Of a DNA stretch of 64,000 nt, positions 1-64,000 are shown piece by piece. Numbering within the stretch: the first letter of the stretch is position 1; every line of letters starts with the position of its first letter. Both the position numbers and the translations under genes were made by a program. Source of the stretch: Rhizobium sp. LC145 (GTDB taxonomy: Bacteria; Pseudomonadota; Alphaproteobacteria; Rhizobiales; Rhizobiaceae); NCBI RefSeq assembly GCF_001005825.1, contig NZ_LBHV01000002.1:186001-250000 (forward strand), given 5' to 3'. The notes under the pieces were generated by a model that saw nothing but the letters and a program-made list of their open reading frames with translations, did no database searches and was not told the DNA's origin.

Positions 1-1
1 C

Positions 2-739
2 ACGGCTGGCAAGTCGCAGAGCGAGATATTCTCTTCCTCGCTGTCGCTCGTCCCCGAAACCTGGAGCTACGGCGCCAATGTCATGAAGGCCCTGACGCGG
101 GTATCCATGCCGACGCTGCTCCTGAACGGGCTGATCGTGTGCGGGCTCATCCTCGTCATCCAGGTCGTGGTCGCCATCCCTTGCGCCTATGCCACCGCCA
201 AGCTGAAGTTTCGCGCGGCAAAGGCCATGATGGGCCTGGTGATGCTCGGGTTGCTGGTTCCGATCCACGCCACCGCCTTACCCCTTTATGTCGCCTTCGA
301 CCGGCTGGCGATATTGAACAGCTACACGGCGCTCGTTGCTCCGTTCTCGATCTCCGTCTTCGCGATCTTCCTGTTCTTGCAGTTCTTCCGCGCCATGCCG
401 GACGATCTGATCCACGCGGCAAGGCTGGACGGTATGTCGGAGGCCGGCATCGTCGCGCGGGTGATCGTGCCGAACGCCTGGCCCGCCATCACCGCCTTTG
501 CGATCTTCTCCGTCGTGGCGCATTGGAACGACCTGTTCTGGCCGCTGATCGTCGTCACCAACCAGAACTACGCACCCCCGCCGCTCGGCCTGCTCTATTT
601 TCGCGCTGCCGAGGCCGGAGACGATTACGGCGCGCTGATGGCCGCAACCCTCATCATCACCCTTCCCCTGGTGCTCGCATTTCTCGCCGCACAGAAACGC
701 TTCATCGAGGGCATCACCATGACCGGTCTCAAAGGCTGA
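2..739 (+). CDS. Sugar ABC transporter permease, MalG-like (5' partial)
   Basis: Inner-membrane subunit of a carbohydrate-type (CUT1) ABC importer. The frame is open from base 2 with no upstream stop, so the start lies outside the window and the ATG at 83 is internal. The 245 visible residues hold about five hydrophobic helices. The EAA-type loop that docks on the ATPase (AARLDG, then RVIVPNAWPAI) is at about codons 139-160, and the GITMTGLKG tail is typical of MalG-type permeases. The binding protein follows after 40 bases on the same strand, so the two are probably cotranscribed. The ATPase and partner permease are presumably upstream, outside the window. The family is clear; the sugar is unknown. 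Confidence 0.9.
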   Translation, partial: TAGKSQSEIFSSSLSLVPETWSYGANVMKALTRVSMPTLLLNGLIVCGLILVIQVVVAIPCAYATAKLKFRAAKAMMGLVMLGLLVPIHATALPLYVAFDRLAILNSYTALVAPFSISVFAIFLFLQFFRAMPDDLIHAARLDGMSEAGIVARVIVPNAWPAITAFAIFSVVAHWNDLFWPLIVVTNQNYAPPPLGLLYFRAAEAGDDYGALMAATLIITLPLVLAFLAAQKRFIEGITMTGLKG

Positions 740-779
740 CCGGTTTTTCTTCACCATCGTCAACACAGGAAACCGTGCC

Positions 780-2045
780 ATGAAATTCATCAGACACGCT
801 CTTGCCGCAGCGGCAGTTTCGGCAGCGATCACGCTTCCGGCCCATGCCGAAACCACCCTGACCGTGCACTACCCGATGCCGGGCTTCTTCAAGGATGTGA
901 TGGACAACATCTCCAAGAAGTTCATGGAGGAAAATCCGGACATCAAGATCCAGTTCGCCAATCCTTCCGCGACCTATGAGGAAGGCATCCAGACGATCAT
1001 GCGCCAGGCCGGCACGGCGGAAATGCCGGATATCACCTTCATCGGATTGAACCGCCTGCGCATGGTTAACGAGCGCGACATTCCGGTCGATCTCGCGCCT
1101 TTCATCGCCGCCGACGGCAACATGGCCGAGCAGGGTTTTTCCGATAACATCCTGAAGCTGGCCCAGGTCAACGGCAAGCAGGTGGGCCTTGCTTTCGCGA
1201 CCTCCAATCCGATCATGTACTATAATGCCGATCTGGTGCGCAAAGCGGGCGGCGATCCGGAAAATCCACCGAAGACCTGGGATGAGGTCATCGAGCTTGC
1301 CACCAAGATCAAGGCGCTCGGCGATGGCGTGGAAGGTATCGACTTTCGCTGGCAGGGCGACGACTGGATGTTCTCGGCCCTCCTGTTCGGCGCCGGCGGC
1401 ACCATGCTGAGCCCGGACGAGAAGACCGTGGCCTTCAATGACGAACACGGTAAGAAGGCGGTAGCGGTGCTGGAAAACATGGTGAAGTCGGGAGCGTTGC
1501 CGGTCTTCACCAAGCAGGCTGGCGAACAGGCTTTTGTCGCGGGCAAGGTCGGCTTTGCCTTCCAGACCACCGGCGCGCTGCGCAACACGATCAAGAGCGT
1601 CGGAGACAAGTTCGATCTGCGCACCTCCAAGATCCCGCTGATCGATGCGGCAAATGGTAAGCTGCCGACCGGCGGCAATGCCGTCGTCATCCTCACCCGC
1701 GACGCAGAGAAGCAGAAGGCCGCCTGGACGTTCGCCAAATTCGCCGCCGGTCCTTATGGCGCCTCCGTCGTGGTTCCCGGCACGGGCTATGTGCCGAACA
1801 ATGAGCTGGCCGCGAAATCTGCGGAATACCTCGGCGATTTCTACAACGAAAACCCCCTTTTCGTTGCCGGCCTTTCACAGATGGACCGCATGATCCCCTG
1901 GTATTCCTTCCCCGGCTCCAACGGCGTGAAGGTTACCCAGACGATCGTTGAAAACCTGTCGCGCGTCGTCGAACAGCAGGCGACGGGCGAGGAAGCACTG
2001 GATGATGCTGCCAAGGAAGTGAAAAGGCTTCTGCCGCGCAGCTAA
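780..2045 (+). CDS. Sugar ABC transporter substrate-binding protein (family 1)
   Basis: Periplasmic binding protein of 421 residues that captures a sugar for the permease encoded just upstream. It has a Sec signal peptide (basic MKFIRH, a hydrophobic Ala-rich stretch, likely cleavage after PAHA near residue 23). The mature part looks like the MalE/UgpB fold, with the segment TSNPIMYYNADLVRKAGG at about 140-160 and a GTGYVPNN segment near 335. An AGGAAA ribosome site precedes the ATG. A strong terminator follows at 2072-2096, so this is the last gene of its operon. The convergent LacI regulator at 2106-3110 is the likely controller. The substrate cannot be read from the sequence. Confidence 0.9.
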   Translation: MKFIRHALAAAAVSAAITLPAHAETTLTVHYPMPGFFKDVMDNISKKFMEENPDIKIQFANPSATYEEGIQTIMRQAGTAEMPDITFIGLNRLRMVNERDIPVDLAPFIAADGNMAEQGFSDNILKLAQVNGKQVGLAFATSNPIMYYNADLVRKAGGDPENPPKTWDEVIELATKIKALGDGVEGIDFRWQGDDWMFSALLFGAGGTMLSPDEKTVAFNDEHGKKAVAVLENMVKSGALPVFTKQAGEQAFVAGKVGFAFQTTGALRNTIKSVGDKFDLRTSKIPLIDAANGKLPTGGNAVVILTRDAEKQKAAWTFAKFAAGPYGASVVVPGTGYVPNNELAAKSAEYLGDFYNENPLFVAGLSQMDRMIPWYSFPGSNGVKVTQTIVENLSRVVEQQATGEEALDDAAKEVKRLLPRS

Positions 2046-2071
2046 GCCGTCTTCCAGACGACTTGCTGGAA

Positions 2072-2096
2072 GGGGCGCTTGCCGGCGCCCCTTTTT
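2072..2096 (+). terminator. Rho-independent terminator
   Basis: GGGGCGC (2072-2078) pairs with GCGCCCC (2085-2091) over a 6-base loop and is followed by five T. It lies between the convergent binding-protein and LacI genes and ends the importer operon. Confidence 0.85.
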
Positions 2097-2105
2097 GCTT
2101 TTGAT

Positions 2106-3110
2106 CTAACCGCCAGCCTGCCGGATATCGCGCACGGTCTCTCCGGCAAACAGCCGATGATCGAGGCGCAGATGTCTGGCCGGCGCGCTGGCGGCAATGT
2201 CGAGGAGCAAGGAAGCGGCAGCCGTTCCCATGCTGGCATCTGGCATTTCGATGGTGGTAAGGGGCCGGTCGATCAGCCGGCCAATGGAAATCCCGTCGAA
2301 GCCGGCGACCGACATGTCATCCGGTACGGACATCCCCTGCCGTCTGAGCGCGCCGATCACGCCGAGCGCCATCAGATCATTGGAGCCGATAATGGCGGTC
2401 GGCTTGAAATGTTCGACGGCATCGATGAGGTCGAGATTGTCGTAGCCGTCCACAAAGGCGATCTGCACGGCATCGAGGGGAGCGATGCCGTTTTCCTTCA
2501 TCGCCCGGCAATATCCCTTGTAGCGCAACAAGGCGCGATCGGAAGACGTGAAGTGCCCGGAAACGAAGAGAATCCGGCTATGTCCTTTTGACAGGATGAA
2601 GCGCGTGATCTCATGACCGGCGGCGAAATTGTCGACAGTGACGGCGGCGGAAAAGCGGCCCATCGGTAGATTGTTGAGGAGCACGGTCGGCGGCAGCTCC
2701 TTCTTCAGCACCTCGCTGTCCCCGGTGCCACAGAGCGTCAGAATAAGGCCGATCGGGCGCTGCGCCAGAAGCGTCGCAACGGCGGCCAGTTCCTCGTCGG
2801 GCTCGTAGTTGGAAAGTGCGATGAGCACGCCATGGCCGGCTGCCTGCATCCGATGCTGGATGCCCCCAACTGAAGCGGAAAAAACCGGGTTCGTTATGCT
2901 CGGCACCAGAACACCGACGACCGGCCGTCCGCGTTTGCCGCTCGTCGTCCTGCTGCCGGAAGCGCCATAGCCGATCTCGGCCGCGGCGCGACGGACACGC
3001 CGCTCCATGTCCTCGCTCACCGGACCCGTGCCGTTGAGAACACGGCTTGCCGTGCTGATGGAGCAGCCTGCGCGACTGGCGACGTCTTCAAGCGTGGCGA
3101 TCGCACGCAT
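2106..3110 (-). CDS. LacI-family transcriptional regulator
   Basis: Cytoplasmic repressor or activator of 334 residues. The N-terminal helix-turn-helix reads ATLEDVASRAGCSISTASRV (about residues 4-23), followed by the hinge and a periplasmic-binding-type effector domain (VVGVLVPSITNPVFSASVGG near 65-85, IIGSNDLMALGVIGALR near 240). I place the start at the ATG at 3110, which has GAGGG eight bases upstream, rather than the GTG at 3125. It converges on the sugar importer operon, and LacI members usually control such adjacent transporters. The inducer is probably the imported sugar or a derivative; that is inference from context. Confidence 0.88.
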   Translation of the reverse strand: MRAIATLEDVASRAGCSISTASRVLNGTGPVSEDMERRVRRAAAEIGYGASGSRTTSGKRGRPVVGVLVPSITNPVFSASVGGIQHRMQAAGHGVLIALSNYEPDEELAAVATLLAQRPIGLILTLCGTGDSEVLKKELPPTVLLNNLPMGRFSAAVTVDNFAAGHEITRFILSKGHSRILFVSGHFTSSDRALLRYKGYCRAMKENGIAPLDAVQIAFVDGYDNLDLIDAVEHFKPTAIIGSNDLMALGVIGALRRQGMSVPDDMSVAGFDGISIGRLIDRPLTTIEMPDASMGTAAASLLLDIAASAPARHLRLDHRLFAGETVRDIRQAGG

Positions 3111-3279
3111 CCGGTAGACCCTCACCCCTGGTGGCCATTAGCAAGCGCAAGATATTTCGTCCTGGCCCACCGGCGTCTTATAGCGATCCGGTCCCATCGG
3201 GAAAAGGACCACGCCAGAGGTCCAATTGCGGCCGGTCGTGATACAACGTTGCAAATCAGGATCGAGCGGGGAGCAGCCG

Positions 3280-3978
3280 ATGGATGCCATAGATGATGAT
3301 TTCGATGTCATCCTGGAGAACGAGGAACTGAGCCGGCTGGAGATCGAGCGCCATGCCGATGCCGGCCGGCGTCTCAAGCTGACCAACTGCGTAATGGAGG
3401 GCGAAGATCTTGCCCGGCTTCACCTCACGCGATGGCATTTCGAGCGGTGCAGATTGATCCGCGCCGAGTTCGACGGCAGCGCACTTGAAGAGTCGCGATT
3501 TGTGGGATGCAGGGGAGCTTTCGCAAGTTTTAATGGTGCGGACCTGACCGAGGCTATCATTGACGGAGGTGACTTCAACAACGCCAGCTTCCGCCGCTCG
3601 TCGCTGGCCCACGCCAAGCTTCTGCGATGCAAAATGACCGGCGCGGACTTGTCAGATGTGAAAAACCTCGGCTTGAAGCTGGAGGAGGTGATGCTTTCGC
3701 TCGCGAAACTTCCAAAGCTGTCATTCCGTAAGTCCCTGCTAAATCAGGTCGATTTCAGCGATGCCGATCTCCATGCTTGCGATTTTCGGGAAACGGTTTT
3801 TGCCGGCTGCTCGCTGCGCGACGCCAATCTCGTGGATTGCCGCTTCGAAGATGCCGACCTCAGGGGCGCCGACATCGGCGGCATCAAGCTTACCGATGTC
3901 AAATCTTTCAAAGGAGCCGTAATATCAAAAGCGCAGGCTGCCGAACTGGTCGGACAGTTGGGTCTCAAGGTGGCGTAA
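3280..3978 (+). CDS. Pentapeptide-repeat protein
   Basis: Protein of 232 residues made largely of A(D/N)LXX-type pentapeptides, for example GADLTEAIIDGGDFNNASF and DADLHACDFRETVFAGCSLRDANL, which fold as a right-handed quadrilateral beta helix. There is no signal peptide or membrane helix, so it is probably cytoplasmic. The start is set at the ATG at 3280, seven bases after GGGGAG; an upstream in-frame ATG at 3226 lacks a ribosome site. Some family members mimic DNA and protect gyrase, while most have no known role; nothing here selects between these. It stands alone and converges on the flavoenzyme gene at 3999-5042. Confidence 0.8.
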   Translation: MDAIDDDFDVILENEELSRLEIERHADAGRRLKLTNCVMEGEDLARLHLTRWHFERCRLIRAEFDGSALEESRFVGCRGAFASFNGADLTEAIIDGGDFNNASFRRSSLAHAKLLRCKMTGADLSDVKNLGLKLEEVMLSLAKLPKLSFRKSLLNQVDFSDADLHACDFRETVFAGCSLRDANLVDCRFEDADLRGADIGGIKLTDVKSFKGAVISKAQAAELVGQLGLKVA

Positions 3979-3998
3979 GGATGATTTCTCCCGCCTGC

Positions 3999-5042
3999 TC
4001 ACCATCGTGCCGCCAAAGGCGCCGGACCATCATGGGAGGGGAAAAGCGGCAAAACGTCCTCGGCCAGTTCCTGGATGATTTCCGCCGCTGGGCGCTCAGC
4101 GAACTGGATGCCGAGCGCGGCGTGGTTCACGCCAGCCTCCCGCCACTCGCCCAGGAGATCGATCAATCCCTTGCGTCCCGTGCGTAGTACGAACCCCCCG
4201 CGCAGAGGCGTGCGGGGAAAATCCGCATCCTCGACCAGATCCAGCCATTCGTTGGTCATATGCGGGCGGAAACCACGATCGGGTATGCGCGCTCGCCAGG
4301 CGTGAATGTTTTGCGCCAGGCGCTTCGGTCCCTCCGAGTTGTGAGCGGCCTGTGGATAGGTCAGCCAGCCGTCGGCATGGGCGGCGATCCAGTCCGGAGG
4401 CTGGCGGCTCGATCCGGTCACGATGAGCGGGATGCGACCCGTCACGGCTTTCGGGAACATATCCGCGCCTTGCAGCGTGCCGAGATGTCCCCGCAATGCG
4501 GGCGTACCCTGGCCGACCAGTTGGCGGAACCAATAAACGGCCTCCGCAAATCGGGCCGCACGGCTGTCGAAGTCGATGCCGTAGGCGGGAAACTCCACCG
4601 GACGGTCACCCGAGGCAATACCCATGATCAATCTCCCGCCCGAGAGGTGATCGATGGTGGTGGCCATTTTCGCCAGATCGATCGGATGGCGGAGCGAAAA
4701 CACCGCGCTTCCCGTCGCCAGCGCGACATGAGAGGTCCGGGCAGCCAGCCAGGCCATATAGGTGAAAGGGTCGAACACCTGCCCAGCGTCGCCAAAGCCC
4801 GGATCGAAGAGCGGCACATCGCGCAGCCAGACGGCGGCAAAGCCGAGCTGATCGATCTTTGCAACGAGATCCCCCTGTGACTGCAATACCGCCATGTCTC
4901 CTTGCCAGAACCGCAGAGGAAGGAAGATGCCAAGGGTTAGCCGGTCCGGTGCGAACATGCGACGATAGCCAGGATGGACGACGAAAGCGTCAGCGGAAGC
5001 GCCGCCTGGGATCACGCCCTGCGGGTGATGAGCAATTTGCAT
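3999..5042 (-). CDS. LLM-class (luciferase-like) flavin-dependent oxidoreductase
   Basis: Cytoplasmic TIM-barrel flavoenzyme of 347 residues related to bacterial luciferase alpha chains and FMN- or F420-linked monooxygenases. Family signs are LTLGIFLPLR near the start, the segment AARTSHVALATGSAVFSLRH (about 84-103), and HPIDLAKMATTIDHLSGGR followed by GIASGD, the usual cofactor-side sequence. AAAGGA lies seven bases before the ATG. It begins 12 bases after the GST gene on the same strand and is probably cotranscribed with it, so the pair may oxidise and then conjugate, or detoxify, one compound. The divergent LysR regulator at 5814 is the likely controller. The substrate is unknown. Confidence 0.82.
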   Translation of the reverse strand: MQIAHHPQGVIPGGASADAFVVHPGYRRMFAPDRLTLGIFLPLRFWQGDMAVLQSQGDLVAKIDQLGFAAVWLRDVPLFDPGFGDAGQVFDPFTYMAWLAARTSHVALATGSAVFSLRHPIDLAKMATTIDHLSGGRLIMGIASGDRPVEFPAYGIDFDSRAARFAEAVYWFRQLVGQGTPALRGHLGTLQGADMFPKAVTGRIPLIVTGSSRQPPDWIAAHADGWLTYPQAAHNSEGPKRLAQNIHAWRARIPDRGFRPHMTNEWLDLVEDADFPRTPLRGGFVLRTGRKGLIDLLGEWREAGVNHAALGIQFAERPAAEIIQELAEDVLPLFPSHDGPAPLAARW

Positions 5043-5054
5043 TGAATTGTCCTT

Positions 5055-5699
5055 TCAAGGGGCCGTCGCGGGTTCAGGCAGGATGATGCCGCGCTGCACG
5101 GCAGGCCGGGCCGCCATCTGCGAGTGCCAGCGCGACAGATGGCGGTGATGGGCGAGGGAAAAACCACAGATCTCCGTGATATGGGTCCAGCCGAAGGTCG
5201 CTATGTCGGCGATGGAATAGTCGTTACCCGCAAGCCATTCGTGCTCGCCCAGTCGGACGTCCAATGTGGCGAAAGCCTCCTCACTCAGGCGGCGATAACG
5301 GTCGATGGCCGGGGCAATCTTCTCATCTGCGAAAATCTCGAAATGCACTCGCTGCCCCAAGATCGGGCCCATACTGGCGGCATGGAACTGCAGCCATTTG
5401 ATCGCTTCCCAACGGGCAAGGCCATCGGGTAGAAGTCTGCCGCTCATCTCCGCGAGATAAAGCAGAATCGCCGCGGATTCGAACAGGACGGCGCCAGTCT
5501 CGTCATCCGACAGCACCGGAACACGTCCATGCGGGTTCAGCGCCAGAAACTCCGGCGCGCGGTGTTCGCCCTTGTCGATACGGACATGGACGAGGCGCCA
5601 TGGCAGGCCGAGTTCCTCCAGCGCGATCGTGGCCTTGAAACCATTGGGTGAGGCATCGGTGTAAAGCGTCAGCATGCTAGTGCCGGAATCATTGGTCAT
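5055..5699 (-). CDS. Glutathione S-transferase family protein
   Basis: Cytosolic enzyme of about 214 residues. The N-terminal thioredoxin-like domain has LYTDASPNGFKATIALEELG, with the SPNGFK glutathione-site element, and the motif ARVPVLSDDETGAVLFES has the cis-proline and the DE/ES glutathione contacts (RVPVL, then ES). The C-terminal helical domain contains NDYSIADIATFGW, the conserved N-capping box motif. The family resembles bacterial Nu- or YfcG-like GSTs. The start at 5699 (MTNDSGTS) is chosen over the far-upstream 5798; the ATG at 5675 (MLTLYTD) is also possible and gives a more typical N-terminus. It heads a two-gene operon with the flavoenzyme and is divergent from the LysR gene. 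Confidence 0.85.
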   Translation of the reverse strand: MTNDSGTSMLTLYTDASPNGFKATIALEELGLPWRLVHVRIDKGEHRAPEFLALNPHGRVPVLSDDETGAVLFESAAILLYLAEMSGRLLPDGLARWEAIKWLQFHAASMGPILGQRVHFEIFADEKIAPAIDRYRRLSEEAFATLDVRLGEHEWLAGNDYSIADIATFGWTHITEICGFSLAHHRHLSRWHSQMAARPAVQRGIILPEPATAP

Positions 5700-5762
5700 C
5701 CTCTGAATTAAGCCAGGCTCATCTTTTGAGGCCGGGATGACTTCACTAATATATGGACAGTA

Positions 5763-5780
5763 TGTCGTTCTGAAACGATA
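5763..5780. promoter_or_regulatory. Candidate LysR operator between GST and lysR
   Basis: An imperfect dyad, TCGTT (5766-5770) and AACGA (5774-5778) with TAT/ATA on its flanks, lies in the 114-base divergent promoter region. LysR-type proteins usually bind dyads in such spacers and control the divergent gene. The assignment rests on position and symmetry only. Confidence 0.35.
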
Positions 5781-5813
5781 CGATCTCGTCAAAGACATTA
5801 GGAATTCTAAATT

Positions 5814-6716
5814 ATGAACCCTGTTCTACCCCTTCTGGCACTGCGTGCCTTTGCCGAGACGGGCCGTCACCGCAGCGTAAAGCGCGCGGCCGAAGCGATG
5901 GGGGTAACACCGGGTGCCGTTAGCCAGCAGATTCGTCTTCTGGAGGAGCGCGTCGGCATTCCGCTCTTCACGCGCACCCGCTATGGGGTCGATCTGACCG
6001 CAGCTGGCGCCGAGGCATACCCCGCGCTGGTAGCAGCCTTCGACCAGATCAGCCGCAGCATGGAACGGCTGCAGGCTGCACGCGCTCGGCCAACGTTGAC
6101 GATCAGTACGGTGCCTTCTTTCGCGGCCTCGTGGCTGGTTCCGCGTCTCGGGCGCTTCACCGCAAACCATCCAGATGTTGAGGTGCGGGTCGAGGCAAGT
6201 TCCGCCTTGGTCGACCTGCGCCGCGATAGGGTTGATATCGCCATCCGCCATGGGCTTGGGCACTATCCAGGCCTCAGGACCGAGCGCCTTATGGCTCCGG
6301 TCTTTCTGCCGGTTGCCTCGCCTGCCTTGCTGGCCTCCGGCCCAAAAATTCGCATGCCAGCCGATTGCCTGAACTGGCCGCTCTTGCAGGATTCCGACCG
6401 GGCGGACTGGCGGCTCTGGTTCAGTGCATTAGGTCTCCCAAATGATCCAAGGGCCGATCGCGGGCCATCGTTCGATGACGATCTGCTACTGATCCGCTCC
6501 GCTATTGCCGGTCAGGGTCTGGCCCTGGTGCGTGACATATACGCGACGGAGGAGATTGAAGCAGGTCGACTTGCGCTGGCGCTCAACATCACTTGGCCGA
6601 CCGATTTTGCATACTACGCGGTGGCGTTACCGGAAGGCTCTCAACTCAAACCAATCGACGCTTTCCTCTCGTGGCTGAAGACGGAAGCGACGGCAGAGCC
6701 AACCAGGTTTGTGTGA
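5814..6716 (+). CDS. LysR-family transcriptional regulator (GcvA-like)
   Basis: Cytoplasmic DNA-binding protein of 300 residues. The winged helix-turn-helix at about residues 3-62 contains LPLLALRAFAETGRHRSVKR and AEAMGVTPGAVSQQIRLLEE, as in the GcvA/AmpR branch. A two-lobed effector domain follows (TISTVPSFAASWLVPRLGRF at about 96-115). It is divergent from the GST-flavoenzyme pair with 114 bases between, the usual LysR arrangement, so I infer it activates that operon in response to an unknown ligand. It ends just before ddlA on the other strand. Confidence 0.9.
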   Translation: MNPVLPLLALRAFAETGRHRSVKRAAEAMGVTPGAVSQQIRLLEERVGIPLFTRTRYGVDLTAAGAEAYPALVAAFDQISRSMERLQAARARPTLTISTVPSFAASWLVPRLGRFTANHPDVEVRVEASSALVDLRRDRVDIAIRHGLGHYPGLRTERLMAPVFLPVASPALLASGPKIRMPADCLNWPLLQDSDRADWRLWFSALGLPNDPRADRGPSFDDDLLLIRSAIAGQGLALVRDIYATEEIEAGRLALALNITWPTDFAYYAVALPEGSQLKPIDAFLSWLKTEATAEPTRFV

Positions 6717-6722
6717 GCTTTT

Positions 6723-7790
6723 TCACGCAGCTCTCGCCATCCCGTGTTCCACCAGCCGATCGATGATTTCCGAATAGCCGACGCCGCTTGCGGCCATCGC
6801 CTTTGAATACATGCTGATATCGGTGAAGCCGGGGATGGTGTTCACTTCGTTGACAACGAGACGCATGTCTCCCATCAGGAAGAAATCGACGCGTGCCATG
6901 CCGTCGCAGCCGAGTGCGCGGAAGGCGCGGGCCGCCATTTCGCGCATCCTTCCTTCGACCTCCGGGGAAAGCTCCGCCGGTACTTTCAGCGCCGCTCCGG
7001 CTTCGTCGATATACTTGGCGTCATAGCTGTAGAAGCCGTGGCTTTCGGCCGGCACGATCTCGCCCGGACGCGAAACGAAGAGACCGCCCTTCGTATCTTC
7101 CAGCACGCTGCATTCGATCTCGCGTCCGGCGATGAATTCTTCGGCGAGCAGTTTGCGATCATGCTCGAATGCCTCGGCGAGCGCCGGCGCGAATTCCTGG
7201 CTGCCGGAGACCTTTCTGACGCCGACCGACGAGCCCTGCCGGGCGGGCTTGATGAACAGTGGCAGGCCAAGCTCGCCTTCGAGTTCTTCCAGGACGGGCG
7301 ACACTTCCTGATGGATCGTCACCGAGCGGGCGACCGGCAGCCCGGCGGCCTTTAAAAGCTGTTTGGCGATATCCTTGTCGAGTGCTGTCGCCGATCCGAG
7401 GATGCCGCAGCCAGCCAAAGGCACGCGCGCCACCTCGCAAAGGCCCTGCACCGCGCCGTCCTCCCCGTGCAGACCATGAAGAACCGGAAAGAGAATGTCG
7501 ATCCTGCCGCCTTCGGCAGTCTTTCCGTCAGGTCCGATCATCAGGAAACGACCGCGCCCGCCCGGCACGAGGCAGATTTCGATGCCGGTCGCGGGCCGCT
7601 CGAGGTCCCCGTTGCCGAAGCGGCTTTGCAGCCATCGCCCCTCACGGGTGACAAACACGGGCAGTGCGTCATATTTCTGTGGATCGAACGCCCGCATCAC
7701 GTTGGTGCCCGACATGACGGAAACGTCGTGCTCGCTGGAACGGCCGCCGAAAAGCACGGCGATGCGCAGCCTTGTCATGGATGGGTTCAT
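6723..7790 (-). CDS. ddlA: D-alanine--D-alanine ligase
   Basis: ATP-grasp ligase of 355 residues that joins two D-alanines for peptidoglycan precursors in the cytoplasm. It shows the family start RIAVLFGGRSSEHDVSVMSG (about 7-26), VLHGLHGEDGAVQGLCE (about 109-125), the ATP-grasp segment LFIKPARQGSSVGVRKV (near 176-192) and the magnesium-binding end VVNEVNTIPGFTDISMYSK. Its length fits the DdlA type. It is divergent from a MocR-type regulator, and such pairs are known elsewhere (DdlR of Brevibacillus activates ddl). Three copies of a 10-bp box occupy the promoter. It could be a second, regulated ligase rather than the division-cluster ddlB; a chromosome comparison would tell. Confidence 0.92.
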   Translation of the reverse strand: MNPSMTRLRIAVLFGGRSSEHDVSVMSGTNVMRAFDPQKYDALPVFVTREGRWLQSRFGNGDLERPATGIEICLVPGGRGRFLMIGPDGKTAEGGRIDILFPVLHGLHGEDGAVQGLCEVARVPLAGCGILGSATALDKDIAKQLLKAAGLPVARSVTIHQEVSPVLEELEGELGLPLFIKPARQGSSVGVRKVSGSQEFAPALAEAFEHDRKLLAEEFIAGREIECSVLEDTKGGLFVSRPGEIVPAESHGFYSYDAKYIDEAGAALKVPAELSPEVEGRMREMAARAFRALGCDGMARVDFFLMGDMRLVVNEVNTIPGFTDISMYSKAMAASGVGYSEIIDRLVEHGMARAA

Positions 7791-7870
7791 GAAAATCTCC
7801 TGAAGGAAAGTCGAGCGGAAGGCACATCAAAGCTTCTGATGATCGATATCTTCTTCGTCATTGGCGCTTG

Positions 7871-7943
7871 CAAGTGGCTCATTCTAAGGGCAGTTTTTGG
7901 GAGTATAACAGAGCCACTTTATCCGAGACGCTTGAGCCACTTG
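7871..7943. promoter_or_regulatory. Triple MocR-type boxes in the ddlA/mocR promoter
   Basis: Three near-identical 10-mers lie between the divergent genes. Read toward ddlA they are CAAGTGGCTC (7934-7943) and AAAGTGGCTC (7911-7920), direct repeats 23 bp apart, with the third copy inverted at 7871-7880. A TATACT hexamer at 7902-7907 on the minus strand is a good -10 for ddlA and has no good -35, as expected of an activated promoter. MocR proteins such as PdxR and GabR bind paired direct repeats, so these are probably sites for the regulator at 7954. Confidence 0.65.
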
Positions 7944-7953
7944 GGAACTGCAC

Positions 7954-9453
7954 GTGATACTGAAGAGAAGACGCGAAGAGCCGTCTGCGGGATTTCAGCC
8001 CGCGATCGACCCTTCGTCCGCAGCGCCCTTGCCAAGGCAACTTTACCTCTTGCTTAGAAACGCCGTGGCGGAGAAGCGGCTCACAGCCGGGCAGCGCCTG
8101 CCCTCAACCCGTCTTGCGTCGGCAGAGTGGAAGATTTCGCGCGGCGTCATTGCGGAAGCCTATGAAATCCTGATCGCGGAGGGTTTTGCCGTCGCCCGCC
8201 ATGGGTCCGGGACCTATATCGCCCCATCCATTCCCGAAAGCGTCGCGCGCATCGACCAGCCGGGCGGGGAGGGCGTGTGTCCGATCCGCCGCACCGTGTC
8301 GGCCGCGGCAACGGCGATCCTCACCCGCGGCCCAAGCCTTGAGCCGCAGAAGGCTTTGCCGTTCGTCACCGGGCGTATCGCCCATGACGAACGAACGGCT
8401 CGGCTCTTGAACCGCATTGCGGCGCGCCACGTGAATTACGCCTTCGAAGGCTATGGAGACATCCAGGGCGAAAACGCATTGCGGGCTGCCATCGGCGCGC
8501 ATCTTGCTGTCTCGCGCGGCGTGCGCTGTACGCCCGATCAGGTTTTTATAACGGCAGGAACGCAGCAGGCGCTCGACCTTGCCTTTCGCGTGCTGATGAC
8601 GCCAGGCGATACGGCCATCGTCGAAGACCCGTGCTATCCGCCTGCCAGGCAATGCCTGGCGCTGAACGGTATCAACGTCGTCGGTCTTCCCGTCGATCGG
8701 GATGGGCTTGACACGGAAAGACTACTGGTCGGTGCTATTCCGCCGCCCTCGGTCTTCTACGTGACGCCCTCCAATCAATATCCGGTTGGGTCGGTCCTTT
8801 CGCTTTCGCGAAGGCTCGGCCTCCTCGCCTATGCGGAGGAAAACGACTGCTGGATCGTCGAGGACGACTATGACAGCGAATTTCGATACCAGGGACATCC
8901 GATCGCTTCGCTCCATGGCCTCGATAAGGCCAATCGGGTTCTCTACACCGGCACGTTCAGCAAGGCCCTGCTGCCAAGCCTCAGGATCGGCTATCTGGTG
9001 GTTCCCGCCGATCTGGTCGGTGCGTTCAGGGCGGTGCGTCCGGCGGTCGACCGCTGCCCCCCGACCTTTCAGCAGCGCGTGATCGCGGATTTCCTCGAGG
9101 AGGGCTATTTTCCTGCGCATCTCCGCCGTCTGCGAGAACGACTTCGCGCCTCGCGCGATATGCTGACGGGTTTCCTGACCGAACGCATGGCCGAACATGT
9201 CCATGTGCTGCTGCCGGATCAGGGGATCAATCTCACGGTCAAAAGCACCGGAACCTGGCGCAATGACACTGCCGTTTCCTCCGCGGCTCTGAAGAAGGGC
9301 GTCGTCGTCATGCCGCTTTCGCGGATGAACGTGGCTTCCACCGATACGTCGAGGCTGCTGCTTGGGTTTTCGGCGCTTTCGGAACAGGAAGCGGATCAGG
9401 GAACATGGCTTCTTGCGGAAGTTTTCAGACGCAAAGCGTTCGTGGACGGCTAG
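7954..9453 (+). CDS. MocR-family PLP-dependent regulator, candidate activator of ddlA
   Basis: Regulator of 499 residues fusing a GntR winged helix to an aminotransferase-fold effector domain. The N-terminal part has PLPRQLYLLLRNAVAEKRLT and AGQRLPSTRLAS (about 28-63). The large domain has FITAGTQQALDLAFRVL (about 198), IVEDDYDSEFRY (near 305) and TGTFSKALLPSLRIGYL (about 333-349), whose lysine would hold PLP as a Schiff base. Start is GTG at 7954. In this family the fold senses PLP adducts and does not catalyse transamination. Divergence from ddlA and the shared boxes point to control of D-Ala-D-Ala synthesis, perhaps through D-alanine; this is inference by analogy with DdlR. Confidence 0.85.
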   Translation: MILKRRREEPSAGFQPAIDPSSAAPLPRQLYLLLRNAVAEKRLTAGQRLPSTRLASAEWKISRGVIAEAYEILIAEGFAVARHGSGTYIAPSIPESVARIDQPGGEGVCPIRRTVSAAATAILTRGPSLEPQKALPFVTGRIAHDERTARLLNRIAARHVNYAFEGYGDIQGENALRAAIGAHLAVSRGVRCTPDQVFITAGTQQALDLAFRVLMTPGDTAIVEDPCYPPARQCLALNGINVVGLPVDRDGLDTERLLVGAIPPPSVFYVTPSNQYPVGSVLSLSRRLGLLAYAEENDCWIVEDDYDSEFRYQGHPIASLHGLDKANRVLYTGTFSKALLPSLRIGYLVVPADLVGAFRAVRPAVDRCPPTFQQRVIADFLEEGYFPAHLRRLRERLRASRDMLTGFLTERMAEHVHVLLPDQGINLTVKSTGTWRNDTAVSSAALKKGVVVMPLSRMNVASTDTSRLLLGFSALSEQEADQGTWLLAEVFRRKAFVDG

Positions 9454-9912
9454 GCTTTGGACCCTGTGCTATCGCTTGGTCGGGCTTCAGTGCCCGCCGC
9501 GTAAGCCAGGCGTTGAGAGCTATGGCCATCCATTCCAGAGCCGGGGCTGGAGTGCAAGAATGTCCGCCGATCATCGCGACGGTAAATGGAAAAATCTCAA
9601 GCGACGACTGCTTCGGCCGTAACAATGTCCCTAAACTTTAGCCCTCTCGGCTTGAGTGCTGTTGTTGCGAGGTTTGTTCTGAGCTTCGTTTGTCGAAACG
9701 CTGAAGGTGAGGGCGTGGGAATTTCTTTGAGTGAACGACGCGTTTCGGTCCGAAGCGAACTAACACGGGGTGTCCACCCATTCTGCCGCTATCTATCCAA
9801 CGGTTACTCTCGCGCCATTGTCTCTCCCCTTGACCTCAACTTTGGTTGAGGTCGTACGAATTTCAAGGCGGTCGCAGCCCATCGACGGCGCCGCACTTCA
9901 AAGGAGAACGCC
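9454..9912. other. Intergenic stretch without a supported gene
   Basis: No open frame here combines a ribosome site, family resemblance and normal codon use. The base composition looks less GC-rich than the neighbouring genes. A frame at 9586-9849 was considered and not called. Confidence 0.5.
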
Positions 9913-10320
9913 TTGGTCACCTATTTTCGTTATTCGAAACCGAAGTATTCCGGCGGAACACGACTCGTTGGAGCTGCCGTGTTGCAGCTATTGGGTACCG
10001 GATTATTGGCATCCATCTTTTGCCTGTTGGATACGTTTACGATGAAGCCGACGATAACTCTCGGTCAGTTTTTGCCATGCTTGGTGGGGAGTGTCACTGG
10101 CTTTCACTTTGTGGCTTTTGGTCGACTAGCTACGGACCGCCAACTTTACCTTGTCGCGGCATCGCTATTGGCATTTGGCACCTTTTATTGGCTGGTGTCC
10201 TATTCATTGCCTGATCTTTTGCTGGCAAGATTGATATCCGGGTTTGGATTAGGTGTGGTTGTGGCGAGAACTTTCCGACACCGCTTTCTTGAAAATCCAG
10301 TAGTTCCACGCATCCGCTAG
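9913..10320 (+). CDS. Small multi-pass membrane protein of unknown function
   Basis: Predicted inner-membrane protein of 135 residues that I do not recognise. It starts with TTG at 9913, five bases after a clear AAGGAGA. Four hydrophobic stretches are visible: GAAVLQLLGTGLLASIFCLL (about 22-41), ITLGQFLPCLVGSVTGFHFV (48-67), LYLVAASLLAFGTFYWLVSY (78-97) and LARLISGFGLGVVVARTF (about 103-120), with basic ends. Codon use is less GC-biased than in flanking genes, which would fit acquired or relaxed DNA. No neighbour suggests a role. It could also be a fragment of a longer transporter or acyltransferase. Confidence 0.5.
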   Translation: MVTYFRYSKPKYSGGTRLVGAAVLQLLGTGLLASIFCLLDTFTMKPTITLGQFLPCLVGSVTGFHFVAFGRLATDRQLYLVAASLLAFGTFYWLVSYSLPDLLLARLISGFGLGVVVARTFRHRFLENPVVPRIR

Positions 10321-10721
10321 AGTGCGCATCGGCAGATGCAAATTGACCGCCTAACCAATTTGGGACATGCACATTGCCGGTTCAATTCATGGCCGCAATT
10401 GGCGCTTTGCGTCATCGCGCCTATCGGCCCAAAAGCAGACATGCGAGGGCGAACAGCCAACAGTCCTTGTCCCGCTGGAATAACGCGCAGGGCGCGCGGT
10501 CCGGGTAAAGGCGTAGATGTCGGATCATGCGCCGAAACTACTGGTTGACATTATGACTGCCAACTACTATCTAACGTTTATCGATCTTTTTCTTGCTGAG
10601 CTTTGGTTACCGCGCGATTGGCACCGCGCCTGAACGAACCTTTCCTTTAAAAACATCGCTATCACCATCCACGATGTCACCGACATTGTGGTCGATCACT
10701 AATGCTACGAAAGGGTTCATC
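10321..10721. other. Intergenic region including the likely cspA leader
   Basis: No gene is supported in these 401 bases. The 3' part is AT-richer and runs straight into cspA, whose transcripts commonly have long structured leaders. I see no defined hairpin that I would call a thermosensor by eye. Confidence 0.4.
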
Positions 10722-10931
10722 GTGACCACTGGCACAGTTAAATGGTTTAATTCCACCAAGGGCTTCGGCTTCATCGAGCCTGACAACGGTGGCGCTGACG
10801 CGTTTGTCCACATCTCGGCTGTCGAGCGTGCAGGCATGCGCGAAATCGTCGAAGGTCAAAAGCTCAGCTACGAGCTGGAGCGCGACAGCAAGTCGGGCAA
10901 GATGTCGGCCTGCAATCTCCAGGCTGCCTAA
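10722..10931 (+). CDS. cspA: Cold-shock protein, CspA family
   Basis: Small cytoplasmic nucleic-acid-binding protein of 69 residues forming one OB-fold cold-shock domain. Both RNA-binding motifs are present: KGFGFIEPD (RNP1, about 13-21) and DAFVHIS (RNP2, about 27-33), after the standard GTVKWFN start. The start is GTG at 10722, six bases after GAAAGGG; a longer in-frame extension back to 10593 has no family resemblance and is leader. It ends before a strong terminator at 10998-11022. Family members act as RNA chaperones during cold or stationary phase; the gene symbol denotes the family, not a tested paralogue. Confidence 0.93.
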
Positions 10932-10997
10932 TATCGGTACCTGCTCTCCTTTGACCACGGATGTACTGGCACTGTCGAGGGCATGAACCAACCAAAG

Positions 10998-11022
10998 CCG
11001 GGCGTGATGCCCGGTTTTTTTT
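10998..11022 (+). terminator. Rho-independent terminator after cspA
   Basis: CCGGGC (10998-11003) pairs with GCCCGG (11009-11014) over a 5-base loop, followed by eight T at 11015-11022. Confidence 0.92.
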
Positions 11023-11058
11023 GGCCGACAGAACGGCCGAGCCCGAGAAAGGGAATCC

Positions 11059-11283
11059 ATGACACAGATGTTCAGTAAGACTCGTCAACAGGCGGAAAGC
11101 GCCTTCAGCAAGGTACAGAGCCAGTTCTTTGCCAGAGACCAGGCAGTGGAAGAGCAAGATTTCGTAACGCAGGCTCGCGATGCGAAGACGGCTCGGTTGC
11201 GGGAAGCCCGGCTGGCAAAAGAGTCGGATGACCGTGCGAGAGCAACCTCAGCTCTCATTACGAGGCGGGCAAAACAGGCGTGA
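11059..11283 (+). CDS. Small charged protein linked to cspA, unknown function
   Basis: Protein of 74 residues, rich in Ala, Arg, Lys, Glu and Gln, with no signal or membrane helix and almost continuous predicted helix (QARDAKTARLREARLAKESD, about 38-57). AAAGGGA lies before the ATG. From memory, similar short proteins follow cspA-type genes in rhizobia, which supports it being a real gene, but no function is known to me. It sits just beyond the cspA terminator, so it needs its own promoter or read-through. Confidence 0.6.
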   Translation: MTQMFSKTRQQAESAFSKVQSQFFARDQAVEEQDFVTQARDAKTARLREARLAKESDDRARATSALITRRAKQA

Positions 11284-11331
11284 TGCCAGCTTCACCATGC
11301 ACCTAGATAATCCACCAATGCAGGACATCCC

Positions 11332-11628
11332 ATGGCAGACGATACGCTCGAACTTCAGGCAAGCACGACGGCATGGCAGATCGCAATGCAGGAAATCCTT
11401 CGCATGGTCGTCCGTGACCTCTATCAATCTCATAGTGAAGTCGCCTTCACGACACATATCAAGCGCCTCGAAGAGGGTGCGGTTGACAGCATCTACAGCG
11501 ACCTCAGGCTGAGAGGAACGGATGAATGGACAGAAACTCTGGTGAAGGAGAAGGCGACCAACATTGTCACGAACCTCCTGACCTCCTTCACCTTCGAGCA
11601 ATCTGACCCTCGGCCGCGGACGACATAA
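11332..11628 (+). CDS. Hypothetical protein, 98 residues
   Basis: Unrecognised acidic protein without signal peptide or membrane segment. The sequence is probably helical (WQIAMQEILRMVVRDLYQSH at about 14-33, then LVKEKATNIVTNLLTSFTF near 71-89) and has the composition of a real coding sequence. It follows the 74-residue protein by 48 bases on the same strand, so the two may share a transcript. The ATG at 11332 has only a weak purine-rich upstream element. It could be a small regulatory or adaptor protein; nothing visible decides this. Confidence 0.5.
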   Translation: MADDTLELQASTTAWQIAMQEILRMVVRDLYQSHSEVAFTTHIKRLEEGAVDSIYSDLRLRGTDEWTETLVKEKATNIVTNLLTSFTFEQSDPRPRTT

Positions 11629-11709
11629 GTCTCTGTTGATGTGCCACGACCACCTTTAGTAGGACGAATTTACTCTCACGTGCGACGGTCCAGCCTCGGC
11701 CGCCCACAT

Positions 11710-12348
11710 TTACCTCTTGCGAGCCACGATGTAGGGCCGTGGTTCGTTACCCTTCGTTGCGTGGTTCTCAGTGGCAAGAATGTCGAAGCCTGCGGTACAT
11801 ATATGCTGGCCGAGGTCCGCCGCCCCGAAGACGCCGGCATAGGGTGCTTTACCGATCACGCGCATCGCGGGCAGCAAGACAAACCGGATGAGCGGGTTCA
11901 TATCTCCGATGCAGGGCGTCTTGGAAATGAACAAGCCATTAGGTGCAAGCAAGGCATGGATGCAGCGTAGCGTGCCGGGCAGATCGCGGACCAGATGGAT
12001 GTAGTTGAAGCCCAGAATTGCATCAAACCGACCCGTTTCAGACATAAGCGCTTCTGCGGTCGCAGTGCGGAAGGCAAGCTTGGGGAAGGGGCCCGCGGCG
12101 CGCTTCTCTTCGGCAATCGCGATCATTCCAGCGGAAATGTCCGTCGCAAGATAGCTTTGTACATCGCCTGCCAGTCGAAGCGCCGTCGTCCCTGTTCCGC
12201 AGCCCAGCTCCAAAACACGGCCGTTTGATCCCAGCAGCGCACGGGTCCGGTCCAACGTGCGCTCATACCCGGCCTGATCCGTGATCGCACCCTGGGCATA
12301 CTTGCGTGAACTCCGGTCCCAGAAACGGACATCGCTGGCTATGTTCAT
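11710..12348 (-). CDS. Class I SAM-dependent methyltransferase
   Basis: Soluble methyltransferase of 212 residues with a Rossmann-like core. Motif I is VLELGCGTGTTALRLAG (about 45-61), the SAM-binding loop; motif II-like YLATDISAGMIAIAEEKRA follows at about 66-84, and FDAILGFNYIHLVRDL (about 108-123) corresponds to motif IV. The early segment FWDRSSRKYAQGAITDQAGY is typical of UbiE/Methyltransf_11-type enzymes acting on small molecules. It stands alone between the small unknown genes and the helicase. The substrate cannot be inferred. Confidence 0.82.
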   Translation of the reverse strand: MNIASDVRFWDRSSRKYAQGAITDQAGYERTLDRTRALLGSNGRVLELGCGTGTTALRLAGDVQSYLATDISAGMIAIAEEKRAAGPFPKLAFRTATAEALMSETGRFDAILGFNYIHLVRDLPGTLRCIHALLAPNGLFISKTPCIGDMNPLIRFVLLPAMRVIGKAPYAGVFGAADLGQHICTAGFDILATENHATKGNEPRPYIVARKR

Positions 12349-12776
12349 GATCGGTGCCTCGTGACAAACTTACTGAGGGTCAGAGCAAGAATTTCTCGAA
12401 ATCATACGCTAAGCTCGGGCGGGCGTGAACGTTCATCGGGCGCCACTTCACCGCGCCTGCAGAAGATTCTTGAAGCGGAGATCACGAATGGGCTTGATTC
12501 GCTTAGGTGGATCAGCCTGGCTCTTCCGTCTTGAATGTTGCGCCGCTTGAATGGTCCCATCGGCGCCTTCCTGCGGATAGTTTCCACCGTCGGTAGCAAG
12601 CCAGCTGTTAGCGAGTGATCCAAAATAGAGCATGAGAGCGGTTTACGGGTCGCCGCCGCACCAACTTTCCTACAGCTCGAAAGCGAACTGGTCCGATACA
12701 GTACGGTCGGCTCGGGAGAGGGAGGATAGCGTTACGCGCTGCAAGCACACAGCCCGCCCGAGATCAGCGTCAGCCA
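12349..12776. other. Intergenic stretch without a supported gene
   Basis: These 428 bases lie between the methyltransferase start and the helicase stop, both on the minus strand. Short frames are present but none has a ribosome site with credible protein sequence. It presumably carries the methyltransferase promoter. Confidence 0.5.
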
Positions 12777-14843
12777 TCACTTCCACATTGCGCGCATTCG
12801 GGCGCCGACATCCAGCCTGACCTGACGCGCGCTCCGTTCTCCGGCCGATGCACTGATCTGCGGCCAGGTGGTCGCCTCGAAGAACTGCAGCAGTGTCGCG
12901 GGGATGAAACGGGTCCTTGAGGCATAGACGTGACGGTCGCCTTGCGAATTCTGTCCCCCGATGAAAAATCGCTGCGGCGTCAGAAGTGTGAGGCTGTCGC
13001 GCGCGCGGGTCATCCCGACGTAGAGGAGACGACGCTCTTCCTCGATTTCCGCCGTCGTTCCGACCGCAAGATCCGACGGGATGCATCCATCCACTACATT
13101 CAGCATGAACACCGACCGCCATTCCTGCCCCTTGGCGGAATGAATGGTCGACAGGATCAGATAATCCTCGTCCAACAGCGGCACCCCAGCCTGATCGCTG
13201 GTGGCGTCCGGTGGATCCAGCGTCAACTCGGTCAGGAAGCGTTCGCGATTGGCATAGCCGCTTGCTATCTGTTCAAGCTGCAGCAGGTCTGCCTTGCGCG
13301 TATCTGCATCTTCATGGACCCGCTCGAGATGCGGTTCGTACCAGGTTCGCGCGAGCGCTATCTCTCCCGGCCATCCCGCCTCCACTTTGCGCAGGGCTGA
13401 CAGCAGCGTCACGAGAGCAGGCCAGTCGCCGCTCTTCGGCGGTGGGGGAATTTCCGCAAGCGACTGCAGTGGTTCCGGGTCAGCGGCGATCGTGTCGAGA
13501 ATCTTCCCTGCCGTCTGAGGGCCGACGCCTGGGAGCATCTGCAGAAGGCGAAAGCCTGCCACACGGTCGCGTGGGTTCTGGGCGAAACGCAGCACGGCCA
13601 ACAAATCCTTGACGTGGGCGGAATCGAGGAATTTCAGGCCGCCGAATTTGACGAAGGGGATGTTGCGCCGTGTGAGTTCTATTTCGAGATTTCCACTATG
13701 GCTGGAGGAACGGAACAGCACGGCCTGGCTCTTCAGCGGAATGCCGATCTCGCGGTTTGCAAGCACCTGCTCGACGATATAGCCGGCCTGATCAGCCTCG
13801 TCCTTCACGGTCACCAGAAGAGGCCGCTGCTCCGACTGCCGATCCGACCAGAGATTCTTCGTGAATCGCTCTCGTGCGAGGTCGATGACGCCGTTCGCGG
13901 CCGCCAGAATGGGCTGCGTCGAGCGGTAATTCCTTTCCAGAGTAATCACGTCTGCCGGCTGGGGAGAGAACTCGTTCGGGAAGTCGAGGATATTGCGAAT
14001 GGTTGCTGCTCTGAACGAGTAGATCGACTGGGCGTCGTCGCCGACGACAGTGAGACCTCGCCCGCCGGGTTTGAGCGAGAACAGGATAGACGCCTGAAGG
14101 CGGTTCGTATCCTGATATTCGTCGACGAGGACGTGGTCGAAGCGATTGCCAACATCGTCGGCAAGATCGGGTTCGGACACCATCTGCGCCCAGTAGAGCA
14201 GGAGGTCGTCGTAGTCGAGGACGTTTTGCGCCTGCTTCGCCTCGACATATCCTGCAAACAGTTCCTTGAGCTGCAGCTCCCAATTGACCGCCCAAGGATA
14301 TGAAGACTTGAGCACGTCCATGACGGAACTTTCCGAATTTACGACGCGCGAGTAGATGGCGAGGCAGGTGCTTTTCGTCGGGAAGCGGCTTTCCGTTTTC
14401 GAGAGCCCAAGCTCGTGCCGGACAAGATTCATCAGGTCAGCAGAGTCCTCACGGTCATGGATACTGAAGTCGACGTTCAGGCCGATCTGCTCGGCATAGA
14501 TCCGTAGCAGCTTCGCACCTACCCCGTGGAACGTGCCCGCCCAGGTTAGCGCGTCTGTCATGATCGCCGACGTGTCACCGAGGACCTGTCGGCAAATCCT
14601 TTGCACTCGGCGGCTCATCTCCGCGGCGGCCCGGCGAGAGAAGGTCATCAGCAGGATGCGACGCGGGTCGGCTCCATTGACGATGAGGTGGGCGACCCGA
14701 TGTGCAAGGGTGTTTGTCTTTCCCGAGCCGGCGCCTGCGATGATCAAAAGCGGACCGCCGATCCCGCTTTCCGGCAGGCCAATCCCATGTTCGACCGCCT
14801 GCCTCTGGCGATCATTGAGCTTCTCGAGATATGCCGTAGTCAT
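12777..14843 (-). CDS. UvrD/Rep-family ATP-dependent DNA helicase
   Basis: Superfamily 1A 3'-5' helicase of 688 residues. Motifs appear in order: Q motif LNDRQRQAVEHG (about 9-20), Walker A IIAGAGSGKTNTLAHRVAHL (about 33-52), DEYQDTNR (Walker B, near 241), TVVGDDAQSIYSFRAA (motif III, near 265), LERNYRST (motif IV, about 301), TIHSAKGQEWRSVFMLNV (motif V, near 565) and RRLLYVGMTRARD (motif VI, near 607). It is close to UvrD/PcrA in length but lacks their long C-terminal tail, and looks like an accessory paralogue rather than the housekeeping uvrD. It is a single gene; the OsmC gene upstream is 193 bases away. Confidence 0.92.
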   Translation of the reverse strand: MTTAYLEKLNDRQRQAVEHGIGLPESGIGGPLLIIAGAGSGKTNTLAHRVAHLIVNGADPRRILLMTFSRRAAAEMSRRVQRICRQVLGDTSAIMTDALTWAGTFHGVGAKLLRIYAEQIGLNVDFSIHDREDSADLMNLVRHELGLSKTESRFPTKSTCLAIYSRVVNSESSVMDVLKSSYPWAVNWELQLKELFAGYVEAKQAQNVLDYDDLLLYWAQMVSEPDLADDVGNRFDHVLVDEYQDTNRLQASILFSLKPGGRGLTVVGDDAQSIYSFRAATIRNILDFPNEFSPQPADVITLERNYRSTQPILAAANGVIDLARERFTKNLWSDRQSEQRPLLVTVKDEADQAGYIVEQVLANREIGIPLKSQAVLFRSSSHSGNLEIELTRRNIPFVKFGGLKFLDSAHVKDLLAVLRFAQNPRDRVAGFRLLQMLPGVGPQTAGKILDTIAADPEPLQSLAEIPPPPKSGDWPALVTLLSALRKVEAGWPGEIALARTWYEPHLERVHEDADTRKADLLQLEQIASGYANRERFLTELTLDPPDATSDQAGVPLLDEDYLILSTIHSAKGQEWRSVFMLNVVDGCIPSDLAVGTTAEIEEERRLLYVGMTRARDSLTLLTPQRFFIGGQNSQGDRHVYASRTRFIPATLLQFFEATTWPQISASAGERSARQVRLDVGARMRAMWK

Positions 14844-15036
14844 TCGGTCTCACGTGGCTTTCTTGGACGCTGATCCGCTATTCAGCGCCGCTGAACAAAA
14901 GTGGAACATAGCGAGCTTCTTCCTTGATGAAAAGCGATCTCAGACCAAGCTGATGATTCCTGCGGGAGTGCGGCTGCGACACGTATTCGAGGGTTCAGGG
15001 GACAGCCAGACGCCAGATGAGGGCATCCGGCCAATG

Positions 15037-15495
15037 TCATTGGCCGAAGCCAACGACCCGGACTTCCGTCTTGACGGAATTGGCAATGAAGCACTCTTCA
15101 TGCGCCGAGTGATGCAGTTCCGCTTGCATCGCGGCGGTCGGCTGTTCCCCGGCGTAGACGATGGTCGGATCAAGATCGACGCGGCTGATGACCAATTTTC
15201 CGTCGACCTTCTCCATCACGCCGATCGCCTTGTCGATATAGCTCTCGATGCCGATTCCCTTGGGTGCCGCGAGCGAGAGAAAAGTCAGCATGTGGCAGCT
15301 GGAAATCGCTGCGATGTAGGCCTCCTCCGGATCGACGTTGCCTTCCACGGAATAAGGAAGTGGCACGATATGCGGCGAAGCCGACGCCGGCACGATCTGG
15401 CCGCCGTCAAAGCGCCAAGTATGCGCACGGCTGTAGCGCTTATCGATGAAGACCGCTCCTTCTCGCTCCCAATGTATCTCGACGCTGACTTTCAT
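15037..15495 (-). CDS. OsmC-family protein
   Basis: Protein of 152 residues with the OsmC/Ohr fold, dimeric in characterised members, which reduce organic hydroperoxides with paired cysteines. The first cysteine lies in EEAYIAAISSCHMLTFLSLA (about 57-76) and the second in HSAHEECFIANS (about 128-139), both at the expected places, so peroxidase activity is plausible. The start overlaps the stop of the upstream GntR gene by four bases, showing translational coupling. The pair is therefore probably controlled by that regulator. Confidence 0.85.
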   Translation of the reverse strand: MKVSVEIHWEREGAVFIDKRYSRAHTWRFDGGQIVPASASPHIVPLPYSVEGNVDPEEAYIAAISSCHMLTFLSLAAPKGIGIESYIDKAIGVMEKVDGKLVISRVDLDPTIVYAGEQPTAAMQAELHHSAHEECFIANSVKTEVRVVGFGQ

Positions 15496-16124
15496 GTCAG
15501 ATCATCCTCTGCCGGCATGGAAAGAAGTCTTGCTGTCGTTCGTGTGAGATGACGGCGAAGCCGTTGCGCGGCAGTGTGGAGATCCTGCTTCGCGCAAGCA
15601 GCAATGATTGCCGAGTGCTCCACGAAAAAGTCAGTGCGCTCTTTGGCGCCACGCTTTTGGTGAAGCGTCGACCGCCGCGATTCTCGTCGCAGCGTTGTTA
15701 TGGTTTTAAGCAGCCGAGTATTCTTGCATCCGCTGTACAGCGTGAGATGAAACTGCTGGTCAAGTTCCAGTATGCGCACCGGGTCGTATTCTGCGATGAG
15801 CTCGTCGTTGAGCCTTTCAGCCGTCCGCAAGACCGCTGACGAGAGCAACGGGAGCGACTGCTCCAAGGCGGCGATCTCCACAATAGCCCGAAGTTCGGAG
15901 AGTTCAGTCGCTTCCCGTTGCGAGAGAATTGCTACCGCCAGGCTTCGATCGCGACGCCGTACGACCAAACCACTCCCAAGTAACCGCTCCAAGGCCTGTC
16001 TGACTGGCTGCCGGCTCACCCCGAAGCGGTCGGCGATCACCTCCTGCTTGAGAATTGAGCCTGGTGCTAGTTCACCCGACTCAATCTCATCTTGCAGCTC
16101 GCTGAAAATCGCCTTTGGATCCAT
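15492..16124 (-). CDS. GntR-family regulator (FCD type) of the osmC operon
   Basis: Transcription factor of 210 residues. The winged helix (about 5-68) has SILKQEVIADRFGVSRQPVR and QALERLLGSGLVVRRRDRSL. The all-helical FCD effector domain follows, with ILELDQQFHLTLYSGCKN (about 117-134) and HSAIIAACAKQDLHTAAQRL near 170-190, whose Asp and His residues usually bind a metal and carboxylate. It is the first gene of a two-gene operon with osmC. A perfect 20-bp palindrome covers its start codon, pointing to autorepression. The ligand is unknown. Confidence 0.88.
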   Translation of the reverse strand: MDPKAIFSELQDEIESGELAPGSILKQEVIADRFGVSRQPVRQALERLLGSGLVVRRRDRSLAVAILSQREATELSELRAIVEIAALEQSLPLLSSAVLRTAERLNDELIAEYDPVRILELDQQFHLTLYSGCKNTRLLKTITTLRRESRRSTLHQKRGAKERTDFFVEHSAIIAACAKQDLHTAAQRLRRHLTRTTARLLSMPAEDDLT

Positions 16125-16133
16125 GGATCCAAA
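16114..16133. promoter_or_regulatory. Perfect 20-bp palindrome over the gntR start codon
   Basis: TTTGGATCCA followed by its exact reverse complement, centred between 16123 and 16124. The start codon of the GntR gene (16122-16124) lies inside it. FCD-type GntR proteins bind short palindromes of this kind, so it is the probable autoregulatory operator. Confidence 0.65.
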
Positions 16134-16198
16134 TTAGTATGCTTCCTCCTTGCGGGTCAGGCGTGGATCGCGCCTGTTCGAGCTTTGACCTTCGGCAC

Positions 16199-16954
16199 TC
16201 AGATCTGGAAGCCGCCGGCAACGTCGATGACGCCGCCACCGATATAGCCGGCGTCTGGGCCTGCGAGGAAGCAAACGGTCCCCGCAACCTCTTCCAGCGT
16301 CGCGATCCGGCGAATTGCGTGAAGATCCATGATCGCCTCGGGCAACTTGTCGGCTACCGCCGATGCCATGTCAGTCGGCATAATGCCCGGCTGCACCACC
16401 GTTACCGTGATGCCGCGCGGACCAAGGTCACGCTGTACACCTTTCGCATACCCGGCAATTGCCGCCTTGGTGCCCGCATAGTCCGCCACGCCCGGGAACG
16501 GGACACGGCTGCCGAGACCGGAGCCGATGAAGATGATCCGGCCGCCATCCGACAACACCGGCGCTGCCGCGCGCGTGGTCGCCACCGCGCCCATGACGTT
16601 GATCTGCCACTGGCGATCGAGATTGACCGTGTCGAGATCGGGGTCGTCGACCGTCTTGCCTTGCACGGCGATCGCTGCATTGTTGACGAGTATGTCGAGC
16701 TTGCCGAAGTGCGCCACTACCTTATCGACCAGCGGCTTGGCCGCGGTCATATCGGCCTGATCGCTCCGGATCGCGATGGCGCGCACGCCCTTGGCCTCCA
16801 GCTTCTCCACAATCGCTTCGGCTTTTTCGGCCGAGGCGACGTAGCTGATCGCAACGTCCGCCCCCTGGTGGGCAAACGCCTCCGCCACCGCGGCGCCAAG
16901 CCCGCGCGAGCCGCCGGTAATGAGGGCGACCTTGCCCTTCAATGTGTTCGACAT
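16199..16954 (-). CDS. SDR-family NAD(P)-dependent oxidoreductase
   Basis: Classical short-chain dehydrogenase of 251 residues. It has the cofactor motif ALITGGSRGLGAAVAEAF (about 10-27), the VNNAA structural motif near 88-92, the catalytic YAGTK (Tyr-x-x-x-Lys, about 152-156) after IFIGSGLGS with the active serine, and a Gly-rich C-terminal end. It resembles FabG-like ketoreductases. The divergent TetR gene, 157 bases away, is the likely regulator. The substrate is unknown. Confidence 0.88.
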   Translation of the reverse strand: MSNTLKGKVALITGGSRGLGAAVAEAFAHQGADVAISYVASAEKAEAIVEKLEAKGVRAIAIRSDQADMTAAKPLVDKVVAHFGKLDILVNNAAIAVQGKTVDDPDLDTVNLDRQWQINVMGAVATTRAAAPVLSDGGRIIFIGSGLGSRVPFPGVADYAGTKAAIAGYAKGVQRDLGPRGITVTVVQPGIMPTDMASAVADKLPEAIMDLHAIRRIATLEEVAGTVCFLAGPDAGYIGGGVIDVAGGFQI

Positions 16955-17014
16955 GAAAATCCTTCCATCATCTCTGGTGTCGCCTGATTTCGAAAGCGAC
17001 TGTGCATAATTTTT

Positions 17015-17028
17015 GTAACGAGTGTTAC
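17015..17028. promoter_or_regulatory. Candidate TetR operator
   Basis: GTAAC (17015-17019) and GTTAC (17024-17028) form a dyad over GAGT in the spacer between the divergent SDR and TetR genes. Its position fits repression of both promoters. Supported by symmetry and location only. Confidence 0.4.
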
Positions 17029-17111
17029 GATAACGATTGGTATGAAATATTGACGGAAGCTGTCAAGCAGTTTAATAACAGTCATTATGGAAATGTGGCC
17101 GAGCTGAACTG

Positions 17112-17696
17112 ATGGGACGCCATCGCGAATTCGACGTGGAGAAAGCGCTGGACGCCGTGTTGTGCGTTTTCTGGCGCAAGGGGTACGAGGGGGCCTCCTA
17201 CGCGGATCTGACCGAGGCAGCCGGTGTGGAAAGACCCGCCCTCTATTCGGCATTCGGCAACAAGGAAGCGATGTTCCGCCGAGCGCTCGATCGCTACTAC
17301 GAGCGATACCTGGACTACCTTCCCAAGGCGCTTCAGCTTCCGACAGCCCGCGAGGTCGCGACGCGCATTCTATTTAGTGCGATCGATCTCAATACGCGTT
17401 ATCCGGATCATACGGGATGTCTCGGCATTAATGGGGTCCTGGCGGGATCGGATGAAGCGGAGCCGGTGCGGCAGGCTTTGATAGACGCTCGCGCGACCGC
17501 CGAGGCGCAACTGCGTGAGCGCTTCGAACGGGCAAAGGCGGCGGGCGACCTGCCGGAGATGGCCAGACCTGACGCTCTTGCGGCCTTCCTGATGGCTGTC
17601 CTTCACGGCATGGCGGTTCAGGCGAAAGCCGGCTTCAGCCGCGACATGCTGGAGGCCGTTGCCGAGCAGGCGCTTTCCACCTGGCCTGCCGGCTAG
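17112..17696 (+). CDS. TetR/AcrR-family transcriptional regulator
   Basis: Regulator of 194 residues. The helix-turn-helix is at about 6-50: FDVEKALDAVLCVFWRKGYE, then ASYADLTEAAGVERPALYSA and FGNKEAMF, typical of the family. The C-terminal ligand domain resembles the TetR_C/YxaF-like branch (LGINGVLAGSDEAEPVRQAL near 103-122). It is divergent from the SDR gene at 16199, and TetR-type repressors of such neighbours are common, often responding to quinones or aldehydes. The inducer here is unknown. Confidence 0.9.
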   Translation: MGRHREFDVEKALDAVLCVFWRKGYEGASYADLTEAAGVERPALYSAFGNKEAMFRRALDRYYERYLDYLPKALQLPTAREVATRILFSAIDLNTRYPDHTGCLGINGVLAGSDEAEPVRQALIDARATAEAQLRERFERAKAAGDLPEMARPDALAAFLMAVLHGMAVQAKAGFSRDMLEAVAEQALSTWPAG

Positions 17697-17845
17697 TTCC
17701 GCGCTTTCCGGAAAATCATCTTGAACTGAGACACGCGCCGGTATCGTCGCGGTCAGCGTCCTGTCGGGTATCTCCGTCCGGCGAGCGAAGCTCTTATCCT
17801 GTCTCTAAAACAGTTCAGCGACGATTTCGATCTTTACAACTACAT

Positions 17846-17862
17846 AACATAGTAGCTAAGTT
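17846..17862. promoter_or_regulatory. 17-bp palindrome, operator copy 1 (AACnTAGnnnCTAnGTT)
   Basis: AACATAGTAGCTAAGTT lies 86 bases before the SDR start at 17948. A second site with the same symmetric positions is at 23456-23472 next to the FCD-type GntR gene. The shared half-site AACnTAG suggests both are bound by that regulator. Confidence 0.6.
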
Positions 17863-17947
17863 TCCTTGTGTGATGGCTGCCGTGAGACAGCGCATGTTTC
17901 GTTTGCCCCGAGCCTCCGGGAACCGCTTCAACCAAGGACCGTCGATA

Positions 17948-18733
17948 ATGCCTCAGACCTATTCGACCTTTGCCGACGACTGCTTCGCCGGCCGATCCGT
18001 TCTCATCACCGGTGCCGCGAGCGGGATGGGGCTGGAAACCGCTCGCGCCTTTGCGGCCAAGGGAGCAGAGGTGGTCATGGCCGATCGAGATGAGGCGGGC
18101 CTGGAGCGTTATGGCACCGAGCTGCGCAAGATGGGCGCCAAGATCCACGCCGTACCGGTTGATGTCGGCGATCCGGAAAGCATCACAAGAGCGTTCGATT
18201 ACTGTGACGCCAATCTCGACCGGCTCGACAACGTCGTGACCTGTGCGGCCATCATCACCGCCAAACGCATCTTCGAACAGGACTGGGCCCATTGGCGCCG
18301 CGTTCTCGACGTCAATCTGCTCGGCACCTTCTTCACCGTACAGGCCGCCGTCAAACGTATGCTCGACAATCCCGCAGGAGGCAGGATCGTCTGCGTCGCC
18401 TCCGACGCGGGTGTCCATGGGGGCGGCGGATTGATCGCCGACACGCCTTACGCGGCGTCCAAGGCCGCGACGCTTTCGCTCGTCAAATCCGTGGCGCGCG
18501 AACTGGCGGGCAAGAATATCCGGATCAATGCGCTCAATCCCGGCCCGACGGATTCACCGATGCATTCGCATATCGATCCGGCGCTGAAGGAGCGCATCGC
18601 CGCCAATCTGCCCATGCGGCGCATGGGGCGTCCGGAAGACATGGCCGCGGCCATCCTGTTCCTGTGCTCCGATGCGGCGAGCTTCACCTATGGCTCGGCG
18701 CTCGACGTCGATGGCGGATCAATGTTCCGCTAG
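17948..18733 (+). CDS. SDR-family oxidoreductase, first gene of a catabolic operon
   Basis: Short-chain dehydrogenase of 261 residues, NAD(P)-dependent and cytoplasmic. It has VLITGAASGMGLETARAF (about 19-36), an acidic residue after the second strand (VVMADRD) that favours NAD, NVVTCAAI near 97, and YAASK (about 167-171) with CVASDAG carrying the active serine. The C-terminal FTYGSALDVDGGSMFR is family-typical. The start at 17948 has AAGGA nine bases upstream; an in-frame extension from 17870 has no family match. The FAD oxidoreductase follows after 14 bases, so the two probably form one transcript, with a candidate operator at 17846-17862. Confidence 0.88.
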   Translation: MPQTYSTFADDCFAGRSVLITGAASGMGLETARAFAAKGAEVVMADRDEAGLERYGTELRKMGAKIHAVPVDVGDPESITRAFDYCDANLDRLDNVVTCAAIITAKRIFEQDWAHWRRVLDVNLLGTFFTVQAAVKRMLDNPAGGRIVCVASDAGVHGGGGLIADTPYAASKAATLSLVKSVARELAGKNIRINALNPGPTDSPMHSHIDPALKERIAANLPMRRMGRPEDMAAAILFLCSDAASFTYGSALDVDGGSMFR

Positions 18734-18747
18734 GGGAGAACGAGGAC

Positions 18748-20142
18748 ATGGAGCAGACGGTGCGGCGTTACGCCTATGCGGCCGATATCCCCGAAATCGA
18801 TGATGTGGACGTCCTTGTTGTCGGTGGAGGGCCATCCGGACTTTCTGCCGCGGTAGCAGCCGCACGCCTTGGTGTGCGGGTCCGTCTTGTCGAGAGGTAT
18901 GGTTTTCTCGGAGGCAACCTGACGGCCGGCCTCGTCGGTCCCTGCATGACCTCCTATTCGCTGGATGGCGGCCAGCAACTCATCCGCGGCATCTACGAGG
19001 AATTCGTCCAGCGGATGATGGCGATCGGCGGCGCCCTTCACCCGAGCACGATTCCGGCGGGCTCGGCCTATTGCGGCTTCATCGTCTATGGCCACGACAA
19101 GGTCACGCCCTTCGAGCCGGAAGCCGCCAAGGTCGTGGCGCAGCGCATGTGCATCGAGGCCGGCGTGGAATTGCTTCTGCATACCATGGTCGTCGATGCG
19201 ATCGTCGATGGCGCCGATATCGACATGCCGCGGGTGACGGGTGTCGTTTGCGCCGGCAAGGGCGGGCTGAGGGTGGCCCGGGCCAAGGTGGTGGTCGATT
19301 GCTCGGCGGATGGCGATGTCGCCCATTATGCCGGGGTCCATACCCGGCAGGGACGCGACAGCGACGGCCTTGCCCAACCGCAGACGCTGTTCTTCCGGGT
19401 TCAGAACGTCGATGATCGGGTGGTGGAAGACTATGTCCGCTCCCATCCGGAGGATTTCCGTCCCTTCTCCTCGATCGTCGCCAGGGCGACCGCCGAAGGC
19501 CGGTTTCCCGCGCCGCGCCGCGGTATCGGCCTCTACAAGACCATGGAGCCAGGTGTCTGGCGCATCAATACGGGCCGCGTGCTTCGCCGCAACGGGGCGG
19601 ATGCGCGGGAGCTGTCGCTGGCGGAAGTCGAAGGCCGCGAGCAGACCATGGCGCTCATTGATTTCTTCCGCAACAACCTGCCGGGCTTCGAGAATGTCGA
19701 ATTGCGTGACACGGCGACCCAGATCGGTGTGCGGGAGACCCGCCGCATCGACGGCGACTACGAGCTGACGCTGGACGACCTGCGTTCGGGACGGTCGTTC
19801 GAGGATGCTGTAGCGCTGTGCGGCTATCCGCTCGATATCCACGATCCTGCAGGCTCCGGCGGCGGCACCGGTGGCGAAGCCCCGCAGACCGCGAATGTCT
19901 ATCAGATACCATATCGTGTGATGCTGCCGCGCATCCATGACGGCCTGCTGGTCTCCGGCCGGGCCGTTTCGGCCACCCACGAGGCCTTGAGCGCCATCCG
20001 CGTCATGCCGCCCTGTTTCGCACTGGGGCAGGCGGCGGGCGTGGCGGCCGCGCTCTCGGTCGGCAATCGTGCAAGCCCGCGCTACATCCAATATGAGGAC
20101 CTGCGGCGGGAATTGCTCGTGCAGGGGGCTTATCTCGGTTGA
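18748..20142 (+). CDS. FAD-dependent oxidoreductase
   Basis: Flavoprotein of 464 residues in the FAD_oxidored/succinate-dehydrogenase-like group. The ADP-binding Rossmann motif VLVVGGGPSGLSAAVAAARL is at about 22-41, followed by VRLVERYGFLGGNLTAGLVG; the second FAD element VVDCSADGDVAHYAGV is near 186-201. The C-terminal part has MLPRIHDGLLVSGRAVSATH and MPPCFALGQAAGVAAALS, which close the FAD site. There is no signal peptide. GGGGAGAACGAGGAC precedes the ATG at 18748; a longer open frame from 18292 merely overlaps the SDR. Substrate unknown; the SDR/enolase/sugar-ABC context suggests a hydroxy-acid or polyol derivative. Confidence 0.85.
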   Translation: MEQTVRRYAYAADIPEIDDVDVLVVGGGPSGLSAAVAAARLGVRVRLVERYGFLGGNLTAGLVGPCMTSYSLDGGQQLIRGIYEEFVQRMMAIGGALHPSTIPAGSAYCGFIVYGHDKVTPFEPEAAKVVAQRMCIEAGVELLLHTMVVDAIVDGADIDMPRVTGVVCAGKGGLRVARAKVVVDCSADGDVAHYAGVHTRQGRDSDGLAQPQTLFFRVQNVDDRVVEDYVRSHPEDFRPFSSIVARATAEGRFPAPRRGIGLYKTMEPGVWRINTGRVLRRNGADARELSLAEVEGREQTMALIDFFRNNLPGFENVELRDTATQIGVRETRRIDGDYELTLDDLRSGRSFEDAVALCGYPLDIHDPAGSGGGTGGEAPQTANVYQIPYRVMLPRIHDGLLVSGRAVSATHEALSAIRVMPPCFALGQAAGVAAALSVGNRASPRYIQYEDLRRELLVQGAYLG

Positions 20143-20180
20143 TTAAAGCGATACTCTAGCCTGCGAGACTCTATTCAGCA

Positions 20181-20207
20181 TTGACGGTAATGAAGTTTTA
20201 CATTACC
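20181..20207. promoter_or_regulatory. Toxin-antitoxin promoter and operator
   Basis: GGTAATG (20186-20192) and CATTACC (20201-20207) form a 7-bp perfect inverted repeat just downstream of a TTGACG -35-like hexamer at 20181. This fits autorepression by the antitoxin encoded from 20238. Confidence 0.55.
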
Positions 20208-20237
20208 TTGTTGCGGGAATAGAACGTGGAGGCTGCT

Positions 20238-20489
20238 ATGGCACCGTTGGCAGTTACTGTGAAAGGCCAGGTCACCCTCAAGCGGGACTTGCTGCAACAC
20301 CTCGGCATCAAGCCGGGAGAGCGGATCGACTTTGAAAAGTTGCCCGGCGGTGAGCTTCGATTGCGGGCAGCTCGACCGACCGGAACTATAGACAATTTCC
20401 TCGGCCTGCTTGCTGGCAAAACCAAGAAAGTCGCTACGATTGAGGAAATGAACAAAGCCGCCGCCGCCGGCTGGGCGGGCGAAGAGTGA
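20238..20489 (+). CDS. AbrB/MazE-type antitoxin
   Basis: Small DNA-binding antitoxin of 83 residues with a SpoVT/AbrB swapped-hairpin domain: LAVTVKGQVTLKRDLLQHLG, then IKPGERIDFEKLPGGELRLR (about 3-44). The C-terminal tail (KKVATIEEMNKAAAAGWAGE) would wrap the toxin. The start is the ATG at 20238, five bases after GGAGG. Its stop overlaps the toxin start by four bases. A 7-bp inverted repeat in the promoter is the probable self-operator. The pair sits inside a catabolic regulon, unrelated by function, as such mobile modules often do. Confidence 0.88.
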   Translation: MAPLAVTVKGQVTLKRDLLQHLGIKPGERIDFEKLPGGELRLRAARPTGTIDNFLGLLAGKTKKVATIEEMNKAAAAGWAGEE

Positions 20490-20884
20490 AAGTCACCGTC
20501 GATACCAACGTCCTTGTTCGGGGCGTCGTGCGAGACGATCCCAAGCAAGCCAGCAGCGTGGACCAGATTCTGAAGCAAGCCTCGTTGATCGCAGTTTCCT
20601 TGCCGTGTCTATGCGAATTCGTATGGGTGCTGCGCCGAGTTTACAGCTTCGACGACGAGCTAATCGCCTCCGCCATTCGCGCATTGCTCGATACCGGGAA
20701 TGTCGTCATGAACCGGCCAGCCGTCGAGGTCGGGCTTGCAATGCTGGAAGCCGGCGGCGATTTCGCCGACGGTATCATGGCCCACGAAGGGACATGGCTA
20801 GGTGGCGAAACTTTCGTCTCACTCGACCGGAAAGCCGTAAGGTTGCTTTCCCAGCAAGGCGAAGCGGCGCAACTCCTTTCCTGA
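20486..20884 (+). CDS. PIN-domain (VapC-type) toxin ribonuclease
   Basis: Predicted Mg-dependent endoribonuclease of 132 residues. The four acidic PIN positions are visible: Asp5 in VTVDTNVLVRGV, Glu in CEFVWVLRRV (near 41), Asp in DFADGIMAHEG (near 94) and Asp in FVSLDRKAVRLL (near 113). It starts with GTG overlapping the antitoxin stop (GAGTGA). Characterised family members cut tRNA or rRNA when freed from antitoxin. All key residues are intact, so it is probably active. Confidence 0.88.
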   Translation: MKVTVDTNVLVRGVVRDDPKQASSVDQILKQASLIAVSLPCLCEFVWVLRRVYSFDDELIASAIRALLDTGNVVMNRPAVEVGLAMLEAGGDFADGIMAHEGTWLGGETFVSLDRKAVRLLSQQGEAAQLLS

Positions 20885-20963
20885 GAGCCTGAAAGGTAGT
20901 GATGCCGACACATTTCTGTACCGTCGGTCCGGCCTCATGCCCGTTTCCGATCGATTGCGTGCA

Positions 20964-21299
20964 TCAGGCTTTCAAATGCACAGTCACCAGAACGGTGCAT
21001 TCGGACCCTTCTTCGAAGCGCGTGGCAACACGCAGCCAGTTGCCGAAATGCCGGACACGCGCTGCCGCGATCCCGTCCAGCTCCCCCGGCATGACGAATT
21101 CGGTACCTTCCGGCACCCAATGCATGCCGTCCGGCGAAATCTCCACCCAGGCTTTCGGGACGGCTCCGATGGGGTCCTTCAGGGCCCGGACGAAGAAAAC
21201 GGCTTCGCGTGCCCAGCCGGCCTCGTAAGGCTCGCTTGCGGCGTCACCGCTCCAGCGCTCATTGCGGGCGACGATGGCGGTGATGTTCTCGGGCAGCAT
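20964..21299 (-). CDS. Unknown protein of 111 residues, partner of the enolase operon
   Basis: Not recognised. It begins at the ATG at 21299, which overlaps the stop of the preceding gene by one base (TGATG), so translation is coupled and the start is secure. The sequence is rich in beta-prone segments ending in VTVHLKA, and WVEISPDGMHWVPEGTEFV and RHFGNWLRVATRFEEG have the look of a small beta-sandwich, as in carbohydrate-associated domains. No signal peptide is present. It is the last gene of a three-gene operon with a 303-residue unknown and an enolase-superfamily enzyme, which ties its role to that pathway. Confidence 0.65.
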   Translation of the reverse strand: MLPENITAIVARNERWSGDAASEPYEAGWAREAVFFVRALKDPIGAVPKAWVEISPDGMHWVPEGTEFVMPGELDGIAAARVRHFGNWLRVATRFEEGSECTVLVTVHLKA

Positions 21300-22210
21300 C
21301 AGAAATCCCCCGATATGCAAATGGAATCGACGTAGAGGAAGGCGCGCTTGGCAACGTCCGTTTCTGCGAACAGGCAGAAGTTGAGCATACACCACAGGTT
21401 CTTCATCGCTGGGATGCGGATGGAATCGAAGCCCGACAAATCGAAGCTGCGGTCGTTGCATTGCAGCCCGGTCGCCTTCATCGAAGCGAGGTCGAAATCG
21501 AAGCGCAAATAGCTCCAATTCACCTTGGTGGGGATCTCGTTATAGCAGAGCCGTTGATCGCCGTTCGGCAGATCCAGCCAGCCGTCGGGAGAGAGATGGT
21601 AATGGCTGACGGTCTTGTCCTCGCTGCCGATCGAGGTGAAATGCGTCGTCTCGCGCTTGTATTGCCACTTTTGCAGGTGCTTGCCCTCGAGCGCATTCAG
21701 GAAACGCAGATGCGGCATGACCCGTTCGCCATCTCCATCCCGGTCTCCGCATTGCAGATCGAACAGGAAGCCGACCGAGCGGACATCCGTTTCGGAAAGC
21801 TTCAGTTCCGTCGCTTCCGGCTTGAAGGTGAAGAAGAGTTCGAAACGGATAGGCCCGCGTTTGCGAAACGTATGTCGCTTGATGGCGACGTTCTGAGCCC
21901 CTGGCCGCGGCTTGGTGGCGATCTTCAGCGCATAGGAGGAATCCATGCCGCCATGCGAGCCCGCTTCCCAATGTCCGAGGGTCGAGAGCATGGCGCTGGA
22001 GTGCTGGGCATAACCCGGGAGCATGGAATCGAGACTGTCCTCGTAATTGCCGACAAGCTGCGACCAGCCGCAATGACCGCGCGAGAAATCGTCGAAGGAT
22101 AAGATTCGCGGAAGCGGATCGAAGCGGCTGAGCGCCGGGTCGGCGCGCAGCATGGCAAGGCGCATGGCTTCGGTGACATCGGCGGTGATTGGCGTGGCTA
22201 AAGTCGTCAT
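21299..22210 (-). CDS. Unknown protein of 303 residues, partner of the enolase operon
   Basis: Not recognised with certainty. No signal peptide or membrane helix. Aromatic, beta-rich stretches (HTFRKRGPIRFELFFTFKPE at about 113-132, NWSYLRFDFDLASMKATG near 231, KNLWCMLNFCLFAETD near 270) suggest a jelly-roll or concanavalin-like sandwich such as those in carbohydrate-active or lectin-like proteins. It lies 13 bases after the enolase and is coupled to the 111-residue gene, so the three are one operon. It could be a cytoplasmic sugar hydrolase, lyase or binding protein; no catalytic motif is visible that decides this. Confidence 0.7.
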   Translation of the reverse strand: MTTLATPITADVTEAMRLAMLRADPALSRFDPLPRILSFDDFSRGHCGWSQLVGNYEDSLDSMLPGYAQHSSAMLSTLGHWEAGSHGGMDSSYALKIATKPRPGAQNVAIKRHTFRKRGPIRFELFFTFKPEATELKLSETDVRSVGFLFDLQCGDRDGDGERVMPHLRFLNALEGKHLQKWQYKRETTHFTSIGSEDKTVSHYHLSPDGWLDLPNGDQRLCYNEIPTKVNWSYLRFDFDLASMKATGLQCNDRSFDLSGFDSIRIPAMKNLWCMLNFCLFAETDVAKRAFLYVDSICISGDF

Positions 22211-22223
22211 CTTCTCGTGGACC

Positions 22224-23369
22224 TCACTGAATGCGGAGCCGCTTCACGGCATCCCAATCGATTTCGATGCCGAGCCCCGGGCCTGTCGGCACATCGAGGG
22301 TGCCGTCCTTCTGTCGAAGGCAACCCGGCGCCAGGTCGGCAAGCTCGCGCTTGAAGGGGCTGAGGTCGCATTCGCATTCCATGACCTTGAAGTTGGGCAG
22401 CGCCGCCGCCAGATGCACGCTCGCCGTTTCGCAGACGATGCCGGACATGCCGATATGTGGGGCATAGCCGACGTCGTGCAGGGCGGCGTAATCGGCCATG
22501 CGGCGGGTTTCGGTTATGCCGCCGGCACGCGCCACGTCCGGCTGAAGAATGGAAAGGGTACGGTTGGCGACGAGGCGCTGGGCCTGATCGGCGGTGAAAT
22601 TGCTTTCGCCCCCCGCAAGCGGCACATCGCAGCGCTTGCGCAGCTCCTCGTAGCCCTGCTCGTTTTCGGGGGCGAGCGGCTCCTCGAACCAGAAATAGCC
22701 GTTGGCCGACAGCGCCCGGCCGACTTCGATCGCCTGGTCCAGATTATACGCCCAGTTGGCGTCGACGCAGAGTGCGATATCGTCGCCGGCTCGATCGCGC
22801 AGCCGCTCGATGCGGCGGCAGGCCTCCTTCACCGGGTTGGACATCTTCACCTTGATGCGTGGGAAGCCCTCGCCGATATAGCGCTCCAGCTCCCGGTCGG
22901 CCTCCGTGTCATCCACCCAGTTCACTGCCGCGGCATAGACGTCGATCCGTTCGCGGCCCGTGCCGCCGAGAAGCTTGGAGATCGGCAGTCCGGCCGCCTT
23001 ACCCATGATGTCCCAGAGCGCGATGTCCACACCCGCGATGGCTTCTATCAACATGCCGCCGGCGCGTCCCGAGAGCGACCGACGCATGGACTGCCACAAT
23101 GCCCCGATATTGCGTGCGTCCTGGCCGACGAGCCGGGGTTTGAGAGATGTCTCGATCAGATCGGCATAGGCTTTCGGAGAAAAGCGCGCCAGCGTCTCGC
23201 CGACGCCGATCAGGCCCGCATCGGTGCGAACTTCCACGAGGACGATGGACACTTTCGTATAGGAGCCCCACGAGGTGACCGTTGGTTTCGGAAGCGTCTG
23301 GCTCAGTGGATGGGCAATCACGTCGGTGATGCGGATGGCTTCGCCGGGTGATGTCTGTGCGGGGTCCAT
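22224..23369 (-). CDS. Mandelate racemase/muconate lactonizing enzyme family protein (sugar-acid dehydratase-like)
   Basis: Enolase-superfamily enzyme of 381 residues. All catalytic elements of the mandelate-racemase subgroup are visible: the KVK base motif (KVKMSNP, about 173), metal ligands in DANWAYN (near 203), EEPLAPEN (near 229) and GGESNFTA (near 254), the Asp of QPDVARAGG (near 278) and the His of APHIGMSG (near 305) forming the Asp-His dyad. Such enzymes dehydrate or epimerise sugar acids in the cytoplasm. It is the first gene of an operon with two unknown proteins, divergent from the FCD-type GntR gene, with the 17-bp operator between. The exact substrate is not decided by the sequence. 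Confidence 0.9.
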   Translation of the reverse strand: MDPAQTSPGEAIRITDVIAHPLSQTLPKPTVTSWGSYTKVSIVLVEVRTDAGLIGVGETLARFSPKAYADLIETSLKPRLVGQDARNIGALWQSMRRSLSGRAGGMLIEAIAGVDIALWDIMGKAAGLPISKLLGGTGRERIDVYAAAVNWVDDTEADRELERYIGEGFPRIKVKMSNPVKEACRRIERLRDRAGDDIALCVDANWAYNLDQAIEVGRALSANGYFWFEEPLAPENEQGYEELRKRCDVPLAGGESNFTADQAQRLVANRTLSILQPDVARAGGITETRRMADYAALHDVGYAPHIGMSGIVCETASVHLAAALPNFKVMECECDLSPFKRELADLAPGCLRQKDGTLDVPTGPGLGIEIDWDAVKRLRIQ

Positions 23370-23455
23370 CGGGCTTTTTATGCTCCATGTTTTGCTCGCC
23401 GTTGGCCGGCTTGTCTGATACTTCTACCGACAGGATGTTATCTTGGCAACTGATA

Positions 23456-23472
23456 AACCTAGTTGCTAAGTT
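23456..23472. promoter_or_regulatory. 17-bp palindrome, operator copy 2 (AACnTAGnnnCTAnGTT)
   Basis: AACCTAGTTGCTAAGTT lies between the divergent enolase and GntR genes, 27 bases before the GntR start. It shares AAC, TAG, CTA and GTT with the site at 17846-17862. Probably bound by the adjacent regulator, controlling both directions. Confidence 0.65.
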
Positions 23473-23498
23473 GAAAACTGCATGATAGGGTTTGCTAT

Positions 23499-24266
23499 AT
23501 GAGGAATGAGATGACCGACAACTCCGACAGGAAACCTGTATTCACCGACAAGCCTGCCAGCCCTTCGCGGCTTGCGGACGGGGTTTCCGACGCGATTGCC
23601 GCGGCGCTGTTCGATGGCCGCATCTCGCCCGGCGAGCCCTTGCCGCCAGAAGGGGAGATCGCCAGGGAATTCGGGGTCTCGAAGCCGATTGCGCGCGAAG
23701 CCTTGCGTCAGTTGACAGCCGCCGGCCTGATCTTCACGCAGCAGGGCAAGGTTGCCCGCGCCAAGGCGCTGAGCGGCGACCCGATGGACAAGATCTATGG
23801 CTATGCCGTGCGCTCGAGCCTCAAGCGCCTCCAGGAAGCCAACGAGATGCGCCTCGTCATCGAAACGGGCATCGCACGGCTTGCCGCCGAGCGCCGCGAT
23901 AGCCAAGGCTTGGAAACCATGCAGCAGGCCCTGGCCGATATGGCGGCCTCGCTGCACGAGCCTGCGGGTTTCACGGCAGCCGATATCCTGTTTCATCTCG
24001 GGCTCGCCATGGCGACAGGCAACTTCATGATCCGCGTGCAGATGGAGGGCATGCGCTCCGTGCAGCGCGAGGTATCAGAGCTGTTTTCGCGCCGCGCCAA
24101 TCGCAGTGACGCCGACTGGCGTGCCACGATCGCGCGGCACCAGGCGATCTACGATGCGGTAGCGGCCGGAGATGCCGATCTCGCCGAACAGAAGATCCGC
24201 GCCCACTTCGTCGCGGCCGACATCGCCTCGCTCGAGGTTGCGGACAAATTGGGTGGCCGGCCATGA
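23499..24266 (+). CDS. FadR/GntR-family (FCD) regulator of the enolase-sugar ABC regulon
   Basis: Regulator of 255 residues. The winged helix at about 20-85 has LADGVSDAIAAALFDGRISP and PPEGEIAREFGVSKPIAREA. The FCD ligand domain has MRLVIETGIARLAAERRD (about 116-133), FHLGLAMATGNFMIRVQME (near 167) and RHQAIYDAVAAGDADLAEQK (near 210). Two starts are possible; the ATG at 23511 has AGGA six bases upstream and may be the real one. Its stop overlaps the SDR start by four bases, making it the first gene of a long operon through the ABC ATPase. Such proteins respond to sugar acids; the ligand is unknown here. Confidence 0.9.
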   Translation: MRNEMTDNSDRKPVFTDKPASPSRLADGVSDAIAAALFDGRISPGEPLPPEGEIAREFGVSKPIAREALRQLTAAGLIFTQQGKVARAKALSGDPMDKIYGYAVRSSLKRLQEANEMRLVIETGIARLAAERRDSQGLETMQQALADMAASLHEPAGFTAADILFHLGLAMATGNFMIRVQMEGMRSVQREVSELFSRRANRSDADWRATIARHQAIYDAVAAGDADLAEQKIRAHFVAADIASLEVADKLGGRP

Positions 24267-25054
24267 CCATGCCGCGCTTCTCCTTGCAGGGACGGCGCAC
24301 GCTGGTGACCGGCGCCAGTTCCGGCATCGGCCGGGCGGTCGCGCTCGGCCTTGCCGAACACGGCGCGGACGTGGCGATACACCATTTCGGCAATGAGAGC
24401 GGCGCAAGGGATGTGGCTCGCACGATCGGCGGAAATGTTCCGGTTTTCGAAGCCGATTTCACCGACAGCGCGGCGACGCAGGCTTTCGCCGATGCCGTGA
24501 TCGAGCAGTGCGGGCGGATAGACATACTGATCGCCAATGCCGCGATCGAACATCGCCTGCCTTGGCGAGAGGTGAACGATGCACATATCGACAAGCATGT
24601 CGCCTCCAACTTCGCCACACTCCTCACGCTGACAAATCGGTTCGTGCCGCCGATGATGGAGCGCGGCTGGGGCCGGGTGGTGGCAACCGGCAGCATCATG
24701 GCGACGCGCCCCCGTGCCGAGACGGTGGTCTATGCCTCGTTGAAGGCCGCCCAGTTGACGGCCATGCAAGGCATTGCCCGGGAGGTCGGACATCGCGGCG
24801 TGACGATGAACGTTGTCTCGCCGGGCGCCATCGAAATCGAGGCCAATGCGGTGCGCTACGAAGACCCCGCCTTCCGCAGGGCAGTCGTCGCCAAGATACC
24901 CGTCGGCAGGCAGGGCAGGCCCGAGGATCTCGTCGGCGCCTTCGTCTTTCTGTGCAGCGATGCCGCGGGCTACATCACGGGCGCAAACATTCCGGTCGAC
25001 GGAGGATGGTCGATCGGGGATGCGCCCGGCGCTCTTCCGCAAGCTGCCGAGTGA
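24263..25054 (+). CDS. SDR-family oxidoreductase, second in the regulon
   Basis: Short-chain dehydrogenase of 263 residues. Motifs are TLVTGASSGIGRAVALGL (about 13-30), ILIANAAI near 88, VVATGSIMA with the active serine (near 136) and the catalytic YASLK at about 154-158. The HHF element after the second strand (VAIHHFG) is unlike the acidic NAD signature and may favour NADP. It is coupled to the GntR gene by a four-base overlap and followed by 136 bases before the binding-protein gene, with a 38-bp palindrome in that gap. It probably oxidises the sugar-derived substrate of the pathway. Confidence 0.88.
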   Translation: MTMPRFSLQGRRTLVTGASSGIGRAVALGLAEHGADVAIHHFGNESGARDVARTIGGNVPVFEADFTDSAATQAFADAVIEQCGRIDILIANAAIEHRLPWREVNDAHIDKHVASNFATLLTLTNRFVPPMMERGWGRVVATGSIMATRPRAETVVYASLKAAQLTAMQGIAREVGHRGVTMNVVSPGAIEIEANAVRYEDPAFRRAVVAKIPVGRQGRPEDLVGAFVFLCSDAAGYITGANIPVDGGWSIGDAPGALPQAAE

Positions 25055-25119
25055 GCGGCGTCGGGAGGGCCTGAAAACGAGACGCAGAGTGCCCTCCGGG
25101 ATCTCTGCAATTGACTACG

Positions 25120-25157
25120 CTTTACCGAGCGAATGCCGCGGCATTCATTCGGTAAAG
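25120..25157. repeat. 38-bp near-perfect palindrome inside the operon
   Basis: Two 19-base arms (25120-25138 and 25139-25157) match at 17 of 19 positions without a loop; the outer eight bases CTTTACCG and the inner GAATGCCG are exact. There is no T run after it, so it is not an ordinary terminator. It sits 34 bases before the binding-protein start and could be a transcript-processing hairpin or a protein-binding site. Confidence 0.7.
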
Positions 25158-25190
25158 GCCGAAGACCAGCGACCAAAAGGGGAGGAAACC

Positions 25191-26438
25191 ATGAGGGCCG
25201 CACTAACAGGTATCGTAGCATCCGCTTTGACGTTGTTGATGACGACGACGTCCGCTCTCGCGACCGACCTGCGCATGACCGTCTGGACGGGCAGCGAGGC
25301 GCATCTGAAAATGCTGAACGGCATTGCCGAGAGCTTCAAGGCCAGGCATCCGGACGTGAACGTGAAGTTCGAGACCGTGCCGGTGAATGATTATACGCAG
25401 AAGCTGACCTTCCAGGTGGCAGGCGGCAATCCGCCCGACATTGCCTGGATGATGGAGGATGCCGCTCCCGCCTTCGAGAACGCCAATTTGTTGATGGATC
25501 TCGGCCCGACGCTGAAGGCCGCGGAGGGCTATGATTTCGCCGACTTCTCGCAGCCGGCAATGGGCCTCTGGCAGAAGGGAGAAACGGTTTATGGCATCCC
25601 GTTCTCCACCTCGCCCTTCATGATCTACTATAACAAGGACATGTTCGACAAAGCAGGTCTGGAGGACCCACTGGCGCTTGCCGCCAAGGGCGAGTGGAAC
25701 ATGACGAAGTTCCAGCAGGTCGCCAAGAAGCTGACGGAAGCCAATCCCGGCAAATGGGGTTTCGAGTTCAAGGACGGGGAGGGGTATGCCTCGCGGATGA
25801 CCCATGCACTCCTGCCGCCGATCCGCGCCTATGGCGGCGACATCTGGTCGAACGAGGAATGCGGGTTCGACAAGCCGGAAGCCGTCGCGGCGATCAAGCA
25901 GCTCCACGACATGGTCTTCAAGGATAAGTCCATCGTCCCGCCCGGAGAGCAGGGCGATTATTTCTCTGGCAATTCCGCCATGACGGTGAACCAGATATCG
26001 CGTGCCTCCAAGATGGCCGAGGCGGGCTTCAACTGGGGTATCGCGCCACTACCGGGCGGTCCGGGCGGAGAATCGCCCGTTATCGGCCAGGCCGGGCTGG
26101 TCGTGTTCGACCAGGGCAAGAACAAGGAGATCGCCGCCGAATTCGTCGCGCACATGACCAACAAGGAAAATGTCGCGACCATGGCGCAATTCTTCCCGCC
26201 GGCCCGCAAGAGCGTGCTCGAAGCCGATGCCTTCATCAGCGGCAACAAGCTCGTGCCGCCGGAGATGATGAAGAACGTGGCGGCCGCGATTGCCAATGGC
26301 CGTGTGCATCCGGCCCATGAGAAGGCTCCGCAGCTCCTGGCGGCAATGGCCCCCAGGGTGGATGCCCTGTGGAAGGCGGACGCAGATGTCGATCAGGCCA
26401 TCAAGGGTATCTGCTCGGCCATCCAGCCGCTGCTCTGA
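25191..26438 (+). CDS. Sugar ABC transporter substrate-binding protein (family 1)
   Basis: Periplasmic binding protein of 415 residues with a Sec signal (ALTGIVASALTLLMTTTSAL, cleavage after LAT near 25). Features are the DLRMTVWTGSEAHLKMLNG start of the mature protein, DIAWMMEDAAPAFENAN and IPFSTSPFMIYYNKDMFDKA (about 136-155), as in UgpB/MalE-like proteins. AGGGGAGGAAACC gives a strong ribosome site before the ATG at 25191; an open frame extending back to 24813 overlaps the SDR and is not used. It begins the transporter part of the operon, after a 38-bp palindrome that may raise its level. Confidence 0.92.
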   Translation: MRAALTGIVASALTLLMTTTSALATDLRMTVWTGSEAHLKMLNGIAESFKARHPDVNVKFETVPVNDYTQKLTFQVAGGNPPDIAWMMEDAAPAFENANLLMDLGPTLKAAEGYDFADFSQPAMGLWQKGETVYGIPFSTSPFMIYYNKDMFDKAGLEDPLALAAKGEWNMTKFQQVAKKLTEANPGKWGFEFKDGEGYASRMTHALLPPIRAYGGDIWSNEECGFDKPEAVAAIKQLHDMVFKDKSIVPPGEQGDYFSGNSAMTVNQISRASKMAEAGFNWGIAPLPGGPGGESPVIGQAGLVVFDQGKNKEIAAEFVAHMTNKENVATMAQFFPPARKSVLEADAFISGNKLVPPEMMKNVAAAIANGRVHPAHEKAPQLLAAMAPRVDALWKADADVDQAIKGICSAIQPLL

Positions 26439-26449
26439 TTGGGTCGAAT

Positions 26450-27373
26450 ATGACCGATAGCATTCATATCACCAGGCGCGGCGGGCAGAAGTCCCGCCTG
26501 ACGCTGAAGGCGAGGGAGATGATGGAGGCGTGGCTGTTCGTCAGCCCGACCGTCATCGGCTTCATCATCTTCTTCCTCGGCCCGCTGTTGGCGGTGGCCT
26601 ACTATTCGCTCACCGAATGGAACCTGTTGACCCAGCAGGCCACCTTCGTAGGTCTTGCCAACTTCGAGAATGCGCTGCTGGAAAACCCCGATTTCTGGCA
26701 TGTGGTGCGCAATTCGGTCATCTTCGCACTCGGCCTCGTGCCGCTCAACATGGCGCTTGCGCTCACGCTTGCGCTTGCGCTCTCACGACCCTTTCGGGGC
26801 GTCGTGTTCTTCCGCACGGTGTTCTTCGCCCCGGTCGTCACCTCGGCGATCGCCTGGGCCATCGTCTGGAAGTTCATGCTGCAGGGCGAGGGCGGCTTCA
26901 TCAACCAGGTGCTGGCACTTGTCGGGATTTCCGGCCCCAACTGGCTACGCGAGCCGAACTGGGCCATGGCGGCTGTCATCATCACCCGCGTGATCAAGAT
27001 GGTCGGTCTCAACATGATCCTTTACATCGCCGCGCTGCAGGCGATCCCGCGCGACTACGAGGAGGCTGCCCGCCTCGAAGGCGCGTCGCGCCGGCAGATA
27101 TTCAGCATGATAACCTGGCCGCTATTGGCACCGGCGACCCTCGTGATCATGGTGATCACCACGATCGGCTCCTTCAAGGTCTTCGATCACATTTACCAGA
27201 TGACCGGCGGCGGACCTGAAAACGGCACTCTGGTGCTCGCCTTCTACATCTATCAGCAAGGCTTCAAGTTCTTCAATGTCGGCTATGCCTCGACGCTTGC
27301 GATGATCATGTTCGCGATCGTCATGGTGCTGACGCTGGTGCAGGTCGCGCTGAGACGAAAGGGAATGGAATGA
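26450..27373 (+). CDS. Sugar ABC transporter permease, MalF-like
   Basis: Inner-membrane permease of 307 residues with six predicted helices, including LFVSPTVIGFIIFFLGPLLA (about 27-46). The EAA loop EAARLEGASRRQIFSMITWP is near 204-223, which contacts the ATPase. The start is the ATG at 26450, twelve bases after the binding-protein stop. Its stop overlaps the start of the next permease by four bases. It is a CUT1-type subunit paired with the MalG-like gene; the sugar is unknown. Confidence 0.92.
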   Translation: MTDSIHITRRGGQKSRLTLKAREMMEAWLFVSPTVIGFIIFFLGPLLAVAYYSLTEWNLLTQQATFVGLANFENALLENPDFWHVVRNSVIFALGLVPLNMALALTLALALSRPFRGVVFFRTVFFAPVVTSAIAWAIVWKFMLQGEGGFINQVLALVGISGPNWLREPNWAMAAVIITRVIKMVGLNMILYIAALQAIPRDYEEAARLEGASRRQIFSMITWPLLAPATLVIMVITTIGSFKVFDHIYQMTGGGPENGTLVLAFYIYQQGFKFFNVGYASTLAMIMFAIVMVLTLVQVALRRKGME

Positions 27374-28212
27374 GCCTGCGCCAGACCCGAATTCTATACC
27401 GTGCCTGCTGGACGATCGCTCTCCTGATTGCGGCGATCCCCTTCATCTTTCCCTTCATCTGGATGGTTTCGGCCGGGTTCAAGAGCGTGACCGAAATCTT
27501 CGGCGCTCCGTCGCTGATCCCACGCGTCTGGCGATGGGAAAACTTCGTCGAGGTCTTCACCTACCAGCCGTTCGCGCGACAGTACTTCAACTCGCTCTAC
27601 ATCGCCATTCTCGTTACCGGGCTGACGCTCGTCATCTCGTCGCTGGCGGGTTACGCGCTGGCGCGGATGCGCTTTGCGGGTGCTGCTCTGCTGATGTTGT
27701 TCCTCATCTCGGCGCTGATGGTGCCGGAGGAGGTGACGATCATCCCCAACTTCTTCCTGATGCGGTGGTTCGGCCTGGTGGATACGCACTGGCCGCTCAT
27801 CCTGCTGCCGACCTTCGGGCCTCAGGGCGTGATGGCGACCTTCCTGATGCGCCAGTATTTCCTGGCGCTTCCGAAGGAGCTGGAGGAGGCCGGCAAGATG
27901 GATGGCCTTACCCGTTTCGGCGTGTGGTGGAAGATCGCGCTGCCGATGTCGCGCCCGGCGCTGGCGGCGGTGGCCATCATCACCTTCCTGCATTCATGGA
28001 ACCTGTTCCTGGAGCCGCTGATCTTCGTGAGCTCGCTTGAAATGTTCACGCTGCCGCTGGCGCTTTCCAACTTCAACGACAGTTATGGTCTGCCGCTCTG
28101 GAACCTCCAGCTTGCGGCAACCAGTCTCGCCGTGGTGCCGATCCTGATCGTCTACCTGATCGCTCAGCGGCAGATCATCGAAAGCTTTGCGCTATCCGGC
28201 GTGAAAGGATGA
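27370..28212 (+). CDS. Sugar ABC transporter permease, MalG-like
   Basis: Second inner-membrane permease, 280 residues, six predicted helices (first IALLIAAIPFIFPFIWMVSA, about 17-36). The EAA loop reads EEAGKMDGLTRFGVWWKIALP (about 174-194, shown in part by key residues E, A, G and P), and the IIESFALSGVKG tail matches MalG-type ends. The start overlaps the preceding permease stop (ATGA). The ATPase gene follows after 13 bases. Confidence 0.92.
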   Translation: MSLRQTRILYRACWTIALLIAAIPFIFPFIWMVSAGFKSVTEIFGAPSLIPRVWRWENFVEVFTYQPFARQYFNSLYIAILVTGLTLVISSLAGYALARMRFAGAALLMLFLISALMVPEEVTIIPNFFLMRWFGLVDTHWPLILLPTFGPQGVMATFLMRQYFLALPKELEEAGKMDGLTRFGVWWKIALPMSRPALAAVAIITFLHSWNLFLEPLIFVSSLEMFTLPLALSNFNDSYGLPLWNLQLAATSLAVVPILIVYLIAQRQIIESFALSGVKG

Positions 28213-28225
28213 GGAATTTCAGCTT

Positions 28226-29266
28226 ATGACGAGTGTATTGCTCAAAGGCATCGAAAAGCGGTTCGGCTCGGTCGAGGTCATTCGCGGCGTGGACCTTTCG
28301 ATCGACGAGGGTGAGTTCGTGGTGTTCGTCGGCCCGTCGGGATGCGGCAAGTCCACGCTGCTTCGCCTCATCTCCGGATTGGAACATATCAGCGATGGCG
28401 AGTTGAAGATCGGCGACCGGGTGGTGAACGAGGTGCAACCCTCGCAACGCGGGGTGGCGATGGTGTTCCAGTCCTATGCGCTTTATCCGCATCTGACGGT
28501 GAAAGAGAATATGGGCTTCGGGCTAAAGGTGCGGAAAGTGCCTGCGCAGGAGCGCCAGCGGCGGGTGAACGAAGCGGCCGCGACCCTGAAACTGGAACCG
28601 TTGCTCGACCGCTACCCCCGCGAATTGTCGGGCGGCCAGCGCCAGCGTGTCGCGATTGGCCGTGCTATCGTCGGAAACCCGGATGTCTTCCTGTTCGACG
28701 AGCCGCTGTCGAACCTCGATGCCGAACTGCGCGTGCATATGCGTTCCGAGATCGCCGCCCTGCACAAGCGTCTTTCCACCACCATGATCTATGTGACGCA
28801 TGACCAGATCGAGGCAATGACGCTTGCCGACAAGATCGTGGTGCTGCGCGACGGGCGGATAGAGCAGGTGGGTTCCCCGCGGGAGCTTTATGAACGGCCG
28901 TCGAATGTCTTCGTCGCGCAGTTCATCGGCAGCCCCAAGATGAACATCCTGCCTGCCGCCGATGCGCCGTTGCTGTGTGCCGGTCTGGCGGCTCCGCAAT
29001 CAGCCGAAACGCTCGGTATCCGGCCGGAACATCTGACGGTGGTGGAACCGCGAGATGGCGTTCTGCGCGGGACTGTGAGTCTCTGCGAATATACGGGCGC
29101 GGTGACGCTGCTGCATGTCCTGCTGCCCGATAACCGGATTTGCCTGGTCCTGCATGATGAGGGGGAGGTCCCCGCCGTCGGCGGCGAGATCGGTCTTTCG
29201 GCGGAGGCATCGAACATCCATTTCTTCGACGGGCAGGCTCAAGCCATCAGAGCCTTGCCCCATTGA
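28226..29266 (+). CDS. Sugar ABC transporter ATP-binding protein, UgpC/MalK-like
   Basis: Cytoplasmic ATPase of 346 residues that powers the importer. Walker A GPSGCGKST (about 35-43), Q loop VFQSYALYPHLTV (near 80), signature LSGGQRQRVAIGRA (near 133), Walker B VFLFDEPLSNLD (near 155) and switch His in YVTHDQIEAM (near 190) are all intact. A C-terminal TOBE-type domain (IRPEHLTVVEPRDGVLRGTV, near 266) follows as in MalK. It is the last gene of the operon starting at 23499 and converges on the rhodanese gene. Confidence 0.94.
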   Translation: MTSVLLKGIEKRFGSVEVIRGVDLSIDEGEFVVFVGPSGCGKSTLLRLISGLEHISDGELKIGDRVVNEVQPSQRGVAMVFQSYALYPHLTVKENMGFGLKVRKVPAQERQRRVNEAAATLKLEPLLDRYPRELSGGQRQRVAIGRAIVGNPDVFLFDEPLSNLDAELRVHMRSEIAALHKRLSTTMIYVTHDQIEAMTLADKIVVLRDGRIEQVGSPRELYERPSNVFVAQFIGSPKMNILPAADAPLLCAGLAAPQSAETLGIRPEHLTVVEPRDGVLRGTVSLCEYTGAVTLLHVLLPDNRICLVLHDEGEVPAVGGEIGLSAEASNIHFFDGQAQAIRALPH

Positions 29267-29304
29267 ACCGCAGTTCGCGCCGATTTCCGGGACTTGGCTC
29301 ATGG

Positions 29305-30924
29305 CTATATGACACGGAAGAAATGCGTGCCATCGCGATCAAGTTGCGCCACGAGGCCATATTCCCATTCGAGATAGTCCTCCATGGCTTGACGCGGCGC
29401 GTCCGTGCCCTCGTAAGGACGGCGATATCTATCGATGCGAGGAGATGCCAAGCGTTCCTCGCCCTCTATCACCGGTAATCCCTTGGCCAACCATCTGCCG
29501 GTGCCGCCCTCGAGGACGTATACCTCGGAGGAGGTGAGTGCCTGGATGTCGGCAGCCGCGAATTTGGCCAATGTGCCGGAGGCGCAAGTGACCACAATTC
29601 GCTCGGCGGCCCCGATGGCTTTGAGCGCATGTTCGATCTGCGCGCGCAGAGCCCACCAGGCGCCAGGAATGTGACCTTTGACATAGTTTGCCGAACTGCC
29701 GACATCGATGACGAGCGTGTCTCCGTCGGCCAGCCATTTTCGAAGGGCATCCGGTGAAACGGTGGCTGCGGATGGGGCTGGAATGGTATTCGCCCGATCA
29801 TCGTCGCGCTCGCTACACTCGCTGTCGTCAACGGGGGTGATGACATATGTCTCCCAACCCATTTGCGAAAGCCATGATGCCGTCATGTCGGCGCGGGTGC
29901 CGTCATCATCCGAAAGCAGAATAAGCGCGCCGCGAACCGGAGCGGTATGGTCGGTTTCCTGCACAAGCTGTCCGCCAGGAACGTTCACGAACCCGGGCAA
30001 GTGACCACGCTGATATTCCTCGGAAGGTCGCACGTCGATGCGGTAGACGGTGCGATCCGGGCTTGCCAAACCCTCCGCCTCTTGCAACGAAATGCGGCGG
30101 ACGCCGGCGCGCTCCGCCACTGCGCGGGCATCTGCCCGTGCCAGCGTGCGTGCGTGGGGCGAGGCTTCAGGAAATTGGCGCGTTGCCCCCCGATCCAATG
30201 TCAAACCTGCAAGCGTCCAACCGATCGTGCCGTTACGCAGGCCAGCAACCGGATTCGGGATACCCGCATTGATCAAGGATTGTGTCCCGATAATCGAGCG
30301 TGTCCGTCCCGCGCAGTTGACGATCACGGTTGTGTTCGGGTCGGGGGCAAGGTCGCGCACCCGAAGCACAAGTTCGGCTCCCGGCACCGACGTACCTGTC
30401 GGAATACTCATCGTGTTGAACTCGTCGAAGCGACGCGCGTCCAGAATGACGGGAGGCGTTTCGGAAACGATCAGGCGCCGCACTTCCTCGGCCGGTAGCA
30501 AAGGTGTGTGGCGGTGCGCTTCGACGAGTTCTCCGAAGGATTTCGACGGCACGTTGACATCGATAAAAGTTTCATAGCCCGCTTCTTCCCAAGCGGCGAG
30601 GCCACCTTCGAGCAGATGGACGTTGCTGTATCTCCAGCCGGCGAGTTTGAGCGCGGCAAGCGGCGCAAGATCGCGATATTCGTCCTTGCCGTAGAGCACG
30701 ATCAGAACGTCGCGGCGGGGAATGCGTCGAGGAACGTCGAGCTCGAGTTTTCCGAACGGGAAGTTCGCGGCCCAGAGCGGGTGGCCTTTGGCAAAGGGGT
30801 CCTCTTCCCTCAAATCGGCGAGCAGGATTTCCCGCCTTGCCAGCAACTCGGCGCGGACCTGAGCCGGAGAAAGCGTCGGGAAAGCCGGGGAGGCGGCGGC
30901 GGGCGAAGACAATATTTGGTTCAT
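29305..30924 (-). CDS. Four-domain rhodanese-like sulfurtransferase
   Basis: Soluble protein of 539 residues with four tandem rhodanese folds. The catalytic-loop cysteine is present in domain 2 (VNCAGRTRS, Cys204) and domain 4 (VTCASGTLA, Cys447); domains 1 (LYGKDEYRD) and 3 (LSDDDGTRA) have lost it. Such proteins move sulfane sulfur from thiosulfate-like donors to acceptors. The start at 30924 has GGAG upstream; an in-frame codon at 30960 is less likely. It ends a six-gene organosulfur operon, so it probably handles sulfite-, thiol- or persulfide-level sulfur released by the flavin enzymes. Two active and two silent domains suggest two catalytic pairs. Confidence 0.85.
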   Translation of the reverse strand: MNQILSSPAAASPAFPTLSPAQVRAELLARREILLADLREEDPFAKGHPLWAANFPFGKLELDVPRRIPRRDVLIVLYGKDEYRDLAPLAALKLAGWRYSNVHLLEGGLAAWEEAGYETFIDVNVPSKSFGELVEAHRHTPLLPAEEVRRLIVSETPPVILDARRFDEFNTMSIPTGTSVPGAELVLRVRDLAPDPNTTVIVNCAGRTRSIIGTQSLINAGIPNPVAGLRNGTIGWTLAGLTLDRGATRQFPEASPHARTLARADARAVAERAGVRRISLQEAEGLASPDRTVYRIDVRPSEEYQRGHLPGFVNVPGGQLVQETDHTAPVRGALILLSDDDGTRADMTASWLSQMGWETYVITPVDDSECSERDDDRANTIPAPSAATVSPDALRKWLADGDTLVIDVGSSANYVKGHIPGAWWALRAQIEHALKAIGAAERIVVTCASGTLAKFAAADIQALTSSEVYVLEGGTGRWLAKGLPVIEGEERLASPRIDRYRRPYEGTDAPRQAMEDYLEWEYGLVAQLDRDGTHFFRVI

Positions 30925-30961
30925 TGCATGCGCTCCGGTACGAAAGAGATGAGATGGCACA

Positions 30962-32203
30962 TCAGAAGAATGCGCCCGTCGGCGGCAGGCGCCCGCTCAG
31001 GAGATTCTGGCCGAGCAGACGTTCCTTGTAGAGCCGGGGATTATGCGAGGCGATGACCTTGATATTGCGCCAATGCCTGTCGAGCGCCCCCTTTTGCGAT
31101 ACGACCGAGCCGGAGCCTAGGTCGATCAGCCAGCCGGCAATCTGGGGTGCAAGATCGTCGATGACGACCTTCGCTTCCGCAGCCGACAAGGACGCAGCCA
31201 GAACGGCATCGTATTCCGCTGCTGTTCCATGGCTGTCCCATGCATGCTGGAGACTGGCGATCGTCCGGTCGATCGTCGCCTCGATCGAGGCTGCATAGGC
31301 TCTGATCCGCCCAAGATGCGCCTGTAGAACAGGTTCGTCGGCGGGATGGTCTGCCTCGCCGTGATAGAAATTGCGGCCGCGCGTGCGAAGCACATCCACC
31401 GCATCCAGTGCAATCCGTCGCGCCACGCCGGCAATGCAATTGGTGAGATAGACCTGATGGAAGGTGAAGCGCCAGGGTGCTGCGCCTTCACGCGGCGGCG
31501 GGTCTTGAGGATAGACCTGCTTGGCCGGAATGGTCGCCGCATTGAATTTCGCGGTGCCGGAGCCGGTCAGCTTCTGGCCGAAGCCGCCCCAGTCGTCGTC
31601 TCCGTCGACACCATCTCCGCGATAGAGAACATATTGCACCGCCGCGTTCTCGCGGCTTTCGACGGCAAGGCCGACGAAGGCGTCGTTGTAGAGATTGCCG
31701 GTCGCATAGACCTTCCGCCCGGAGCCGCGATAGGCCTGCAGGGCATCATCCCATTCGATCCGCGACAGGACCTTCGACGACAGCGCCCCGGCGGCGGTGG
31801 CATCGCTGTCGGCAAAGCTCAACCCGACCGTCTTGCCCTCGGCGGCAAGCGCCAGCACATGGGCATGAAACGGATGCCCCGGCTGGCGCAAGGCTGCTTC
31901 GACTTGCCAGAGATGGTTGCGGAAGGCGTGCGCGATGTTGGAATCGGCTGCGGCCAGATCGCGCGCGACGGAAAACAGCTCAGACAGCGAAGCTCCAGCA
32001 CCGCCGGCATCTTTCGGCAGGCGCAGAGATCCAATGCCGAGCGCCTTCAGTTCGGCGATCTCTTCGTGGGGAAGGCGGCGATCCACTTCCCGCTCGACCG
32101 CCGTCTTTGCGATATGCTCGATCGCGGGTGCGAGGCCGAGCGATGATGCGTAAGGTGAAACGAGCCGGAGGGAGGCCCCTCCGAATTTGCTGATATCAGA
32201 CAT
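30962..32203 (-). CDS. Acyl-CoA-dehydrogenase-fold flavin monooxygenase (SfnB/DszC-like)
   Basis: Flavoenzyme of 413 residues with the acyl-CoA dehydrogenase fold, in the branch used for sulfur acquisition (SfnB) and dibenzothiophene or sulfone oxidation (DszC). Family signs are IAELKALGIGSLRLPKDAGG (about 49-68), ADSNIAHAFRNHLW (near 87), VGLSFADSD near 129 and a C-terminal helical part ending LLSGRLPPTGAFF. The enzyme uses reduced FMN from a separate reductase, which is not present in the window. It follows the LLM enzyme by 21 bases in the ssu operon. The precise substrate is not determined. Confidence 0.83.
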   Translation of the reverse strand: MSDISKFGGASLRLVSPYASSLGLAPAIEHIAKTAVEREVDRRLPHEEIAELKALGIGSLRLPKDAGGAGASLSELFSVARDLAAADSNIAHAFRNHLWQVEAALRQPGHPFHAHVLALAAEGKTVGLSFADSDATAAGALSSKVLSRIEWDDALQAYRGSGRKVYATGNLYNDAFVGLAVESRENAAVQYVLYRGDGVDGDDDWGGFGQKLTGSGTAKFNAATIPAKQVYPQDPPPREGAAPWRFTFHQVYLTNCIAGVARRIALDAVDVLRTRGRNFYHGEADHPADEPVLQAHLGRIRAYAASIEATIDRTIASLQHAWDSHGTAAEYDAVLAASLSAAEAKVVIDDLAPQIAGWLIDLGSGSVVSQKGALDRHWRNIKVIASHNPRLYKERLLGQNLLSGRLPPTGAFF

Positions 32204-32224
32204 TCAGTACAATTCCTTGAACGC

Positions 32225-33577
32225 TCAGACCGCGGCCGCAAGCCCGTTCCGCGCCTTGGCATCGAAACGCGGCAGGCCGAGATTGTCGCGAAGAGTCCGG
32301 CCTTCATAGGCGCTGCGATAACGGCCGAGCTTCTGCAAGACCGGGATGACCTCGTCGGCGATCAGGTCGAGGCCGGTGGGCTGCACGTCGATGTTCAGAT
32401 TGAAGCCGTCCGCACCCTTCGTGTCGATCCAGTGAAGCATGTCCTGAGCAAAGCCTTCTGGTGTGCCGACGAAGACGCGATGGCCGCCGGTGATGTTCGA
32501 GAACAGCAGTTCCCGGATGTTCCAGCCGTTCTGACGTGCTTCCTTTAACATTTCCGCGCGATGCCAGCGCGAGGCGATCGGCACCAGGGATTCGTTCGCC
32601 TCGCTTTCGGCGAAGGGGATTGGCGCATCGAGATCGGAAAGAAGCGACACATCGACGGCCATATGCCGCGCCAGCTCTTCGCGGAGCGCGATGGAATCGA
32701 GACGGTCGTCCAGGCTGCGCTTGTGGCGCTTCGCCTCCTCCTCGGTCGAGGCAAGGACCGGAAACAGTCCAGGCATGACAAGCAGATGATCGGGGTCGCG
32801 TCCGAAGCTTTTCGCCAGTGTCTTCACCTCGGAATAGAAGGCGCGCGCGCCTTCGATGATCCGCTGGCCGGTGAAGAGCGCATCGGCATAGCGCGCTCCG
32901 AAGGCGCGGCTGTCGGAGGATTGGCCAGCTTGGAAAATCACCGGCCGGCCTTGCGGCGTTTCCGGTACGGAAGAAGCGCCCCGAGCGGAGAAATGCGTCC
33001 CCTTGAAGTCCAGCCGGCGCAGCCGCGACGGGTCGAGATAAACCGTGCTATCCGGGTCGCCGACCAAGGCTTCCTCGGGCAGGCTGTCCCAGAAGGCGGT
33101 GACGATCTGGACGAATTCCTCGGCGCGTTTGTAACGCTCCGCCTGGTCCCAGCCTTTTTCCGCTCCATAGGCGTCGAGGGCGGGGGGATTTTGGGAGGTG
33201 ATGATGTTCCAGGCCGCGCGGCCGCGGCTCACATGGTCGATCGAGGCGATCTGTCGGGCGATGGTATATGGATGGCCGAAGAGCGTCGTCGTGGTGCAGA
33301 CGAGCCCGACATGTTCGGTATGTGCTGCCAGATTGGCGACGAGAACCGCCGGATCGAGCGCCCGCCACGGACGGGTATAGGCTTCGCTGACCAGGCCGCC
33401 CGGATTGTCGGCCAGAAAGATCGCGTCCATCAACCCGCGTTCTGCCGATTTCGCAATCGCGGTGAAATGATCGATGTCGGTCGAAAGATGACGCTTGTCT
33501 TCGAATGTCTTCCAGGCAGCATCGTGCCGGCCGGAAGCCAGGACGTTCACGCCGAGACGGATATGTTGCCGTGACAT
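32225..33577 (-). CDS. LLM-class flavin monooxygenase (NtaA/SnaA/DszA-like)
   Basis: Luciferase-like FMN-dependent monooxygenase of 450 residues. The family segment GRAAWNIITSQNPPALDAYG (about 114-133) is typical of the NtaA/SnaA/DszA/SoxA group, with FLADNPGG near 55 and VIFQAGQSSDSRAFGARYAD (about 213-232). These enzymes cleave C-S or C-N bonds after oxidation. It lies between ssuA and the DszC-like gene, so I infer it acts on the imported sulfonate or sulfone. Reduced flavin must come from elsewhere. Confidence 0.85.
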   Translation of the reverse strand: MSRQHIRLGVNVLASGRHDAAWKTFEDKRHLSTDIDHFTAIAKSAERGLMDAIFLADNPGGLVSEAYTRPWRALDPAVLVANLAAHTEHVGLVCTTTTLFGHPYTIARQIASIDHVSRGRAAWNIITSQNPPALDAYGAEKGWDQAERYKRAEEFVQIVTAFWDSLPEEALVGDPDSTVYLDPSRLRRLDFKGTHFSARGASSVPETPQGRPVIFQAGQSSDSRAFGARYADALFTGQRIIEGARAFYSEVKTLAKSFGRDPDHLLVMPGLFPVLASTEEEAKRHKRSLDDRLDSIALREELARHMAVDVSLLSDLDAPIPFAESEANESLVPIASRWHRAEMLKEARQNGWNIRELLFSNITGGHRVFVGTPEGFAQDMLHWIDTKGADGFNLNIDVQPTGLDLIADEVIPVLQKLGRYRSAYEGRTLRDNLGLPRFDAKARNGLAAAV

Positions 33578-33590
33578 CTACATTCCTTCC

Positions 33591-34595
33591 TTATACCTGG
33601 ACGCTATAGTCGGCGACCTTCAGATGCGACTTGATGATCTTGCGGTCGGCGAGCCAATCCGCGGCGCGCTGGAACTGGGCGATGAACTCGGCGTCTTTCG
33701 GCTCGTAGAATTTGTTGATCCGCTTCAGACCGGCGAGGTAATCGCGCACCTCATTGGCATACTTGCCTTCCGCCTGCGCGATCCGTTCGGATTCGGCGGC
33801 ATTCTGTGACTGCCACTCGCCTTCCTTGTAGTAGGCGTCGAGGACGGCGCGCACCAATTCCGAGTTCTCCTCCGAGAACGTGCGGGTGGACACGAGGGAG
33901 CTGTAGTCGATCAGGAAATCGAGATCGGTGCCCTCGTTGAAGATGTCCTTGGCATCGTTCTCGAAGCGGGAGATGTCGACTCCGGGCGACCACATCGACC
34001 AGGCATCCACCTTCCCCTGGGCAAAAGCGGGGGCTGCGTCCGGAGGATTGAGATAGACGAATTCGACCTTGCTGGTGTCGATGCCGTTCTTTTCCAATGC
34101 GGCGACGACAAGAAACTCGCCGAGGCCAGCTTTGTTGACGGCGACCTTCTTTCCGACCAGATCCGCGACGGTATCGATGCCGCTTGTTTTCTTCACGATC
34201 ACCGCCGTCGAACGCGGCGAATAGACATTGAAGGCATTGAAGACGAGTGGCGAGCCGGCCAGCATGGCGGCAAGCGCGGGCGTCGTCGATCCCCAGAAGC
34301 CGAAGTCGGCGCTGCCGCCGACCACGGCCTGCAGCGAAGGCGCATGGTTCGGGAAGGGACCGACCCATTCGACCTTGATCCCCTTGTCCGCAAGCTCTTT
34401 CTCGAGGACGCCGCGCTGCTTGGAAATGAGGGGAATACCGCCGCGGCCCCAGCCAAGACGCACGATATCTGTATTGCGCGTCAGCTTCTTCGGTTCTTCG
34501 GCGAGCGCGGGTGTCAACTTCGATGCCGCGGCGCCAGCCAAAAGCAGGCCACCCGCCTGCAAGAGGGCGCGGCGGTTCGGTTGGTATTTGGTCAT
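33591..34595 (-). CDS. ssuA: Sulfonate-type ABC transporter substrate-binding protein
   Basis: Periplasmic binding protein of 334 residues in the SsuA/TauA/NrtA family. The N-terminus NRRALLQAGGLLLAGAAASK has paired arginines followed by a moderate hydrophobic stretch, suggesting Tat export. The core has VRLGWGRGGIPLISKQRGVL (about 45-64), GSADFGFWGSTTPALAAMLA (near 94) and LVGKKVAVNKAGLGEFLVVA (near 147). It is third in the operon after ssuC and ssuB. Ligand preference (sulfonate, sulfone or other) is inferred from family and context. Confidence 0.85.
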   Translation of the reverse strand: MTKYQPNRRALLQAGGLLLAGAAASKLTPALAEEPKKLTRNTDIVRLGWGRGGIPLISKQRGVLEKELADKGIKVEWVGPFPNHAPSLQAVVGGSADFGFWGSTTPALAAMLAGSPLVFNAFNVYSPRSTAVIVKKTSGIDTVADLVGKKVAVNKAGLGEFLVVAALEKNGIDTSKVEFVYLNPPDAAPAFAQGKVDAWSMWSPGVDISRFENDAKDIFNEGTDLDFLIDYSSLVSTRTFSEENSELVRAVLDAYYKEGEWQSQNAAESERIAQAEGKYANEVRDYLAGLKRINKFYEPKDAEFIAQFQRAADWLADRKIIKSHLKVADYSVQV

Positions 34596-34632
34596 GGAGA
34601 TATCCTGGGTTTGGATTTGGTTGAAGGAAGGG

Positions 34633-35379
34633 TCAGTGCGTTGTCACGCCCAATTCGTCGAGGAGCAGCGGCCTCAGTTCGCCCGGAGCATGCTCGGCGG
34701 GCCGGTAGGAGGCAGCGATCTGTCCGGAACGCATGACAAGAATGCGGTCGGCGAGGACGACAGCCTCATCCACATCATGGGTCACGATCAGTACGCCCGG
34801 GCGATGCCGGGAGACCAGTTCGCGGACAAGCACATGCATCTTGATGCGGGTCAGCGCATCGAGCGCGGCAAACGGTTCATCAAGCAGGAGCAGTTTCGGA
34901 TCGCGTACCAAAGCCCGAGCAAGCGCGACGCGCTGCGCCTGTCCGCCGGACAGATTGCGCGGCCAGTCGTCTTCCCGCCCGGCAAGCCCGACTTCCCCAA
35001 GCGCGCGTGAGGCGCCGTCTTTGCCGATCGCCTTTTCGTTGCCGAGCGCGACGTTCTCCCAGACCGAGGCCCAGGGGAGCAGGCGATGCTCTTGGAAAAC
35101 CACCGCCGGTCGGCCGGGTGCTTCGATGCGCCCCGCATCCGGGGCATCGAGGCCGGCAAGGGCGCGCAACAGAGTGGTCTTCCCGCAACCGCTTTCGCCA
35201 AGAAGGGCGACGAACTCTCCCTTTCGTATTGTGATATCCAGGGACTTGATGACCAGACGCTCACCATAGCGCCGCTCCAACCCGGAAACGGAAACGGCCA
35301 GCGGCACGTTGAGAAACGGATCGCTCTCTGCCGGTGCGTTGATGGCAATCGACTTGGCAATGTTGACGAGCTTGTTCAT
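34633..35379 (-). CDS. ssuB: Sulfonate-type ABC transporter ATP-binding protein
   Basis: Cytoplasmic ATPase of 248 residues. Walker A LLGESGCGKTTLLRALAGLD (about 54-73), signature NLSGGQAQRVALARAL (near 143), Walker B LLLLDEPFAALDALT (near 167) and switch VTHDVDEAVVLADRILVM (near 200). The short Q-loop segment VFQEHRLLPWASVWENVALG is typical of the SsuB/TauB group. Its start overlaps the ssuC stop by one base, showing coupling. Forms the importer with SsuC and SsuA. Confidence 0.9.
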   Translation of the reverse strand: MNKLVNIAKSIAINAPAESDPFLNVPLAVSVSGLERRYGERLVIKSLDITIRKGEFVALLGESGCGKTTLLRALAGLDAPDAGRIEAPGRPAVVFQEHRLLPWASVWENVALGNEKAIGKDGASRALGEVGLAGREDDWPRNLSGGQAQRVALARALVRDPKLLLLDEPFAALDALTRIKMHVLVRELVSRHRPGVLIVTHDVDEAVVLADRILVMRSGQIAASYRPAEHAPGELRPLLLDELGVTTH

Positions 35380-36215
35380 CAGCGTGCTCCCTTTGCGAAA
35401 TTCGGATGCCAGCCAAGCAACCTGGTTTCGAGCAGGCGCGCGAGCGCATCCGCACCGACGCCGATGACCGAGTAGATGATGATCGTCAGAAGGATCACGT
35501 CGGTTTGTAGGAACTCACGCGCGTCCATTGCCAGGAAGCCAATTCCCTTGGTGGTCGCCAGCGTTTCGGCAATCACCAGGGCTAGCCAGGCATGCGCCAG
35601 CGCATAACGGACACCGGTCAAAATGGAGGGCATGGCGCCCGGAAGAATGATCCGTCTGACAATCGCCGGCCAGTTCATACCGGTGACTTTCGCCAGTTCC
35701 ATCAGTTTCGGATCGATCTGTCGTACGCCCAGAACCGTGTTGATGTAGATCGGGAAGAGAACGGCGAGCGACACGAGAAAAATCTTGCCGCCTTCATCGA
35801 CGCCGAACCAGACGATGACCAGGGGGAGCATCGCCAGAAAGGGTATGGCACGGATCATCTGGATTGAACGGTCGAGAAGGGCATGCGCGAGCGGCGAAAA
35901 CCCAACCGCGACGCCCAACGCGAACCCGATGCTGCCGCCAATCGCGAAACCCGCTGTGGCCCGCAGCAACGACGCCCCGAGGTGAACGAACAGTTCTCCT
36001 GTTATCGCAAGCTGCCAGCCGGTTTCGGCAACCCGGCTTGGAGCAGGCATCACCTGCGATGCGATCAACCCAAGCTGTGATGCGGCTTCCCAAAGGCACA
36101 GAAGCAGAAGCGGCGCCAACCAGGACAGCACCGAATACAATGTCGCTTTCCTGATTGCGAAGCCGGAGCGGCTATCGGCGGAAAAATCCTGCAGAGGCGA
36201 ACTGATTTCAGCCAT
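35379..36215 (-). CDS. ssuC: Sulfonate-type ABC transporter permease
   Basis: Inner-membrane subunit of 278 residues with about six helices (SWLAPLLLLCLWEAASQLGL at about 31-50, then ATAGFAIGGSIGFALGVAVG near 86). The family loop for the ATPase is LMELAKVTGMNWPAIVRRII, with LPGAMPSILTGVR following (about 170-203). It is the first gene of the operon ssuC-ssuB-ssuA-LLM-DszC-like-rhodanese, so the promoter should lie in 36216-36300. GGGACGGGG before the ATG is a usable ribosome site. Confidence 0.9.
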   Translation of the reverse strand: MAEISSPLQDFSADSRSGFAIRKATLYSVLSWLAPLLLLCLWEAASQLGLIASQVMPAPSRVAETGWQLAITGELFVHLGASLLRATAGFAIGGSIGFALGVAVGFSPLAHALLDRSIQMIRAIPFLAMLPLVIVWFGVDEGGKIFLVSLAVLFPIYINTVLGVRQIDPKLMELAKVTGMNWPAIVRRIILPGAMPSILTGVRYALAHAWLALVIAETLATTKGIGFLAMDAREFLQTDVILLTIIIYSVIGVGADALARLLETRLLGWHPNFAKGAR

Positions 36216-36739
36216 ATCCCCGTCCCTTGATTGGAGTATTAGCCATAAACACTATCGATTTAGTAGAGATTTGGATGATAGGCCGTTCTGAACTTCGCGT
36301 TCAGTTGGAAAAGTTTGATGCGTGCTATTGGGGCCGCTGGGGAACAATTTTCCACGGAAGCGGAATTGCAGGTCGTTCGGCCGTCATCGCCGGCAGCCGG
36401 CCGTTCACCGGATTCGAGCGGTGCGGTTTTCTCGCTCCGACAGCCTCTTCACTCGACTAGAGCCGACGGTATCGTTGCGGGATAGAATTGCATCGGTTCA
36501 GATACGGTTCCCAGCATCATGGCATAGACAGCCATCGGCGGCGCGGCGCAATGCCGGGGGTTGCTTCAGGTCACCGGGAGAGAAGCATTCATGAAATGAG
36601 GTAAGCATCGTGCTTAAGCAGTTTTCTCACTCAACTCAGGCTGCCGACGGCCGATTTGCGTGCGTCTGGAAAGGTGCCGTTAACCTTTATTTTTTACCTC
36701 ATTGATGCACCCACCTGTCTCGTATTTCGTCGGTCCCCC
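36216..36739. other. Divergent promoter region between ssuC and the ftsK-like gene
   Basis: No gene is supported in these 524 bases. An inverted repeat CTGAAC/GTTCAG with a 5-base loop lies at 36288-36304, 73-89 bases upstream of ssuC, and could bind a regulator. The rest shows no clear structure. Confidence 0.45.
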
Positions 36740-39136
36740 ATGCAGTTCTCCCGTAGCAATTTTCAAAAGAGTTCTGGTTCGTCTCAGCCTGACGATGGTG
36801 AAGAGGAGACGGCGCCGGAGGTGTATTTCCCACGCCCGCCGTCGGTCGATCCCAATCAGGTGAGCATCGAGGAGGCGCCTTGGCAGTCCGCCTTTACGCT
36901 TGCGCCAAACGTAAGATTCACCCGCACGCCAGAAAGCGCGCTGACTCGCGCAAAACATGGTGGCGAGCAGGTTGAAGCCCCCGCAGAACAACGCTTCATC
37001 GAGATGTCGTCGGACGTTTATCTGACCTCCGCGTCTGGCCGGTACGCAGCCAATGAACAGCCTCCCGCCGGCGTGATTGCCGAGCTGGAACAAATTGCCT
37101 CCGTCATGCGGCAAGCGGTAGTCGAGGAGCGGGTAGAGATCGTAGAGGAGAGCAGCGAATTGGCCAGCGAAGCCATCACCATCGATCAGGTTGAGCCGGC
37201 TGTAATGACACGTCCGGAATTGGCAATCTCGGACCATGCCTTCTGGGAGGTCATGCCCTTCGATATCGAGGTCGAGGAGGCGACTGCTGCTGTCGAGAAA
37301 GCCCCCGCCCCGGCACATGAGGCGCCTCGACGCCTGCTCGATTCCTCCGTCAACTCGGTGACGGCCCTTTATCGCGAAGTCGCGCAAAGCGCTCGGCCCA
37401 CCGCGGTGGCGACAAGATCCAGAAGCATCCAGCCGATGCCTTCATTCCGGCCTGCACCTGTCCAGCCATCGGCGCCGGCAGTCCTGTCTGCTGTGCGTGA
37501 GCCGGCGCCGGCCATGCAAACCGTTTGCCCCACCCTGGAGACCACTACGGCGACGGAACTGCCGCGACCCCGGCCTCGGGTTCCCGTGGTCGCGGAATAT
37601 GAATTCCCGCCGATTTCCCTGCTTCAGCAGCCGGTGGGAGACCGCGGCCAGGCCATGCAGCCAGATGCGCTGCAACAGAGCGCCGGTCTCCTCGAAAGCA
37701 TATTGGAGGATTTCGGCGTCCGTGGCGAAATCATAGACGTCCGCCCCGGTCCCGTCGTCACCCTCTACGAGTTCGAACCGGCTCCGGGAGTAAAATCCTC
37801 CCGGGTCATCGGCCTGGCAGACGACATCGCCCGTTCGATGTCGGCGCTCTCGGCGCGTGTTGCCGTGGTACCAGGCCGTAACGTCATCGGCATTGAGCTC
37901 CCGAACGCAACTCGTGAGACGGTCTATTTCCGCGAACTCATCGAATGCGAGGACTATTGGGAGACGAAGCATCGCCTCGCGCTCTGCCTTGGCAAGACGA
38001 TCGGCGGCGAGCCGGTGATCGCCGAACTTGCCAAAATGCCACATCTGCTCGTCGCGGGCACGACCGGTTCGGGCAAGTCGGTTGCGATCAACACCATGAT
38101 CCTGTCGCTCCTTTACCGGTTGCGCCCGGAAGAATGCCGGCTGATCATGATTGATCCCAAAATGCTCGAGCTTTCCGTCTATGACGGCATTCCGCATCTT
38201 TTGACGCCCGTCGTCACCGATCCGAGAAAAGCCGTGTTGGCGCTGAAATGGGCCGTACGCGAGATGGAGGACCGCTATCGCAAGATGTCCCGCCTCGGCG
38301 TCCGCAATATCGACGGTTACAATCAACGAGCGGCGCAGGCGCGGGAAAAGGGCGAGGTCATCACCGTTAGCGTCCAGTCGGGCTTCGACCGCACAACAGG
38401 TGAAATCGTCTACGAGGAGCAGGAACTCGATCTTTCGCCGATGCCCTATATCGTGGTGATCGTCGACGAAATGGCCGATCTCATGATGGTGGCCGGCAAG
38501 GATATCGAAGGCGCGATCCAGCGGCTGGCGCAGATGGCGCGCGCCGCCGGCATCCATCTCATCATGGCGACCCAGCGTCCGTCGGTCGATGTCATCACCG
38601 GCACCATCAAGGCGAACTTCCCCACCCGCATTTCCTTCCAGGTGACCTCCAAGATCGACAGCCGCACCATTCTCGGCGAACAGGGCGCGGAACATCTCCT
38701 TGGCCAGGGCGACATGCTGCACATGGCCGGCGGCGGACGGATTTCCCGCGTCCACGGACCCTTCGTCTCCGATGCGGAAGTGGAACAGGTCGTCCGCCAT
38801 CTCAAGACGCAAGGACAACCCGACTATCTCGGTACGGTGACCGAGGACGAAGGCGAGGGCGACGAGGAGGGCGCGGTTCAAGAGGCCGTCTTCGACAAGG
38901 GCGCGATTGCCGGCGAGGATGGCGACGAGCTTTACGAGCGGGCGGTCAAGATCGTCATGAAGGATCGCAAATGCTCCACCTCCTATATCCAGCGTCGCTT
39001 GTCGATCGGCTATAACAAAGCCGCCTCCCTGGTCGAGCGGATGGAGCAGGAAGGCCTGGTCGGTCCGGCCAACCATGTCGGCAAGCGCGAGATCATCAGG
39101 GGACCGGGCATGGCCGTTCCGGACGATACCGAATGA
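36740..39136 (+). CDS. FtsK/SpoIIIE-type DNA translocase lacking the membrane domain
   Basis: Hexameric DNA pump, 798 residues from the ATG at 36740 (a TTG-started frame from 36656 is also open; neither has a clear ribosome site). The first 300 residues are acidic and Pro/Ala/Glu-rich with no membrane helix, unlike division FtsK. The motor follows: FtsK alpha/beta with Walker [16 protein letters not shown] near 437, Walker [15 protein letters not shown] near 571 and [20 protein letters not shown] near 611. The C-terminal gamma winged helix ([20 protein letters not shown] near 745) would read KOPS sites. It is probably a paralogue of the septal FtsK; a soluble translocase would need another anchor or act elsewhere. 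Confidence 0.88.
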
Positions 39137-39221
39137 TGGGGCAGACGCGCCGACTGTGAAGATAAAGCTGCCGCTCTGTCCATCTCGCCCGTTGGCAGTC
39201 AAGGAATGAGCGGCCGCTCCA

Positions 39222-40385
39222 TCAGGCCTTCAGCCAGTCGGGCGCCAGCCGGACATATTTGATGGCTCGGCGATGGAAGGTGAAGGCAAGGTGCAACGTG
39301 CCGTCCTGATCCTCCAGAAGCACCGGATAGGAAAGCTCCTTATTCTGGCCGTCCACCGAGTTGTTCGAAAGGCACGTGCCGGGGCCCTCTTCCACCAGCT
39401 TGCGGACGGGAAAAGTTCTTCCGTCGTCCGATGAGAAGCAGAGCGTCAGCGGTGCGCGCGGCACGCCCCAGATGGGCTCGATCCCGCCGTCAGAATCGGG
39501 CCGGTCGTCCTCCTCACCGAGTTCGTCATAAAGGGATGCGCGCCGGTCTTTGGAATAGGCGGTGGAGATTGGGTTGCAGAGGAGCGCAATCCGACCATCC
39601 CGCAGGCGAATGGCATTGATGGAGGAATTGTTGTTGGGAACATCCGTCGCTTCCGGCACGCTCCAGGTTTCGCCGCCATCCTCGCTCGTTGTTCGATAGA
39701 CGAAATCGGCTTGCCGCCGGCGGAAGAAGGCTGCCATTTTCGAGCCACCAAGGGGCACGATTGTCATGTGCACGCAGCCGAGGGACTGCGGCACGTGAAC
39801 GACGCGCCAGGTGATGCCCTTGTCGTCGCTGATCGCCAAGGCCGCCGTGTCGTGGCTGCCGTTCCACTTGGCTCCGTGCTTCGCCTTGCACAGGAAGAGC
39901 GGCAGGAGAAGCGCGCCGTCGCCTCGGCGTGCGATCGGCGCGCGAATGAAGGTGCCGCGCGGCAGTGGCAGAGTTTTCGAGCTGCCGGATGTCACGCTTT
40001 CGCTGGCAAGACGCAGCGGGCGAGACTTGACCTCGCTCCCCTCCTGGTTTCCCGAAACCTGCGAGGTATGGAAGAGGACGAGCCCGCCATCATCATCCAC
40101 CCAGAGCACCGGGTTCTGCTCCGAGCGCGCGGGATCATCCGTCACTTGCGATGGAGCAGTCCAGCGGTCGCTGCCGGGGATCAGCCGAGTGACGTGGATC
40201 GAAATATCGGATTTGCCCTCGAGCGTTCCCCCGAACCATGCACAGCCGAGGCTGCCGTCCGGCAGCCATGCCAGGAAGGCGGCATGATTTTGAATTGCCG
40301 GGGAGGGAAGGAAAGCCTCAGAGCGCCCGCCGCCAAGATCGGTAATCACCCCGTTCATCCGACCCTCGATTTCCTCCGGGGACAT
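39222..40385 (-). CDS. Sialidase-fold (BNR/Asp-box) protein
   Basis: Six-bladed beta-propeller protein of 387 residues in the BNR_2 group. Asp-box-like repeats are visible: SDDKGITWRVV, SEDGGETWSVP and SSDDGRTFPVR (roughly residues 190, 255 and 320), each S-x-D-x-G-x-T-W/F. There is no signal peptide, so it should act in the cytoplasm on imported oligosaccharide. The start at 40385 has GAGGAGGAGAG upstream; a longer open frame to 40574 is unsupported. True sialidase activity is not assured, as the family has many glycosidase and unknown members. A TTGWCAA motif lies 56 bases upstream. It diverges from the peptide-type importer. Confidence 0.8.
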   Translation of the reverse strand: MSPEEIEGRMNGVITDLGGGRSEAFLPSPAIQNHAAFLAWLPDGSLGCAWFGGTLEGKSDISIHVTRLIPGSDRWTAPSQVTDDPARSEQNPVLWVDDDGGLVLFHTSQVSGNQEGSEVKSRPLRLASESVTSGSSKTLPLPRGTFIRAPIARRGDGALLLPLFLCKAKHGAKWNGSHDTAALAISDDKGITWRVVHVPQSLGCVHMTIVPLGGSKMAAFFRRRQADFVYRTTSEDGGETWSVPEATDVPNNNSSINAIRLRDGRIALLCNPISTAYSKDRRASLYDELGEEDDRPDSDGGIEPIWGVPRAPLTLCFSSDDGRTFPVRKLVEEGPGTCLSNNSVDGQNKELSYPVLLEDQDGTLHLAFTFHRRAIKYVRLAPDWLKA

Positions 40386-40440
40386 CGTTCTCTCCTCCTC
40401 AAATCGGACGCTATGATGGGGAACATCTGCATTATCCAAA

Positions 40441-40454
40441 ATGTTGTCAAGTTG
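40441..40454. promoter_or_regulatory. Candidate GntR operator A (sialidase-like gene)
   Basis: ATGTTGTCAAGTTG, one of four similar 14-mers (consensus AWGTTGWCAASTTR) in the promoters of this cluster. It lies 56 bases upstream of the sialidase-like start. Confidence 0.5.
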
Positions 40455-40564
40455 GAATTTCATGTCTATGTCGACGCCTACTACTTTTAATCTATTGGAA
40501 AACATGGATGAAAATCCAAAATCTGTCACCGGGTAGTGCTTGATGAATGACGATTTCATGTTAC

Positions 40565-40578
40565 CAGTTGACATGTTG
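40565..40578. promoter_or_regulatory. Candidate GntR operator D (between sialidase-like and importer genes)
   Basis: CAGTTGACATGTTG, the weakest of the four cluster motifs, overlapped on its 5' side by TTACCAG (40561-40567), which also flanks the motif at 47402. It lies 282 bases before the importer binding protein. Confidence 0.4.
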
Positions 40579-40859
40579 GCAAGAAAAACGTCAATCTTGG
40601 CGCATTGGAAAATGGAGGTTCAGCGGCAAACCGGCCTGCCGGCACAAATTTCTCGCAAGAGCACCGGGTGACGGCAGTCCACATCTTTACAGGGTGTCAA
40701 GCCGCGGCAGCCGCGGAGGAAGCCATCGTCCATAAGAATAATCGCGCTCGCCGCAGTGGCGATGATCGACGATGACGCGCATATCTTGCCGGTGGCCTGA
40801 TCGACAGGTTTTCCGGCGAAAGCTTTGGTGTTAACCCGCCGTGATCAGGGAGGATCACT

Positions 40860-42374
40860 ATGAAACGCAGTCTCATGTTATTGGGCGCCGCTCTCCTGAG
40901 TGCCGTTCACCTAGCCATGCCGGCATCGGCGCAAAACGCCTCCAGGGACGTCACCATCGTTCTCGGCGAGGGCGTCGACCTCATGGAGCCGTGCATGTCC
41001 ACCCGCTCGAATATCGGGCGCGTGCTGCTGCAGAACATCAATGAAACCCTGACGGAATTCGATGTCGTCGGCGACAAGGGGCTGATGCCGCGGCTGGCGG
41101 AAAGCTGGGATCAGCAGAACGACAACACCTGGCGCTTCCATCTGCGCAAGAACGTCAAGTTCTCCAATGGCTCGGATTTCGACGCGGAGGATGTAAAGCA
41201 TTCGATCGACCGCGCCATGAGCAAGGATCTGAGCTGCGAGACACCTCGCTATTTCGGCTCGACCAAGATCACCGCGACCGTGGTCGATCCTTCCACGATC
41301 GATATCACCGCCGAGCCGAAACAGGCGATCCTTCCCCTTTTGATGTCGATCGTGACGATCGTACCATCCGACACGCCGGTGGAATTCGTCCGTGACCCGA
41401 TCGGCACCGGCCCCTACAAGATGACCGCGTGGAATGTCGGCCAGAACATTGTGCTCGAGCGTCGCGGCGATTATTGGGGTGATGCGCCCCAGGTGGAGAA
41501 AGCCACCTACGTCTTCCGCACCGATCCGGCTGTCGCGGCAGCCATGGTGCAGACGGGTGAGGCCGACATCGCGCCGAGCATTTCGGTAACCGACGCCACC
41601 AATGCGGAGACCGATCAGGCCTATCCCAATTCGGAAGTCTTCTACATGCGCATCGATCAGGGCAAGCCGCCCCTTCAGGACAAGCGCATCCGCGAAGCCC
41701 TGAACCTGGCGATCGACCGGCAGGCCTTCGTCGGCACGCTGGTCCCGGCCGAGACCACGCTCGCCACCGCCATGGTGCCGCCAACGACGCTGGGCTTCAA
41801 CAAGGACATCAAACCCTGGCCCTTCGATCCTGAGAAGGCCAAGGCGCTGGTAGCCGAGGCGAAGGCCGATGGTATCGCCGTCGATTCCAAGATCACGCTG
41901 ATCGGCCGCAGCAATCTCTTCCCGAATGTGCTCGAAGTGATGGAAGCAATCCAGAGCATGCTCACCGATGTCGGCCTCAATGTCGATCTGCAGATGTATG
42001 AGGTGGCCGAGTTCGAAGACATCTACGGCAAGCCCTTCGCCGAAGACCGCACCGCGCAGCTCGTTGCCGCGCAGCACGACAATGCCCGCGGCGACCCGGT
42101 CTTCTCGATGTTCTTCAAGTATCACAGCAACGGGCCGCAGTCGGGCTTCTCCGATCCGAAGGTCGACCAGATGATCGAGGAGGCGACGGCTGCGACCGGC
42201 GAAGACCGCGCCAAAAAGTGGTCCGAGTTGTTCGCCTATCTCAACAACGATGTGGTCGCGGACGTGCTGCTCTTCAATCAGGTCAGCTTCGCCCGCGTCA
42301 ACCCGCGCGTGGCCTTCAAGCCGACGATCGCGACCAACAGCCAGCTGCAGCTGTCCCAGGTCGGCTTCAAATAA
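40860..42374 (+). CDS. Dipeptide/oligosaccharide-type ABC transporter substrate-binding protein (family 5)
   Basis: Periplasmic binding protein of 504 residues, DppA/OppA fold, Sec signal MLLGAALLSAVHLAMPASAQ with cleavage near residue 25. Family signs are LAESWDQQNDNTWRFHLRKN (about 80-99), VKFSNGSDFDAEDVKHSIDR next, and VRDPIGTGPYKMTAWNVGQN near 178. Family 5 proteins bind peptides, but several carry sialic acid or oligosaccharides. It begins a four-gene importer operon and is followed by a hairpin at 42383-42411. With the sialidase-fold and aldolase neighbours, a sugar-type ligand is more likely than a peptide; that is inference. Confidence 0.88.
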   Translation: MKRSLMLLGAALLSAVHLAMPASAQNASRDVTIVLGEGVDLMEPCMSTRSNIGRVLLQNINETLTEFDVVGDKGLMPRLAESWDQQNDNTWRFHLRKNVKFSNGSDFDAEDVKHSIDRAMSKDLSCETPRYFGSTKITATVVDPSTIDITAEPKQAILPLLMSIVTIVPSDTPVEFVRDPIGTGPYKMTAWNVGQNIVLERRGDYWGDAPQVEKATYVFRTDPAVAAAMVQTGEADIAPSISVTDATNAETDQAYPNSEVFYMRIDQGKPPLQDKRIREALNLAIDRQAFVGTLVPAETTLATAMVPPTTLGFNKDIKPWPFDPEKAKALVAEAKADGIAVDSKITLIGRSNLFPNVLEVMEAIQSMLTDVGLNVDLQMYEVAEFEDIYGKPFAEDRTAQLVAAQHDNARGDPVFSMFFKYHSNGPQSGFSDPKVDQMIEEATAATGEDRAKKWSELFAYLNNDVVADVLLFNQVSFARVNPRVAFKPTIATNSQLQLSQVGFK

Positions 42375-42382
42375 GCGTAAAC

Positions 42383-42411
42383 GGAAGGCGCGGCGGTCCG
42401 CTGCGCCTTCC
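42383..42411 (+). promoter_or_regulatory. Hairpin between binding-protein and permease genes
   Basis: Arms GGAAGGCGCGGC (42383-42394) and GCTGCGCCTTCC (42400-42411) match at 11 of 12 positions over a 5-base loop. There is no strong T run, so it is more likely an mRNA-stabilising or attenuating hairpin, raising the binding protein over the permeases, than a full terminator. Confidence 0.65.
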
Positions 42412-42431
42412 TTCTGCATGAGGAGAAGGCA

Positions 42432-43346
42432 ATGCGAAAACTCATTCTCGGCCGGGTTCTCTCGAGCTTCTTTTCGCTCGCCGCATTGGTCGTAATGGTG
42501 TTCTTCCTGTCGCGACTGACGGGCGATCCCGCGGCCCTATTCCTGCCGAGAGAGGCGACGCAGGAAATGCTCGACAATTTCCGGCGCCTGCACGGTCTGA
42601 ACGATCCGCTGATCGTGCAATTCGGCCGCTATGTCTGGGATCTCCTCCATCTCGATTTCGGTCAGTCTCTACGCCAGGCCCGCCCGGCGATAGATGTTGT
42701 TTTCGAAGGCTTTGCCTGGACCTTCCAGCTCGCCGCCATCACCATTGCGCTCGTCTCCATCGCCGCGATCGTGATCGGGTCACTTGCCGCTTTCCGGCCT
42801 GGCGGCATATTTGACCGCTTCGCATCCGTGGTCTCTCTGATCGGGGCGTCCGCTCCGGACTTCTGGGTGGCGATCGTCGCCATCGTCGTTTTCGCCGTCA
42901 ATTTCGCCTGGCTACCGACCTCTGGCACAGGAACCGTGTGGCATTGGATACTGCCGGTAGCCGTCCTGTTCATTCGTCCCTTCGGGCTCATCTTGCAGAT
43001 CGTCCGCGGGTCGATGATCCAGTCCTTCGGATCGCTCTATGTGAAGACCGCGCGGGCAAAGGGCGTGGGCAATACGTCGATCATCTTCGTTCATACGCTG
43101 CGCAACGCCATGCTGCCGGTAATCACGGTGATCGGGGACCAGGCAGCCGCCATGCTCAACGGGGCGGTGATCATCGAGACGATTTTCGGTTTTCCGGGTG
43201 TCGGCAAGCTGATGATCGATTCCATCCTGCAGCGGGATTTCAACGTCGTGCTCGCCGCGATCATGGTGACCGCGCTTGCAATCTTCGTCATGAATCTCCT
43301 GATCGACATCGCCTACGCGATCCTCGATCCGCGCGTCCGGACCTAA
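42432..43346 (+). CDS. ABC transporter permease, DppB-like
   Basis: Inner-membrane permease of 304 residues with about six helices; MRKLILGRVLSSFFSLAALV at the N-terminus and the family segment RLTGDPAALFLPREATQEML (about 27-46), then NDFRRLHGLNDPLI-like sequence. The EAA-type loop TARAKGVGNTSIIFVHTLRN (about 203-222) ends NAMLPVITVIG. The following permease starts after four bases. Confidence 0.92.
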   Translation: MRKLILGRVLSSFFSLAALVVMVFFLSRLTGDPAALFLPREATQEMLDNFRRLHGLNDPLIVQFGRYVWDLLHLDFGQSLRQARPAIDVVFEGFAWTFQLAAITIALVSIAAIVIGSLAAFRPGGIFDRFASVVSLIGASAPDFWVAIVAIVVFAVNFAWLPTSGTGTVWHWILPVAVLFIRPFGLILQIVRGSMIQSFGSLYVKTARAKGVGNTSIIFVHTLRNAMLPVITVIGDQAAAMLNGAVIIETIFGFPGVGKLMIDSILQRDFNVVLAAIMVTALAIFVMNLLIDIAYAILDPRVRT

Positions 43347-43350
43347 GGCC

Positions 43351-44289
43351 ATGACCATGACCCAGACTCTGCCGGGAACCTCAACGCAAGCCGAAGTCCA
43401 GCAGAAAGGCCGGATCAGGGGTGTGCTCGGCATGCTTTGGCGAGACAAGTTCGCCCTTGCCGCGACCATTTTCCTGTTGGTCGTCATTTTCTGCGCGGTG
43501 TGCGGCCCCATGCTGATGGGGGATGCCGCGCTGAGCCAGAACCTGCGCGGCCGCAACGCCCCGCCCTTCAGCATTGCGAATGGCTGGTTCTATGTGCTCG
43601 GATCGGATTCCCTCGGCCGGCCGCTACTTCCGCGCGTCGTGGTGGCCGCGCAGAACACGATGCTGATCGCGGCAGGTGCGGTGCTCTGCTCCTCAATCAT
43701 CGGCGCGCTGCTCGGCCTGGTGGCGGGTTATGCCTCCAGTCGGGTCGGCAATGTCATTCTGCGCCTGGCGGACGTGATCATGTCCTTCCCCTCGCTGCTG
43801 CTTGCCGTCGTCGTGCTCTATATCCTGGCGCCTTCGGTGGGAAACCTCGTCATCGTGCTGGCGATCACGCGTATCCCTGTCTATCTGCGCACCACCAGGG
43901 CGGAGGTCATGGAGATCCGCCAGCGCATGTTCGTAGAAGCGGCCGAAGTCATGGGCGCTTCGCCGGCGCGCATCGTCTTCCGGCACATCCTGCCGATGGT
44001 GATCCCGACGCTGGTGACGATCGCCACGCTCGATTTCGCCTTCGTCATGCTCGCGGAGAGTTCGCTTTCCTTTCTCGGCATCGGCATTCAACCGCCGCAG
44101 ATCACCTGGGGCTTGATGGTGAGTCAGGGCAGGCAATATCTTGCGACCGCGTGGTGGCTGGCCTTCTGGCCAGGCCTCGCGATCATTCTCACGACCATGT
44201 CGCTCAACCTTCTCTCCAACTGGATGCGCATCGCGCTTGACCCCACGCAAAGATGGCGTCTCGAGATCGGAGGAAAGTCCAATGGCTGA
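43351..44289 (+). CDS. ABC transporter permease, DppC-like
   Basis: Inner-membrane permease of 312 residues. The family opening (WRDKFALAATIFLLVVIFCA, about 29-48), LGSDSLGRPLLPRVVVAAQN (near 84) and the EAA loop EAAEVMGASPARIVFRHILP (near 197) are intact, with a PPQITWGLMVSQG segment near 250. Its end overlaps the ATPase start by eight bases. It pairs with the DppB-like subunit. Confidence 0.92.
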   Translation: MTMTQTLPGTSTQAEVQQKGRIRGVLGMLWRDKFALAATIFLLVVIFCAVCGPMLMGDAALSQNLRGRNAPPFSIANGWFYVLGSDSLGRPLLPRVVVAAQNTMLIAAGAVLCSSIIGALLGLVAGYASSRVGNVILRLADVIMSFPSLLLAVVVLYILAPSVGNLVIVLAITRIPVYLRTTRAEVMEIRQRMFVEAAEVMGASPARIVFRHILPMVIPTLVTIATLDFAFVMLAESSLSFLGIGIQPPQITWGLMVSQGRQYLATAWWLAFWPGLAIILTTMSLNLLSNWMRIALDPTQRWRLEIGGKSNG

Positions 44290-45901
44290 GCATCTCTTGG
44301 AAGTCCGTAACCTTTCGGTCCAGTTTCATACCGCCGGCGGTACGGTCAAAGCGGTAAGCAACATAAGCTGGTATCTTGATCGCGGCGAGACGCTCGCCAT
44401 TCTAGGTGAAAGCGGGTCGGGCAAGTCGGTCTCCGCTTCCGCCATCATGAACCTGATCGACATGCCGCCCGGCGAGATAACCAACGGGCAGATCCTCTTC
44501 GAGGGCAGGGACCTGCTGACGATGCCGATCGGCAAGCGCCGGATGATCAACGGCAAACGCATAGCCATGATCTTCCAGGATCCGCTAGGCCATCTGAACC
44601 CCGTCTATACCGTCGGTTGGCAGCTTGTCGAAACCATGCTCGTACATGGCGCCGGAAGGGACGAGGCCGAACGCCGGGCGCTGGAATTGTTGAAGCGTGT
44701 CGGCCTTCCCTCGCCGGAAGCGTCAATGAAGAAATACCCGCATCAGTTTTCCGGAGGTCAGCGCCAGCGCGTCATGATCGCGATGGCGCTTGCCATGAAG
44801 CCGGACATCGTGATCGCCGACGAGCCGACCACCGCCCTCGACGTGACCGTTCAGGCCGAAGTCCTCTCGCTGCTCGATGAACTTCAGAAGGAAACCGGCA
44901 TGGGCCTGCTCCTCATCACCCACGATCTGGGGGTGGTCGCGGAGGTCGCCGATCGCGTCGTGGTGATGAATGGCGGTGAGATCGTCGAGACGGGAACGCC
45001 GAGCGAGGTCTATCACAACCCGCAGCATCCCTACACGAAGAAGCTGATATCCGCTGCGCCCGGCCGTGGCGCGATGCACGAACCTCAAGGCCGCGGTGAG
45101 GCGCTGCTGAGAGTGTCCGGCATGGAAAAGGCCTACGGCGCCTTCAAGGCTTTGGATGGAGTATCTTTCGACCTCCAGCCGGGAGAAACCATGGCGGTGG
45201 TCGGCGAGAGTGGCTCGGGCAAATCGACGCTGGCCCGGTGCCTGCTTCGGCTGGAGGAGGCCGATAGCGGCCAGGCGCTCTGGAAGGGCCGCGATCTCCT
45301 GTCCATGTCGCGCAAGGAGCTCTTCGGCCTGCGTCGGCAGATCCAGATGGTCTTTCAGGATCCGACCCAATCGCTCAATCCGCGCATGTCCGTTTACGAG
45401 CTGATCTCGGAGGCCTGGGTCATTCATCCCGAAATCCTTCCCAAGGCCCGATGGCGCGAGCGTGTCGACGAATTGCTGGCGCAGGTGGGCCTCCTGCCCG
45501 AGCATGCCCGCCGCTATCCTCACCAGTTCTCCGGTGGCCAGCGCCAGCGTATCGCAATCGCCCGTGCGCTGGCGCTCGAGCCCCAGCTCATCATCTGCGA
45601 CGAAGCGGTATCGGCCCTCGACGTCTCGATCCAGGCGCAAGTGATCGCGCTTCTCGACAAGCTACGCCGCGAATTGAAGATCGCCTTCATCTTCATCGCG
45701 CATGATCTGCCGGTCGTCCGGGATTTCGCCGATCATGTCATGGTGATGAAGTCGGGCAAGGTCGTGGAGCGCGGTACGGCCCGCCAAATCTTCGAAAGCC
45801 CTCGGCAGGATTATACGAGGCGGCTTCTGGCTGCAGGTCTCGATCCGGACCCTGAGGTGCAGCAGCGTCGCCGCCTGGAGCGTGAGGCAATTATCGCCTG
45901 A
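44282..45901 (+). CDS. Fused dipeptide-type ABC ATPase (DppD-DppF)
   Basis: Cytoplasmic protein of 539 residues with two complete nucleotide-binding domains in one chain. Domain 1 has GESGSGKSVSASAI (about 41), FSGGQRQRVMIAMALAM (near 155) and IVIADEPTTALDVT (near 178). Domain 2 has GESGSGKSTLARCLLRLEE (near 309), FSGGQRQRIAIARALALEP (near 417) and LIICDEAVSALDVS. Oligopeptide C-terminal signature QHPYTKKLISAAPG follows domain 1. The start at 44282 is inside the upstream permease end; a longer frame from 44141 is unsupported. A bidirectional terminator follows. Confidence 0.93.
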   Translation: MAEHLLEVRNLSVQFHTAGGTVKAVSNISWYLDRGETLAILGESGSGKSVSASAIMNLIDMPPGEITNGQILFEGRDLLTMPIGKRRMINGKRIAMIFQDPLGHLNPVYTVGWQLVETMLVHGAGRDEAERRALELLKRVGLPSPEASMKKYPHQFSGGQRQRVMIAMALAMKPDIVIADEPTTALDVTVQAEVLSLLDELQKETGMGLLLITHDLGVVAEVADRVVVMNGGEIVETGTPSEVYHNPQHPYTKKLISAAPGRGAMHEPQGRGEALLRVSGMEKAYGAFKALDGVSFDLQPGETMAVVGESGSGKSTLARCLLRLEEADSGQALWKGRDLLSMSRKELFGLRRQIQMVFQDPTQSLNPRMSVYELISEAWVIHPEILPKARWRERVDELLAQVGLLPEHARRYPHQFSGGQRQRIAIARALALEPQLIICDEAVSALDVSIQAQVIALLDKLRRELKIAFIFIAHDLPVVRDFADHVMVMKSGKVVERGTARQIFESPRQDYTRRLLAAGLDPDPEVQQRRRLEREAIIA

Positions 45902-45921
45902 GGATAATGGCTTTCCAGCAG

Positions 45922-45946
45922 AAACGGCGCCTGTGGGGCGCCGTTT
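45922..45946. terminator. Bidirectional terminator hairpin
   Basis: AAACGGCGCC (45922-45931) pairs perfectly with GGCGCCGTTT (45937-45946) over a 5-base loop. With A/T ends on both sides it can stop transcription from the importer operon and from the convergent alcohol dehydrogenase. Confidence 0.7.
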
Positions 45947-45963
45947 CACATGAGGCTTGCTCT

Positions 45964-47094
45964 TCAGGCGCGATAGGCCGTCCTGTAGATCGCCAGGATA
46001 TCGCTGACAGCGAGCTCACGCGGGTTGAAGTCCAGAAGGCGGCGGATGGCGTGAGCTTCTTTCGCCATCGTCTCCAGATCGCTTTCAGGCACGCCGTGGG
46101 AAGACAGCGCCATGTTGAGGCCGAACCCCTTGCAGAAGGCCTGGGCGCCTTCGAGGACATCATGCGCGGTATTCGCCTCGAAGCCCAGTGCCTGACAGAC
46201 CAGTGCCGTCTTCTCCGGCACGGCCTCATGATTGGCCGCGAGAACATGCGGGAAGATCAATGCGTTGGCGACCCCATGCGCGATCTTGTGCCGGGTTCCA
46301 AGCGGATAGGAAATGGCGTGCCCCGCCGTCGTGTTGACCGGGCCAAGGCAGACACCGCCGTAGAAGGCCGCAAGCGAAAGCCCAGCCCGGGCCTCGATAT
46401 CGCTGCCGTTTCTGACGGCGCGGGGCAAGTACCTGCCCACGAGCCGGATGCCTTCGAGAGCATAGGCATCGATGAGCGGGTGGGAACGCTTGCTGGTGAA
46501 GGCCTCCACGCAGTGGGCCATGGCATCGATCCCGGTCGCGGCCGTTATCATGGGCGGTACGGTCATCGTGAGAACCGGATCGATGATCGCGAGATCCGCC
46601 AACATCTGCGGGCTTTCGGTGGCAACCTTGTTCATGGTCGCCGGATCGGTGATGAGCGCGCGGGTACCCACCTCGCTGCCGGTGCCCGCGGTGGTGGGGA
46701 TCTGGATGAGCGCCATCCGGCGAGGGCTCGCGCGGTTTAATCCGGAAATATCGTGCAGCGATTTTCCAGACCCGCACAGCACGGCCACCAGCTTGGCCAA
46801 ATCCATGGCGCTGCCGCCGCCGAAGCCGATCACCGCATCGGGAGCGCACGCCTGCGCTGCCGCAACCGCTTCCATGAGATTCGGCAGGTCGGGTTCGGGC
46901 ATGGCCTTTCCGAATGTCGTGGCGCCTGAAATCCCCAAAAGATCCGTCCGGGTGGCATTGAACGTATCCGACACGATAAAGGGCCGGGAAATTTTCTTCT
47001 CCGCCAGCCATGAGGCCAATGTCGCGATTGTCCCTTCTCCGAAGCGCACCATCGCAGGTCGCAGCATTTCGAGCGGTCGACTGATTGCCGTCAT
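45964..47094 (-). CDS. Iron-containing alcohol dehydrogenase
   Basis: Group III NAD(P)-dependent dehydrogenase of 376 residues. The cofactor segment VIGFGGGSAMDLAKLVAVL (about 89-107), QIPTTAGTGSEVGTRALIT (about 131-149), and the metal-site regions MAHCVEAFTSKR (near 201) and TRHKIAHGVANALIFPHVLA (near 262) with their histidines are intact. The start at 47094 has GAGGA five bases upstream; the frame is open to 47127. Members oxidise or reduce alcohols and aldehydes, including hydroxy acids. It is a single-gene unit convergent on the importer and next to the aldolase gene, so it probably serves the same catabolism. Confidence 0.88.
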   Translation of the reverse strand: MTAISRPLEMLRPAMVRFGEGTIATLASWLAEKKISRPFIVSDTFNATRTDLLGISGATTFGKAMPEPDLPNLMEAVAAAQACAPDAVIGFGGGSAMDLAKLVAVLCGSGKSLHDISGLNRASPRRMALIQIPTTAGTGSEVGTRALITDPATMNKVATESPQMLADLAIIDPVLTMTVPPMITAATGIDAMAHCVEAFTSKRSHPLIDAYALEGIRLVGRYLPRAVRNGSDIEARAGLSLAAFYGGVCLGPVNTTAGHAISYPLGTRHKIAHGVANALIFPHVLAANHEAVPEKTALVCQALGFEANTAHDVLEGAQAFCKGFGLNMALSSHGVPESDLETMAKEAHAIRRLLDFNPRELAVSDILAIYRTAYRA

Positions 47095-47401
47095 TATGTC
47101 CTCGCATCCCTGATATCGCGTAATCACTGTCGATTGCGTTTGCAGCGGCTGCCGGCAATCTCCCGAGATTTCTCATTTGCTCCAAGCCTGGGTGAAATGA
47201 AAAGATTTGTCAATTAGTATTGAAGAGCCTTGCGCAATCTGCTTCGAGCGGCGCCACATCGCAGATTGTGTGGTTGGGGAGGTCCATTAAAAATATCAAT
47301 AAATCAACATGATGGTGGATAATTCCAGGTGGTTCTCCAGGGGTTTTGTCGCTGGTAAAGCTGTCTTGGGAGCTCCGTAGCTGGTAATTTCTGCGCTTAC
47401 A

Positions 47402-47415
47402 ATGTTGACAACTTT
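47402..47415. promoter_or_regulatory. Candidate GntR operator B (aldolase promoter)
   Basis: ATGTTGACAACTTT, one of four similar motifs in the cluster, 126 bases before the DHDPS-type start. CTGGTAA occurs upstream at 47352-47358 and 47381-47387, and its inverse TTACCAG at 47414-47420 abuts the motif. A weaker match (GATTTGTCAATTAG) at 47204-47217 lies on the alcohol dehydrogenase side. The 446-base gap between the divergent genes holds nothing else I can support. Confidence 0.5.
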
Positions 47416-47540
47416 ACCAGAAGGCGCGAAGGTCCCTTAGGCAGCCGGCCGGATTGGCGGTCCGGCCTTTTTTCAATTGGCCGAAATGGAAAAACTCTTC
47501 CGCAATCGGCGACTGCGATTTGATAAACCTGGGAGATCCT

Positions 47541-48440
47541 ATGGCTCATAGCGAAACCTTCGTTGCGCTCGTCACCTGCTTCAACGACGATGAAACGGTC
47601 AACTTCGAAGCGACGCGCACCCAGGTCCGCCGGCAGGTTGCCGCCGGCAACAACATCATGTGCGCGGGCACCAATGGAGATTTCTCTGCCCTAACTTTCG
47701 AGGAGAAGGTCAGGTTGACGGAGGAGGTGGTGGACGAGGTTGCCGGTCGTGCCAAGGTCATCGTCAATGCCGGGATGCCCGCGACTTTCGAAACCAAGCT
47801 GCTCGCAAAGGAGTTTGACCGCATGGGCGTGGACGGAATTGCCGTCATCACGCCGTTCTTTATCGCCTGCACGCAGGATGGCCTGATCCGGCATTTCTCC
47901 TCGGTCGCTGATGCGGTCGCGACCCCGGTCTATCTCTACGACATTCCGGCGCGAACCCAGAACCATATCGAGCCGGAGACCGCGCGAAAGCTTGCCGGAC
48001 ATGGCAATATCGCCGGTATCAAGGATTCGGGCGGCGCGCAGGAGACCCTGGAGGCCTATATGGCCATAGGCCGGGATGTGGAGGGGTTCGATGTCTATTC
48101 CGGCCCGGATCACCTGGTGCTCTGGTCCTTTGAGCAGGGCGCCAAGGGTTGCATTTCCGGTCTTGGCAACGTCATGCCTGAAGTCCTCGCCAGTATCAGC
48201 CGGGCTTTCAACGCAGGCGATGTTGCCGAAGCGCAGCGGCAGCAGGAGATTTTTGCCGGCTTTCGGAAGGATCTCTACGGCCTCGGCTATCCGCCGGCGC
48301 TGGTTAAACGCGCGCTCTATCTGATGGATCATTCCGTCGGCGCCAGCCGCCAGCCCGCGCTTTTGCCAGATCCGGAACAGGACCGGAAGATCGCTGAGAT
48401 CCTGCGGAAATATGAATTATTCGCCGGTACGGCGGCGTGA
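47541..48440 (+). CDS. DHDPS/NAL-family aldolase
   Basis: Class I aldolase or hydro-lyase of 299 residues with the TIM-barrel fold of dihydrodipicolinate synthase and N-acetylneuraminate lyase. The active tyrosine lies in PVYLYDIPARTQNHIE (near 134) and the Schiff-base lysine in IAGIKDSGGAQETLEAYM (near 162); MCAGTNGDFSALTFEEK (near 43) replaces the usual GTTGE motif. The start at 47541 has GGGAG upstream. The lack of a lysine-pathway neighbour and the catabolic context argue for cleavage of a 2-oxo sugar acid. Substrate unproven. Confidence 0.88.
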   Translation: MAHSETFVALVTCFNDDETVNFEATRTQVRRQVAAGNNIMCAGTNGDFSALTFEEKVRLTEEVVDEVAGRAKVIVNAGMPATFETKLLAKEFDRMGVDGIAVITPFFIACTQDGLIRHFSSVADAVATPVYLYDIPARTQNHIEPETARKLAGHGNIAGIKDSGGAQETLEAYMAIGRDVEGFDVYSGPDHLVLWSFEQGAKGCISGLGNVMPEVLASISRAFNAGDVAEAQRQQEIFAGFRKDLYGLGYPPALVKRALYLMDHSVGASRQPALLPDPEQDRKIAEILRKYELFAGTAA

Positions 48441-48518
48441 GCGCTGTCGTTGCCACTATATCACCCGGTTTGAAATATCGGCTCCTCGTGAGCTGCATCC
48501 GCCCCTACAGCAAGCCGA

Positions 48519-49298
48519 TCAGGCCTCAGCCTGTCCGGTTTCCTCTGCATCATTGTCCATCGCGAGATTGATCATGCTGCCGCCGAAAAGTCGGTCGCGG
48601 GAATTACGTATGTGCTGAAGCATTGCCTTTTCAGCGCCGCCGGCATCGCGTGCCCGGATTGCTTCATAGATCGCGCTGTGTTCGGCATAAGCCTGTTCAA
48701 GCCCGCGTGGACCATCGGACATCAGCGACTGTCCATGCATCTTCATGCCGACCTGGATGTGTTCGCGAAGAGCCCGTAGCGAGGTTTCGTAGAAGTGATT
48801 GTTCGATGCGTGGATGACCGCCATGTGGAAGGCATAATCCGCATCCTCGCGATGCTTGAACGAGCCGGTCGCCGCATCCAAGAGATCGAGCGCCTCCTTG
48901 ATTTTCCGCAGCGCTGTCCGGTTGTGGCGAAGTGCTGCATGATAGGCGGCGTCGGTCTCGATGGTGATCCGGAATTCGTAACAGCGCTGAATATCGGCGA
49001 TCGTTTCCACCCGGGCAAAGCCGAGTGCCGCCTGCTGGGGCTTGCGCACGTAGCTGCCGGCCCCCTGTCGCGAATAAAGCAGGCCTTCCTCGCGCAAGCG
49101 CTCTAAAGCGTTGCGCAAAACAGGCCTCGAAACGCCGAATTCCTCGGCAAGCGCGAGTTCTGGCGGCAGCTTCTGGTTGGCCGGATACTCGCCATTGACG
49201 ATCCGGCTGTAAAGGAGATGGTAGATGCGATCACCGAGCGACGAGCGTTGTTTAGCCCGCTCCGGTTTCGCTGCACGTTCTTGCGAAGTGGTCGTCAT
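48519..49298 (-). CDS. GntR-family regulator (FCD) of the sugar-acid cluster
   Basis: Regulator of 259 residues. The winged helix is at about 19-88: LGDRIYHLLYSRIVNGEYPA, LPPELALAEEFGVSRPVLRN and ERLREEGLLYSRQGAGSYV. The FCD domain follows, with YEFRITIETDAAYHAALRHN (near 106), DYAFHMAVIHASNNHFY (near 152) and EHSAIYEAIRARDAGGAEKA (near 207). It is coupled to the kinase by a four-base overlap. It is the natural candidate to bind the TTGACAA-type motifs in front of the cluster's transcription units and to sense a sugar acid. Confidence 0.9.
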   Translation of the reverse strand: MTTTSQERAAKPERAKQRSSLGDRIYHLLYSRIVNGEYPANQKLPPELALAEEFGVSRPVLRNALERLREEGLLYSRQGAGSYVRKPQQAALGFARVETIADIQRCYEFRITIETDAAYHAALRHNRTALRKIKEALDLLDAATGSFKHREDADYAFHMAVIHASNNHFYETSLRALREHIQVGMKMHGQSLMSDGPRGLEQAYAEHSAIYEAIRARDAGGAEKAMLQHIRNSRDRLFGGSMINLAMDNDAEETGQAEA

Positions 49299-50383
49299 GG
49301 TTCGCTTTCAGCTGCCGTGGAAATATCTTCCAACGATTCTACGGAAGATGCCAATCGGAGAAGGGTATCGGCATCTCCGAACCCGCCGGATTTTGTAATA
49401 ATTCTCGTGGTTTTGCCACGGAGGACGGCGCTCGCAAGGGGAACGCCGGGAAGAATCTCGTCAAGAACATCGAGCCGCTCGACGCCGAGGCGCTCCAGAA
49501 GCGCGTTGGCGGTTTCTCCGCCACAGGCGAGCAGGGTTGCAGGTTGCGTCGTCTCGATGAGAGCGGAAATTCCATCGGCGAACAAGCCGCCCGCGAGCTC
49601 GGCCGCAACAGCGGCATTTCCGGAGGTCATCTTCGCGATCGTCAGGTCCGATCCGGGCTCGGCTCCCGCCGGCACCCGTCCATTCTCGGCGATCAGGAAG
49701 CCCACGTCCAGCTTTGAGCAAAGCCTTTCGACCTGCGCCTCTGTGATGGGGTCCCGCGAGCCGATAACAAACAGTGCCGGACGCGGAAGCCGGATTTCCG
49801 AAGGTGCCTTGCCATGCGGTTTCAGGTGCCGGGCCAATGCCGCGGCAAGTCCGCGCGCCCCGACAAACAGTGTCGTCTCGGAGCGCGCGAGGCCAACGCA
49901 ATGAACGAGATCCGTATCGCTCTTTGCCTCGGGGATGGCGAGGGGCATTTCCGTTTCGGCAACACGGGAGGCCACGGAGATTGGCCCAATGACGCCGGTT
50001 CCCGTAAGATATCCATCGGTAACAAACCGCCCCATCTCCGGAATGGCCGGCGAGACGAGAAGGCAGGTCCGGCCTGTGCCCTCGGCCAGCAGGCGGGCTT
50101 CCAGCCCGACGTGACCCTTCAGGCGGGAATCCACCTTCTTGAAGATGTAATCCGGAAAGGGAGGTTCGAGCGCGGCAAGAACGGCGGCGATCGCATCCCG
50201 CGCCTGGTTTCGGCCACCTTCCCGCGAGCCGGTGCTGACTGCGCAGACATCGATATCGGACAAGTCGGCCGAGACTAGGGCTTCCGGATGCCGAAGGACG
50301 CAGCAGCGCATGCCGCGGGCCGCGAACATTACCGCGGAATCCAAGGCTCCTGTCAGATCGTCTGCAACGATGAGCGCGAGCAA
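49295..50383 (-). CDS. Four-carbon acid sugar kinase (DUF1537, OtnK/DtnK-like)
   Basis: ATP-dependent kinase of 362 residues from the family that phosphorylates D-threonate, D-erythronate or 3-oxo-tetronates. The substrate-side motif LIVADDLTGALDSAVMFAAR (about 3-22) and the C-terminal ATP-side motif (ACGGETANALLERLGVERLD near 288, then ITKSGGFGDAD near 330) are intact. The start is TTG at 50383, after GGAGGAACCGGAAG. The 3' end is coupled to the GntR gene. The divergent PdxA2 gene is the usual partner, giving 4-phosphothreonate, which PdxA2 then oxidises. Confidence 0.9.
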   Translation of the reverse strand: MLALIVADDLTGALDSAVMFAARGMRCCVLRHPEALVSADLSDIDVCAVSTGSREGGRNQARDAIAAVLAALEPPFPDYIFKKVDSRLKGHVGLEARLLAEGTGRTCLLVSPAIPEMGRFVTDGYLTGTGVIGPISVASRVAETEMPLAIPEAKSDTDLVHCVGLARSETTLFVGARGLAAALARHLKPHGKAPSEIRLPRPALFVIGSRDPITEAQVERLCSKLDVGFLIAENGRVPAGAEPGSDLTIAKMTSGNAAVAAELAGGLFADGISALIETTQPATLLACGGETANALLERLGVERLDVLDEILPGVPLASAVLRGKTTRIITKSGGFGDADTLLRLASSVESLEDISTAAESEP

Positions 50384-50522
50384 GCTTCCGGTTCCTCCAT
50401 GCAGGTAAACATGTAAACAGAAAATGCCTTCGGTTCAATCCTAGAGAGAAATCGTCGATTGAGAAAGCCTTTTAATTCAGGAGGTATTTTTAATCGCTGG
50501 TTCGAATTTTTCGACCGTTGAA

Positions 50523-50536
50523 AAGTTGACAAGTTA
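50523..50536. promoter_or_regulatory. Candidate GntR operator C (pdxA2 promoter)
   Basis: AAGTTGACAAGTTA, 42 bases before the pdxA2 start, one of four cluster motifs. It could overlap the pdxA2 promoter -35 (TTGACA). Confidence 0.5.
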
Positions 50537-50577
50537 AGAAAACTGCTGCCAATAAGAAGGATAATAGGAGGAATGTC

Positions 50578-51585
50578 ATGACCCAGGATACGTCACGCGC
50601 GCCGATCGCCATCACGATGGGAGATCCTTCGGGCGTGGGTGCCGAAGTCATCGTCAAGGCAATCGCCGATATTCCAGTAGACAAACGGGGTGGCTTTGTC
50701 GTCATAGGCGATGCCGACACCGTGGAGCGTGCGGCCAAGGTCTGCGGCGTGGATCTTGCTTTCCATCGATATGGTACTGTCGGCGCTTCCGGCAGTCTCG
50801 CGCTGCGCCACGTTTCGGTGGAGGGGCTTCCGGGTGAATTCGGAGTTCTTTCCCCTCGATGTGGCGAGGCAAGCTTCCGCTATATCGAAGCGGCGGTCCG
50901 AATGGCCGAGGCAGGGGAGGCTGCCGGCATCGTCACCGCCCCTATCAACAAAGAAGCGCTCAATGCGGCGGGCCATCACTATGATGGCCATACGGGCATG
51001 CTAGCGGCGCTGACCGGCTCCAAGTCCTCTTGGATGCTGCTTGCGTCCGAGCGCCTGAAGGTCATCCATGTCTCCACCCATGTGTCGCTCCGCACCGCGA
51101 TCGAGCGGGCAAAGCCGGAACGAATTCTCGCGACCATCCGCACCGGACATGAGCACCTGAAGCGGATGGGCTACGACAATCCACGAATTGCCGTCGCCGG
51201 CATAAATCCCCATTGTGGCGAGAGCGGCCTGTTCGGGACCGAGGACGATGATTCCATTCGTCCCGGAGTTGAGGCGGCAATTGCGGAAGGCATCAATGTG
51301 GTGGGGCCGATCTCGGCGGATACGGTCTACCACCGCGCCTATCAAGGCGCTTTCGACCTCGTGATCGCGCAATATCACGATCAAGGCCATATTCCGATCA
51401 AGCTCGTTGCCTTCGACAGCGCCGTCAACGTTTCGCTCGGCCTTCCGATCGACCGGACCTCGGTCGATCATGGGACGGCCTTTGATATTGCGGGCACCGG
51501 CAAAGCCAATCATGTGAACATGCTGGCCGCGCTCGACTACGCGGCACGCCTTGCCGCCAACCGGCAGCACAGGGCCGCGGCATGA
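50578..51585 (+). CDS. pdxA2: 4-phospho-D-threonate/erythronate dehydrogenase, PdxA2-type
   Basis: Metal-dependent oxidising decarboxylase of 335 residues in the PdxA family. It has [20 protein letters not shown] (about 12-31), [20 protein letters not shown] (near 120, metal-site His in DGHT), [20 protein letters not shown] (near 206), and [20 protein letters not shown] (near 263) with [19 protein letters not shown]. PdxA2 members act in threonate catabolism, not vitamin B6 synthesis, and occur beside DUF1537 kinases; that context is present here. The aldolase overlaps its end by four bases. Product is predicted to be dihydroxyacetone phosphate. Confidence 0.9.
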
Positions 51586-52349
51586 GTTTCGCGGCAAGGC
51601 TCAGAAACCGCGAGCGGATCGTCGGTTATTGGACGCAGCTCCCCGTGCCGGCGGTGCAGGAGCGGATTGCGCGTCATGGCTATGACTATGTCTGTTTCGA
51701 TGCGCAGCATGGTTTTCTGGATTACCAGGCAGTTCTCAATGGGCTGATCGCCATCGACGCCGGTGCCGCACTCGGCAAGAACGATTGCGCCGGGCTGGTT
51801 CGTGTGGCGGCAAACAACGTGGCCTTGATCGGCCAGGCTCTCGATGCTGGCGCGCGGGGTGTCATCGTGCCCTTGATCGATACCGCCGATGAGGCGCGCG
51901 CCGCCGTCCGGGCCTGCCGTTTTCCACCCTCGGGTCTGCGTTCCTACGGGCCTATGCGTGCGGGCCTTCGCTCGGGACCGGAAACGGACAGAATGAACGA
52001 TGAGGTTGCCTGCATCGTCATGATAGAGACCGAAGAGGGCCTTAAAAACCTTGAGGAAATCTGCTCCGTGGACGGTGTGGACGGCATCTATGTTGGCCCG
52101 GCCGACCTGATGCTGGCGCTTGGCGGCCGAACGATCGGCGATTCCGAGAAGGCTGCCGAATTCGAAGACGTACTCACCCGGATTGCGGAGGTTGCCGCGA
52201 AGGCCGATATCGCCGCAGGCATCCATACAAGCGCCGGCGATCTTGCGGCGAGACGGCTTGCCGAGGGCTATACCTTCGCCACCATCTCCTCAGACCTCAA
52301 CCATATGGACAAAGCGGCTGCAGATCATTTGAAGTTCGCGCGAAATTGA
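51582..52349 (+). CDS. HpcH/HpaI-family class II aldolase
   Basis: Metal-dependent aldolase of 255 residues. Family segments are [20 protein letters not shown] (about 36-55, where Gln replaces the usual Glu of the EHG motif), [20 protein letters not shown] (near 92), [17 protein letters not shown] (near 146) and [17 protein letters not shown] (near 168), supplying the acidic metal ligands. It would split or form a 2-keto acid. It is coupled to pdxA2 by a four-base overlap, so it belongs to the same pathway. The substrate is unproven. Confidence 0.87.
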
Positions 52350-52368
52350 TGTCCGCCAGACCGGGGCC

Positions 52369-52570
52369 CAGCCGTGACCGATCGGGCCAAGCTGGTCGGA
52401 ACCCTGCACCAGAACCTGCCGGAATTTGTCGGAAACAATCGTGCCGGAAAGCGGGGCGTAAGCCGAAATCAGACTCTTGGCAGTGGTGATGAGATTTGGC
52501 GTCATGCCGTAGAGGTCAGGACCGAACATGATACCGAGCCGACCGAAGCTGGTCACGACTTGCGCCGGTA
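52369..52570 (-). pseudogene. Remnant of a class III aminotransferase (atf-like)
   Basis: About 200 bases align with 55141-55345 of the complete atf gene on the same strand; by eye roughly four bases in five agree. The translated piece reads VVTSFGRLGIMFGPDLYGMT, then ISAYAPLSGTIVSDKFRQVL, matching residues about 258-325 of Atf, including the PLP-lysine region. Neither end of the gene is present, so this is a relic, older than a recent local duplication. It lies between the HpcH aldolase and a VapBC pair. Confidence 0.8.
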
Positions 52571-52727
52571 CGCAACTATACTCAGACTCTCAACACTCAT
52601 TCCGTGATATAGGCCCGCCTGAATGTCAATCTCCGGGCCTTGATCCGGAAGTCGCCCAGGCGCTGGTCGAGAAAGCCCGCCAGGCGGGGAGCGAAGGTTG
52701 AATTTGGACTCAGATTATCGATATGGT

Positions 52728-52749
52728 ATCTAGAAACCTAATCTAGAAA
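52728..52749. promoter_or_regulatory. VapB operator, direct repeat
   Basis: ATCTAGAAA occurs at 52728-52736 and 52741-52749, 13 bases apart, just before the vapB ribosome site. Each copy contains the palindrome TCTAGA. Likely autorepression site. Confidence 0.5.
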
Positions 52750-52759
52750 GGGATGCGCC

Positions 52760-53032
52760 ATGAGTCTGAGCATCAAGACGGAGGAAGCCGATAGGCTGGC
52801 GCGTGAGTTATCCCGCCTTACCGGTGAGACCATGACCGAGGCCATCACCAAAGCCATGCGGGAGCGGCTGGAGCGCCTGCGCGCCGAGCAGGCGGCTAAT
52901 AGCGATTACGTCGCACGCATGAAGGCTTTCGTACGCGAACGCACTGACCGCTATGATCGTCGTCCGGTTACCAAGCGGGAGTGGGATGAAGCGGTCGGAG
53001 ACACGCCCGAGGAACTCGGCTTTTCTCGATGA
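52760..53032 (+). CDS. VapB-type antitoxin (Rv0623-like)
   Basis: Antitoxin of 90 residues in the PSK-family ribbon-helix-helix group: [20 protein letters not shown] and [20 protein letters not shown] (about 2-41), then a charged helical tail that binds the toxin. AAAGGGA precedes the ATG. Its stop overlaps the toxin start by four bases. A repeated ATCTAGAAA site lies in the promoter. Confidence 0.88.
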
Positions 53033-53442
53033 TTGTCGTGGATTCATCCTCCATCATCGCGATCATGTTTGATGAGGCGGAAGCGCCTGCCTGTATGGCC
53101 GCACTTCAGAAGAACGGTCCACGTCTCCTCTCGGCAGTGAACTATGTCGAAGCTGGTACTGTCATGGCGGGCAGGATCAGAAGCGGGGATCGCCACGAAG
53201 CGATTGCTGATCTGCACGCTTTCCTGACCGACTTCGACATCGACATCGCCCCGGTCCATGACCGCCTGGCCCGCGCGGCGATGAAGGCGAGGATCGACTA
53301 TGGTCAGGGGTTCGGCACGCGCGGTGGGCTGAATTTCGGCGATTGCTTCGCCTATGCGCTGGCAAAACAGTATTCCGCCCCATTACTCTATGTCGGCAAC
53401 GATTTCGCATTGACAGACATTCAATCGGCTCTGGAGCCATGA
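53029..53442 (+). CDS. VapC-type PIN-domain toxin
   Basis: Predicted ribonuclease toxin of 137 residues. Acidic PIN residues are visible in [16 protein letters not shown] (Asp5), NYVEAGTVM (Glu, near 41), [15 protein letters not shown] (Asp, near 104) and [12 protein letters not shown] (Asp, near 124). Start codon ATG overlaps the vapB stop. The two-gene module is complete and probably active. It sits between an aminotransferase relic and the ectoine locus, which suggests a recombination-prone boundary. Confidence 0.88.
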
Positions 53443-53638
53443 TCTAGCCGGCAGGAAAACAGAGGCGGTGGACGATGAGGATGTCATCGCCGCTCCCGTG
53501 ACGACGTCTCCTGGATCATGCCTCAGGTCGTCATGCTTCCGTGCGCCTGGCTGACTCGCTCCGTTTCACACGGGAGGCCGACGAAACATCCTGCGAATTA
53601 CCCGTGCATCGGCTCAGCATGAGGCGCATGACGTGCCG

Positions 53639-54721
53639 TCAATCGGCGACCGCGTCCGGAACCACGACAAGCTTTCCGACGAAGTTCTTGGCCATGAAGT
53701 CGCTCTGGGCCCGGTGGAAATCCGAAAGCCTGTAGATCCCTCCGACGAGCGGGCGGATCTTGTCGCTTTCGATGTAACCGACGAGCCGGCGGAAATCGGC
53801 ACGGCTTCCCTGGCTGGAGCCGTGTAGCTCGAGTTGTTTCAAGTACATGGTCCTCAAGTCGAGCTGCACGACCGGTCCGGCGATCGCGCCTGCCGTCGTA
53901 TAGCGACCTTCCGGCCGGAGGATCCTCAGGAGGTCGTTGAACATCGGGCCGGCCACCAGATCCGCCACCACATCGATCGGGGCGCCACCGATCGCTTCAG
54001 CGACGGCTTCCACCAGATTGTCCTGGCCGCGCGTCACCACCGCCTCGGCGCCGATATCGAGCACCGCTTCCTCCTTGCCGGGGCCGACGATTGCAATCGG
54101 AATGGCGCCGCGAGCGCGGGCAAGCTGGATAATGGCCGAGCCAACACCCCCGGAAGCGCCGGTGATGAGCACCCGCTCGCCGGCGGCGAGCCTTGCTCTT
54201 TCCAGCATTCGCTCGCCGGTCAGGTAGGCGCAGCAGAAGGTCGCAAGCTCGATATCGCTCATGCCGGTCTCGACCACATGGGCGTTCTCAGCGGGTAATG
54301 CCATGTATTCCGCATAGCCGCCATCGCGGCCATGACCCATGTAATCGATATCCGCCAGGCTGTCGTCGTCGCGATTGTAGATCGAAAAGTCGACCATCAC
54401 CCGCTCGCCGATACGGGAAGGATCGACGCCTGCGCCAACCGCCACCACGTGACCGACCGTATCGGTGCCCTGAATGCGCGGAAAGGTGAGGGTATTGCCC
54501 TGCCGCCGCCATGTGGAGACAGCGGCGGGGTCATCCTCCGTGCCATAGGCGCCCTGACGCACCCAGACGTCGGTATTGTTCATGCCGCAGGCCGTGACGC
54601 GGATCAGCACTTCACCGGCTGCCGGTTTCGGCACCGGCACGTCCTGCCGGTACACGAGCTTATCCAAACCGCCATGGCCGGTCAGCAGAACGGCCGCCAT
54701 CGTATCGGGTATCGAGATCAT
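53639..54721 (-). CDS. Zinc-type/quinone-oxidoreductase-like alcohol dehydrogenase
   Basis: MDR-superfamily enzyme of 360 residues. The catalytic domain has VTACGMNNTDVWVRQGAYG (about 43-61) and GTDTVGHVVAVGAGVDPSRIG (near 85); the nucleotide-binding domain has VLITGASGGVGSAIIQLARA (about 182-201). The structural zinc cysteines and the metal-ligand GHE motif are missing (GTDTVG), so it is probably a zinc-free quinone-oxidoreductase type. It starts 12 bases after atf on the same strand and ends the asnC-ssd-atf operon, so it likely works in ectoine or amino-acid breakdown. Its reaction is unknown. Confidence 0.85.
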   Translation of the reverse strand: MISIPDTMAAVLLTGHGGLDKLVYRQDVPVPKPAAGEVLIRVTACGMNNTDVWVRQGAYGTEDDPAAVSTWRRQGNTLTFPRIQGTDTVGHVVAVGAGVDPSRIGERVMVDFSIYNRDDDSLADIDYMGHGRDGGYAEYMALPAENAHVVETGMSDIELATFCCAYLTGERMLERARLAAGERVLITGASGGVGSAIIQLARARGAIPIAIVGPGKEEAVLDIGAEAVVTRGQDNLVEAVAEAIGGAPIDVVADLVAGPMFNDLLRILRPEGRYTTAGAIAGPVVQLDLRTMYLKQLELHGSSQGSRADFRRLVGYIESDKIRPLVGGIYRLSDFHRAQSDFMAKNFVGKLVVVPDAVAD

Positions 54722-54733
54722 TGGTCGGCTCCG

Positions 54734-56113
54734 TCAGCGATTTGCGAAGACGTTGTCGATCGCATCGGCCGTGGCCTTCACCACGATATCCGCCTCCTCG
54801 CGGGTGAGGCAGAGCGGTGGCGCAAAGCCTAGGATATCGCCCTGCGGCATCGCCCGGCCAATGACGCCGCGTTCGAGCAACGCCGTTGCGATCTGCGGGC
54901 CGATCTTGCGCGCGGGTTCGAAGAACCTGCGGTCGTCCTTGTCTTCGACGAATTCCACGGCGGCCATCAGGCCGTCGCCGCGTACCTCGCCGACATGCTT
55001 ATGGTCTCCAACGGCCTTGGTCAGTTGGGAGCGGAAGTAGGCGCCGGTCTCTTTAGCATTCTGCACGAGGTCCATCTCGTCGATGAGCTCGAGGTTTGCA
55101 ATGCCGGCTGCCGCGCAGATCGGATGGGAGGAATAGGTCCAGCCGTGGCCGATCGCACCAAGCTCGTCGGAACCCTGCACGAGCACCTGCCAGAACTTGT
55201 CGGAAACGATCGTGCCTGAAAGCGGCGCGTAAGCCGAGGTCAGGCCCTTGGCAATGGTGATGAGGTCCGGCTTCATGCCATAGTGATCGGAACCGAACAT
55301 GGTACCCAGCCGGCCAAAGCCGGTCACGACCTCGTCGGCGACAAGCAGAACATCGTATTTTTCGAGCACCGCCTGGATCTTTTCCCAATAGCCTTTCGGC
55401 GGCGGTACGATGCCGCCAGTGCCGAGGATCGGTTCGCCAATGAAGGCCGCGATGGTCTCCGGGCCTTCGGCGAGGATCAGCTCTTCCAGCTTGTCGGCGC
55501 AATATTGCGAGAACTGTTCCTCGCTCATGGAGCGGTCGGGGCGGCGGAAATAATAGGGTGCTTCGGTGTGAAGAACCGGCACGCGCGGCAGGTCAAAGGC
55601 TTTGTGGAAGAGCTCGAGCCCGGTGAGGCTGCCGGTCATCACGCCGGAGCCGTGATAGCCGCGCCAGCGGGAGATGATCTTCTTCTTTTCCGGCCGTCCG
55701 AGGATGTTGTTGTAGTACCAGATGAGCTTGATGTTGGTCTCGTTGGCATCCGAACCGGAAAGCCCGAAATAGACCCGGCTCATGCCCGCCGGAGCCCGGT
55801 CGATGATCATCTTGGCAAGCGTGATGGAAGCTTCCGTGCCGTGGCCCACATAGGCATGGTAATAGGCAAGGTCCCGCGCCTGTTCGGCGATCGCGTCGGC
55901 GATCTTCTGGCGGCCGTAGCCGACATTGACGCAGTAGAGGCCGGCAAAAGCATCGAGGCTGGTGCGGCCGTTCCTGTCGGTGATGTAGACGCCTTCGCCG
56001 CTGCCGATCACCCGCGTCGGCGTCTCGCCACGCGCGTGCATGCCCATATGGGTCGACGGATGGAAGAAATGGTCCCGGTCCCAGGCGGTGAGTTCGTTGT
56101 TTCTCTCGAGCAT
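54734..56113 (-). CDS. atf: Class III aminotransferase of ectoine catabolism (diaminobutyrate transaminase)
   Basis: PLP enzyme of 459 residues, cytoplasmic, probably converting L-2,4-diaminobutyrate to aspartate semialdehyde. Fold-type I motifs are YFGLSGSDANETNIKLIWYY (about 115-134), VADEVVTGFGRLGTMFGSDH (about 258-277, Asp260 holds the PLP ring nitrogen) and LITIAKGLTSAYAPLSG (Lys289 Schiff base). The start at 56113 has AAAGGA seven bases upstream. It lies 23 bases after ssd. Related genes are named doeD in Halomonas. Substrate assigned from locus context, as the family has many members. Confidence 0.85.
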   Translation of the reverse strand: MLERNNELTAWDRDHFFHPSTHMGMHARGETPTRVIGSGEGVYITDRNGRTSLDAFAGLYCVNVGYGRQKIADAIAEQARDLAYYHAYVGHGTEASITLAKMIIDRAPAGMSRVYFGLSGSDANETNIKLIWYYNNILGRPEKKKIISRWRGYHGSGVMTGSLTGLELFHKAFDLPRVPVLHTEAPYYFRRPDRSMSEEQFSQYCADKLEELILAEGPETIAAFIGEPILGTGGIVPPPKGYWEKIQAVLEKYDVLLVADEVVTGFGRLGTMFGSDHYGMKPDLITIAKGLTSAYAPLSGTIVSDKFWQVLVQGSDELGAIGHGWTYSSHPICAAAGIANLELIDEMDLVQNAKETGAYFRSQLTKAVGDHKHVGEVRGDGLMAAVEFVEDKDDRRFFEPARKIGPQIATALLERGVIGRAMPQGDILGFAPPLCLTREEADIVVKATADAIDNVFANR

Positions 56114-56136
56114 GGCATGTCCTTTCATGAATGCGT

Positions 56137-57633
56137 TCAGCCTGCGGTGTCGATGCAGAGATATTTGAGTTCGGTGAAAGCCTCGATGCCGTGGCGGGAG
56201 CCCTCACGCCCAAGGCCGGATTGCTTCCAGCCGCCGAAGGGTATCGGCCCGCCGGTGATCTTCACCCGGTTGATGGCGACCATTCCGTATTCGAGGGCGC
56301 GAGCGAGGCGCATCTGACGCGCGCCGTTTTGGGTGACCACATAGGCAACCAGGCCGTATTCGGTGTCATTGGCGCGGACGATGACCTCCTCCTCGGTGTC
56401 GAAGGCGGTAACGGCCGCGACCGGTCCGAAGGTCTCCTCGCGCATGATGTCCGCATCTTGTGGCACATCGACGATAAGCGTCGGTTCGAAGAAGAGCGGA
56501 CCGACGCTGTGGCGCTTGCCGCCGGCAATCAGCCTTGCGCCTCGACCGAGCGCATCCCTTACCTGCGCCTCGACCTTCATCACCGCGCGCTCATGCATCA
56601 GCGGGCCGATGTCTGCATCATCCGTCAATCCGTTGCCGACCTTGAGGGCAGCGATCCGTTTGGCAAAGGCCTCGTTGAAGGCTTCGAGAATGGACCGCTG
56701 TACGAAAATTCGGTTGGCCGCCAGACAATCCTGACCCGAGGTTGCGAACTTGGCGGCGATCGCGATATCGGCCGCTCGATCAATGTTCGCATCCTCGAAG
56801 ATGATGAGAGGCGCATGCCCGCCGAGTTCCATCACCAGATGCTTCATGGTCGGCGCGCATTGGGCGGCAATCAGGCGGCCGATCTCCGTCGATCCCGTAA
56901 AGCTCATGGCCCGGATCCGCGCATCCTCGCAGAGCCTGCCGACGATGGTTGCGGCATCGCCCGTCACCACGTTGAAGACGCCAGGCGGCATTCCGGCACG
57001 CTCGGCCAGTTTGGCAAGCGCCAGCGCAGAAAGCGGCGTCTCGGAAGAAGGATGGGCAACGACCGTGCAGCCGGCAGAAAGGGCCGCTGCCGCTTTGCGG
57101 GTCACCATGGCGGAAGGGAAGTTCCAGGGCGTTGCGATGCCTATGACGCCAAGCGGCTCGCGCCGCACGATCATCTCCGCGCCGGGAAGATGGCTGGTGA
57201 CGCTTTCCGCGTTCACCCGCTTGCCTTCCTCCGCGTACCACTCGATGAAGGAGGCCGCATAATCGATCTCTCCGCGCGCCTCGGCAAGCGGCTTGCCCTG
57301 TTCGAGGGTCATCAGAAGGGCGAGGTCCTCCTTGGCGCCAAGCATCAGCCTATGCCATTCCTTCAGGATCGCGGCGCGTTCCTGGGGCAGTTTCGAGCGC
57401 CAAGCAGGGAATGCTGCCGCGGCGGCGTCGATCGCGAGGCTGGTCTCATCCACTCCGAGGCTCGCCACCCAGGCAAGCGTTGCGGACGTCGCAGGATCGG
57501 TGACCTGAAAGCTCCGGCTGTCGGAACCCGCCACCCAGCGGCCGTTCACATAGGCAAGATCACGCAGGAGATGGCGGTCGGAGAGGCGCGTCAAAGCATC
57601 ATGAAAGGCGGGACGTGCGAAAATTGCGGTCAT
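56137..57633 (-). CDS. ssd: Aspartate-semialdehyde/succinate-semialdehyde dehydrogenase of ectoine catabolism
   Basis: Aldehyde dehydrogenase of 498 residues. NAD-binding element AMSFTGSTEIGRLIAAQCAP (about 228-247), the active glutamate in VMELGGHAPLIIFEDANIDR (near 255) and the catalytic cysteine in ATSGQDCLAANRIFVQ (near 288) are present. Sequence is close to GabD-type enzymes. In ectoine loci this enzyme (ssd or doeC) oxidises aspartate semialdehyde to aspartate. The start at 57633 has AAGGAGGAG upstream. Three 11-bp repeats with 31-bp spacing lie just before it. Confidence 0.87.
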   Translation of the reverse strand: MTAIFARPAFHDALTRLSDRHLLRDLAYVNGRWVAGSDSRSFQVTDPATSATLAWVASLGVDETSLAIDAAAAAFPAWRSKLPQERAAILKEWHRLMLGAKEDLALLMTLEQGKPLAEARGEIDYAASFIEWYAEEGKRVNAESVTSHLPGAEMIVRREPLGVIGIATPWNFPSAMVTRKAAAALSAGCTVVAHPSSETPLSALALAKLAERAGMPPGVFNVVTGDAATIVGRLCEDARIRAMSFTGSTEIGRLIAAQCAPTMKHLVMELGGHAPLIIFEDANIDRAADIAIAAKFATSGQDCLAANRIFVQRSILEAFNEAFAKRIAALKVGNGLTDDADIGPLMHERAVMKVEAQVRDALGRGARLIAGGKRHSVGPLFFEPTLIVDVPQDADIMREETFGPVAAVTAFDTEEEVIVRANDTEYGLVAYVVTQNGARQMRLARALEYGMVAINRVKITGGPIPFGGWKQSGLGREGSRHGIEAFTELKYLCIDTAG

Positions 57634-57681
57634 GGCCAACTCCTCCTTCAAGGGCGTGCCAAGTGTGGCCCGGCCTCAAGC

Positions 57682-57754
57682 GAGAGATTGTCCATTCCGC
57701 AGGGTGGAAATAGAGAGATTGTCTAAACTCGCGGGCCTGCCCGGAGAGACTGTC
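57682..57754. promoter_or_regulatory. Three 31-bp-phased repeats before ssd (AsnC/Lrp sites)
   Basis: GAGAGATTGTC occurs at 57682-57692 and 57713-57723, and GAGAGACTGTC at 57744-57754, exactly 31 bp apart. The third copy lies inside the 3' end of the asnC coding sequence. Regular spacing of about three helical turns is typical of sites wrapped by Lrp/AsnC octamers. They precede ssd by 49 to 121 bases. Confidence 0.6.
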
Positions 57755-58241
57755 TATCGTCACCGCTTGCCGAAAACAGAGCCGAAACCGGTACGCCGGC
57801 CTCCTCCTTCACGGTCTTGGTGACGATATAGGTAAAATATCGCTCGATACCGAGTTCCCGGTCCAAAAGCCCATCGATCAGGCGCTGATAGGCGTCGATA
57901 TCGGCCGTCACGACCTTGGCGATATAGTCGACCCCGCCGCCGACCGACCAGCACGCGGTGATCTCGGGAATGGCGGCCACGGCTCGTTCGAACCTATCGA
58001 AATCACCTTGGCGATGATTGGCGAGCGTGATCTCCACCATGACGCTGGCGATCGGCGCGATCTTGCGCGCAGCAAGGCGCGCATGATAGCCGGCGACGAT
58101 GCCCGCCTTTTCGAGCTTACGCAGGCGCATCCAGCAGGGTGTCGGCGATAGTCCGACCTTCTCGGCCAGCGCCAGCTTGGTGATACGGCCGTCGGCTTGG
58201 ACCGCCTCCAGGATTTTCAGGTCGATTGCGTCGAGCTTCAT
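57723..58241 (-). CDS. asnC: Lrp/AsnC-family regulator of ectoine catabolism (AsnC/DoeX-like)
   Basis: Feast/famine regulator of 172 residues. The helix-turn-helix is at about 2-48 (DAIDLKILEAVQADGRITKL and GLSPTPCWMRLRKLEKAGIV), followed by the ligand-binding RAM domain, where WSVGGGVDYIAKVVTADIDA and YQRLIDGLLDRELGIERYFT are typical. The start at 58241 is preferred to the upstream frame from 58331. It starts the operon asnC-ssd-atf-adh and is divergent from enuR. AsnC-type genes with this neighbourhood (doeX or asnC) control ectoine genes in other bacteria. Candidate binding sites lie before ssd and in the divergent promoter. Confidence 0.88.
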   Translation of the reverse strand: MKLDAIDLKILEAVQADGRITKLALAEKVGLSPTPCWMRLRKLEKAGIVAGYHARLAARKIAPIASVMVEITLANHRQGDFDRFERAVAAIPEITACWSVGGGVDYIAKVVTADIDAYQRLIDGLLDRELGIERYFTYIVTKTVKEEAGVPVSALFSASGDDRQSLRAGPRV

Positions 58242-58257
58242 CGGGTGCCTTGTCGTG

Positions 58258-58299
58258 CATTGTTGAGAATGACAATGAAAACTCGTTTTGCCATTGTCA
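58258..58299. promoter_or_regulatory. Candidate operator in the asnC/enuR divergent promoter
   Basis: TGACAATG (58270-58277) and CATTGTCA (58292-58299) form an 8-bp inverted repeat, with a further CATTGT at 58258-58263. The 88-base spacer holds both promoters. Either AsnC or EnuR could bind here. Confidence 0.5.
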
Positions 58300-58329
58300 A
58301 TTGAACTGATTTTAAGCACAGTCGAAATC

Positions 58330-59715
58330 ATGACAAATTGGCGCCCCGATCCATCCCAGCTCCGCCGCCCGGCCTATCTTTCGCTCGCCGAGCAGATCGC
58401 GCGTGCGATCCAGGAGGGCAAGCTCGCCAATGGGACGAAGCTGCCGACGCATCGTCGCATGGCCGACGATCTCGATCTTTCGGTCCAGACGGTTAGCCGC
58501 GCCTATGACGATCTCATCCGTCGGGGGCTGATTTCCGGGGAGATCGGCCGAGGCAGTTTCGTGCAGACGCGTCCGCGCGAGCCGGAGCCACCCTATCTGC
58601 CCGAAAGGCTGGGCGAGGTCATCGATCTTTCGATCTTGAAGCCCGTCTGCGAGCATTTCCATCTGGAAAAGATGCGCGAAGCCTTCGGCTGGCTTTCGGA
58701 AAACCTGCCGCCAAGTTCGGCTCTGTCGTTCCGGCCGAACATGGTGTTTCCGCGTCACCGGGCAATCGGTGCGGAATGGCTCTCCCATTGCGGGCTGCAG
58801 GTTTCACCGCTCAACGTCAGTCTCACCAATGGCGCGACCTCCGGCATGACGGTTGCGTTGATGAGCGTCGCGCCGCCCGGATCGATCGTCGCGACTGAGG
58901 CGATCAGCCATCATACGCTCGTGCCTCTCTCCACCTATCTCGGCATTCACCTTGAAGGACTGCCGATCGACGACGAGGGCATGATCCCCGAGGCGCTGGA
59001 CGAAGCCTGCCGCACAAGCCCTATCCGGGCGGTTTTCCTCCAGCCTTCTGTCATCAATCCGAGAGCGACCTTGATGAGTGCGAAACGCCGTGAGGCACTT
59101 GCCGAAGTCGCCAGGAAGCACGACATCGCGATCATCGAGAACGATATTCTCGGTCCCTTGGTCACCGACCGATCGCCGCCGCTGGCGGCGTATGCGCCAG
59201 AACGCACGCTCTACATCACCAGTTTCACCAAGATCACCGTGCCCGGTCTGCGCATCGGTTATCTCGTCGCGCCGGACCGCTATGTGGCAGCCGTCGCCAA
59301 CCGGCATCTGGTATCGAACTGGATGGCAACCCCGGCGATTGCCGAGATCGCCACGCATTGGGTAAGCGACGGCACCGCAGCGGCGTTGGTCGAGTGGCAG
59401 CGCCGGGCTCTGGCCAGCCGCCACGATATTGCCCAGGAAACGCTTGCGGGGCTGCGCTACTATTCGCATCCCCAAAGCCTGCATGTCTGGCTGCCGCTTA
59501 CCGATCCGCATACCGAGGAAGGATTCGTGTCGCAGGCCAGGCTGCGCGGGGTTGCCATCGCGCCGGGAACCTCCTTCCGCACCGCCGGTCAGGGCGGGGC
59601 GTCGGCCGTTCGTATTTCGCTCGGCTCGACGTCGGAAGCGGATCTGAGAACCGGGCTTGGTGTGGTCGCTTCGCTTGCCCAGGGAAATCCCGAGGCGCTG
59701 CTGCTTGCGATTTGA
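58330..59715 (+). CDS. enuR: MocR-family regulator of ectoine/hydroxyectoine utilisation (EnuR)
   Basis: Regulator of 461 residues: GntR winged helix at about 15-85 (PAYLSLAEQIARAIQEGKLA, THRRMADDLDLSVQTVSRAY) joined to an aminotransferase-fold domain with VSLTNGATSGMTVALMSV (about 163) and IIENDILGPLVTDRS (near 268). The PLP-binding lysine is in YITSFTKITVPGLRIGY (Lys301). In studied EnuR proteins PLP on this lysine reacts with diaminobutyrate-type inducers to relieve repression. Divergence from asnC and position before ehuABCD support this name. The start at 58330 has a weak ribosome site; the frame is open to 58288. Confidence 0.88.
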   Translation: MTNWRPDPSQLRRPAYLSLAEQIARAIQEGKLANGTKLPTHRRMADDLDLSVQTVSRAYDDLIRRGLISGEIGRGSFVQTRPREPEPPYLPERLGEVIDLSILKPVCEHFHLEKMREAFGWLSENLPPSSALSFRPNMVFPRHRAIGAEWLSHCGLQVSPLNVSLTNGATSGMTVALMSVAPPGSIVATEAISHHTLVPLSTYLGIHLEGLPIDDEGMIPEALDEACRTSPIRAVFLQPSVINPRATLMSAKRREALAEVARKHDIAIIENDILGPLVTDRSPPLAAYAPERTLYITSFTKITVPGLRIGYLVAPDRYVAAVANRHLVSNWMATPAIAEIATHWVSDGTAAALVEWQRRALASRHDIAQETLAGLRYYSHPQSLHVWLPLTDPHTEEGFVSQARLRGVAIAPGTSFRTAGQGGASAVRISLGSTSEADLRTGLGVVASLAQGNPEALLLAI

Positions 59716-59750
59716 GGCAAACGCCTGCCGAATGGGCAGACGCACAAATA

Positions 59751-59785
59751 TTGTCATGATATTATTTTCCGAATTGACATGATTT
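59751..59785. promoter_or_regulatory. Candidate EnuR operator, direct repeats before ehuA
   Basis: TTGTCATGATAT (59751-59762) and TTGACATGATTT (59774-59785) are direct repeats 23 bp apart, the same spacing as the pair at the ddlA/mocR promoter. MocR proteins bind paired direct repeats. They lie 53-87 bases before ehuA; the second includes a TTGACA hexamer. Confidence 0.55.
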
Positions 59786-59837
59786 CCTGGCGCCGTCATC
59801 GTTAGCCCATTGCTTGTCTCAACAGGGAGAGACATGA

Positions 59838-60623
59838 ATGGCGTCGCCTATCATCCGCATCGACAACATCGTGAAGAGATACGGTCCGCTGACCGTCCTC
59901 GATGGCCTGTCGATGGATGTCATGCCCGGAGAGAAGCTGGCACTGATCGGCCCCTCGGGTTCGGGCAAGACGACGATCCTGCGCATCCTGATGACGCTGG
60001 AAACGATCAGCGGCGGCCATATCGAGGTCGACGGAGAGCAACTCTACCACATGAAGAAAGGCGCCGATCTGGCGCCGGCTGACGAGGCTCACTTGCACCG
60101 AATGCGCAAGAAGATCGGCATGGTCTTCCAGCACTTCAATCTATTTCCCCACAAATGCGTGCTCGACAACGTGACGCTGGCGCCGATCCTGACGCAGGGC
60201 GTGAAAAAGGCCGATGCCGAGAAGCGGGCGATGGAGCTTCTCGATATGGTGGGCATGGCCGACAAGGCCAAATCCGTACCGGCGCAGCTTTCCGGCGGCC
60301 AGAAGCAGCGCGTCGCGATCGCCCGCGCTCTGGCTCTGTCTCCCAAGATCATGCTGTTCGACGAGGTGACCTCGGCGCTCGATCCTGAGCTGGTGGAGGA
60401 GGTCTTGAACGTCATGAAGCGGCTTGCCGCCGAGAGTGACATGACCATGCTGCTGGTGACCCATGAAATGGGCTTTGCCAGCGATTTCGCCGACCGCGTG
60501 CTCTTCTTCGATCGCGGCAAGATCGTCGAGGAGGGCAAGCCGCAAGAGATCTTCCGCAATCCGAGGCAAGAGCGCACGCAGACCTTCCTGCGCAAGATCA
60601 TAGCGGCAGGGCACCGCGTCTGA
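59838..60623 (+). CDS. ehuA: Ectoine/hydroxyectoine ABC transporter ATP-binding protein
   Basis: Cytoplasmic ATPase of 261 residues that drives ectoine uptake. Walker A LIGPSGSGKTTILRIL (about 36-51), Q loop VFQHFNLFPHKCVLDNVT (near 96), signature LSGGQKQRVAIARALAL (near 151), Walker B IMLFDEVTSALDPEL (near 172) and switch VTHEMGFASDFADRV (near 204). It belongs to the polar amino-acid ABC group and keeps the polar-family LYHMKKGADL insertion. It begins the ehuABCD importer; paired repeats lie upstream. Confidence 0.9.
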   Translation: MASPIIRIDNIVKRYGPLTVLDGLSMDVMPGEKLALIGPSGSGKTTILRILMTLETISGGHIEVDGEQLYHMKKGADLAPADEAHLHRMRKKIGMVFQHFNLFPHKCVLDNVTLAPILTQGVKKADAEKRAMELLDMVGMADKAKSVPAQLSGGQKQRVAIARALALSPKIMLFDEVTSALDPELVEEVLNVMKRLAAESDMTMLLVTHEMGFASDFADRVLFFDRGKIVEEGKPQEIFRNPRQERTQTFLRKIIAAGHRV

Positions 60624-60687
60624 CCGCAAGCGCGGCGACATTGCCCGAACAAATAAACGGGAAAAAACCAGAGGAGAATTGGGAACC

Positions 60688-61530
60688 ATGAAAACAGGAT
60701 TTCTCGCAGCCGCAAGCCTTGCGGCGCTCATGTCCGTCGCCGGCGGTGTGTCGGCATTCGCCGCGGACCTGGAGGAACTGAAGGAACAGGGGTTTGCCCG
60801 CATCGCCATCGCCAACGAGCCGCCCTATACCGCAGTCGGCGCCGACGGCAAGGTTTCGGGCGCTGCTCCGGATGTGGCGCGCGTCATCTTCGAGCGCCTC
60901 GGTGTCAAGGACGTCGTGGCATCGATTTCCGAATACGGCGCGATGATCCCCGGCCTTCAGGCCGGCCGTCACGACGTCATCACCGCTGGCCTCTTCATGA
61001 AGCCGGAACGCTGCAATGCGGTCGCCTATTCCGAGCCGGTCCTGTGCGACGCCGAAGCCTTCGCCGTCAAGAAGGGCAACCCCATGAAGTTCGCGAGCTA
61101 CAAGGATATCGCCGATAATCCGAATGCCAGGATCGGCGCTCCGGGTGGCGGCACGGAAGAAAAGCTCGCGCTCGAAGCCGGCGTTCCGCGCGATCGCGTC
61201 ATCGTCGTGCCGGACGGCCAGAGCGGCATCAAGATGCTGCAAGACGGCCGCATCGACGTCTACTCGCTGCCGGTCCTCTCGATCCACGATCTGATGAGCA
61301 AGGCAAACGACCCTAACCTCGAGGTCGTGGCTCCGGTCCAGGGTGCTCCGGTCTATTGCGACGGCGCGGCCTTCCGCAAGCAGGACGTGGCGCTTCGCGA
61401 CGCCTTCGACGTGGAACTGAAGAAGCTGAAGGAATCGGGAGAGTTCGCCAAGATCGTCGAGCCCTACGGCTTCTCGGCAGCCGCCGCGATTTCGACCAAC
61501 CGCGAGAAGCAGTGCGCCGCCGCGCAGTAA
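60688..61530 (+). CDS. ehuB: Ectoine/hydroxyectoine ABC transporter substrate-binding protein
   Basis: Periplasmic family 3 binding protein of 280 residues. Sec signal MKTGFLAAASLAALMSVAGG with cleavage after AFA near 27. Ligand-site segments include IANEPPYTAVGADGKVSGAA (about 43-62), GLQAGRHDVITAGLFMKPER (near 92) and SEPVLCDAEAFAVKKGNP (near 114). AGGAG precedes the ATG at 60688. It is followed by a repeat element before ehuC, so its mRNA may be separated from the permeases. Confidence 0.9.
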   Translation: MKTGFLAAASLAALMSVAGGVSAFAADLEELKEQGFARIAIANEPPYTAVGADGKVSGAAPDVARVIFERLGVKDVVASISEYGAMIPGLQAGRHDVITAGLFMKPERCNAVAYSEPVLCDAEAFAVKKGNPMKFASYKDIADNPNARIGAPGGGTEEKLALEAGVPRDRVIVVPDGQSGIKMLQDGRIDVYSLPVLSIHDLMSKANDPNLEVVAPVQGAPVYCDGAAFRKQDVALRDAFDVELKKLKESGEFAKIVEPYGFSAAAAISTNREKQCAAAQ

Positions 61531-61537
61531 GCTTATC

Positions 61538-61653
61538 TCTCACCCCGACCCTCTCCTCGCAAGCGGGGAGAGGGAAGGCTGGACGCCCCGGCGGTCTTGC
61601 ACATCGACCTTCCACCGCCAGCCTGGGAAAGGGGCCGGCGGGCGGATGAGGGC
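61538..61653. repeat. Rhizobial intergenic mosaic-type repeat
   Basis: The ehuB-ehuC gap holds a palindrome-rich block of about 115 bp beginning TCTCACCCCGACC and ending GGATGAGGGCAA. Its 5' hairpin pairs CCCTCTCCTCGC (549-560 of the 61 kb block) with GCGGGGAGAGGG (61563-61574), 11 of 12 positions. Composition and ends resemble the non-coding RIME-type elements scattered through Rhizobiaceae genomes. It may stabilise ehuB mRNA or reduce downstream expression. Confidence 0.65.
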
Positions 61654-61685
61654 AATCCCATCAGAAGACTAGGAACTCGGACCCG

Positions 61686-62345
61686 ATGATCGACTGGTCA
61701 GGCTATTTGACGCTGATCTTGGAAGGCGCGCTGGTGACGCTGCAGTTGACCGTGATGGGGTCCGCTCTGGCGCTGGTGATGGCTTTCCTTGCCGGACTTG
61801 GGCGCCTGTCGCGCTTCTTCATCGTGCGGGCGCTTGCCACGACCTATATCGAATTCTTCCGGGGTACCTCGATCTTCGTGCAGCTCTTCTGGGTCTATTT
61901 CGTGCTGCCGTTTGCGGGACTAACGCTGACGCCGCTGCAAGCGGGCGTATTGGCGCTCGGCCTCAATGTCGGGGCCTATGCGGCCGAGGTGGTGCGCGGC
62001 GCAGTCAAGGCGGTAGGTCGCGAACAGACGGAAGCATGCGTCGCGCTCAATCTCTCCCGCTATCAGCGCATGCGCCATGTCATTCTGCCCCAGGCGCTTC
62101 CTCTGATGCTGCCGACCTTCTGCAACAATGCCATCGAGCTTCTGAAAGGAACGGCTGTCGTGTCGCTGATCTCGTTGACAGATCTGACATTTCAGGCCCA
62201 GGTCGTGCGTGCCCAGACCGGCAATACGCTCATCCCGTTCACGACGATCCTCATCCTCTATTTCGCAATGGCCTGGTCGATCTCGATTGGCATGCGCTGG
62301 CTGGAGCGGCGCATGAGCCGCAGCCTCGATGGCGTGAGGACCTGA
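61686..62345 (+). CDS. ehuC: Ectoine/hydroxyectoine ABC transporter permease
   Basis: Inner-membrane permease of 219 residues, polar amino-acid family, about five helices starting LILEGALVTLQLTVMGSALA (about 9-28). FFRGTSIFVQLFWVYFVLP (near 57) and the EAA-type loop EACVALNLSRYQRMRHVILP (near 117) are intact. It lies 155 bases after ehuB, beyond a repeat element, and is followed by ehuD after 2 bases. Confidence 0.9.
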   Translation: MIDWSGYLTLILEGALVTLQLTVMGSALALVMAFLAGLGRLSRFFIVRALATTYIEFFRGTSIFVQLFWVYFVLPFAGLTLTPLQAGVLALGLNVGAYAAEVVRGAVKAVGREQTEACVALNLSRYQRMRHVILPQALPLMLPTFCNNAIELLKGTAVVSLISLTDLTFQAQVVRAQTGNTLIPFTTILILYFAMAWSISIGMRWLERRMSRSLDGVRT

Positions 62346-62347
62346 CG

Positions 62348-63007
62348 ATGGAATGGGATTGGGAATTCGTCTGGCAGATCATGCCGACCCTTCTCGAAGG
62401 GTTCAAGATCACCATTCTGGCGACCGTTCTCGGGGCGGCGGTGGCCGCGGTGCTGGGGCTGGCCATCGCGATCGCCCGGCGTTCGCCGGTTACCGCGCTA
62501 TCGCGCACGGTGGGCTTCGTTTGCGAATTCATCCGCGGAACGCCGCTTCTAGTGCAGCTCTATTTCATCTTCTACGTACTGCCGGACATCGGGATAAGAT
62601 TGCCGCCCCTGGTGGCTGGCGTCATCGGCATCGGATTGCACTATGCCACTTATACCGCGGAAGTTTACCGTGCCGGTATCGAGAACGTGCCGCGCGGCCA
62701 ATGGGAGGCGGCCAAGGCCGCCAATCTCACCACGCGGCAGGCCTGGATACATGTCGTGCTGCCGCAGGCCGTGCCGCCGATGATCCCGGCGCTCGCCAAC
62801 TATTTCATCGCCATGTTCAAGGAAACGCCGCTGCTTTCGGCCATCACCGTGCTGGAGCTGATGAACCAGGCGAAAAGCATCGCCAACAGCAATTACCGCT
62901 ATATCGAGCCGATGACGCTGGTCGGCGTCTTCTTCCTCGCCGTCAGCTTGGTTTCGGTCGTCGGACTGCGCTGGCTCGAGGAGCGCTACGCCCGGATGGA
63001 TGACTGA
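62348..63007 (+). CDS. ehuD: Ectoine/hydroxyectoine ABC transporter permease
   Basis: Second polar-amino-acid-type permease, 219 residues. LEGFKITILATVLGAAVAAV at about 17-36, FIRGTPLLVQLYFIFYVLPD (near 61) and EAAKAANLTTRQAWIHVVLP (near 120), the EAA loop. The start at 62348 is used; an open extension back to 62036 overlaps ehuC. Its last bases overlap the eutA start by eight. Confidence 0.9.
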   Translation: MEWDWEFVWQIMPTLLEGFKITILATVLGAAVAAVLGLAIAIARRSPVTALSRTVGFVCEFIRGTPLLVQLYFIFYVLPDIGIRLPPLVAGVIGIGLHYATYTAEVYRAGIENVPRGQWEAAKAANLTTRQAWIHVVLPQAVPPMIPALANYFIAMFKETPLLSAITVLELMNQAKSIANSNYRYIEPMTLVGVFFLAVSLVSVVGLRWLEERYARMDD

Positions 63008-63785
63008 CATGACTTCCATTGACGTACATCTTGCCCGACACAGGCCTCGCCTCGACGACCGGCCGCTTCGAAAGCGGATCGGACTCGTCATCCTGGCGAC
63101 CGACCATACGACGGAGGTCGATTTCCAGCGCATGGTCGCCGGAGAGCGTGTTGGCGTCTATGTGAGCCGTATTCCCTATGCCAACCCGACGACGCCCGAA
63201 AACCTGATGAAGATGCAACCGGTGCTGACCGAGGGCGCCTCGCTCATTCTGCCCGACGAGACACTGGATGCGGTCATGTATTCCTGCACGTCCGCCTCCG
63301 TGGTGATCGGCGACGAGAGGGTCGAGCAGGCAATCCGTGCGGCAAAGCCCGGAGTTCCCGTGGTGACGCCGACTGCGGCGGCCGTCAAAGGGCTGAAGGC
63401 CGTCGGTGCCAAGCGGATTTCGATCCTCACGCCCTATACGGTGGAGACAAGCCGCCCGATGGCCGACTATTTCGCTCGGCTCGGCTTCACGATCGACCGG
63501 TTCACATGCCTCGGTTTCGAGGACGACCGCGAAATGGCGCGCATCGCACCGGACGAAATCGTCTCGCTTGCCCACGAGGTGACGGCGCCGCAATCGGATG
63601 CGCTCTTCATCTCCTGCACGGCTGTCCGCGCGGCCCAGGTGGCGGCCCGGATCGAGGCCGAAATCGGCAAGCCCATGGTGAGCAGCAATCTCGCGACCGC
63701 CTGGGCCTGCCTGCACCTTTGCGGCGAGACGGCAGCGCGTCCTGAACTGGGGACGCTGATGACCAAGTCCTATCCGGAAGGCTGA
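63000..63785 (+). CDS. eutA: Ectoine utilisation protein EutA (Asp/Glu racemase fold)
   Basis: Protein of 261 residues of the aspartate/glutamate racemase and arylmalonate decarboxylase superfamily, first enzyme-like gene of the eut operon. Two cysteines typical of the fold appear in DAVMYSCTSASVVIGDERVE (near 90) and ALFISCTAVRAAQVAARIEA (near 200). The exact step is debated; a role in hydroxyectoine handling together with EutBC has been proposed. Its ATG at 63000 overlaps ehuD. EutB follows after 4 bases. Confidence 0.87.
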   Translation: MTDMTSIDVHLARHRPRLDDRPLRKRIGLVILATDHTTEVDFQRMVAGERVGVYVSRIPYANPTTPENLMKMQPVLTEGASLILPDETLDAVMYSCTSASVVIGDERVEQAIRAAKPGVPVVTPTAAAVKGLKAVGAKRISILTPYTVETSRPMADYFARLGFTIDRFTCLGFEDDREMARIAPDEIVSLAHEVTAPQSDALFISCTAVRAAQVAARIEAEIGKPMVSSNLATAWACLHLCGETAARPELGTLMTKSYPEG

Positions 63786-63789
63786 TGCC

Positions 63790-64000
63790 ATGAGTGTGGG
63801 GAGCCTGCCGGTCCGATTTGACGATATCCGCGCCGCCGCGGCACGCATCGGTGAGCGCGTGTTGAAAACGCCAGTGGTGGAATCGGCCGCGCTCAGTGAG
63901 ATTGCCGGTGTTCCGGTTCATCTGAAGTTGGAACACCACCAGACGACCGGCAGCTTCAAACTCCGCGGTGCCAAGAATGCGGTTCTCTCCCTGACTGTGG
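63790..64000 (+). CDS. eutB: Hydroxyectoine utilisation dehydratase EutB (3' partial)
   Basis: The window cuts this gene after 70 residues. It resembles threonine dehydratases of PLP fold-type II: LKTPVVESAALSEIAG, then VHLKLEHHQTTGSFKLRGAK (about 44-63) containing the PLP lysine in TGSFKLRGA (Lys57). In ectoine loci EutB is thought to remove water from the hydroxy-derivative during hydroxyectoine breakdown. The remaining eutC, eutD and eutE genes should lie beyond 64000. Confidence 0.85.
   Translation, partial: MSVGSLPVRFDDIRAAAARIGERVLKTPVVESAALSEIAGVPVHLKLEHHQTTGSFKLRGAKNAVLSLTV

Follow-up and report, generated by a model that had tools for sequence, protein, structure and literature searches.

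AsnC-type regulators of ectoine catabolism have been described in Ruegeria and in Halomonas. Mutation of asnC in Ruegeria led to the loss of operon activation and of growth on ectoine as carbon source, and asnC-ssd-atf was reported to lie within one long transcript (PMC5924519). In the accessible parts of two reports, the Ruegeria regulator is presented as an activator that growth on ectoine requires, while its signal is described as unclear and its function as untested (PMC5924519, PMC8739950). In Halomonas, doeABX and doeCD do not share a transcript, and purified DoeX of H. elongata shifted a 46-nt fragment located before doeA (PMC3187862). For the targets of Lrp/AsnC proteins, a general statement that itself cites another work gives periodicities of 7–8, 18 or 30–31 bp (PMC8707732), and a spacing of two or three helical turns is given for Lrp-family sites (PMC2995911). 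Here we describe a repeat array with a 31-bp step before the ssd gene of a rhizobial ectoine cluster.

The ectoine locus and its repeat array

The locus lies in a 64-kb stretch of DNA from Rhizobium sp. LC145, called the window in the following, to which all coordinates refer. The minus strand carries asnC/doeX for a Lrp/AsnC-family regulator (57723..58241, 172 aa with the start chosen at MKLDAIDL; listed ORF start 58331), the aldehyde dehydrogenase gene ssd/doeC as the first gene downstream of the array (56137..57633 with the ATG chosen; listed ORF start 57651), the class-III aminotransferase gene atf/doeD (54734..56113; listed ORF start 56128) and adh for a zinc-binding dehydrogenase, which is likely the third gene of the operon (53639..54721). 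The plus strand carries enuR/ehuR, encoding a MocR-type ectoine regulator (58330..59715; NF052286 above cut-off), as well as ehuA, ehuB and, farther along, eutA. The order asnC-ssd-atf beside enuR, ehuA, ehuB and eutA is the context expected for a DoeX orthologue. The AsnC protein has the HTH and ligand-binding domains of the Lrp/AsnC family (PF13404, PF13412 and PF01037, all above cut-off) and E. coli Lrp (2gqq) as best solved relative; none of the NCBIfam equivalog models matched it at the model's own cut-off.

On the plus strand, three 11-mers occupy positions 57682-57692 (GAGAGATTGTC), 57713-57723 (GAGAGATTGTC) and 57744-57754 (GAGAGACTGTC), with start-to-start steps of 31 and 31 bp. This is the threefold GAGAGA(T/C)TGTC with an exact 31-bp period that a preceding sequence-only reading had reported for 57682-57754, and its statement that the repeats lie partly in the 3' end of asnC also held, with one copy inside the gene, the middle one overlapping the stop codon and the third intergenic. 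The true repeat unit is longer than 11 bp: it is a 15-bp imperfect palindrome, TAGACARTCTCTCTA-like when read on the minus (coding) strand and with the weight-matrix consensus TAGASAWWWTSTCTA. On this strand, site 1 (TAGACAGTCTCTCCG, 57742..57756) lies within the asnC 3' end, site 2 (TAGACAATCTCTCTA, 57711..57725) contains as its first TAG the asnC stop codon of this genome, and site 3 (TGGACAATCTCTCGC, 57680..57694) is intergenic with its centre 54 bp before the ssd ATG. Centre-to-centre distances of the palindromes are likewise 31/31 bp, and the earlier assignment of this step to the Lrp/AsnC type of spacing agrees with the published 30–31-bp periodicity and two- or three-turn spacing, as far as these are given in the accessible text of the sources (PMC8707732, PMC2995911).

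With up to one mismatch, the three copies were the sole matches to GAGAGAYTGTC in the 64-kb window. As a lone word it is not rare, with a mean of 2.1 matches in shuffled windows and three matches reached in 32 of 100 shuffles. No other 11-mer triple (up to one mismatch, any equal step of 12–60 bp) was found in the whole window, and 40 simulations with matching first-order composition contained two such triples in total. The array is therefore rare because of its equal spacing and not because of the 11-bp word itself.

Two other features of the window were recorded. A lone strong match to the weight matrix (score 18.5, TAGAGAGAAATCGTCGATT) at 50451 lies between the divergent ORFs 49295-50383 (minus strand) and 50578-51585 (plus strand) and is without a 31-bp partner among matches scoring at least 10; a shuffled window is expected to hold 0.25 matches at a score of at least 15, and the match at 50451 is probably due to chance. 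In the 3' end of asnC, a terminator-like hairpin with a T-rich tail is located at 57784-57803 on the minus strand (one found in 57600-58400, 0.6 expected by chance), which could split the asnC and ssd transcripts.

Conservation of the array and its linkage to ssd

Within the genus, AsnC at an identity of at least 87% was found in 7 of 57 genomes, the own genome included, and all seven show three repeats at 31/31 bp. In the alignment of same-genus loci, the repeats appear as conserved blocks and the spacers vary in sequence but not in length, while the position of the asnC stop shifts among species. Three more genomes of the genus contain AsnC at 58–61% identity, and two of these have ssd adjacent (L008 and L009, about 61%) and show no recognisable array before ssd, representing a second asnC-ssd type. 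The absence of the repeats from close relatives with the same regulator had been named as an observation that would speak against the sequence-only reading: the repeats are kept in all seven genomes with closely related AsnC but are unrecognisable in the two loci at 61%.

Searching the family for a repeat pair at a 31-bp step (up to two mismatches) yielded 26 places in 18 of 394 genomes and 11 of 109 genera. All 26 places sit between asnC and ssd homologues, and the same pattern read backwards had no match in the 394 genomes. In L034, repeat and genes are on opposite strands. The own genome contains no second pair with fewer than three mismatches; the sole other pair, with three mismatches, is on another contig, and its 3-kb locus matches neither asnC nor ssd.

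A set of named genomes was obtained by an AsnC-alignment scan, from which the best 80 of 550 relatives were taken, comprising Rhizobium, Sinorhizobium/Ensifer, Neorhizobium, Shinella, Mycoplana, Mesorhizobium and other genera. In 73 of these 80, ssd follows downstream in the orientation of asnC (L078, L105, L109, L113, L114, L132 and L136 were dropped), and a symmetric weight matrix was derived from the asnC-ssd gaps of the 73 loci and five same-genus loci. The best three sites chosen without any spacing rule stood at 31/31 in 64 of these 78 gaps, and when steps of 28–34 bp were allowed, exactly 31/31, corresponding to about three helical turns, was obtained in 63 of the 73 loci. A rigid 31/31 triple scored at least 25 in 68 of the 73 gaps (best 80 of 550) and at most -1.2 elsewhere in those loci; since the matrix was trained on the loci it scored, this shows uniformity and uniqueness rather than independent discovery, and the cut-off of 25 was set after the scores were seen. 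Together with the 18 of 394 family genomes, these gaps answer in the affirmative the question whether 31-bp repeats precede ssd in other ectoine loci, which the earlier reading had put forward as a check. Low rigid scores came from five rows with a 30- or 32-bp step (L072, L089, L093, L108 and L123). Per-position conservation over 62 rows, which are not strictly independent and of which the same five have one or more sites outside the common register, showed three peaks with spacers of low conservation between them. In Mesorhizobium the register is ambiguous, as 31/27 or 29/29 fits better in five loci. Some species have a site inverted in place with the spacing held (TAGAGAGATTGTCTA; L097 compared to L064), as expected for a DNA dyad. 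Three 15-bp imperfect palindromes, scored with a matrix that is symmetric by construction, and the in-place inversions are what palindromic dimer sites should present. In 49 of the 73 loci (best 80 of 550), site 1 opens with a TAG that is precisely the asnC stop codon.

For 64 of the 73 loci from the best 80 of 550, the centre of site 3 lies 50–56 bp upstream of the ssd start. In eight of them the gap between asnC and ssd exceeds 250 bp (281–816 bp), and six of these eight (L066, L075, L093, L108, L128 and L130) still have site 3 at 51–61 bp before ssd; in the exceptions L122 and L065 it precedes the ssd start used by 98 and 261 bp, respectively. The scan without a spacing rule recovered just sites 2 and 3 in L128 and L130. 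Where ssd is located beyond enuR on the strand opposite to asnC (L132 and L136), the triple is found 56 bp before the relocated ssd, with scores of 18 and 23 that are under the cut-off of 25 but far over background. L113 lacks ssd after asnC and has atf next; here the triple is kept with a score of 37.7, and site 3 precedes atf by 81 bp. The array is absent from L109, which also lacks ssd and most of atf, and L105 and L114, which have asnC without ssd in the stretch examined, show no array there. The array belongs to ssd-atf and not to the end of asnC. The earlier proposal of an ssd control region apart from asnC is supported by six of the long-gap loci, L132, L136 and L113, in which the array stays or moves with ssd/atf. 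Within 130 bp upstream of asnC, no site with a score of at least 12 was detected in the 80 loci (best 80 of 550), indicating that there is no autoregulation through the array motif. Circularity is least in three lines of evidence: the control with the reversed pattern, the loci where ssd has moved or is missing, and the lag tests that use no motif.

These lag tests were applied outside the family, where Leisingera has two site-like blocks at a distance of 31 bp, of which the second precedes ssd by 52 bp. In a motif-free direct-repeat test on 13 alphaproteobacterial loci, lag 31 was top of 34 lags (8.69 versus 7.43 in shuffles, sd 0.33; reached by 0 of 500 shuffles). With four loci added, to a total of 17 from which the same-family L191 was left out, lag 31 was first of 26 (8.53 versus 7.49, sd 0.32; reached by 0 of 300 shuffles). 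For the 17 loci, a test for two palindromes ranked 31 first and a test for three palindromes ranked it second, after 27; within the family, the two-site version ranked 31 15th of 26 and the three-site version ranked it first. Nine loci outside the class again had direct lag 31 first (8.67 versus 7.45). Both palindrome tests were negative for these nine, so the reach of the 31-bp pattern beyond the class is uncertain and the direct-lag result alone was used. Outside the family, the sequence drifts and 31 stays the best direct-repeat lag. This raises the possibility, which we put forward tentatively, that the spacing of 31 bp is more ancient and more strictly constrained than the sequence of the sites. 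In Alphaproteobacteria, and perhaps beyond, ectoine AsnC proteins might then have retained a phased wrapping by several dimers over the ssd promoter, with a recognition sequence that changes along with the protein. The first site includes the asnC stop codon in most related loci, and there a single piece of DNA might be both the end of the gene for the regulator and the operator that its product targets.

Candidate binding proteins and possible promoter architecture

With a probability of about 0.8, we regard the array as a phased operator of the adjacent AsnC/DoeX, at which three dimers would sit on one DNA face over the ssd -35 region, likely activating ssd-atf-adh. One AsnC dimer would bind each 15-bp palindrome, and the step of 31 bp, approximately three turns, would put the three dimers on the same face of the helix and permit cooperative binding. 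Judged by Lrp-family precedent, the DNA may be bent or wrapped over roughly 80–100 bp. Site 3 would cover the -35 region of a weak ssd promoter, and AsnC would most likely activate ssd-atf-adh when ectoine breakdown products are present, such that control of ssd would be separate from the asnC promoter, which carries EnuR-type sites. Activation is favoured over repression because the Ruegeria asnC mutant loses activation.

Site 3 is placed over the -35 region because a weakly conserved TGnNANNCT-like box, found 16–24 bp after the site-3 centre in the 62-row conservation, was read as an extended -10 element. In the window this box is poor, namely CACACT one base further on (57662..57667, minus strand, 20–25 bp after the site-3 centre), which is a low-confidence candidate for a weak -10 hexamer suggested by cross-species conservation. 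Site 3 would then be near -31 of the guessed start, a position that activators do not usually take and that would also fit repression. A simple sigma-70 scan returned no promoter before ssd. A sigma-54 promoter after site 3 was also considered by inspecting the aligned loci by eye and was dropped as not consistent.

An EnuR homologue adjoins the array in all 18 genomes from the pattern scan, and EnuR acts as a repressor of ectoine genes. Direct repeats spaced by two or three turns are frequent targets of MocR dimers. A survey of MocR regulators, in its accessible parts, reports two or three direct repeats in 27% of regulons and assigns doeC, doeD and doeX to the EutR/EnuR regulon (PMC5320631). 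The array might accordingly be read as the operator of EnuR or of another MocR-type protein. As AsnC and EnuR both stand beside the array in 18 of 18 genomes, and the named loci were fetched via AsnC, co-occurrence alone cannot choose AsnC. However, EnuR is predicted to bind another palindrome, given as ATTGTnnnnnnACAAT in the available text (PMC8739950). In those 50 of the 73 loci (best 80 of 550) that have an asnC-ssd gap below 130 bp, the EnuR-type motif (up to two mismatches, spacer 4–8) occurred upstream of asnC in 37 of 50, upstream of ssd in 3 of 50 and in shuffled sequences in 9 of 50, so the ATTGTnnnnnnACAAT palindrome is not a feature of the array. Of the 73 loci (best 80 of 550), 18 have no close EnuR beside asnC (75–89% identity in the others), and two or more sites can still be recognised in each of the 18. 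The best long genome-wide EnuR match in these 18 was 51% once and 32–39% in 17, among the matches listed. A whole-genome search covering the 18 and three more, in sequences of unstated completeness, gave, among the matches listed, best long matches of 84% in the genome of L113, the locus without adjacent EnuR or ssd, 51% in that of L123, 37–39% in eleven with a MocR protein about 3.7 kb downstream of asnC, and 32–37% for L080, L102, L106, L111, L116 and L127. What speaks for a MocR-type binder in the enuR-less genomes is that they carry other MocR proteins with 31–39% identity over most of the length, as well as N-terminal matches of 80–89 residues at 45–48%, again among the matches listed. 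On motif placement and co-occurrence, EnuR was disfavoured as binder of the array; we regard an operator of EnuR or of another MocR-type protein as unlikely, and the EnuR-type palindrome between asnC and enuR (ATTGTtgagaatgACAAT, 58259..58276, unstranded, spacer 8 versus the published 6) is the likely EnuR site of this locus, apart from the array. In eleven Rhizobium loci, including R. tropici, R. rhizogenes and R. lusitanum, the usual enuR is absent beside asnC (L074, L086, L091, L099, L104, L112, L115, L118, L119, L120 and L124), and a MocR-type protein of 36–39% identity is encoded about 3.7 kb downstream of asnC.

Binding by another, non-local regulator is similarly improbable. In its favour, NtrYX and others affect ectoine use in Ruegeria according to the accessible text of PMC5924519. 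Other copies would be expected for a global regulator, but the pair is confined to asnC-ssd clusters in all 18 family genomes and the own genome lacks a second close pair. That the repeats are an RNA element, the remnant of a mobile repeat or a product of chance appears hardly credible: each unit could form a tiny hairpin, but Rfam gave no match for 57400-58400 up to E = 1, and the RNA fold has a z-score of -0.94, with 40 of 200 shuffles folding equally well. Inversion of sites in place between species with the spacing held fits a DNA dyad, and conservation across genera as well as one equal-step triple in the window against two in 40 simulated windows argue against remnants or chance. A dedicated local binder fits best and leaves AsnC as the candidate, whose presence in every named locus is partly by construction. 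In rhizobia and relatives, the three near-palindromic sites make up a control region of long conservation that precedes the final genes of ectoine breakdown, and very probably AsnC lands there. The targets of the ectoine-cluster AsnC had not been pinned down there before, and the array would provide its exact DNA target. It would also explain how ssd-atf could be controlled apart from the EnuR-controlled promoters and may serve as a small natural model of the way in which proteins of the Lrp type recognise spacing.

Comparison with known systems

The sites of Ss-LrpB from Sulfolobus solfataricus are 15 bp in size. As proposed for the array, the Ss-LrpB target contains three sites for Lrp-family dimers, and Ss-LrpB wraps about 100 bp round three interacting dimers (PMC2995911). 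In contrast to the array, which is bacterial, lies before an ectoine ssd operon, has another site sequence and is known from sequence alone, the Ss-LrpB system is archaeal and located in the regulator's own control region. The 30–31-bp step is shared with the general periodicity statement for Lrp/AsnC targets, which, in the part available, does not concern ectoine genes (PMC8707732).

DoeX of Halomonas elongata resembles the regulator described here as an AsnC-type protein encoded beside doeC/doeD, with doeCD transcribed apart from doeABX. However, the fragment bound in H. elongata precedes doeA and not doeC, and the accessible text gives neither motif nor spacing (PMC3187862). The operators of EnuR/EhuR share the gene cluster and the palindromic nature of the sites (PMC8739950, PMC5320631), but they are of the ATTGTnnnnnnACAAT type and are located here upstream of asnC and not before ssd. 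In the openly accessible literature on ectoine regulators, Lrp and MocR, we found no published description of this array. It would add a further case to the known phased operators of Lrp/AsnC proteins.
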